From a virus, in IMG/VR virus record IMGVR_UViG_3300030380_004375, positions 1 through 27,813 of that record: 27,813 bases of DNA; one strand, 5' to 3'. This document shows, in pieces, positions 1 to 27,813 of this stretch. The notes under the pieces were generated by a model. The model was not told where the DNA came from. It was given only the letters and a program-made list of their open reading frames with translations, and did not search any database. How positions within the stretch are numbered: the first letter of the stretch is position 1; each line of letters opens with the position of its first letter. A program made the translations under genes and the position numbers.

Positions 1-526
1 GCCTTCGGCGACCACGTACGTCCAGCGTGGAGATCTTCTGAAGAGCGCAGTCCCGGTCGAGTTCCATGATCGCATCGACGACGCGACCTTCTACCGAAAG
101 ACGACCGCCGGGATCTCATTCCGAGCGATCCTTCGGCGGTACACCTTCGTCCGCGATGCGTTCTTCCCGGAACTTGACGGCGAGACGGTCGAGGACGTGA
201 TCGTCCCCGGTGGTGGGTTCGGCGGTGGGGGTTCATACATCAGATTCGCGACCCAGATCAGCGAGATCGGTCTCGAGTGTGATTCCCATTCGGTCGGGTC
301 TCCCATCGTCACCTACAGTTCATCGAGCGAACTCCCCGCCGTGTCGATCAACTACAGCGAGACCGACCAGTCGGCGGGACCCTACACCTTCTCGATCCCA
401 TGCTGCGACGGCGAGACGACCTTCGGCCCGACCTACGGGACGACGGCCACGACGATCTCCCAGGAACTCGACGGCGGTATCTTCAACTTGGAATTCTTCA
501 ATGAGCCACCTCCCGAAGTCCCTTGA
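1..526 (+). CDS. Virion/tail protein, C-terminal part (cut by left edge)
   Basis: The reading frame is open from the first complete codon at position 2 to a TGA at 524-526, so the start lies outside the window. The visible 174 residues have no enzyme motif. They are rich in Thr, Ser, Gly and aromatic residues, with a glycine run (GGGFGGGG) and alternating beta-type sequence, which is common in phage tail or adsorption proteins. The GTG at 197 is internal, because the same frame is open and reads naturally upstream of it. The next gene starts inside its last codons (501). The structural role is inferred from composition and from the neighbouring structural gene. Confidence 0.6.
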   Translation, partial: PSATTYVQRGDLLKSAVPVEFHDRIDDATFYRKTTAGISFRAILRRYTFVRDAFFPELDGETVEDVIVPGGGFGGGGSYIRFATQISEIGLECDSHSVGSPIVTYSSSSELPAVSINYSETDQSAGPYTFSIPCCDGETTFGPTYGTTATTISQELDGGIFNLEFFNEPPPEVP

Positions 527-776
527 ATCGTGCCAGTGGTTCGAGGACGGATGCCTCCTCGGTCACCACGGCGGCAACCCGACCGCGCAGAACTGCGCCG
601 AATGTATGGACTACCGTGGTCCCTCGAGGGGCCTTGGCGACAAGGTCGCGAAGGCGATCTCGAGCCTCCGACTCGATACTCTGATGAGGAAGAAGCCGGA
701 GACGGATGGCGGGTGCCGATGCGGGAAGCGTCGCGCCGCTCTGAATGAACGCTTCCCCAGTAAGGATGGACTCTGA
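501..776 (+). CDS. Small Cys-rich protein, possible zinc-binding
   Basis: The product has 91 residues. ATG 501 lies inside the preceding gene (26-base overlap), and the stop TGA 774-776 shares its A with the ATG of the next gene (TGATG), suggesting coupled translation. The N-terminal half has Cys at about residues 11 and 18, a His pair at 22-23, then a CxxC pair (CAEC), and further down a CxC. This spacing could bind a metal, but I do not recognise a named zinc-finger family. The C-terminal half is basic. A longer version of the same frame reaches back to about 210, but that part overlaps the upstream gene and looks like a shadow. Confidence 0.6.
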   Translation: MSHLPKSLESCQWFEDGCLLGHHGGNPTAQNCAECMDYRGPSRGLGDKVAKAISSLRLDTLMRKKPETDGGCRCGKRRAALNERFPSKDGL

Positions 777-2158
777 TGGCTGTCGCTCACGCTACGCTCT
801 TCGGTCGGCTCGGTCGGATCTTCGATCACTTCGCGAGCGTCAAGGCTTTCAAGTCCACGCTCGACACGGAGATCGCCGACACGGTCACGAACTTCTCCGG
901 GGCCGACCTCGACATGCTCGGCCTGCTTCTTCGGAATCACGAGGTCCGCAAGTCGGACGCGAACGGAGTCGCGGGGGACCTCCAGGCCGCAGCGGTGAAG
1001 ACCTTGATCGACACCGTGGACGACAACTTCTCGATCACGAAGCGGACGACCTACGAGGCCGTTGCGGAACTCATTCGCCAGATGCTGATCGACTCGAAGA
1101 CCGTGGACGGGAACACCGTCTCGGTCGCCTCGACGTCGGCTGGCGGCTCGAACGTCGGGAACGGGACGCTCGTCGTCTCCGAGATCGCTCCCGTCCTGGA
1201 CCGAGCAAAGAACCGACCGGGGAACATCGCGGTCCAGACGATCAAGACGGAGACGATCACCGCGAGATGTACGGAGGACTCGACGGCGAAGACGACCGCA
1301 GAGGCGAACGAGAAGTTCCACGTCTACGGCCAGAGACAGGAGGACCGCTTCGACGAGGACTGGCCTCGAGGATCTGGAGCGAGCGTGATGGTCGCGGCGG
1401 CTTCGCCTCGAGTGAATGGTGGCCGAGGGCCTGGCAAGAACGTCGTCCACAACGGGGACTTCGAGGAGTTCACGTCGAACCTCCCGGACCACTGGACTCT
1501 CGCGAGCGGTACGGCCGGGACTCACGTCTTCGCCGCCGGGGCCGGAGCCACTCAGTCGAACGCCCTGAAGTTCGTCGGCGACGGATCGACGAACCCGAAG
1601 ATCACCCAGACGCTCCGAACCACTGGCGGATCGCTCGGCCAGTTGAACACGGACAAGCCGTACACGATCTCGTTCCTGGTCAAGTACGCGACGGCCCGAC
1701 CCGGCCAGACGCTCCGCGTCTCGGTGACCTCTGACGGCTCGACGGTCTACAACTCCGGAACAGTTAGTCGATCGATGCAGGCGGTGGTCCTCTCCTCTGC
1801 TCTGAACACCTCCTACACCCTCGTCACCTTGAAGTGCTTTACGCCCCTCGCCCTCGCGAAGAACTCGGTCGTAACGATCGACTTCGCCGGGAACATCGAT
1901 AACAACTCCGAGGTCTTCATCGACGACCTCGTGATCGCTCAGATGTACGAAATGGGTCCGGGCCTCGGAGCGGTCCAGATCGTCCCCGGCGTGACGAGTT
2001 ACCGCGCGGGGGACGAGTTCACGGCGGCGATCACCAACAACAACGAGGGCGCGATCCAGAACGAGTTCGATCGGTTCTTCGGGATGCAGGCCCTCGGCCT
2101 CGCTCTCCCCGGCAATGTCGCGGGCGGCGAGAACATCGCGGACACCCTGATCTCGTGA
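776..2158 (+). CDS. Structural protein with carbohydrate-binding-module-like domain
   Basis: The product has 460 residues. The N-terminal third is largely helical with an Ala/Gly-rich stretch. At about residues 220-390 the sequence begins with a NGDFEE..PDHW signature and continues as alternating beta strands ending in a FIDDLVI strand. This pattern is typical of CBM4/9-type jelly-roll carbohydrate-binding domains that occur in phage tail and head-fibre proteins. The C-terminal part is unassigned. It sits among small genes at the end of the structural transcript and could be a receptor-binding or head-decoration protein. The jelly-roll is seen by pattern only; the binding function is inferred. 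Confidence 0.6.
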   Translation: MAVAHATLFGRLGRIFDHFASVKAFKSTLDTEIADTVTNFSGADLDMLGLLLRNHEVRKSDANGVAGDLQAAAVKTLIDTVDDNFSITKRTTYEAVAELIRQMLIDSKTVDGNTVSVASTSAGGSNVGNGTLVVSEIAPVLDRAKNRPGNIAVQTIKTETITARCTEDSTAKTTAEANEKFHVYGQRQEDRFDEDWPRGSGASVMVAAASPRVNGGRGPGKNVVHNGDFEEFTSNLPDHWTLASGTAGTHVFAAGAGATQSNALKFVGDGSTNPKITQTLRTTGGSLGQLNTDKPYTISFLVKYATARPGQTLRVSVTSDGSTVYNSGTVSRSMQAVVLSSALNTSYTLVTLKCFTPLALAKNSVVTIDFAGNIDNNSEVFIDDLVIAQMYEMGPGLGAVQIVPGVTSYRAGDEFTAAITNNNEGAIQNEFDRFFGMQALGLALPGNVAGGENIADTLIS

Positions 2159-2523
2159 CGGGGTCCCCGAGAATCTTCGACCCGTCGGCGGCTCGAGATC
2201 GTCGGCTGATGAAGATCCGCTCGAAGCCGTGGCACCGATCGATCGATCCCGGCGTTGAGAAGGGCGCGGGCATTCCGAAGGACGCGATCCGGATCGGCGA
2301 CCTAATGCGGTACTTCATCGAACTGAAGGCCACGATCGACCTGGATGCCGAGGGAGGCCCGGAGACCGTCGCCAACATCGAGCGGATCGTCGAGGTCCTC
2401 GTGAGGACGCTGCCGCTCACGCCGGATCGAGCGGGCTCGCAAGCGACGATGGTCGCGTCACCCGGTGACGAACCGCCGCCGGTCCAAGGATCCGCGATAG
2501 GCGGAGGCCCGACCGGCTACTGA
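2155..2523 (+). CDS. Small hypothetical protein
   Basis: The product is 122 residues from GTG 2155, which overlaps the previous stop as GTGA. A start at ATG 2209 (104 residues) is possible, but the four-base overlap is the commoner arrangement in this genome. The middle contains a predicted amphipathic helix (about residues 42-86, including VANIERIVEVLVRTL). The tail is Pro/Gly-rich. No family is recognised. It is the last gene of the left plus-strand block and faces the minus-strand genes. Confidence 0.5.
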   Translation: MTGSPRIFDPSAARDRRLMKIRSKPWHRSIDPGVEKGAGIPKDAIRIGDLMRYFIELKATIDLDAEGGPETVANIERIVEVLVRTLPLTPDRAGSQATMVASPGDEPPPVQGSAIGGGPTGY

Positions 2524-2531
2524 ATGAAACG

Positions 2532-2560
2532 CCGCCGGGACCCGGAGGCCCCGACGGCGG
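2532..2560. terminator. Hairpin between convergent genes, possible bidirectional terminator
   Basis: CCGCCG (2532-2537) pairs with CGGCGG (2555-2560), with a GC-rich interior that can pair further. It lies between the plus-strand stop at 2523 and the minus-strand stop at 2587, where a two-way terminator would be expected. No U tract follows on either strand, so intrinsic termination is uncertain. Confidence 0.4.
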
Positions 2561-2586
2561 GAAGGGAAGAAGTCGCGTCGCGGGGA

Positions 2587-2832
2587 TCAGGGACGGACGG
2601 TGATCGCCACTCCCATCTCGGATCCCTTCCGGATGACGTCGTCCAGTGTACCTCGGTGGGGGTTCTCAGGTGAGACGCGGACGAAGGGGTCGGTCGCGGC
2701 CTTCCCCTCCCACTCGCAGATCCTCGACCATGCTTCGGCGGCCTGCTTTTCGAGGACGGTCTGGAGTCGCTGCTTCGCGTCGGTGAGGGTCATCGCCTTC
2801 AGGCGATCCACGATGAGGTCGTCGATGTTCAT
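2587..2832 (-). CDS. Small hypothetical early protein
   Basis: The product is 81 residues starting MNIDDLIVDRLK. The start is chosen because ATG (2832-2830) is preceded on the minus strand by the same GAAAGGAAGAA ribosome binding site used by the neighbouring early genes; longer in-frame starts lie upstream of that site. The sequence is mostly helical, with a Trp-rich centre (AEAWSRICEWEGKA). No family is recognised. It is downstream of, and probably cotranscribed with, the 222-residue gene, separated by a strong hairpin. Confidence 0.7.
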   Translation of the reverse strand: MNIDDLIVDRLKAMTLTDAKQRLQTVLEKQAAEAWSRICEWEGKAATDPFVRVSPENPHRGTLDDVIRKGSEMGVAITVRP

Positions 2833-2858
2833 GGTCTTCTTCCTTTCGGGGAGGTGGT

Positions 2859-2888
2859 GGGAGCCCCGGCCCGATGCCGGGGCCTCCC
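2859..2888 (-). promoter_or_regulatory. Intercistronic stem-loop upstream of RBS
   Basis: The arms 2859-2870 (GGGAGCCCCGGC) and 2876-2888 form a 12-bp stem with one bulged C and a 5-nt loop. On the minus strand it begins about ten bases after the 222-residue gene and ends about a dozen bases before the GAAAGGAAGAA site of the 81-residue gene. No U tract follows. It may be an attenuator, an mRNA-stabilising element or part of the early leader. Confidence 0.6.
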
Positions 2889-2897
2889 GTGATTCGT

Positions 2898-3566
2898 TCA
2901 GCCGAAATGAGATCCGGCGGTGATCGTTTCCTCGACGCCTCCCGGCCTCTTCCAGAAGCCGGGGAAGGATCCCGAAGACGGATCCGGATCGAGGATGGTC
3001 ACGCCGTCGAACCGGAACTCGACCGGCCATCCTCGGGTGGTCTCGGACCCGTTCGCACGACGCACCCGAGCGGTGACGTAGTCCATCCCGCAGTAGTCTC
3101 GTCGTTCCATCTCAAGGATCGTGAGGCTGTCGATTCCGTCGATCGGATCGGAGACCTCGATGGTCTGGCCGACCTTCAGATCGGCGGCGGTCGGGGCGGT
3201 CGGGGCAGCCTCGACGGCCTCGACGGCCTCGACGGCCTCGACGGCCTCGACGGCCTCGCAGGCGGCCTCGGCTGCCTTCTTGCCGGCGTAGACCTTGACG
3301 ACCTGAAGGTCTTCGCGTTCGACGGTCCAGCGATACTCCTCGCCTCTGCGAGCGGCGTATCGGGCCTGATCCCGGAGGAACTCGTTCCGGTCGTCTCTCC
3401 ACTTCCGAGCGAGGTCCTCGGATCGGTTCACGACTTCGAGGGTGCCGTCGGCGCGGGCCACGCCCCAGGCGAAGCCGTCAGCCTCGATCGCGTCAAGGAC
3501 TGCCTTGCGGTTGCAGGTCTTCGAGGTGGTGAGTTCGTTGTTGCGGATGCCGTAGATGGTTGCCAT
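2898..3566 (-). CDS. Hypothetical early protein with VEA repeats
   Basis: The product is 222 residues starting MATIYGIRNNE. The start at 3566 has GAAAGGAAGAA six bases upstream; longer in-frame starts run into the divergent control region. The N-terminal half (1-100) is charged and contains a Trp/Arg-rich stretch. A low-complexity linker at about 103-119 is made of VEA tandem repeats. The C-terminal half (about 125-205) has a beta pattern beginning DLKVGQTIEVSDP, like a small barrel domain. I recognise no family. It is the first gene of the minus-strand unit and is divergent from the gene at 3763. Confidence 0.7.
   Translation of the reverse strand: MATIYGIRNNELTTSKTCNRKAVLDAIEADGFAWGVARADGTLEVVNRSEDLARKWRDDRNEFLRDQARYAARRGEEYRWTVEREDLQVVKVYAGKKAAEAACEAVEAVEAVEAVEAVEAAPTAPTAADLKVGQTIEVSDPIDGIDSLTILEMERRDYCGMDYVTARVRRANGSETTRGWPVEFRFDGVTILDPDPSSGSFPGFWKRPGGVEETITAGSHFG
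3208..3258. repeat. 9-bp tandem repeat (GCCTCGACG)n inside a gene
   Basis: There are five perfect copies of GCCTCGACG plus a partial copy (GCCTCG). Read on the minus strand, each unit is GTC-GAG-GCC or a rotation of it, giving Val-Glu-Ala. Because the unit is a multiple of three, changes in copy number only lengthen or shorten the linker. Confidence 0.95.
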
Positions 3567-3582
3567 GGTGTTCTTCCTTTCG

Positions 3583-3600
3583 GTCGGGATCATTCCCGAC
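3583..3600 (-). promoter_or_regulatory. Perfect palindrome at predicted transcription start, operator or leader hairpin
   Basis: GTCGGGA (3583-3589) and TCCCGAC (3594-3600) are perfect inverted arms around TCAT. For the minus strand it lies just downstream of the extended -10 candidate at 3607-3615 and just upstream of the RBS of the 222-residue gene. It could therefore be a repressor operator over +1, an RNA hairpin next to the RBS, or both. A related palindrome lies at 3718-3734. Confidence 0.6.
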
Positions 3601-3606
3601 CCGCTC

Positions 3607-3615
3607 ACTATATCA
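3607..3615 (-). promoter_or_regulatory. Extended -10 promoter candidate for the minus-strand unit
   Basis: The minus strand reads TGATATAGT, matching the extended -10 pattern TGnTATAAT with one mismatch. The region about 17 bases upstream shows no clear -35 box, as is tolerated for extended -10 promoters. The predicted start falls at about 3600, on the edge of the palindrome at 3583-3600. This assumes host sigma-70-type recognition. Confidence 0.4.
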
Positions 3616-3624
3616 GATCGGGAC

Positions 3625-3656
3625 GGAAAAGGGAGGGAAGGGAAGGAAAGGAAAGG
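3625..3656 (+). other. Purine-only tract in divergent intergenic region
   Basis: Thirty-two consecutive purines are made of GGGA and GGAAA units, between the divergent early genes. They include three closely spaced GGG runs with a further GGG at 3620-3622, so a G-quadruplex or triplex form is conceivable but not established. Apart from this tract, the palindromes and the -10 candidate, I see no gene in 3567-3762. Confidence 0.6.
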
Positions 3657-3717
3657 CGGGAATATCGAGAAAGATGGGTGGACAAGGAGCGAGGAATACG
3701 GGAAGATGTCCCCCATC

Positions 3718-3734
3718 GGCGGGATCGTCCCGCC
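3718..3734 (+). promoter_or_regulatory. Perfect palindrome upstream of plus-strand early gene
   Basis: GGCGGGA (3718-3724) and TCCCGCC (3728-3734) are perfect arms around TCG. It shares the CGGGATC / CCCG core with the palindrome at 3583-3600 on the other side of the divergent region. It lies about 14 bases before the GAAAGGAAGAA site of the 3763 gene, so it is either an operator or a leader hairpin. Confidence 0.6.
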
Positions 3735-3762
3735 ACCGCACGAATCGGAAAGGAAGAACCCG

Positions 3763-4410
3763 ATGAGAACCAAGAAGCCCCAGATCACCCGCCCCGGAAC
3801 TCAGGCTGCAACGATGGCCGCTCTAGTCGATCAGTTCCTCGTCTCCGCGACGCCGTTCCGAGGCCACGACGGCTTCGGATGGAACGCGACCCTCAGAATC
3901 GACGGGAAGAAGATCGAGTTCACCGATGACGGATACGGAGGTGGCCTTCAAATCGACAGCGTGGACGGTAGCGGCTTCTCCTATGCTTGCGACCGTGCAA
4001 AGGGCGAGAAGGGCCTCATGGGCCTTTTGAATCGTCTCGCAGTCGAGAATGCACCCGAATCCGACACCCAGCCCCGCGACGGGTTCGAGATCGACGGAGA
4101 GCCGTGGATCGCCACGGAGGTCGATGGCTACTGGGAAATCTGGGTGGACAACATCGTCGCTCATGCTCTGGAGCAGAAGGATATTCGCAAGGCCATCGGC
4201 GCGAAGAAGATCGCGTGGAGGACCGAGGGCCAGCCGGAGAACGCCTACTGGAACCGACCGATCGGTGATGAAGATGCCACCGTCGAGGCGATCGTGGCCC
4301 ACGCCGCGAAGGAAGGGAAGCCGATCGAGTGGATCATCGGCGTGAAGACCGCCTCGGGCATCGGGGCGGCAAGGAAGGCCGTCCGGGCGACCACGGTGGC
4401 CCCGTGTTGA
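3763..4410 (+). CDS. Hypothetical early protein
   Basis: The product is 215 residues starting MRTKKPQITRPG. ATG 3763 is set by the RBS GGAAAGGAAGAA a few bases before it; the frame is open further upstream but runs through the intergenic palindrome. The N-terminal half has a beta-type pattern with a Gly/Asp-rich turn (FTDDGYGGGLQIDS). The C-terminal half has paired Trp segments (YWEIWVDN, AYWNRP). No family is recognised. It is the first plus-strand gene after the divergent region, a position typical of early genes that act on the host or on regulation. A strong UUCG hairpin follows its stop. Confidence 0.7.
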   Translation: MRTKKPQITRPGTQAATMAALVDQFLVSATPFRGHDGFGWNATLRIDGKKIEFTDDGYGGGLQIDSVDGSGFSYACDRAKGEKGLMGLLNRLAVENAPESDTQPRDGFEIDGEPWIATEVDGYWEIWVDNIVAHALEQKDIRKAIGAKKIAWRTEGQPENAYWNRPIGDEDATVEAIVAHAAKEGKPIEWIIGVKTASGIGAARKAVRATTVAPC

Positions 4411-4435
4411 TTTCCCCCCACCATCTCTCTCTCAT

Positions 4436-4465
4436 GGACGGAGCCGCCTTCGGGCGGCTCTGTCC
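4436..4465 (+). terminator. 13-bp C(UUCG)G hairpin after the 215-residue gene
   Basis: The arms 4436-4448 and 4453-4465 form 13 continuous pairs, one of them G-U, closed by a C(UUCG)G tetraloop (loop 4449-4452). It starts about 25 bases after the stop at 4410 and ends just before the next RBS (GGAAAGGAAGAA). No U tract follows, so it may attenuate, stabilise 3' ends or shield the RBS rather than terminate fully. Confidence 0.7.
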
Positions 4466-4488
4466 CATTCATGGAAAGGAAGAAGATC

Positions 4489-4809
4489 ATGAACAGAATG
4501 ACCAGCACCCACACCGTGGAACTTGAGGCCCACGAAGTAAAGCACGGCGACGCCGACTGGTTCTGCGAGATCACCGCCGAGGTCGAGGTCACCAGCGGAA
4601 CCGACTACGGCGACGGAGGCGTGACGACCTACGGATCCGGCCCGTGGATCGAGTCCGAAATCGACACCAACACCGTCGAAGCCGAATGCGTTCGACTCGC
4701 CGACAACGGGGAGCAACTTGAGAAGAAAACGCTCTTCGGACGCGAGGCCCTCCAGTTCACCGGGGCCGAGGACGAACTAATCGAACGAGCCGAGTCGGCT
4801 CATCAATGA
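4489..4809 (+). CDS. Small hypothetical early protein
   Basis: The product is 106 residues starting MNRMTSTHTVELE. ATG 4489 is preferred over the in-frame ATG 4471, which lies inside the leader before the GGAAAGGAAGAA site. The sequence has a beta-rich acidic pattern (WFCEITAEVEVTSG, followed by a Gly/Tyr-rich loop) and a helical C-terminus. No family is recognised. It is directly upstream of the RecT-like gene and probably in the same transcript. Confidence 0.7.
   Translation: MNRMTSTHTVELEAHEVKHGDADWFCEITAEVEVTSGTDYGDGGVTTYGSGPWIESEIDTNTVEAECVRLADNGEQLEKKTLFGREALQFTGAEDELIERAESAHQ
4787..4801 (+). promoter_or_regulatory. Small inverted repeat before the RecT-like gene
   Basis: GAGCCGA and TCGGCTC flank a single G; as RNA this would be a 5-bp stem with a 5-nt loop. 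It lies within the last codons of the 106-residue gene and about a dozen bases before the purine-rich RBS of the gene at 4832, the same order (stem then GAAAGGAA-type RBS) as in the other early leaders. Confidence 0.4.
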
Positions 4810-4831
4810 ACCCAGAAAGAAAGGAAAGATA

Positions 4832-5569
4832 GTGAACGAACTCACCACCACCACCACTCCAGGCGAGACCGACCTCGTCGAGATGGGCCGCATCTTCGCG
4901 GCGTCCGGGATGTTCCCGGATCACCGCGACGCCGCTCAGTGCGCGACGAAGTTGATCGTCGGACGCGGCCTCGGCCTCTCCCCCTACGACGCGATGAACG
5001 GCCTCCACCTCATCCAGGGGAAGCCGGTCGTCGCATCGAACACGATGGCCGCCGCGATCAAGCGATCGGGTCGCTACGACTACCGAGCGGTCACCACCGA
5101 CGACGAATGCTCGATCACGTTCTACGATCTCAGGCAGAAGGACGAGAACGGAAACCCGGCGACGATTGGGACGACCTCCTTCACGATGGCGGACGCGAAG
5201 CGCGCCGGACTCAATGGCCAGAACTGGAAGAAGTACCCGCGCGCGATGCTCTTCGCTCGAGCGATCTCGGCGGGGTATCGGGAACACTGTCCCGATGCTC
5301 TCGGGATGTCCCCGGTGTACGTCGAGGCTCACGGCGAGACCGAGATCCCGCGACCGCCTGCGGCTCAGGTGATCGAGGAGGAACCGACGGAGAACCAAGT
5401 CGATAGGCTCGGGGAACTCGAGGCTCTTCTTCGAGACCGAGAAGACCGAGAGGACATCGTGAACAAGGCAGTCGCAAGAGCGAAGGCGAACGGGTTCCAG
5501 AACGTGACGGGACTCGAAGACATGCCGACCGACTACATCGAGAGGATGATCGAATGGCTGAACAAGTGA
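4832..5569 (+). CDS. recT-like: RecT-like single-strand annealing protein
   Basis: The product has 245 residues and probably anneals complementary single strands during phage recombination and replication. It has two blocks familiar from phage RecT-type proteins: a GLGLSPYDAMNGL..IQGKP block (about 46-64) and a NWKKYPRAMLFARA..REHCPDALGM block (about 131-159). The acidic C-terminal tail carries a helical segment (about 190-245). The start is GTG 4832, with AGAAAGAAAGGAAAG upstream. No paired exonuclease (RecE or lambda Exo type) is recognised nearby, but an SSB-like gene and an Hjc-like resolvase follow within the same gene series. The family call is from pattern memory, without a search. Confidence 0.75.
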   Translation: MNELTTTTTPGETDLVEMGRIFAASGMFPDHRDAAQCATKLIVGRGLGLSPYDAMNGLHLIQGKPVVASNTMAAAIKRSGRYDYRAVTTDDECSITFYDLRQKDENGNPATIGTTSFTMADAKRAGLNGQNWKKYPRAMLFARAISAGYREHCPDALGMSPVYVEAHGETEIPRPPAAQVIEEEPTENQVDRLGELEALLRDREDREDIVNKAVARAKANGFQNVTGLEDMPTDYIERMIEWLNK

Positions 5570-5760
5570 ACACCGAGAAGATGATCCCGATCGACGAGGT
5601 GATCGACCTCGTCGAGAACCGAACGGGATGGAGACCAGAACTGCGAACGGTTCGCGGCTGGCAGAAGAGCGGGAAGATCGAAGGAAACAAGGTCGGCGGG
5701 CGCGTGTTCGTCCGACCCGCATCAGTCGAGCGGATGCTCGACGGAAAGGAGAGCGCGTGA
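5554..5760 (+). CDS. Excisionase/MerR-like winged-helix DNA-binding protein
   Basis: The product has 68 residues. The arrangement IPIDEVIDLVENRTG..LRTVRGWQKSGKIEGNKVGGRVFVRPASVERML resembles the small winged-helix proteins of the excisionase/MerR-N type: a recognition helix, a Gly-containing wing with basic residues, and a second helix. ATG 5554 overlaps the RecT-like gene by 16 bases, and its stop overlaps the next start as GTGA. Since no integrase is present, a true excisionase role is unlikely; a regulator or replication accessory is more plausible. Confidence 0.65.
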   Translation: MAEQVNTEKMIPIDEVIDLVENRTGWRPELRTVRGWQKSGKIEGNKVGGRVFVRPASVERMLDGKESA

Positions 5761-6227
5761 AGTACCCACCCGAAGATACCAACACCCCGACGGAGGGAGT
5801 ACCGTCCGCAGAACCCGGCGTGTACCTGATGAAGGTCGCAGCCTGGAAGGAAGACATTCAGACGAAGAGCGGCATCATGAAGGACTTGATCGACTTCGTC
5901 GGCGATGGACCCGACGGCGTCGCGGTCGGTGCCTCGCTCTGGATGCGGGGGCCGTACGTTCGACCCGACGGATCGAAGTCGAAGGGTACGGTCTGGCAAT
6001 ACCGCGAACTCGCGAAGGCCCTCGGCGACGAAGCCGTGAAGCAGTACCGAACGAAGGACGCGAACGGCCACTCGATATTCGACCCGATGGACTGGACCTC
6101 GATCCCGGTGAAGATCACCGTGAACGACTACGGGGTCGAGAAGATCGAGGAGGCGAGCGCAGCGGCGGAATCTGAGAAGACGACCACGCCTCCGGCGAAG
6201 CGTGACGACGACGAGATCCCATTCTGA
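5757..6227 (+). CDS. ssb-like: SSB-like protein with DDDEIPF C-terminal tip
   Basis: The product has 156 residues. The protein ends in DDDEIPF, the acidic-then-hydrophobic tip used by bacterial SSB to recruit replication and repair proteins; a disordered Ala/Glu/Thr/Pro linker (about 128-149) precedes it. The body (about 18-125) has beta-strand character but lacks the classical bacterial SSB sequence, so it may be one of the divergent phage ssDNA-binding families. The start is GTG 5757 in a GTGA overlap with the wHTH gene. Position after the RecT-like gene supports a recombination role. Confidence 0.7.
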   Translation: MKYPPEDTNTPTEGVPSAEPGVYLMKVAAWKEDIQTKSGIMKDLIDFVGDGPDGVAVGASLWMRGPYVRPDGSKSKGTVWQYRELAKALGDEAVKQYRTKDANGHSIFDPMDWTSIPVKITVNDYGVEKIEEASAAAESEKTTTPPAKRDDDEIPF

Positions 6228-6249
6228 ACCCGAACCGAAAGGAAGAGCG

Positions 6250-6666
6250 ATGCCGAAGAAATACATGAACGACTTCCAGCGAGTGAAGGCTGGGAACTGG
6301 CTCGAGAATCAAAAGGCGTGGATCGCGACTGACCCGTCGATCCAAGTCATAGCCGACGCGGCGACGGGGGAACTCGGCCACCGCGTCACCGGATCCTTCG
6401 TGAAGTCCTACCTCCAGGAGACCGAGTGGTTCTCGAAGATGAAGAAACAAGCGAAATCGGAACCAGCAACCCTGCGGGATGTCCATCACGCCTTGAGGCT
6501 CACACTCGACGCACTGATGGAGGTCGTCGAAGGAGAGCCGATCTGTTCTCGGGAGATCGAGTCCACGATCAAGCAGGCGAGGGCCGTGATAAGCACCACG
6601 GAGTCGTCGCAGGCGATGCAACTTGACCTCATCACCGAGGACATCATGAGGGGAGGGCATGCTTGA
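6250..6666 (+). CDS. Hypothetical protein in recombination block
   Basis: The product has 138 residues, starting MPKKYMNDFQRVKAG after a GAAAGGAAGA RBS. It is mostly helical with a basic N-terminal half (about 1-75) that could contact DNA, and a helical acidic C-terminal half. No motif allows a family assignment. It overlaps the methyltransferase start by eight bases, so the two are probably coupled. Confidence 0.7.
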   Translation: MPKKYMNDFQRVKAGNWLENQKAWIATDPSIQVIADAATGELGHRVTGSFVKSYLQETEWFSKMKKQAKSEPATLRDVHHALRLTLDALMEVVEGEPICSREIESTIKQARAVISTTESSQAMQLDLITEDIMRGGHA

Positions 6667-7477
6667 CATGGATGAAGATCAGATCCTCAGCCTCTGCTCC
6701 GGGATCGGAGGACTCGACCTCGGACTCTCCGCCGGACTTCGAGCGGTTGGCCGATCTCCTCGAATGGTCTGCATGGTGGAGAGGGAAGCCTTCCCGCTCG
6801 CGGTGTTGGCTCGCCAGATGCAAGAAGGGAGGATGGATGAATGTCCTCTCTGGCTTGGAGATCTCCGAGACCTACCCCTCGACGAACTTCCGGCGATCGA
6901 CTGGATCTCAGGGGGCTACCCTTGCCAGCCATTCAGCCATGCCGGGAAGCGACTGGGAGACGACGACCATCGTCATCTCTGGCCCACCATCTACAGACTC
7001 GTCGAGTCTCTTCGACCTCGGGGAGTCTTCTTCGAGAACGTCGCAGGCCACCTCACGCTCGGCCTCGATCTCGTCCTTCAGGACTTGGCGAGATGTGGTT
7101 ACCGCTGCGCGTTCGGACTGTTTACTGCGGAGGAAGTCGGCGCGCCACACCGACGCGAGCGCGTCTTCATCCTCGGCGTGGCCGACGGCGAACGCGAGAG
7201 ACTGGAAGGGGACATACCTCACACTAACCAGGAAGGACGGGAGAAAACGAGGCGACCTGCTTCCCGATGCTGTGAACATCGAGGAGGGTGGCCCTCCCGA
7301 CCAAGAGAACCCCAAGAAAGATGGGAACCGTCGAGAACAACTAAACCCGACATGGGTCGAGGTTCTGATGGGCTACCCTGCAGGGTGGACAGACTTCGAT
7401 CCCTCGGGAACGCCGTAGTCCCGCAGCAGGCCGAGACGGCCTTCGTCACGCTGTGGAAGGAGGTCGCCCGATGCTAG
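6659..7477 (+). CDS. C5-cytosine DNA methyltransferase
   Basis: The product has 272 residues and transfers a methyl group from SAM to carbon 5 of cytosine. Family motifs are in order: I (LCSGIGGLDLGL, 12-23), the WLGDLRDLP segment (65-73), IV with catalytic Cys89 (GGYPCQPFSHAG), VI (ENV, 126-128), VIII (HRRERVFILG, 164-173) and X (GNAVVPQ, 250-256). The target-recognition region between VIII and X is short (about 75 residues), so specificity cannot be read. No restriction nuclease is beside it, which suggests self-protection of phage DNA. ATG 6659 overlaps the previous gene; ATG 6668 is an alternative with a better distance from GGGAGG. The 3' third is also meaningful in another frame (see findings). 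Confidence 0.9.
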   Translation: MLDMDEDQILSLCSGIGGLDLGLSAGLRAVGRSPRMVCMVEREAFPLAVLARQMQEGRMDECPLWLGDLRDLPLDELPAIDWISGGYPCQPFSHAGKRLGDDDHRHLWPTIYRLVESLRPRGVFFENVAGHLTLGLDLVLQDLARCGYRCAFGLFTAEEVGAPHRRERVFILGVADGERERLEGDIPHTNQEGREKTRRPASRCCEHRGGWPSRPREPQERWEPSRTTKPDMGRGSDGLPCRVDRLRSLGNAVVPQQAETAFVTLWKEVARC

Positions 7478-8391
7478 ATGGAGCCTTCACGTCGCCGAAG
7501 ATCCGACTCCTCGCGGCGATCACCGGGAAGCCGTGGCCGCACGCTCTCGGGCTGGCGGGACTGCTCTGGCGGTTCGCTGGCAAGCATGCTCCGACGGGGG
7601 CGGTGGGGACTCACTCGGACGAGGAGATCGCGATCTCGCTCGAGTGGACCGATGAGGCGGGGGACCTGATCGAGGCCCTCGTCCGATGTCGCCTCCTCGA
7701 CGAGGCCCCACCGCCCGAGAGGCTGCTCGTCCACGACTGGCCGGAACACGCACCCCGCTACGTTCGAGCCTCGCTCCAGAGAGCGGGCCTCGACTTCTCC
7801 CCGCGCTACGGCCTGCGGCATGATGCCGTGGATCTGCGGCATGATGCCGTCACTACAGTCCCCACTATAGACCGCTCTACAGTCGGAACTGGTGATGGGA
7901 CTGTAGTCGGGACTACCTCTTCCTCCTCCTCCTCCTCTACCTCCTCCTCCTCCTCCTCCTCCTCCCTTGTAAGAGCATCAGCGAGCGCGAGAGATCTCGC
8001 GGAGCAGGTGTGGAACTGTTACGTCCCAGGGAGGAAGCAGGGGAAGAAGATCGGGATCCAAGCGATCGAGACCTCGATGATGAGACTCGGGATGGAGACG
8101 GGGAAGACCCTCGAGGAGGCCGCTCAGATCATGGCCGAACTCACGACGAACGACGCCGCCCGGTTCGTCGAGGAGATCAGGACGGGCGAGACCGAGATCC
8201 GGTTCGTCCCGCAGGGGGCGACCTACTTCAAGAATGAAAGATGGGAAGACGAGAATGAAGACATCACCCGAAAGCAGATCGACGCCGCTCGGATCACTGA
8301 CGAGATCGCCAGAGCGAGAGCCGCCTACGAACTGGGAGGCGAACTGGATCCTCCTCCGGAACCTCTGGCCCGATTGGACGCCCACGGATGA
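7471..8391 (+). CDS. Replication-initiator-like protein with poly-Ser linker
   Basis: The product has 306 residues. ATG 7471 is set by AAGGAGGT upstream and overlaps the methyltransferase stop by seven bases. Residues 1-110 form a helical N-terminal domain (SPKIRLLAAITG..HALGLAGLLWRFAGKHAP..LLVHDWPEHAPRYVRASL) resembling phage replication proteins with a winged-helix fold. A low-complexity linker (about 113-165) contains LRHDAV twice and two serine runs. The C-terminal domain (about 168-270) ends in ATYFKNERWEDE, similar to the ATWLN.RWED ending of several phage initiators. The linker DNA holds repeats that look like an origin. It overlaps the next gene by about 140-160 bases. Confidence 0.65.
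   Translation: MLDGAFTSPKIRLLAAITGKPWPHALGLAGLLWRFAGKHAPTGAVGTHSDEEIAISLEWTDEAGDLIEALVRCRLLDEAPPPERLLVHDWPEHAPRYVRASLQRAGLDFSPRYGLRHDAVDLRHDAVTTVPTIDRSTVGTGDGTVVGTTSSSSSSSTSSSSSSSSLVRASASARDLAEQVWNCYVPGRKQGKKIGIQAIETSMMRLGMETGKTLEEAAQIMAELTTNDAARFVEEIRTGETEIRFVPQGATYFKNERWEDENEDITRKQIDAARITDEIARARAAYELGGELDPPPEPLARLDAHG
7813..7965. other. ori: Putative replication origin inside initiator-like gene
   Basis: Two identical 17-bp units (ctgcggcatgatgccgt) start at 7813 and 7834, a 21-bp period, and each contains the palindrome CGGCATgATGCCG. They are followed by three copies of CTACAGTC (7853-7860, 7877-7884, and inverted at 7899-7906), an exact 11-bp inverted pair (7852-7862 with 7897-7907), a GTAGTC-GG-GACTAC palindrome (7903-7916), and a pyrimidine tract of TCC units (7918-7965). 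Lambdoid phages carry their iterons in the middle of the initiator gene; the layout here is the same, but function is inferred. Confidence 0.5.
7918..7965 (+). repeat. Trinucleotide repeat (TCC)n, poly-Ser coding
   Basis: Runs of TCC/TCT encode seven serines, then one Thr (ACC at 7939), then eight TCC serine codons. On the top strand the tract is almost pure pyrimidine. Slippage changes linker length without changing frame. Confidence 0.95.
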
Positions 8392-8824
8392 GCAGATCCG
8401 GGAGGTCTGGTTCAGGGCCTTCGACAAGGTCCACGGGGTCTCCGGAGCGAAGCGGATCAACCAGGACGCACTCCGAGAGGCGATCCTCGCGGTCGCAAGA
8501 TCGAAGCGGTTCAAGGATCCAGTATTCATCGACATCTCCGATGCGTACCGCCACGAGACGAACCGGGTCCACGCCGAGATCCAAAGGGCGAGGAGTTCCT
8601 CGAGGACGACCGACGAACAAGTGAAACTCAACGAGGAGGCGATTCGGATGAGGGACCAGATCACGGACTGGTCGGCGGAGCGACTGATCGCCGCTCGCCA
8701 ACTGGTCGAGAAGAAGGTCGTGACCTTCGTCGGGAAGTCCACGAACCCGGAGACGTGGTCGCGGGTCTACATCGGGTGCCTCATCGCGGCAGACGAGGAA
8801 CTCCGGGAAGAGGCGGACGAGTGA
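8234..8824 (+). CDS. Possible helicase-loader-like replication accessory protein
   Basis: The product has 196 residues from ATG 8234, or 189 from ATG 8255; neither has a strong RBS, and no other ATG or GTG start precedes the well-formed part beginning at about residue 33. That part reads NWILLRNLWPDWTPTDEQIREVWFRAF, then INQDALREAILAVARSKRFKDPVFIDISDAY. The layout (W/L-rich start, a helix with W..AF, then a segment ending at a Pro-containing stretch) recalls lambda P-like loaders, but the similarity is weak. The position right after the initiator-like gene fits an O-P pair. The 140-160-base overlap with the upstream gene is unusual. Confidence 0.55.
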   Translation: MKDGKTRMKTSPESRSTPLGSLTRSPEREPPTNWEANWILLRNLWPDWTPTDEQIREVWFRAFDKVHGVSGAKRINQDALREAILAVARSKRFKDPVFIDISDAYRHETNRVHAEIQRARSSSRTTDEQVKLNEEAIRMRDQITDWSAERLIAARQLVEKKVVTFVGKSTNPETWSRVYIGCLIAADEELREEADE

Positions 8825-9060
8825 CTGACGACCCGCCGCACTTCTTCCCGATGTCGAAGGTCCCCGATCTGGTCTGGCAACTCCAGCGGCGGTCGATCGA
8901 CTACACCTTCGTGATCAGGATGAAGAACGCGAACCGCTTCCTCGCCGCGAAGCATCGCGGGCGGTTCTGGGTTCACTCGGATAGCCTCGAGGACTATCTC
9001 GGTCTCGAGCGTGGCGAGATCAAGCGGCGATATCAGAAAGACGCGACGAGGAACTCCTGA
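8821..9060 (+). CDS. Small hypothetical, possibly DNA-binding protein
   Basis: The product has 79 residues. GTG 8821 overlaps the previous stop as GTGA, and the stop overlaps the next start as TGATG. The sequence is basic and aromatic (SKVPDLVWQLQRRSIDYTFVIRMKNANRFLAAKHRGRFWVHSDSLEDYL). The order of helix, basic strand with RGRFWV and final helix is suggestive of a wing-type DNA-binding module like the Xis-like protein at 5554. No family is confirmed. Confidence 0.6.
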   Translation: MTDDPPHFFPMSKVPDLVWQLQRRSIDYTFVIRMKNANRFLAAKHRGRFWVHSDSLEDYLGLERGEIKRRYQKDATRNS

Positions 9061-9479
9061 TGGGAAAGACCAGCCGAGAAAAGGGCAAGCGAGGCGAGCG
9101 GGAGTTCGCCGCCTTCCTTCGTGATCTGGGACTCGAGGCACGTCGGACCCAGCAGTTCAGCGGCACGGAAGGGACCGCCGACGTATCCTCCAGCCTGAAC
9201 GGCGTCCATCTCGAGGTAAAACGCTACAAGGGGATCGCGGCCTTTCGATTCTTGGAACAAGCGGAGCGGGACTCCCATCCCGACGATCTCCCGGTGGTCG
9301 CCATGCGAGAGGATCGTGGCGAATGGACGTTGATGTTCCGAGCGAAACACCTCCAGGAGATGGCCGCGAAGACCGCCGCCGCTCTCGGGATGTCACTCGC
9401 CACATCGGGTTCATCACCACCCTCGTCGCGAGATGGCACGGGCGAGGACACTTCCGACGCCTCCCGTTCGACGAACTGA
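9060..9479 (+). CDS. Hjc-like Holliday junction resolvase (PD-(D/E)XK)
   Basis: The product has 139 residues. The motifs match the archaeal-type Hjc and related phage nucleases: GKRGEREFAAFLRDLG with conserved Glu (about 13-15), ADV with Asp41, EVK (Glu52, Lys54) and a downstream Gln67 in FLEQAERD. It probably cuts branched DNA made by recombination or replication before packaging. The C-terminal tail after about residue 105 is low-complexity (Ser, Thr, Gly, Asp) and overlaps the next gene by up to 157 bases. The start is ATG 9060 in a TGATG junction. Confidence 0.75.
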   Translation: MGKTSREKGKRGEREFAAFLRDLGLEARRTQQFSGTEGTADVSSSLNGVHLEVKRYKGIAAFRFLEQAERDSHPDDLPVVAMREDRGEWTLMFRAKHLQEMAAKTAAALGMSLATSGSSPPSSRDGTGEDTSDASRSTN

Positions 9480-9901
9480 AGAACATCGCCGTCCTCGAGG
9501 CCGATCGCCTGCTTCGATCGAAGTACGATCCAGACCGAGCGACCGTCTCGTCCTTCCTCTCGTCCTATCTCTTCAGCCGGGTCGAGTACGCCGTCGGCAC
9601 CTCGCAGGGACGCCGGAAGCGTCGCGAGGGATGGGTCTCGATCACCGACCTCGATCCTCCGGCCCGGCAACGGGAAGAACAACCCGACCAGGCGGCGGAG
9701 TTCGAGGACGCCCTCGAGTCCATCCATCCCGACTTCCGGGATATATGCCGACGCCTCTCCGAAGGCGAGACCATCGACGAGATCCTCGAGGAGATCACGG
9801 CTTCCCCACTTTTCAACACTCTCAGAGACGGCGACCTCGAGACCACGCGGTCGGATCTTCTCACCATGCTGAAAGCATCTGTGCGACATTTGATGCCATG
9901 A
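9323..9901 (+). CDS. Sigma-70-like transcription factor candidate
   Basis: The product has 192 residues from ATG 9323, the only ATG or GTG start before the conserved-looking part. Residues about 26-95 (ITTLVARWHG..LPFDELKNIAVLEADRLLRSKYDPDRATVSSFLSSYLFSRVEYAV) follow the sigma region 2 pattern: D-E-L, a helix, YDP.RA and F.SSYL. After a linker, residues about 140-160 (HPDFRDICRRLSEGETIDEILEEI) resemble the region 4 helix-turn-helix entry. A phage sigma factor for late genes is the natural reading. The first 20-25 residues overlap the resolvase gene and look unstructured. The call is a pattern match only. Confidence 0.55.
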   Translation: MDVDVPSETPPGDGREDRRRSRDVTRHIGFITTLVARWHGRGHFRRLPFDELKNIAVLEADRLLRSKYDPDRATVSSFLSSYLFSRVEYAVGTSQGRRKRREGWVSITDLDPPARQREEQPDQAAEFEDALESIHPDFRDICRRLSEGETIDEILEEITASPLFNTLRDGDLETTRSDLLTMLKASVRHLMP

Positions 9902-10167
9902 AATCAGACCAGAACCGCATGAACATCGGGATCGCCGTTCAGTTTCTTCAACTCGGGACCCTCATCCTCGGTGTCGCTGGAATGTTCCTCTCAATCGGTC
10001 GCCGAGACGCGACGCTCGAGGTGAACAGCGCCGAGATCCGCCAACTCCGCGACATCGCCTCCGATCTCGTGAAGACCTCGATTCAGACCACCACCACGAA
10101 CCGCGAGCAGGATCGGAGGCTCGAGGAACTCCGGGACCGACTCGATGCACTGGAGCGAAGACCATGA
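9898..10167 (+). CDS. Small membrane protein with coiled coil (spanin- or holin-like)
   Basis: The product has 89 residues. One hydrophobic segment near the N-terminus (about 10-33, IGIAVQFLQLGTLILGVAGM) is followed by a charged helical region (about 40-88) with heptad-like spacing. An N-terminal membrane anchor plus coiled coil is the form of inner-membrane spanins, and the next gene, overlapping as ATGA, encodes a lipoprotein. A holin or pinholin role cannot be excluded. Both junctions are ATGA overlaps. Confidence 0.6.
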   Translation: MKSDQNRMNIGIAVQFLQLGTLILGVAGMFLSIGRRDATLEVNSAEIRQLRDIASDLVKTSIQTTTTNREQDRRLEELRDRLDALERRP

Positions 10168-10691
10168 GCGCAGCATTCAGAACGAACCCCCGAGCCGCGT
10201 GGCTCATCGTCGCCGCGATCACGGCCCTAGCCCTCACCTCGATCCTCTCAGCCTGCGGGATCCAGGACATCGTCAAGGTCGATGTTCCGACCGGGATCCA
10301 GACCGCGATCGACCTCGAGCCGAGGATCTCGGTCTCCGAGTCCGGGCCCGCGTGGGACGAGTGGGTGGCGTGGGTCGATCGGAACTCCACCCGATTCTCC
10401 GGTGAGATCGACGAGGGTCAGGCGACCGCCGGACTCATCGCGAGCCTCACCGATACGGGCCTCGCCCTCGGGAAGGATGCCGCCAGCACCCTCCCCGGTG
10501 GAGCCTTCATCTCGACCGGCCTCGCCTTGATGGGCGGCCTCTTCCTGAAGCGACCGGGCGACAAGGCGAAGGAAAAACAGCAGGCGGAGAAGTCCTACAC
10601 CGCCGGACTCCAGAAGGGCCGAGAGATCGCTACGACCGTCGCTCAGGGCCTCGAGTCCCTTCGAGGGTCTCAGCAAGCCGAGAAGTCCTGA
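10164..10691 (+). CDS. Lipoprotein (outer-membrane spanin candidate)
   Basis: The product has 175 residues. A signal peptide (basic start, hydrophobic 12-28) ends in the lipobox LSAC with Cys31. The region 40-110 is acidic, a Gly-rich hydrophobic stretch lies at about 121-138 (LPGGAFISTGLALMGGLFL), and the C-terminus is charged and helical. Together with the preceding membrane/coiled-coil gene this resembles an i-spanin/o-spanin pair acting in host lysis, although o-spanins are usually smaller and Pro-rich. It implies an outer-membrane host if that is right. A virion lipoprotein or superinfection-exclusion role is possible. Confidence 0.6.
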   Translation: MSAAFRTNPRAAWLIVAAITALALTSILSACGIQDIVKVDVPTGIQTAIDLEPRISVSESGPAWDEWVAWVDRNSTRFSGEIDEGQATAGLIASLTDTGLALGKDAASTLPGGAFISTGLALMGGLFLKRPGDKAKEKQQAEKSYTAGLQKGREIATTVAQGLESLRGSQQAEKS

Positions 10692-10740
10692 AAAGCCTCA
10701 GAAGCCATCCTCGTCCCGTGAAACTAACGGAGAATATCGG

Positions 10741-11610
10741 ATGAGATTCAGGACCTCGACAACCTCGCCCGGCTGCTATCTCGTGGATATGGACGCTGAC
10801 GACCACGACTGGAGCCAAGAGTTCCTCCTTTCGAGCGACCGGCATCACGACAACGCTCACGCTGATCACCGTCTGGAGATGCTCCACCTCGAGGAGGCGG
10901 TCGAACGGGACGCCGGGATCCTCGACATCGGGGACCTCTTCTGCGCGATGCAGGGGAAGTACGATCGGCGGAGCGACCTCTCGCAGTGCCGACCCGAACA
11001 CCGAGAGGGCCGCTACCTCGACAGCCTCGTCGAGACCGCCGCCGACTTCTTCGAGCCGTACGCTGATCGGTGGGTCCTCCTCTCTCCAGGTAACCACGAA
11101 GGCTCGATCCTGAAGTACCACGAGACCGACCTGACCGAGCGGCTCGCCGAGAGGTTCAGGATGAAGGGGTCGCCTGTGATCTGCGGCTCCTACGCCGGGT
11201 TCGTCCGCTTCCGCGTGAACTACAAAGGGCGGTCGATCTCGCGGGTCCTCTACTACATCCACGGCCACGGAGGCGGCGGCATCATGACCCACGGCACGCT
11301 GAACACCCGACGCCGCCAGTCCTTCCTCCCCGATGCCGACATCGTCTGGAGCGGTCACACCCACGACGCTTGGAACATGAGGCTCTCGAGGGCTCATCTC
11401 ACCACCGCCGGGACGGTCAGGCTCGACGACGTCCATCACGTCTCCACGCCCGGATACAAAGACGAGTTCAGTCCGCTCCAAGGCTGGCACGTCGAACGAG
11501 GCGCACCGCCGAAGCCGCTCGGAGCGTCGTGGCTCCGGCTCTCGATCGAGTGGTTCCAGAAGCCAACAGCACACCGGCGGCTCCGGGTAGAAATCTCGGA
11601 GGCGAAGTGA
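10741..11610 (+). CDS. Calcineurin-like metallophosphoesterase
   Basis: The product has 289 residues. All metal-site motifs are visible in order: DxH (Asp33, His35 in SSDRHHDN), GD (Asp65 in IGDLF), GNHE (117-120), HGHGG (174-178) and GHTH (205-208). This predicts a dimetal phosphomonoesterase, phosphodiesterase or nuclease; the substrate is unknown. The start at ATG 10741 follows GGAGA; a 49-base gap precedes it. It stands between the lipoprotein and packaging genes. Phage relatives are often associated with DNA or RNA metabolism, but no partner is evident here. Confidence 0.85.
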   Translation: MRFRTSTTSPGCYLVDMDADDHDWSQEFLLSSDRHHDNAHADHRLEMLHLEEAVERDAGILDIGDLFCAMQGKYDRRSDLSQCRPEHREGRYLDSLVETAADFFEPYADRWVLLSPGNHEGSILKYHETDLTERLAERFRMKGSPVICGSYAGFVRFRVNYKGRSISRVLYYIHGHGGGGIMTHGTLNTRRRQSFLPDADIVWSGHTHDAWNMRLSRAHLTTAGTVRLDDVHHVSTPGYKDEFSPLQGWHVERGAPPKPLGASWLRLSIEWFQKPTAHRRLRVEISEAK

Positions 11611-11879
11611 TGACCCTCGACAAGCGACATCGCCAGATCCTCACCGTCTCGAAGAACCTCCTCTCGGAGGAACTGATGGCCGACGCCGTGATGATCGCGA
11701 TCACCCGCCGGAAGGGCGACGCGACCGAGACCTTCGTCGTCTCGGATGGAAACCTCCACACCCTCCGAGGCGTCGCCGAGTATGTCTACGGGAAGTTCTG
11801 CGAGGATCCGGATCTCGAGGAACTGGACGACGAAGTCGAAGCCACAGACGAGGAGGACGACGACGATGGTGATGAATGA
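11610..11879 (+). CDS. Small hypothetical protein with acidic tail
   Basis: The product has 89 residues from ATG 11610, in a TGATG junction with the phosphoesterase and with GGAGG about eight bases upstream. It is an alpha/beta-type sequence (residues 1-62) followed by an almost purely acidic C-terminus (about 66-89). It overlaps the next gene by 14 bases. The family is unknown. Adjacent to the probable small terminase, it could be a packaging accessory. Confidence 0.6.
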   Translation: MTLDKRHRQILTVSKNLLSEELMADAVMIAITRRKGDATETFVVSDGNLHTLRGVAEYVYGKFCEDPDLEELDDEVEATDEEDDDDGDE

Positions 11880-12198
11880 CGAATGGAAGCGAGACGAGGG
11901 CGGGCGGTTCGGACCAGGAAACAAGGGCGGACCCGGATGGGAGAAGGGGAGGCCCCGGCTCTCTCTGAAGGTCGCCCTCGACCGAGCGATCTCCGAGTCG
12001 ATGCGGGAGGAAGACGGTCGATCGATCCTTGATGCCCTCGCCGCGACCGCGATCAAGGCCGCCGCCGCTGGGGACTTTCGATTCTGGAAGGAGATCATCG
12101 ATCGACTCGACGGCCCGATCCGGCAGCAGATCGAGCAGGACCAGACGATCACGATCGAACGACTCGCTCGCAGACTGACCCCCGACGATCAGGAGTAG
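11866..12198 (+). CDS. terS-like: Probable small terminase subunit / terminase-associated protein
   Basis: The product has 110 residues from ATG 11866, with GAGGAGG eight bases upstream; ATG 11872 is an alternative. It opens with the GRFGPGNKGGPG..KGRPR motif, a Gly/Pro/Arg-rich signature common in small phage proteins encoded just before large terminases. A helical region (about 35-85) with AAIKAAAAGDFRFWKEIIDRLDG follows, then a basic C-terminus. It would bind the packaging site on DNA and recruit TerL. Two other genes separate it from TerL at 14054. The family assignment is by motif memory. Confidence 0.6.
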   Translation: MVMNDEWKRDEGGRFGPGNKGGPGWEKGRPRLSLKVALDRAISESMREEDGRSILDALAATAIKAAAAGDFRFWKEIIDRLDGPIRQQIEQDQTITIERLARRLTPDDQE

Positions 12199-12283
12199 CC
12201 CGTGGCAAGTCCACGATGATCGAGGACGGGTCCGTCGCCTACGATCCGACCGATCCGGAATGATCGGAACACCTTGATCCCAC

Positions 12284-12291
12284 GGGGGGGG
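12284..12291 (+). other. G8 homopolymer in ribosome binding region
   Basis: Eight consecutive G residues end three bases before ATG 12295 and occupy the place of the Shine-Dalgarno sequence. A change of one or two G would move the spacing. The remaining 12199-12283 interval holds only short inverted repeats (CGTGG/CCACG at 12200s and CCGATC/GATCGG at 12250s). Confidence 0.6.
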
Positions 12292-12294
12292 AAC

Positions 12295-12552
12295 ATGCTC
12301 AACTCGGAACACTTCATCGAGTTCGCCACCGCGCTCGTCGGTTCGGCGGTCTTCGGTCTCATCGGCTTCGTCTGGAAGATATCGCATCGGGTGACCAACC
12401 TCGAGAACCGGATGGACGGCCTCGTCGATACTCAACGGAGGGACCGCGAGAACCTCCAGAAAGACGTCGATACGATCCTCGCGAACGTGGACAAAAATCG
12501 CGAATGGACGACGAACCGGATGATGTCGATCGTCCGCGACTCGAAGGACTGA
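12295..12552 (+). CDS. Small membrane protein with coiled coil
   Basis: The product has 85 residues from ATG 12295. It has a hydrophobic segment (about 9-26, FATALVGSAVFGLIGFVW), then a basic turn (KISHRVTNLENRM) and a long charged helix to the end. This is the same overall design as the gene at 9898, but without clear sequence identity. Holin or membrane-tethered accessory roles are possible. The TTG at 12274 would lengthen it by seven residues, but the ATG is preferred. It lies between the TerS-like gene and the ParB-methyltransferase. Confidence 0.6.
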   Translation: MLNSEHFIEFATALVGSAVFGLIGFVWKISHRVTNLENRMDGLVDTQRRDRENLQKDVDTILANVDKNREWTTNRMMSIVRDSKD

Positions 12553-12598
12553 CGGTCGAGGGTTGACGGCGACCGGGTGATCGGAGACGCTCTGGACC

Positions 12599-13804
12599 AT
12601 GAAGACCGAGACCGTCCCGATCGAATCCATCTCGCAAGATCCCGCGAATGCCCGAAGCCACGGCGAGCGAAACCTCGAGGCGATCCGCGACAGCCTCCGA
12701 GCCTTCGGCCAACAGAAGCCGATCGTCGTCGATGATCGCGGGATCGTCATCGCGGGGAACGGCACGCTCGAGGCGGCGAAGCGTCTCGGCTGGACCGAGA
12801 TCGCGATCGTCCGGACCGAACTCGCTCCAGGTCAGGCGACCGCCTTCGGCATCGCCGACAATCGGACCGGCGAACTCGCCGAGTGGAACGACGAGGTCCT
12901 CCGCTCGCTCCTCGACACGATGGACGACGAGATGCTCGAGGTCCTCGCGTTCGACCAGAAGGAGATCGACGCGATGGTCCCGTCGATGGCGGTCGATGTC
13001 GTCGAGGACGAGGTGCCGGAGGAGGTCGAGCCGCGAACGAAGGCGGGCGACCTCTGGACGCTCGGTCGTCACCGTCTGCTCTGCGGCGACTCGACGAACG
13101 CCGACGACGTCTCGAGGCTCATGGACGGGGAGGCGGCGGATCTCCTCTTTACGTCGCCGCCGTACGCTCTCGGATCCTCGATCGCTCTATCCGGGAATCG
13201 GACCATGAGCGAGCGAGGGAACGCCTACGAGGGACACGAGGACACGCCGGAAGAATGGCCGGGTCTCATGTCTGGATGGTGGAAGGCGTTCGACGGCGCC
13301 GCAGAATGCACCATTGTGAACGTGCAGGCTCTCGCCGGGAACAAGCGTGAACTCATGAGGTGGATCGCTGATCGTGCTGGTCGCCTGGTCGACATCGCCA
13401 TATGGAACAAGGGGACGGCGATTCCGGCGGGGATGAGTCCGGGTCTGCTCGATTCTGTCTTCGAGTTCCTGCTGATCTTCGCGGGTGAGAATGCGTCGAA
13501 GCGTGTCCCGTTCGCAACCTGGCAAGGTACGCTCGGGAACGTCTACTCTGCACCGGGTCAGACGGCGAACGAGTTCTCGAAGCAGCACGCCGCGACGATG
13601 CCGACGCACCTCGTCGAGTGGATTCTCGGGACGCTCTGCGATCAGGCGAAGACGGTCGTCGATCCGTTCGCCGGAACCGGGACGACCGCGATCGTCGCCG
13701 AGCAGATGGGACGCCGGTCCTTCGGGATGGAGATCGACCCGACCTACTGCGACGTGATCGTGAAGCGGTGGGAGAACCTGACCGGCGAGGAGGCGACCCG
13801 ATGA
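12599..13804 (+). CDS. ParB-domain / DNA methyltransferase fusion (N4-cytosine or N6-adenine)
   Basis: The product has 401 residues. Residues 1-90 are a ParB N-terminal-type domain (PIESISQDPANARSHGERN..EAIRDSLRAFGQQKPIVVDD..IAGNGTLEAAKRLG). Residues 150-401 are a SAM-dependent methyltransferase in permuted order: catalytic motif IV TSPPY (185-189) comes first and the SAM motif DPFAGTGTT (355-363) last. SPPY favours N4-cytosine over N6-adenine, but the distinction is not safe from one motif. The ParB domain may target the enzyme to specific DNA. There is no nuclease partner, so genome self-modification is likely. The RBS is weak. Confidence 0.85.
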   Translation: MKTETVPIESISQDPANARSHGERNLEAIRDSLRAFGQQKPIVVDDRGIVIAGNGTLEAAKRLGWTEIAIVRTELAPGQATAFGIADNRTGELAEWNDEVLRSLLDTMDDEMLEVLAFDQKEIDAMVPSMAVDVVEDEVPEEVEPRTKAGDLWTLGRHRLLCGDSTNADDVSRLMDGEAADLLFTSPPYALGSSIALSGNRTMSERGNAYEGHEDTPEEWPGLMSGWWKAFDGAAECTIVNVQALAGNKRELMRWIADRAGRLVDIAIWNKGTAIPAGMSPGLLDSVFEFLLIFAGENASKRVPFATWQGTLGNVYSAPGQTANEFSKQHAATMPTHLVEWILGTLCDQAKTVVDPFAGTGTTAIVAEQMGRRSFGMEIDPTYCDVIVKRWENLTGEEATR

Positions 13805-14064
13805 CCGAGGACCATGAGCCGATCAAGTTCCCCGGACTCGAGGCCGCCGTGGTCGGCGTCGCCTCTCAACAGAACGGGCCGAAGTTCCTGGTCTACAGCG
13901 TCGAGAAGATCATCGAGATCCTCGAGCAGGACATGGACCACGACGACGCCCTCGAGTTCTTCGAGTACAACGTCCGAGGCGTCTACGCCGGGACGGGGAC
14001 GCCGTTCCTACTCGACCCGATGGACGCCGCTCAGGCCGAAGAGACGCTCGCCGGTGAGGGTTGA
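13801..14064 (+). CDS. Small conserved phage protein upstream of TerL
   Basis: The product has 87 residues in an ATGA overlap with the methyltransferase. The sequence FLVYSVEKIIEILEQDMDHDDALEFFEYNVRGVYAGTGTPFLLD matches a pattern (LVYDYEKII..L....M..E.A.EFFEYN..GAW.G..TP) that I recognise from many small phage proteins near packaging genes. Its function is unknown. It overlaps the TerL start by 11 bases, so coupled translation is likely. Confidence 0.7.
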   Translation: MTEDHEPIKFPGLEAAVVGVASQQNGPKFLVYSVEKIIEILEQDMDHDDALEFFEYNVRGVYAGTGTPFLLDPMDAAQAEETLAGEG

Positions 14065-15238
14065 GATCCAGCCAATCGAGGACGCCCTGCATCCGGGCCA
14101 GACGAAGGTCCTCGAGGAGGCTGGCCGGTTCAACGTCCTCGAGTGCGGGCGGCGGTTCGGGAAGACCCACCTCGGAATCCAACTCGCCATCGACCGAGCC
14201 ATCGACGGCGGCGAGGTCGGCTGGTTCGCTCCCACCTACCGCTACCTCGCGGACCCGTGGCGGGACATCGAGAAGATCCTCGGCCCGGTGATCGCGAAGA
14301 CCGACCGGGTCGAGAAGCGGCTCGACCTGATCTCGGGCGGGACGCTTGACTTCTGGAGCCTCGACAACATCGACGCGGGCCGGGGTCGCCGCTACGACCG
14401 GATCGTGATCGACGAGGCCGGGATCGTCCGCGACCTGGGACCGGCGTGGCAAGAGACCCTCCGGGCGACGCTGGCCGATCGGCAGGGCGACGCATGGTTC
14501 CTCGGGACGCCGAAGGGCCGCTCGTTCTTTCATCGCTGCTTCGAGCGGGGCCAGATCGGCGACGGGGGCTGGAAGTCGTGGCGGCTGCCGACGACGGCGA
14601 ACCCGACGATCCCGGCGGAGGAGATCGAGGCCGCCCGGCAGGAACTACCGAAGCAGATCTTCGAGCAGGAGTTCCTCGGGATCCCCGCCGACGACGGGGG
14701 GAACCCGTTCGGCCTCGACTCGATCGCCGCTTGCGTGGCTCCGCTCTCGACCTCGCCGGTGAAGGCCATCGGGATCGACCTCGCGAAGTCCGTGGACTGG
14801 ACGGTCGTCGTCGGCCTGGACGAGGACGGGGCGGTCGTCATGCTCGAGCGATGGCAGGGACCTTGGTCGGAGACCTCGAGCCGCATCGACGCCCTCGTCG
14901 GGGAGGTCGCCTGCTTGGTGGACTCGACCGGCGTCGGCGACCCGATCGTCGAAGGACTCCAGAAGACGCGGCCCCGACTCGAGGGGTTCAAGTTCAGTAG
15001 CACCTCGAAGCAACAGATCATGGAGGGCCTCGCCTCCGCCTTCCAGACGCGCCGGGTCGCCATCCCTGATGGATGGCTCCGGACAGAATGCGAAACTTTC
15101 GAGTATTCCTACACCCGGACCGGGGTCCGCTACGAGGCCCCGACCGGGATGCACGACGACGGAGTCTGCGCTCTCGCTCTGGCTCTCCGATGCCTCGACA
15201 CCACCGCCCGTACCGGGTTCGACTTCAGGGTCCTCTAG
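14054..15238 (+). CDS. terL: Terminase large subunit
   Basis: The product has 394 residues from GTG 14054; there is no better ATG, and the Walker A motif lies only 30 residues in. The ATPase has CGRRFGKTH (Walker A, 31-39), RIVIDEA (Walker B plus catalytic Glu, 116-122) and LGTPKG (150-155). The RNase-H-like nuclease has Asp242 (GIDLAKS), Asp290 (LVDSTG) and Asp368/369 (MHDDG). All active residues are present. The protein powers DNA translocation into the prohead and cuts the concatemer. Its length is slightly below typical for TerL. It stands directly before the portal, separated by three bases. Confidence 0.95.
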   Translation: MRVEIQPIEDALHPGQTKVLEEAGRFNVLECGRRFGKTHLGIQLAIDRAIDGGEVGWFAPTYRYLADPWRDIEKILGPVIAKTDRVEKRLDLISGGTLDFWSLDNIDAGRGRRYDRIVIDEAGIVRDLGPAWQETLRATLADRQGDAWFLGTPKGRSFFHRCFERGQIGDGGWKSWRLPTTANPTIPAEEIEAARQELPKQIFEQEFLGIPADDGGNPFGLDSIAACVAPLSTSPVKAIGIDLAKSVDWTVVVGLDEDGAVVMLERWQGPWSETSSRIDALVGEVACLVDSTGVGDPIVEGLQKTRPRLEGFKFSSTSKQQIMEGLASAFQTRRVAIPDGWLRTECETFEYSYTRTGVRYEAPTGMHDDGVCALALALRCLDTTARTGFDFRVL

Positions 15239-15241
15239 CCT

Positions 15242-18200
15242 ATGCCGATCACCGACCTCTTCGGGCTGCTTCAGAAGCGGCAGACCACGCCGGACAAGTT
15301 CCTCGCCTCGAGCGTGAACGTCGTCGCGGGCGGCCAACAGGGAGCGATCCGCGCCCCGTTCAGCCCCGATCGGGGCGTTCGATCCTATCGCTCTTGGGTC
15401 TACGCCGCCGCCACCATCAACGCGAACGCCGTCGCGGCGATCCCGCTCCGGCTCTACGCGAAGAGGGACGAGACCCTCGCACCGACTCGAGCGATCGGGC
15501 GACGCCGGAAGGCGTACATGATGGGCGACGGTCACGGCGACCAGCGGCCGTCCTCGAGCGTGATGAGGAAGGCGGCGATGTACGGCGACGACTTCGAGGA
15601 GGTCGTCGGGAACCACCCGGTCCTCGACCTGCTCAGTGAGGCGAACCCGTTCCTGAACGGCTTCGACTCGACCGTCCTCCGCGTCCTATACGGCGAACTG
15701 ACGGGGAACGCCTACCTCCACCCGATCGTCGATGAGGCTACCGGCCTCCCCTCTGAACTCTGGCCGCTCGCGTCCCACTATGTCGAGGTGATTCCCGACG
15801 AGGAGCAGTTCATCCGTGGCTATTTGTACGGGCAGAACGCCCAGATGAGGCAGGTCTTCGACACCGACGAGGTGATCCACTTCCGGCGACCGAATCCGGG
15901 CAACTTGTTTTACGGACTCGGGAAGGTAGAGGCCGCCTACGGCTCGATCGTCGCGAACGACGCGGTCCACGAGATGGACATCTCGACCTTCGCGAACCAG
16001 GCCCGACCCGACTACGCGGTAGTCGTCAAGGGCTCGCCGAGCGGCGACCAACTCGACCGATTCCAGCAACAGGTCGAGAACCGCCTGAAGGGGTCGCGGA
16101 AGGATGGCTCGTTCATCACGGTCACCGGCGATGTCCAGTTCACGCCGCTCAACTTCCCGCCGAAGGATCTGGCCGGACGCGAGGAGATCGTCGAGGAGAT
16201 CGCCGCCGTCTTCGGCGTCCCGGTCTCGATGCTGAAGGCGAACGATCCCAACCTCGCGTCGGCTCAGACCGGCTTCGCTCAATGGCGAGAGGGGACGATC
16301 CTCCCCCTCGTCCGCATGGACGAGCAGGAACTGAACCAGAGCCTCCTCCCGATGTTCGGCCTCGAGGAGACTCACGTCCTCGCCTACGATAATCCGGTGC
16401 CGACCGATCGGGCGTTTGAACTCCAAGAGAGGCAGACCGCCGTCGCTGGCGGATGGCGAAAGCCGAACGAGGCGAGGCTCGAGGAGGGCCGTGAACCCGT
16501 CGAGAACGAGTTCGCCGACCAACTCCTCGTCGGAGGCCAGCCGCTCGGCGGAGCCGCTCAGGCGGGACCGGGACTGCTCTCAATGGATCAGGCGGAGCCG
16601 AAGGAGATCAGCGACGCCGGGCCAGACCTCGAGATCGCGTCGAGCCTTCTCGAGGCGGTTCGCGAGCGACGGCTGACCGGCTACGCGGTGGTGAAACTTC
16701 TCCAGGTCGCCGGGTTCACGCGGGCGATCGCCGAGAAGATGGTGGAAGCCGAGGAGAAGGCAGAGCCGAAGAAGAAGGTCCTCATGATGTACCGCCGCCC
16801 CGGCGACCTCTACGAGACGGCGGAGGAGGCGGAGGCGGTCGCGGCGGTGCTGGGATGCTCGGGCCACCACGTTCACGACGTTGACGGTGTGACGATGTAC
16901 ATGCCCTGTGCGGAGATGGCGGATTACACCGAGATCACCGGCGAAGAGCATCGCGGCGATGGCGACCTGACCCTTCAGGAAGCGAAGGCCCTCGAGGACG
17001 TGGACCTGAAGCCGACGGCCCAGATGTCCGAACTCGCCGAGCGTGGTCTTCGCCTCCGCGAGGAACACGGGCGAGGCGGGACCGAGGTCGGCGTCGCTCG
17101 AGCGAGGGATATCAAGAACGGCGAGAACCTCAGCCCGGAGACCGTCGGGAGGATGGCGAACTTCTTCAGCCGTCACCGCGTGGACCTCGAGGCCCCGGCG
17201 GCTGACCCGAGCCACGAGGACTACCCCTCGGCGGGCGTGATCGCGTGGCTCCTCTGGGGCGGCGATCCCGCGAACCCGGACGAGGCGGGAGCCGCGTGGT
17301 CTGATCGGAAACTCCAAGAACTCGAGAGAGCCAGAGAGAAGGCGGAGGGCGACCGGGTCTCATCCACACCGGCGAAGCCGAGCGAGCGGATCGAAGGCTC
17401 CGACGAGAACCCCGAGGGGTCGGCGTCTGGATCTCGAGGTGGGATCGAGATCAGCGAGGCCACCGAGAAGGGCCTGAAGAACAAGGTCGAAGAACATAAC
17501 GAGAAGCACGGCGACGAGAAGGGAAAGAAGGTGGACCTCGGGATGCTGAAGGCGGTCTACCGTCGAGGAGCCGGAGCCTTCTCGACATCCCACCGACCAG
17601 GGATGAGCCGCCAGCAATGGTCGATGGCTCGAGTGAACGCCTTCCTCTACCTCGTCCGCAACGGGCGACCGAAGGACGCGAAATACGTCGGCGATAACGA
17701 CCTCCTCCCGAAGGGACACCCGAAGAAGGAGGACAAGAAGTCGAAGTGGCTCGACTGGGAGATGCCGGGCTGCAAGTGCAAGAACCACAAGGCGGAGGTC
17801 TACGAGTGGCCGGACGAAACGAAGTTCATGAGGCTCGAGATCGAGGGCCTCGCGGCGGACTTCGACCGGCTGCGACCGAAGGCCGCGACCGATGAACCCG
17901 ACGCCGACGAGGACATCCGAAGCGATGAGAAGCGGACCCCGGCGATGGCGATCGCGTCGGTAGTCAAGGACGGACTCGAGAGCGTCCAAGCGAGGCTCAT
18001 CAAGGCCCTCGAGTCTGGCGAGATCGTGCCGACACCGACGAAGGCCGCGAACGAGGACGCCGCGATCAGAGCCATCCTCGCTGACCTGCTCTCGGTCAAG
18101 GGGAAGATGATCGACGACCTCGCCGCCGCTATCCGTTCCGCCGCCGCGAGTGGTGGATCAGTCGGAGCGGCTCGCGTGAACGAGATCCTCGGACAGGCTG

Positions 18201-18700
18201 GACGCTCCCGCATCTCGACTCCCGAGATGTCGAAGGCCCTCGAGAGGGCGATCGCCGAGCGAGCGAGCCTGATCGTCGCGAGCGTGATCGACGCGACCGT
18301 GGACCGGACGATCTCCAGAATGGACGGCGACTTCTCGATCGGGAAGGAGATCGACCGGCTCCGATCCGATTACGGCTTCAGTGCCGGACGAGCCGAGACG
18401 ATCGCTCGGACCGAGTCCGCGAACGCATACCACGAAGGCCAGATCGACACCTGGAAGGAGGCCGGAGTCGTGAGGGAGAAGAAGTTCCTGAAGGCTCCGG
18501 GAGCCTGCGAGTTCTGTGTCGCCGTGGACAAAGCGTACGGGGCGAAGGGGAAGGCGTTGGCGGTCGATACCCCGATGGTCCGTGGAGGTGTCACGATTCG
18601 CGGAGCCGAGGGCGGCACCCTCACGCCGAAGTTCGACTCTCAGGGCATCGTCCACCCGAACTGCCGGTGCGACTTCATGCCCGTCCTGGAGGATCTCTGA
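15242..18700 (+). CDS. Portal - inserted small domains - MuF-like minor head protein fusion
   Basis: The product has 1152 residues. Residues about 1-430 are an HK97-type portal (SYRSWVYAAATINANAVAAIPLRLY..NLFYGLG..PVSMLKAND). After a linker come three small modules: one with GHHVHDVDGVTMYMPC (about 539-554), one with ELAERGLRLREEHGRGGTEV and ENLSPETVGRMANFFSRH (about 594-645), and one with MLKAVYRRGAGAFSTSHRPG and MARVNAFLYLV (about 768-806). I recognise these as recurring phage head-region modules of unknown function. The C-terminus (about 1000-1152) is SPP1 gp7/MuF-like, with ARTESANAYHEGQ, a CEFC pair and a HPNCRC ending. No frame break is seen. Confidence 0.9.
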   Translation: MPITDLFGLLQKRQTTPDKFLASSVNVVAGGQQGAIRAPFSPDRGVRSYRSWVYAAATINANAVAAIPLRLYAKRDETLAPTRAIGRRRKAYMMGDGHGDQRPSSSVMRKAAMYGDDFEEVVGNHPVLDLLSEANPFLNGFDSTVLRVLYGELTGNAYLHPIVDEATGLPSELWPLASHYVEVIPDEEQFIRGYLYGQNAQMRQVFDTDEVIHFRRPNPGNLFYGLGKVEAAYGSIVANDAVHEMDISTFANQARPDYAVVVKGSPSGDQLDRFQQQVENRLKGSRKDGSFITVTGDVQFTPLNFPPKDLAGREEIVEEIAAVFGVPVSMLKANDPNLASAQTGFAQWREGTILPLVRMDEQELNQSLLPMFGLEETHVLAYDNPVPTDRAFELQERQTAVAGGWRKPNEARLEEGREPVENEFADQLLVGGQPLGGAAQAGPGLLSMDQAEPKEISDAGPDLEIASSLLEAVRERRLTGYAVVKLLQVAGFTRAIAEKMVEAEEKAEPKKKVLMMYRRPGDLYETAEEAEAVAAVLGCSGHHVHDVDGVTMYMPCAEMADYTEITGEEHRGDGDLTLQEAKALEDVDLKPTAQMSELAERGLRLREEHGRGGTEVGVARARDIKNGENLSPETVGRMANFFSRHRVDLEAPAADPSHEDYPSAGVIAWLLWGGDPANPDEAGAAWSDRKLQELERAREKAEGDRVSSTPAKPSERIEGSDENPEGSASGSRGGIEISEATEKGLKNKVEEHNEKHGDEKGKKVDLGMLKAVYRRGAGAFSTSHRPGMSRQQWSMARVNAFLYLVRNGRPKDAKYVGDNDLLPKGHPKKEDKKSKWLDWEMPGCKCKNHKAEVYEWPDETKFMRLEIEGLAADFDRLRPKAATDEPDADEDIRSDEKRTPAMAIASVVKDGLESVQARLIKALESGEIVPTPTKAANEDAAIRAILADLLSVKGKMIDDLAAAIRSAAASGGSVGAARVNEILGQAGRSRISTPEMSKALERAIAERASLIVASVIDATVDRTISRMDGDFSIGKEIDRLRSDYGFSAGRAETIARTESANAYHEGQIDTWKEAGVVREKKFLKAPGACEFCVAVDKAYGAKGKALAVDTPMVRGGVTIRGAEGGTLTPKFDSQGIVHPNCRCDFMPVLEDL

Positions 18701-19293
18701 TGCAGAAGAAGACGCTCGAGGCTCTCGTCGCGAAGGCCGACGGGATCAAGGTAGACGCGACGATCACCACCGAGACGATCGACCGCGACGGCGAGGTCCT
18801 GATCTCTCAGGGCATGGACGCAGGCGAGTACACGAAGAACCCGGTCGTGTTCTATAACCACGATTACGCGCAGCCGATCGGGAAGATCACCGACATCCGG
18901 AGAGCGAAGGGGAAGATCGACGCCTCGATCGAGTTCGCTCAGAGGCCCGAAGGCTTCGAGGGGTCCTACTTCCCGGAGTTCGTCGAGAGCCTCGTTGATC
19001 AGGGAATCGTCAAGGGGATCTCGGTCGGGTTCGTTCCGCTCCCCGGCGGGGTCCGGAAGGCTTCGACGAAGGACCGCGAGGACTACGGCGAGAACGTCCG
19101 GCAGGTCTACTCGAAGTGGAAACTCCTCGAGGTCTCGGTCGCTCCGCTACCGGCGAACGCGACCGCCCTCGTCTCGGCGGTCCGGAAGGGCGTCGTGTCT
19201 CTCGAGGACGCCGAGAGGTGGCTCGACTACAGCCCGCCAGCCCGTACCATCGAGATTCAGGTCCCGAGCCGGGGCCGTCTTTCGACCCTCTGA
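18700..19293 (+). CDS. HK97-type prohead protease
   Basis: The product has 197 residues from ATG 18700 (TGATG junction with the portal fusion, GGAGG upstream). Expected catalytic residues are visible: His54 in YNHDYAQPIGK, Ser108 in VKGISVGFVP, and an acidic partner near Glu144 in LLEVSVAPLPAN. It would digest the scaffolding delta domain during capsid maturation and then itself. The cognate capsid protein, with a charged N-terminal delta domain, follows. Confidence 0.9.
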   Translation: MQKKTLEALVAKADGIKVDATITTETIDRDGEVLISQGMDAGEYTKNPVVFYNHDYAQPIGKITDIRRAKGKIDASIEFAQRPEGFEGSYFPEFVESLVDQGIVKGISVGFVPLPGGVRKASTKDREDYGENVRQVYSKWKLLEVSVAPLPANATALVSAVRKGVVSLEDAERWLDYSPPARTIEIQVPSRGRLSTL

Positions 19294-19360
19294 ACGTAGA
19301 CGCCTCGATGAGGTCCGGACGCGGAGCCGAAAGGGCTGGAGCGGTGGATCGGGAGGCCAG

Positions 19361-19411
19361 ATGAAACCAACACCGAACACCGAACCGAGGAAAACAACAT
19401 GCGATTCGTGA
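19361..19411 (+). CDS. Possible 16-residue leader peptide ahead of the capsid gene
   Basis: ATG 19361 has GGGAGG five bases upstream and opens a 16-codon frame (MKPTPNTEPRKTTCDS) that stops at 19409-19411, just past the capsid start at 19399. This arrangement could couple ribosomes onto the capsid start. No other gene is visible in 19294-19398. It could also be chance. Confidence 0.3.
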   Translation: MKPTPNTEPRKTTCDS

Positions 19412-20787
19412 ACATCGACGAGGTCCAGAAGGACCTCCAGAACATTGCCGACCAGGTCGGCGAGGACGGCTTCGTCCGGGCGAAGGCCCTTTACATGGAG
19501 AAGATCGCCGTCGTGGACGAGGACGGAAAGCCGATGAAGGCTGACGATGTCGAGGTCGTTCTGATGCCGAAGATGGTTGAAGACGAAGACGACAAGGCCG
19601 TCGAAGACGACGAAGAAAAGGCCGCGAAGGCAGACGAGGACGAAGACATGGAAGACAAGGCGACCCCGAAGTCGATCACCCTGAACCGTCGGAAGGCCGT
19701 CGCTCCTGCGACGAAGATGGCCCCGGCTTTCCACCGGCCGAAGGTCTGGTCGAAGGTCAAGAACTTCAAGAGCGACTCGAGCGGCGACGCCGTCGAGAAG
19801 GCCATGCGGTTCGGTCACTGGCTGCTCGCCTCGCGTGGCAACCGGAAGAGCCTGAACTTCTGCGACACCAACGGCATCGAGGTCAAGGCCCACACCGAGG
19901 GCGTGAACTCCGCCGGTGGCTTCCTGGTCCCTGAAGAGTTCGAGAACGAGTTGATCTCGCTCCGGGAGCAGTTCGGCGTCTTCCGCCGGAACGCTCGAGT
20001 CCGTCCGATGTCGAGCGACACGCTCCGAGTGCCTCGCCGTTCGGCGACTCTCTCCGCGTCGTTCGTCGGTGAGGCGACCGCCGGAACCGAGTCCACCATG
20101 ACTTTCGAGAGCGTCCTGCTGGTCGCGAAGAAGGCGATGGTCCTCACCACCGTCTCGAACGAACTGAACGAGGACGCCTTCGTGAACCTTGCCGACGATG
20201 TCGCGGGCGAGATCGCCTACGCTCTGGCGAAGAAGGAAGACGAGTGCGGGTTCACCGGAACCGGCTCCTCGGCCTTCGGTGGCATCACCGGCGTCGCGAC
20301 CGCTCTCGCGGCTGGAGTCTCTGGGACGAACTTCTTCGAGGCGGGACTGACGACCTCGGCGGACATCACCCTCGCGGACATCAACGCGACGATGGCACTC
20401 CTGCCGGCCTACGCCGACACGCCGAACGCCAAGTTCTACATGCACAAGTCGACCTGGCACGGTGGCTTCGAGGCTGCACTCTCCGCCGCAGGCGGAACCA
20501 GTGGTCGCGAGATCGCCGAGGGATATCGCGGGACCCCGACCATGTTCGGATACCCCGTCGAGTTCACTCAGGTGATGCAGTCCGGCTCCTATGATGCGAA
20601 CTCTGCGGTCGCCCTCTTCGGCGATCTCAGCCTGGCCGCCTCGTTCGGCGATCGTCGCCAGACCGAGGTCCAGATCAGCGACTCGGCTCTGAACGCTTTC
20701 GAGCAGGACGAACTCGCCATCCGTGGAACCGAGCGATTCGACATCAACGTCCACGACCTCGAACCCATCGTCGCCCTCCGGGCCTGA
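19399..20787 (+). CDS. HK97-fold major capsid protein with delta domain
   Basis: The product has 462 residues. The N-terminal part (about 1-115) is very charged, with an acidic run at about 61-87 and a basic stretch after it, matching the scaffolding delta domain removed by the protease. The capsid core follows, with GGFLVPEEFENELISLREQF (about 174-193) and TLRVPRRSATLSASFVGE (about 210-227), then typical P-domain and A-domain segments (LAKKEDECGFTGTG; MHKSTWHGGF; GYPVEFTQVM; ERFDINVHDLEPIVALRA at the end). The start at ATG 19399 has GAGGAAAA upstream. A 12-bp UUCG hairpin follows. Confidence 0.95.
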   Translation: MRFVNIDEVQKDLQNIADQVGEDGFVRAKALYMEKIAVVDEDGKPMKADDVEVVLMPKMVEDEDDKAVEDDEEKAAKADEDEDMEDKATPKSITLNRRKAVAPATKMAPAFHRPKVWSKVKNFKSDSSGDAVEKAMRFGHWLLASRGNRKSLNFCDTNGIEVKAHTEGVNSAGGFLVPEEFENELISLREQFGVFRRNARVRPMSSDTLRVPRRSATLSASFVGEATAGTESTMTFESVLLVAKKAMVLTTVSNELNEDAFVNLADDVAGEIAYALAKKEDECGFTGTGSSAFGGITGVATALAAGVSGTNFFEAGLTTSADITLADINATMALLPAYADTPNAKFYMHKSTWHGGFEAALSAAGGTSGREIAEGYRGTPTMFGYPVEFTQVMQSGSYDANSAVALFGDLSLAASFGDRRQTEVQISDSALNAFEQDELAIRGTERFDINVHDLEPIVALRA

Positions 20788-20802
20788 TTAGATTGAACCA
20801 TC

Positions 20803-20830
20803 GGGGCGACCGGCTTCGGTCGGTCGCCCC
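20803..20830 (+). terminator. 12-bp C(UUCG)G hairpin after the capsid gene
   Basis: GGGGCGACCGGC (20803-20814) pairs with 20819-20830 (one G-U pair), capped by UUCG. It starts 15 bases after the capsid stop and ends about 20 bases before the next gene start. No U run follows. It is probably an mRNA-stabilising or attenuating element that separates capsid from downstream expression. Confidence 0.7.
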
Positions 20831-20851
20831 TAGTCCAGAAAGACCTACACC

Positions 20852-21301
20852 ATGCGACACGCTCAGAATGTGGAATATTTCACCGCACTGGTCCCGGCGG
20901 CTCAGACGGGAACCACTCTTTCCTCCGCTATCGACTGCACCGACGCCGACTCCTGCACCATCATGGTTCAGTTCGGGGCCATCGCGGCGAGCGGCGACCT
21001 CACCACCTTCGCTCTCCAGTCCTCCGCGACCAGCGGCGGAACGTACGCCGACGAGACCGGCGGAGCCATCACCGACGCGGTGATCGGGACCGCCGCCCTC
21101 CCGGCTGCGGACGACGACGACAAGTTGTTCGTCTACGAGATCGACTGCAAGAAGTTGGCGAACCGCTTCCTGAAGGTGAACATCATCGGTCACGGATCGA
21201 ACGCCGCGACCTTCGGGATCTCCGGCTTCAAGTCTCGGAAGACCGAGTCCCCGGCGGAGACCGCTGCGGGCAAGGGCTGCGAGGCCGTCGTCCGAATCTG
21301 A
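20852..21301 (+). CDS. Head protein, probable capsid decoration/stabilisation
   Basis: The product has 149 residues from ATG 20852, preceded by AGAAAG. It is an all-beta type sequence with Thr/Ser/Gly-rich strands (CTIMVQFGAIAASGDLTTFALQSSATSGGTYADE) and a Lys-rich segment near 90-100. Position directly after the capsid gene and its own hairpin-bounded cistron suggest an abundant capsid-associated protein. No family signature is secure. Hairpins stand on both sides, as expected for a highly expressed structural gene. Confidence 0.6.
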   Translation: MRHAQNVEYFTALVPAAQTGTTLSSAIDCTDADSCTIMVQFGAIAASGDLTTFALQSSATSGGTYADETGGAITDAVIGTAALPAADDDDKLFVYEIDCKKLANRFLKVNIIGHGSNAATFGISGFKSRKTESPAETAAGKGCEAVVRI

Positions 21302-21315
21302 TCTCTTTCTTTCAA

Positions 21316-21345
21316 GGGGGCCGTCGTCTTCGGGCGGCGGCTCCC
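21316..21345 (+). terminator. 13-bp C(UUCG)G hairpin after the decoration-like gene
   Basis: The arms 21316-21328 and 21333-21345 form 13 pairs with three G-U pairs, capped by UUCG (21329-21332). It starts 15 bases after the stop, with the pyrimidine stretch TCTCTTTCTTTC before it, and precedes the RBS GGAGG of the connector gene. Confidence 0.65.
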
Positions 21346-21367
21346 TCGCCCTTATGGAGGATCACCG

Positions 21368-22237
21368 ATGGCCGTCGGCACTCACGCTCTCACCTCGCTC
21401 GCGAACTTGAAGGCGTACCTCTCGATCAGCGGAACGGCCGACGACGCGATCCTCGAGCGGTGTATCGACCGGGCGACAGCCATCATCGAGAGCCACTGCG
21501 ACCGGAAACTGAAGAGCCGCACCTTTCACGAGTTCCTGATGCCGGAAGGCGATCGGACCGTGAAGACCGAGGAGTTCCCGATCGTCTCGATCGACACGAT
21601 CGCCTTCGGATCCCAGACCTCGTTCAGCATCTCGAGCGACACGGCTTCGACGGATGTCCTCGCGACCGTCGGCTTCGACGGCCTGACCCTTCGCCTCCAC
21701 AAGGTCGAGAGCGACGGGACCACCACGACCAGCACGCTCGCGGTGACGACCTACGCGACGACCTCCGCCCTTGTGAACCAGATCAACTCCGGCGTCTCTG
21801 GCTGGTCCGCGACGCTGACGAAGAACGCCTACGCTCGAAGCCTCTACCGCTTCGGTGGTCGAGGCGTGATCGACGCCGAGGCCCTGCTCGAGTTCCCCCG
21901 CGACAACGTCTCCGAGTATCGCGTGGACTTCGAGACCGGACGGATCCACATCACCGCCGACCGCTTCCCAGGCGTACGGGCTGACGACGCCGCCGCGAAT
22001 CGATTCCCGGCTGGCTTCTTCCCGGTGTTCGTTCAGTACACCGCCGGGTTCGAGACCGTGCCGGACGACCTTGAGCAGGTCACGCTCGAGATCGCCGGGG
22101 ATATCTTCCGCGAGCGGCTTCAGGATCGGACGCTTCAGGCCGAGAGCCTCGGGGACTACAACTACACTCAGGCGGCGATCGCCGACCTTCTGGCCGAGCG
22201 CGTCGCGAAGTTGGACCACTACCGGGAGATCCGATGA
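21368..22237 (+). CDS. Head-tail connector protein (HK97 gp6-like)
   Basis: The product has 289 residues with a strong RBS (TGGAGG) before ATG 21368. The N-terminus ANLKAYLSISGTADDAILERCIDRATAIIESHC (about 13-45) is the helical signature of gp6-like adaptor proteins that bind the portal ring. The middle (about 60-200) is beta-rich with an inserted domain. The C-terminus (VTLEIAGDIFRERLQDRTLQAESLGDYNYT, about 239-268) again resembles the family. It is longer than a usual gp6 (about 100-200 residues) because of the insertion. It overlaps the next gene as ATGA. Confidence 0.8.
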   Translation: MAVGTHALTSLANLKAYLSISGTADDAILERCIDRATAIIESHCDRKLKSRTFHEFLMPEGDRTVKTEEFPIVSIDTIAFGSQTSFSISSDTASTDVLATVGFDGLTLRLHKVESDGTTTTSTLAVTTYATTSALVNQINSGVSGWSATLTKNAYARSLYRFGGRGVIDAEALLEFPRDNVSEYRVDFETGRIHITADRFPGVRADDAAANRFPAGFFPVFVQYTAGFETVPDDLEQVTLEIAGDIFRERLQDRTLQAESLGDYNYTQAAIADLLAERVAKLDHYREIR

Positions 22238-22584
22238 CGGTCCGTAGCCTGATCACGAGGTACGGGAAGACGCTCACGATCCAGACGAAGGCGACTGGAT
22301 CCGTGGACAGTTCCGGCGGTCGGATCGAGTCGTGGTCTACCTCGACCGAGGCGACCGGCTTCGTCCAGGTCAGGTCTAACTCTGACGACGTGGCGGGCGG
22401 AGCGGAGCGAGCGACGAGGCGAGCGACGATCTACTTCAACGGGAAGCCATCGATCACCGTGAAGGATCGGATCGCCTACGACTCGACGACGTGGGAGGTC
22501 TCGTCGGTTCGCATACCGCAGGAGCGAACGACGTCCGACGCTCTATGCTTCACGGTCGTCGAGGTCGTGGAGGTGTTCGGATGA
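22234..22584 (+). CDS. Head closure / head-tail joining protein (SPP1 gp16-like)
   Basis: The product has 116 residues. The short beta-barrel pattern matches the phage head-tail joining family: LITRYGKTLTIQTK near the start, a FVQVRSNSDDVAGGAERATRRATIYF centre, then DRIAYDSTTWEVSSVRI. It would close the connector after packaging. Its place between connector and gp10-like genes supports the call. It overlaps both neighbours as ATGA. Confidence 0.75.
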   Translation: MTVRSLITRYGKTLTIQTKATGSVDSSGGRIESWSTSTEATGFVQVRSNSDDVAGGAERATRRATIYFNGKPSITVKDRIAYDSTTWEVSSVRIPQERTTSDALCFTVVEVVEVFG

Positions 22585-23030
22585 AGGCGAAGATCCGCGA
22601 GAACTTCGACCCGGATGTCGTCGCGAAGATATTCGCGGAGGAGATCACCAGGGCATTGAATCTTTCTGCTGAGGCGGTCGCGGGAGGAGCGGCTGGCGGC
22701 GAGGCCGTCGGCATTCGGAGCGTATTCAAGCACGACTCGAAGGGAAGCGGAAAGCCATCGCCGAAGGGAACACCGCCCGGAGTTCTGACGGGGACGCTCC
22801 GCCGCTCGTTCCGTACACGACCTGCAAGCATGGTCGGGGATACGCTTCGAGTAGCGGCTGGGACCAATGTCTCCTACGCAGAGCGTCACGAATTCGGAAT
22901 AGGTACGCCGAAGCGTCCATTTATGAATCAAGGAATCAGTTCAGCGACGCCGTACATCGATCGGATCTTCGCGGCAATGGGTCCGAGGATTAAGATCAGA
23001 TGCAAGAACGAAGCGGGGCCGGTGAAATGA
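22581..23030 (+). CDS. HK97 gp10-like neck/tail completion protein
   Basis: The product has 149 residues from ATG 22581 (ATGA overlap). The typical order of this family is seen: an N-terminal helix with Ala-rich segment, a middle GVLTGTLRRSF motif (about 72-82), and YAERHEFGIGTPKRPFMNQG (about 103-122), the conserved Y..HEFG...RPFM signature. It belongs to the set of proteins at the head-tail interface. Codon use in this gene seems a little less GC-biased than its neighbours (for example several AAT/ATA/TTT codons). Confidence 0.8.
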   Translation: MKAKIRENFDPDVVAKIFAEEITRALNLSAEAVAGGAAGGEAVGIRSVFKHDSKGSGKPSPKGTPPGVLTGTLRRSFRTRPASMVGDTLRVAAGTNVSYAERHEFGIGTPKRPFMNQGISSATPYIDRIFAAMGPRIKIRCKNEAGPVK

Positions 23031-23461
23031 GCGTAGACATCACTCGAGCCTTCTACTCGGCGATCACTGCGAACGTCGGCGACACCGGGACGAACCCGGT
23101 GAAGACCTCGGTCGGGAGCCGGATCTTCGCCCTCGAGGCTCCGGCCTCTTCGGCTCTTCCGCTTCTCGTCTTCAGCGTCTCAGGATCCACCGCGTCGAAC
23201 TACTTCGACGGGGCCTCGATGGTTCAGGCCACGGTTCAGGTGTCGATCTTCGGGAAGACCGAGGCCGGGGTCGATGCGCTCTCTCTCGTCGAGGCTCAGG
23301 TCTACGCCTTGATCCACGACGAGACCGTGACCGGCCTCCCGAACCTGGACCGGGCGACGATCCGCTCTTCGTCTCGAGGGACGCCAACCCTTGAGGGCGA
23401 ATATCTCCGGGTCGATTCGACTTTCATCATCGAGGGGACCGACTCCTCGGCCACCTCTTAG
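23027..23461 (+). CDS. Tail terminator / completion protein (DUF3168-like)
   Basis: The product has 144 residues from ATG 23027 (ATGA overlap). The pattern FYSAITANVGDTG...VGSRIFALEAPASSALPLLVFSV followed by VQVSIFGKTEAGVDALSLVEAQVYALI and a terminal LEGEYLRVDSTFIIEG matches the small tail-completion family that caps the tail tube. Gene order (gp6, joining, gp10, this, tube) is canonical. The exact family was not verified. Confidence 0.7.
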   Translation: MSVDITRAFYSAITANVGDTGTNPVKTSVGSRIFALEAPASSALPLLVFSVSGSTASNYFDGASMVQATVQVSIFGKTEAGVDALSLVEAQVYALIHDETVTGLPNLDRATIRSSSRGTPTLEGEYLRVDSTFIIEGTDSSATS

Positions 23462-23472
23462 GAGATCACGTC

Positions 23473-23898
23473 ATGACCATGCTGATCGGATCGGATGGAT
23501 CCGCCACGTTCCCCGACGGATACGGGGCCAAGTTGAACACCTTCTCGACGACGCTCACGCGAACGACTCAGGTCGTGACCGGCTTCGGCGATACCTCGCA
23601 GCGTCGCCGAGCCTCTGGAGTTCTCGACATCACCGGATCCGCCGGTGGGACTCCGATCAAGGATGAAGCGAACGCCTCACCCCTCGGAATCACTGGCGAA
23701 GGTGTAAGCGGCACCGGAGCCGAATCGGTCGCCCTCGTCCTGAAGTTCGCGGGATCGACCGACTGCACGCTCGGCTTCGACGCCGTGGTGAACTCGGTCG
23801 CTCTGGCGGTCACTCAGGACGGCGCGCAGACCGTCACGTTCAACTTCGAGATGGACGACGCGAACGGCCCGGATGTCGCGTGGGATGAGTCGGCGTGA
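23473..23898 (+). CDS. Major tail tube protein candidate
   Basis: The product has 141 residues with AGGAGA upstream of ATG 23473; ATG 23479 is an alternative. The sequence is beta-rich with high Gly/Ser/Thr (NTFSTTLTRTTQVVTGFG, SGVLDITGSAGGTPI, VNSVALAVTQDGAQTVTFNFEM), as expected for tube subunits. The position between the terminator-like gene and the chaperone is that of the tube gene in siphophages. It is small but within the range seen. Confidence 0.65.
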   Translation: MTMLIGSDGSATFPDGYGAKLNTFSTTLTRTTQVVTGFGDTSQRRRASGVLDITGSAGGTPIKDEANASPLGITGEGVSGTGAESVALVLKFAGSTDCTLGFDAVVNSVALAVTQDGAQTVTFNFEMDDANGPDVAWDESA

Positions 23899-24152
23899 TC
23901 GGATCACCGGCGGCACTGATGGCGAACGGGATCATCCGCCCGTCCTCGAGGGTCTGGCGAGTTCGCCTGATCTTCACCGATGGAGCGGAGCGGGTGATCT
24001 GTATCTCGCCCGGTCGGATCGACGAGGGTGAAGCCGTCAAGCGGGCGAAGCGTCACGCGGGCATCTTCGACTCGTCGATCCTTGACCGGGTCGAGGCGGA
24101 GCAGGTACAAAGGGACCTCCAGGCCACGCCCTTCGGCATGGTCACGAAATAA
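23895..24152 (+). CDS. Small hypothetical tail-region protein
   Basis: The product has 85 residues from GTG 23895 (GTGA overlap with the tube gene). The strand-rich start (SRVWRVRLIFTDGAERVICISPG) is followed by a helical basic segment (EGEAVKRAKRHAG). No family is recognised. An ATG at 23919 would give a shorter form. The chaperone gene follows with its own strong RBS. Confidence 0.55.
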   Translation: MIGSPAALMANGIIRPSSRVWRVRLIFTDGAERVICISPGRIDEGEAVKRAKRHAGIFDSSILDRVEAEQVQRDLQATPFGMVTK

Positions 24153-24162
24153 AGGAGACCCG

Positions 24163-24606
24163 ATGCAGCCTATCCCCGTCACCATCGCCGACGAGACCGT
24201 TCTCGTTCCTCGGCTTCGCGTTCAGCAGATCATCGAACTCTCGACTCACCGCCACGAGCGAGACCGTCTGGATCTCATCAAGGACCTCGAGGACTCAGGA
24301 GCATCGACCGAGGAACGGCTCGAGATGCTGCGGGATCATCGGAATCAGGCGGGGCTCTCGTCGATCATTGTCCGGTCCGCATTCACGGTAGACGGGGCCT
24401 ACTCGGTCATCGAGGCCGCGATGGGTGGCGAGTTCCCGGCGTCCTTTTCATCCTTGGAGCCGACACTGATGTCGAAGATCGCTCTCCAGTGTCTAGGCGT
24501 GGACGTGGATGAAATCGAGAAGAGCAGCAAGGCCGAGGGGAGGGCCGAGGGAAAGGGATCGGAGACCATCGACGGAAGTGGGTCCGCGACGGCTATCTCC
24601 TCTTGA
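24163..24606 (+). CDS. Tail assembly chaperone, short form (gpG-like)
   Basis: The product has 147 residues. ATG 24163 follows AAAGGAG. It is mostly helical, with a Ser/Gly/Glu-rich C-terminal tail that begins near the slippery site. By position between tube and tape-measure genes, and by the frameshift signal, it corresponds to lambda gpG: it coats the tape measure protein during tail assembly and is absent from the virion. Residues after about 131 belong only to the unshifted product. Confidence 0.75.
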   Translation: MQPIPVTIADETVLVPRLRVQQIIELSTHRHERDRLDLIKDLEDSGASTEERLEMLRDHRNQAGLSSIIVRSAFTVDGAYSVIEAAMGGEFPASFSSLEPTLMSKIALQCLGVDVDEIEKSSKAEGRAEGKGSETIDGSGSATAISS

Positions 24607-24776
24607 AGTTCATTCCAGGTATCGGGGACCCTCTTCAACTTCCGATCGACGAGTTCAACGAGTATCTCTCGATCATCTTGGACCATCAGAGAGAGCAAGC
24701 CGCGCCGGGCGGCCACGCTCCGACGGATCACCGCTCCCACGTCGAGCAGCAGATGAGGAAGATCCATGGCGTCTGA
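24163..24776 (+). CDS. Tail assembly chaperone, -1 frameshift product (gpGT-like)
   Basis: This is the same start as the short form, joined by a -1 shift at 24549-24555 to a frame that stays open to TGA 24774-24776: 131 residues of the short form plus 73 new ones (204 in total). The extension reads as a genuine protein (WVRDGYLLLKFIPGIGDPL, then FNEYLSIILDHQREQ), is not otherwise covered by a gene, and ends 11 bases inside the tape measure gene. By analogy with lambda, a minority of ribosomes make this form, and its T domain recruits tail tube subunits. The -1 phase was checked by hand. Confidence 0.75.
24549..24555 (+). promoter_or_regulatory. Slippery heptamer G GGA AAG for -1 frameshifting
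   Basis: In the chaperone reading frame the codons are GAG-GGA-AAG, so GGGAAAG sits in the X-XXY-YYZ phase. This is the same heptamer used by lambda G/T. The -1 frame is open for more than 70 codons downstream. No obvious stable pseudoknot was drawn by eye. Confidence 0.8.
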
Positions 24777-26154
24777 ATTCAACCTCGAAGTCGAGATCGT
24801 CGCCCGGATGGAGAAGTTCGAGGGCCAACTGAAACGGCTCGAGGGTAGCATCGGGAAGACTCAGTCGAAGGTCGGCGACATCGCCTCCGAGCAAAAGGGG
24901 ATGGGGAAACTCGTCAAGTCGGCGGGGAAGGCGGCGGCGGCATTCGCAGCGATCGAAATCGGTGCGAAGGCGTTCAGTAGTATCGGCCAGGGTCTACTCG
25001 GGATCATGGACTCGTTCGCCGGAGAGACGGAGGACGCGGCGGCTCACTTCGAGGGCGCGCTGAATGCAGCGAAACAACTTCCGTTCGGTATCGGCGGAGC
25101 GATCGACGCGATCTTCACGCTTTCCCTCGCGATAGCCGGGATCGACGAACAACTTCGCGACCTCGCAGAGATGGAGCAAGAGGCTCTCAAGTTCGACCAG
25201 GCGAGGAAGAACGCCGCCCTCCAGTCGAAGAGCATGCGGGAGACGTTTCACGCCACACTTCGACAAGTCAAGATCTTACAGACGGCGGGCATGGCCGAGA
25301 AGGCCCGAGTGACAATCCAACAGGATCTCGCCGACAAGGTGAAGAAGGTCGAGAAACAGGTCAAAGAGGCGACGAAGAACGTCGGCGTCTTCATCGGCGG
25401 AGTCTTGGCGATGTCTGAAGGCATGGCCGAGACGATAAGGCGAAACGGACAAGCGACGATCGACCAACTCGAGAAGGAGGCGGCGATTCGGATCCGCATC
25501 GCGAAGGAGATTGAGGAACAAGTTAGGAACGAGGAGCGGACCGCAGTGATCCGGCAGAATCAAGCCGATCTCCTCAGCCTTCAAGATCAGATGGCACGCG
25601 AGCAACTGCGGAACGACGTCGAGGGTCTGGCCGTACTTGATCAGACAATACGACGACGAGAGATCGAGAGGAACTTCGCGCAGCAGATCGAGAGAGCAGA
25701 GAAGGACGGGAAGGATCACGTCGTCCGGGCTCTGGAGAACGCCAAGCGGCTGAAACTGATCCAACTCGAGCAACTTGAACTCGTCGAGGATCGAGCGAGG
25801 GCCGAGGACAAGGCCGCGAAGGCCGCAGAAGAAGCGGCGAAGATCGCCCAGAAGCATGCGGAAGATGAAAAGAAGAGGCGAGAGGAGCAGATGATTAGTC
25901 AAGATGAGTTCATGAAGTCGAGAGTTCAAGCGGAGGAGGAGATCGCGAACGCGCGCGATGAGGCTCAGAAGTCGGTCCAGGGAGCGACCGCTTCGTTCTC
26001 GACGGCTGGCGGTTCGTTCACGACGGCGGTCAATGCTCAGGTGAACGAGGCGAAGATCCTTCAGAAGATCAGCGAGCAGTCGAGGGACTTCCTCGCGCAG
26101 ATCGTCCAGAACACCGCCGCCATGATGGGCGGACAGGCAGGAGGGTTCGCCTGA
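24766..26154 (+). CDS. Tape measure protein (short)
   Basis: The product has 462 residues from ATG 24766 (GAGGAAG upstream). It is strongly helical and low in Pro, with long charged coiled-coil stretches (about 180-400) and hydrophobic segments at about 50-84, 101-124 and 208-221, as in tape measure proteins. It follows the frameshifted chaperone, which is the canonical order. No peptidase or lysozyme domain is seen. At about 1.5 angstroms per residue (lambda calibration) it predicts a tail near 70 nm, which is short for a siphovirus. It overlaps the next gene as TGATG. Confidence 0.8.
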   Translation: MASEFNLEVEIVARMEKFEGQLKRLEGSIGKTQSKVGDIASEQKGMGKLVKSAGKAAAAFAAIEIGAKAFSSIGQGLLGIMDSFAGETEDAAAHFEGALNAAKQLPFGIGGAIDAIFTLSLAIAGIDEQLRDLAEMEQEALKFDQARKNAALQSKSMRETFHATLRQVKILQTAGMAEKARVTIQQDLADKVKKVEKQVKEATKNVGVFIGGVLAMSEGMAETIRRNGQATIDQLEKEAAIRIRIAKEIEEQVRNEERTAVIRQNQADLLSLQDQMAREQLRNDVEGLAVLDQTIRRREIERNFAQQIERAEKDGKDHVVRALENAKRLKLIQLEQLELVEDRARAEDKAAKAAEEAAKIAQKHAEDEKKRREEQMISQDEFMKSRVQAEEEIANARDEAQKSVQGATASFSTAGGSFTTAVNAQVNEAKILQKISEQSRDFLAQIVQNTAAMMGGQAGGFA

Positions 26155-26975
26155 TGCCGGAGATCATCGAGAAACTCGAGTCGAGGAGCCTTCAGTCCAG
26201 CGGCGGACGAGGCACGGGGTCGCGTTCGTTCTTCGCGAGTGGCTACGCCGATCCGGCTCTCGTCTTCAAGGCTTTTGGGACGACGGTCGGGAGCCTCGCC
26301 GTACCCTCGAAGGGTTCTTCCTATCCGTCGATCCCCGGCCTCATCGCGAAGGACTTCACGATCACTCCGGTCGGCGGTCAGTCCGACCTCTTCGAGATCG
26401 TCTGGTCCTATGAGATGCTCTCGACGGAGTTCCTCGCGGCTCCGGAAGTGGACCCGCCCGAGACGCTTCCGAACGAGGTGAACTATGTCGAACTCTCGAG
26501 CGAGATCCGGACCGAGTTCCAGTTGGCTTGGAGGAACGAGCCGCGAGCCCAGGGATCACTTCCCGATCCTGATGTTGACATCGGAGGCGATCCAATTGAC
26601 GCCGGAGGCAACCCGACGAGCATCATGAGACGGCGTCAGGAACTGGTCCTGACGGAGACCGTGACCTCGGTCGATTTCGGGAAGATCGCGTCGCTCACGT
26701 TCAAGCGGAACTCGGCCCCGTTCCTCGGCGCGAAGATCGGACGAGTCCTCTATCGTGGAGCGAGCGTCCGACGTACCGGGGTGGCTGTCTTCTCGATCGC
26801 CCACTCGTTCGTGGACGATGAATACTTCCACTTGGAGCAGCAGCCACTCATCGACCAGAACGGGATCCCCATCGATAAGGACAACGACGGACACGCGGAC
26901 GAGGTCTACTTCATCCAGCCGTTCCGCCAGACCGCCGACTTCACCACCCTCAGCCAGAACATCGCGAACTTCTAG
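26154..26975 (+). CDS. Tail protein downstream of tape measure
   Basis: The product has 273 residues from ATG 26154. It is beta-rich (SYADPALVFKAFGTTVG-type start, FTITPVGGQSDLFEIVWSYEM, VTSVDFGKIASLTFKRN, GVAVFSIAHSFVDDEYFHLEQQ). A DKDNDGHAD segment near residues 242-250 resembles a Ca-binding-type loop. The position suggests a distal tail or baseplate role. It is not a recognised Dit, Tal or L/I family member. Its stop is followed by AGGAGA, the RBS of the next gene. Confidence 0.6.
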   Translation: MPEIIEKLESRSLQSSGGRGTGSRSFFASGYADPALVFKAFGTTVGSLAVPSKGSSYPSIPGLIAKDFTITPVGGQSDLFEIVWSYEMLSTEFLAAPEVDPPETLPNEVNYVELSSEIRTEFQLAWRNEPRAQGSLPDPDVDIGGDPIDAGGNPTSIMRRRQELVLTETVTSVDFGKIASLTFKRNSAPFLGAKIGRVLYRGASVRRTGVAVFSIAHSFVDDEYFHLEQQPLIDQNGIPIDKDNDGHADEVYFIQPFRQTADFTTLSQNIANF

Positions 26976-26983
26976 GAGACCAG

Positions 26984-27364
26984 ATGGCCGACGAGATCAC
27001 CATGAGCGGGAACCTCACCATATCGGCGACGAACTTCCGCGAGCAGTTCAGCCCCGGAACCATCTCGATCGACCTCGCGTCGAACAAGGGAGACGGCGGC
27101 GTCCAGGAGATCAGCCACTCCGGCTCGGCGGCTCAGGGCGAGGCCCTCGGCGTGACCGATGTGACCGTCGGCGGGGTCTGCTTCTTCCGCAATCTGGACG
27201 AGACCAACTTCGTCGAGATCGGCTTCCAGGTCTCCTCGACCTTTCATCCGTTCCTGAAACTGCTCCCCGGCGAGTTCTCGATGGGCCGGATCGGAAACGC
27301 CGCGCCCTTCGCTCGAGCCGATACGGCGAACGTGAACCTCCAGTATCGGATACTCAGCCCGTGA
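26984..27364 (+). CDS. Small tail protein
   Basis: The product has 126 residues with TAGGAG upstream of ATG 26984. It has an all-beta pattern (GNLTISATNFREQF, GTISIDLASNKGDGG, CFFRNLDETNFVEIGFQVSS, KLLPGEFSMGRIG), the kind of short structural protein encoded near tail-tip genes. No family is recognised. It overlaps the next gene as GTGA. Confidence 0.6.
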   Translation: MADEITMSGNLTISATNFREQFSPGTISIDLASNKGDGGVQEISHSGSAAQGEALGVTDVTVGGVCFFRNLDETNFVEIGFQVSSTFHPFLKLLPGEFSMGRIGNAAPFARADTANVNLQYRILSP

Positions 27365-27813
27365 CCGACCTCCCGCGATTCTACGAGGGCAACGTCGGGA
27401 AACTCGACTTCAGCCACATGAACGAGATGATGAAGCGGCTCGACCTGCTTCTTCCTCTGGTTCAGAACGCGGCGGGCGGCGGAGGCTGGACCGGAAAGGA
27501 GAGGCCGACCGTCTTCCCGGTGTACGCCGAGCGGTCCTCCTTCCAGACCTCGGAGGGGTTCTACAAATACCGATGGTGGGAGATCACGGTCACCGAGAAC
27601 GTGATGGCGTGGAAGGACGAGAACATAGCCGACGAGGGCGACACTCAACTCCGGATCGGCGTCGCGGACGAAGGCGAGGGCGGCGACTTCGGTCTCCTCC
27701 CTTTCAACCCTCGAGAGACGGAGCCGAACACCGACGTCTTCGTCGAGGGGTTCGCGATCGCCGTCCTCGTCCGATCGGCGAACGCTCAGGCGCAGGTCGG
27801 CGGGATCCGTTGC
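27361..27813 (+). CDS. Tail protein, N-terminal part (cut by right edge)
   Basis: GTG 27361 overlaps the previous stop as GTGA. The frame is open for all 151 codons to the window end, so the gene continues outside. The N-terminal helix (FSHMNEMMKRLDLLLPLVQ, about 17-35) is followed by GGGGWTGKERPTVF and beta strands (YKYRWWEITVTEN). This is a common form for small tail or fibre-associated proteins in metagenomic phages. Joining the right edge to the left edge gives a stop soon after, so the left-edge fragment is not simply its continuation. Confidence 0.6.
   Translation, partial: MTDLPRFYEGNVGKLDFSHMNEMMKRLDLLLPLVQNAAGGGGWTGKERPTVFPVYAERSSFQTSEGFYKYRWWEITVTENVMAWKDENIADEGDTQLRIGVADEGEGGDFGLLPFNPRETEPNTDVFVEGFAIAVLVRSANAQAQVGGIRC

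Follow-up and report, generated by a model that had tools for sequence, protein, structure and literature searches.

Can a stretch of phage DNA that encodes a disordered protein linker serve, at the same time, as the replication origin of that phage? We asked this of a virus record from IMG/VR, a 27.8-kb sequence (27,813 nt) that is referred to here in its whole length as the window. The original prediction had placed an iteron-like origin inside an initiator-like gene of this window, and all the elements that it named were recovered at or near the expected positions. The gene order is conventional for a tailed phage, with RecT-like, SSB-like and methyltransferase genes, the initiator, a gene of unknown function, a nuclease, and portal and major capsid genes, and the GC content of the record ranges from 58 to 69% in 1-kb windows. 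The genes that concern us most are the following.

6659-7477, C5 methyltransferase gene, overlapping the start of the initiator by 7 bases
7471-8391, + strand, initiator-like gene of 306 amino acids, assigned through PHROG 9474 ('replication initiation protein') and 12 homologs
8315-8824, + strand, gene behind the initiator, characterized by tblastn, alignment and AlphaFold2

Behind the initiator, all 12 relatives encode a homolog of the 8315-8824 product, with 24-65% identity (tblastn and alignment). For this product, AlphaFold2 gave a confident all-helical model with one long central helix (pLDDT 89), and searches of Pfam, PHROG and PDB folds all ended without a match. Its position in the gene order makes it a possible helicase loader of an undescribed family. 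Elsewhere in the window, the SSB-like protein (5694-6227) was assigned from the gene layout and from an acidic tip at its C-terminus, DDDEIPF; it is conserved in 10 relatives, and a PHROG search gave no match for it. The window encodes two methyltransferases, and in two contigs (L012 and L094) the region homologous to the C5 methyltransferase gene is fragmented by inserts a few hundred bases long. A single open frame of 1152 amino acids (15242-18700) encodes a portal protein in residues 50-520 and, near residues 960-1151, domains of the minor head/morphogenesis type, and an open frame on the minus strand (2898-3788) contains an in-frame AVEAVEAVEAVEAVE repeat.

A profile search matched residues 8-279 of the initiator to PHROG 9474 (E=2.4e-14), which places the protein in that family. 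PHROG 270 matched at E=5.6e-5, and a 'primosomal protein' PHROG matched weakly at E=0.008. Fold matches of the protein were to a phage 'replisome organizer' and to 'primosomal protein 1'. We utilized AlphaFold2 with 13 homologs to model its structure, which divides as follows.

7492-7785, + strand, N-terminal winged-helix domain (residues ~8-105), with an alpha/beta wHTH pattern and pLDDT ~80-92 over most of its length
7816-7980, + strand, disordered linker bearing the DNA elements (residues 116-170), pLDDT ~30
7981-8235, + strand, C-terminal helical domain (residues ~171-255), pLDDT 73-89 over most of its length

In a PDB fold search, the N-terminal domain gave weak MarR/ArsR-type wHTH matches, none of them below E=0.1. 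No DnaD/DnaB-like domain was recognized in the initiator, for which the PDB fold search returned weak MarR-like matches and none at E<=0.001; a search of solved structures by sequence gave low-complexity matches only. The gene at 7471-8391 is predicted from these models to encode an initiator with an N-terminal winged helix, a disordered linker and a helical C-terminus. The repeats lie in its linker-coding part, between the winged helix and the C-terminal domain, just as the original prediction had placed them, and the winged helix is a candidate reader of these repeats.

The true repeat unit is 12 bp long, corresponding to four codons of the form (A/T)CT-RYA-G(A/T)C-NNN, and is built on the palindrome CTRYAG, in which the half-sites ACT and AGT surround a 2-bp centre. 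The array spans 7852-7917 and consists of five units, the fourth of which is degenerate, and a half unit, with TCT/TCC/ACC codons following at once up to 7965. In codon order, it reads as follows.

7852-7863, + strand, unit 1, ACTACAGTCCCC, kept in relatives
7864-7875, + strand, unit 2, ACTATAGACCGC, kept in relatives
7876-7887, + strand, unit 3, TCTACAGTCGGA, kept in relatives
7888-7899, + strand, unit 4, ACTGGTGATGGG, degenerate, retaining the 12-bp register and lacking CTRYAG
7900-7911, + strand, unit 5, ACTGTAGTCGGG, which together with position 7899 forms the perfect palindrome GACTGTAGTC
7912-7917, + strand, closing half unit ACTACC, a bridge from the array to the tract that most relatives retain
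7918-7965, + strand, Ser-rich pyrimidine tract of 16 TCT/TCC/ACC codons, inside a 57-nt G-free run (7912-7968)

The units are dyad-symmetric, with the CTRYAG core in four of the five and a perfect GACTGTAGTC-class site at 7899-7908. The three copies of CTACAGTC that had been noted earlier are real and all belong to this array (7853-7860 and 7877-7884 on the + strand, 7899-7906 on the - strand), and no further copy of CTRYAGWCNNNNCTRYAG occurs elsewhere in the 27.8-kb record. We compared these elements with 20,000 synonymous recodings that followed this phage's codon usage. None of the recodings was as extreme for the CTACAGTC copies, for the four CTRYAG or for the 57-nt G-free run, and the fraction was 0.0004 for the GTAGTC-GG-GACTAC palindrome (7903-7916). 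The TCC pyrimidine tract was likewise borne out, as the TCC-type codons at 7918-7965.

Two other repeats from the original prediction did not hold their proposed role.

7813-7829 and 7834-7850, + strand, identical 17-mers CTGCGGCATGATGCCGT encoding LRHDAV twice, 21 bp apart, clade-local and not a conserved iteron

The two 17-mers exist with their 21-bp period (recoding fraction 0.013), but identical copies are lost in relatives at 70-82% identity and absent at ~50%. The 21-bp pair CGGCATGATGCCG was rejected as an iteron, being degraded in L002-L004 and absent beyond them. Since the pair is not kept in relatives, the argument that a 21-bp period puts the sites on the same DNA face is unsupported; the conserved spacing is 12 bp and locked to codons. 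The 11-bp inverted pair (7852-7862/7897-7907) is exact, but 0.10 of the recodings equalled it, and we rejected it as a feature in itself.

We next consider whether the array is kept as DNA or as protein. Within the 60-codon linkers of 14 initiators, CTRYAG occurred 48 times, against 1.8 expected and a maximum of 10 in 5,000 synonymous recodings based on each contig's own codon usage. A stricter null, in which the linker's own synonymous codons were permuted among identical residues, still gave 10.2 with a maximum of 22 (4,000 permutations), although p-values from such counts overstate the evidence because related sequences are not independent. The contrast between the array and the remainder of these genes is unaffected by this: in distant pairs, the same codon was used at identical residues with a frequency of 0.75 in the array and 0.64 in the tract versus 0.33 elsewhere, and for shared Thr residues 0.83 in the array versus 0.30 elsewhere. 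The array draws on codons that are rare in these GC-rich genomes: within their codon families in this phage, ACT, ACA, ATA and GTA account for 7, 4, 3 and 4%. The recoding, codon-permutation and codon-identity tests agree that the DNA repeats exceed the needs of the protein repeat, as had been claimed. The linker DNA is under selection beyond protein needs.

Scans of viral contigs in IMG/VR yielded 12 full-length relatives of the initiator with 40-84% identity. The 12-bp array was recognizable in 11 of them, mostly just ahead of a TCC/ACC-rich Ser/Thr tract, with fewer intact units in L003, L008 and L095; L013 (42% identity) had no CTRYAG array. The residues spelled by the array vary among relatives (TTVP, TIDR, STVG, TVVG, TAVG, TTDP and TTEG), whereas NCT-RYA-GWC stays while the amino acids change (TTVP, TIDR, TVVG, TAVG and TTDP). 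In most cases, T closes the first codon, RYA forms the second and G opens the third. The comparison with related phages that the original prediction had proposed, whether the repeats are kept while linker codons change, thus came out in its favour for the 12-bp array, which is kept as DNA as its residues vary. When the whole collection was scanned for ACTACAGTCNNNACTRYAG, 76 stretches were found, mostly of two units in unrelated frames, so the pattern by itself is not specific. Matches inside an initiator frame reached at least five units in the L002 and L009 contigs only, and the five units in L040 lie in an unrelated tandem array.

To place this clade within its family, we used the N-terminal domain for a wider scan and obtained 56 loci, which together with named phages and two cellular loci provided 59 distinct linkers for testing. 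Proteins of PHROG 9474, including that of Mae-JY24, share the N-terminal winged helix and a linker with DNA-level repeats. They differ from the window in their motifs (GTGCGCAC, ACCGTTCA, TACTCCAGTA, TCGCGA and GGACGTCC), and their C-terminal domains are often different. One linker (L103/L134) carries GTGCGCAC in all three frames, and L138/L141 repeats TACTCCAGTA. Microcystis phage Mae-JY24 (L113) carries ACCGTTCA at 11-bp spacing in its initiator linker, with a new frame for each copy, and judging from this pattern, the repeats are likely to be the origin of a named, complete phage. Palindromes of the GTGCGCAC type occur in two or three frames across another branch of the family (L103/L134, L014, L107/L135, L109/L162, L108/L128 and L106/L139).

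Motif classes, with labels assigned by eye, required 16 changes on the tree of N-terminal domains, compared with 27.5 when the labels were shuffled. CTRYAG marks the clade of the window, L013 excepted. In the sister clade, at a weakly supported fork of a tree with few columns, L118 (CTRYAG) and L119/L120 (ACTAGT) have related ACT/AGT half-sites. In the CTRYAG-bearing L102/L118, recognizable similarity to the window is confined to the N-terminal part plus linker, which suggests that the motif travels with the winged helix. A winged helix that reads the repeats would be expected to leave just this clustering of motifs on the N-terminal domain tree.

The second element of the linker is the tract. 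All 17 linker Ser codons in the window are TCC or TCT, versus a fraction of 0.34 in the rest of the record, and the TCC tract is a candidate strand-specific loading or unwinding element. By eye, family linkers often have palindromes followed by short-period C-rich repeats, namely (TCC)n here and (CCAGAG)n, (CCAAGCCTAG)n or (CCAATC)n in other lineages. A DNA period of 6 exceeded recoding in 23 of the 59 linkers versus 1 of 170 controls, and the best 45-nt stretch of CC-minus-GG asymmetry was significant in 12 of 59 versus 1 of 170; plain CC-minus-GG asymmetry over whole linkers reached p<0.01 in 1 of 59 and was not significant family-wide. We found no AT-rich unwinding element beside the array, either in the window or in close relatives. 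The GC content of array and tract is ~53-62%, and within 1 kb the 40-nt stretch richest in AT (62% AT) lies 318 bp downstream.

How does this arrangement compare with known origins? In phage lambda, 19-bp imperfect inverted-repeat iterons lie beside an AT-rich tract in the middle of gene O (PMC7466680), and alleles of O that carry in-frame deletions within the AT-rich portion of the origin complement in trans (PMC6022878). The lambda parallel drawn in the original prediction is sound as to layout: both phages have dyad-symmetric repeats in the middle of the initiator gene with a distinctive tract on one side, and the repeats bind the initiator in lambda and are predicted to do so here. It fails at the AT-rich flank, since none adjoins this array, which instead has 12-bp frame-locked units, a CTRYAG core and a C/T tract. 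The searches run here returned no lambda O match. In Bacillus phage SPP1, direct repeats of oriL lie within gene 38 and are bound by its product, the replisome organizer gp38, and the origin has an AT-rich unwinding element (PMC6316719). The window likewise has direct repeats within the initiator gene, presumably bound by the gene's own product as in SPP1. The next gene encodes a helicase loader in SPP1 and here the conserved helical protein with no solved-structure match; unlike in SPP1, no AT-rich unwinding element adjoins the array.

A further resemblance concerns B. subtilis oriC, where DnaD binds one strand and needs two 5'-TnnT-3' motifs (PMC10201434), which TCCTCC would supply serially here. 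Like the DnaD recognition element (DRE) and DnaA-trios, the tract is a short-period, strand-asymmetric element beside initiator sites; unlike the DRE, most other members of the initiator family have 6- or 7-nt C-rich repeats, not TCC. Because the structure search gave no relation to DnaD, the resemblance to the DRE is analogy only. As the AT-rich element, a defining feature of that type, was not found, we file the segment as a putative variant of the initiator-embedded origin and not as lambda/SPP1-type proper. It resembles the lambda and SPP1 origins in layout and DNA-level conservation and departs from them in the length and sequence of the unit, its codon-locked register and the missing AT-rich element.

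Taken together, we consider it probable that the linker-coding segment of the initiator gene has a second use as the origin of replication of this phage, where the initiator binds. This reading draws on the PHROG annotation, the fold matches and the RecT-like, SSB-like, methyltransferase and nuclease genes nearby, as well as on DNA-level selection, family-wide repeats, motif-domain clustering and the precedent of lambda and SPP1. From these we infer the identity of the origin and, with it, initiator binding, strand opening and helicase loading. The N-terminal winged helix would bind the 12-bp units through the ACT...AGT half-sites with their RY centre, and several initiator copies would line up along the array. 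At the G-free TCC tract 3' of the array, the strands would be parted, or one strand would be held for loading of the replicative helicase, perhaps with assistance from the C-terminal domain and the product of the next gene. Against the origin reading stand the lack of an AT-rich flank, the single frame, the marginal result for the window in the 8-mer repeat test described below, L013 without an array, and GC skew, which is uninformative and shows no turn at the array site along the record.

The main rival is that the array is an operator through which the initiator or another regulator controls its own operon or lytic timing, while replication starts elsewhere. DNA-level constraint and motif-domain clustering show a DNA site, not its role, and gp38 of SPP1 also binds a second site, oriR. 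However, ~380 bp after the start codon, inside a coding region, would be an unusual place for an operator. The site also turns up at the corresponding position in other members of a family whose annotation is replication initiation, and most members of the clade have the TCC tract after it as another conserved element. We regard an operator as unlikely.

Could the linker be a low-complexity coding sequence and nothing else, with TTVx and Ser repeats generated by in-frame slippage and the DNA repeats as a by-product? The units of this clade keep to a single reading frame with a 12-bp (four-codon) spacing locked to codons, so in-frame duplication could also yield their array; the linker is disordered, and pure TCC runs slip easily. 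Codon choice, however, is far from that of the genome and is kept across proteins that are ~50% identical, and residues vary while the DNA motif stays. The wider family adds repeats in shifted frames. Pairs of 8-mer repeats exceeded synonymous expectation (p<0.01) in 53 of 59 linkers, and out-of-frame pairs (offset not a multiple of three) did so in 37 of 59. The corresponding counts for any frame and out of frame were 7/59 and 3/59 for the N-terminal portions of these genes, 5/52 and 3/52 for the portions behind the linker, and 7/214 and 7/214 for other ORFs; the null is slightly lenient, yet the contrast between linkers and controls is large. In-frame duplication cannot be the source of the out-of-frame excess. 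Taken singly, the window falls at the margin of this 8-mer test (p=0.051; out-of-frame p=0.42), as its units are degenerate and TCC runs were left out of the count; its case rests on the codon tests. We disfavour the coding-only explanation and consider it very improbable.

An RNA element, with hairpins in the mRNA (or lagging strand) controlling translation or termination, seems less probable again. The window segment folds better than its shuffles (z -3.56) into two hairpins, but one of these arises from the 21-bp repeat, which is local to the clade, and the other from the 11-bp inverted pair, which an equal threshold did not recover in L002-L004; conservation applies to the repeated unit and not to a pairing scheme. 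Least probable of all, with hardly any chance of being right, is a target array for a phage-encoded methyltransferase or a remnant of restriction-site avoidance. CTRYAG reaches a ~100-fold higher density in the linker than over the remaining record (22.2 vs 0.22 per kb), and the initiator begins where the C5 methyltransferase gene ends. However, an AT-rich site such as CTRYAG should be infrequent in a GC-rich genome, no upstream methyltransferase turned up in several array-bearing relatives (some of whose loci are truncated upstream), and other lineages carry unrelated motifs.

Returning to the origin reading, we looked in the openly accessible literature for a survey that treats origins in initiator linkers systematically and found individual cases only. 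We tentatively propose, as an idea with a little less than an even chance, that the linker is a composite origin in coding sequence throughout a large phage initiator family. Lineage-specific palindromes would evolve with the winged helix and be followed by a short-period, strand-asymmetric tract, which would replace the AT-rich unwinding or helicase-loading element in a way comparable to the DnaD recognition element. This raises the question of how strands open where a GC-rich C/T tract, and not AT-rich DNA, adjoins the iterons. If the origin reading is right, the DNA specificity of the initiator is written beside its DNA-binding domain, and many lineages would offer natural pairs of wHTH and cognate site from which recognition rules could be learned. 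The origin and its reader could then be located in uncultured phages from sequence alone, and under the family-wide proposal the origin and initiator specificity could be readable from one gene across thousands of them.
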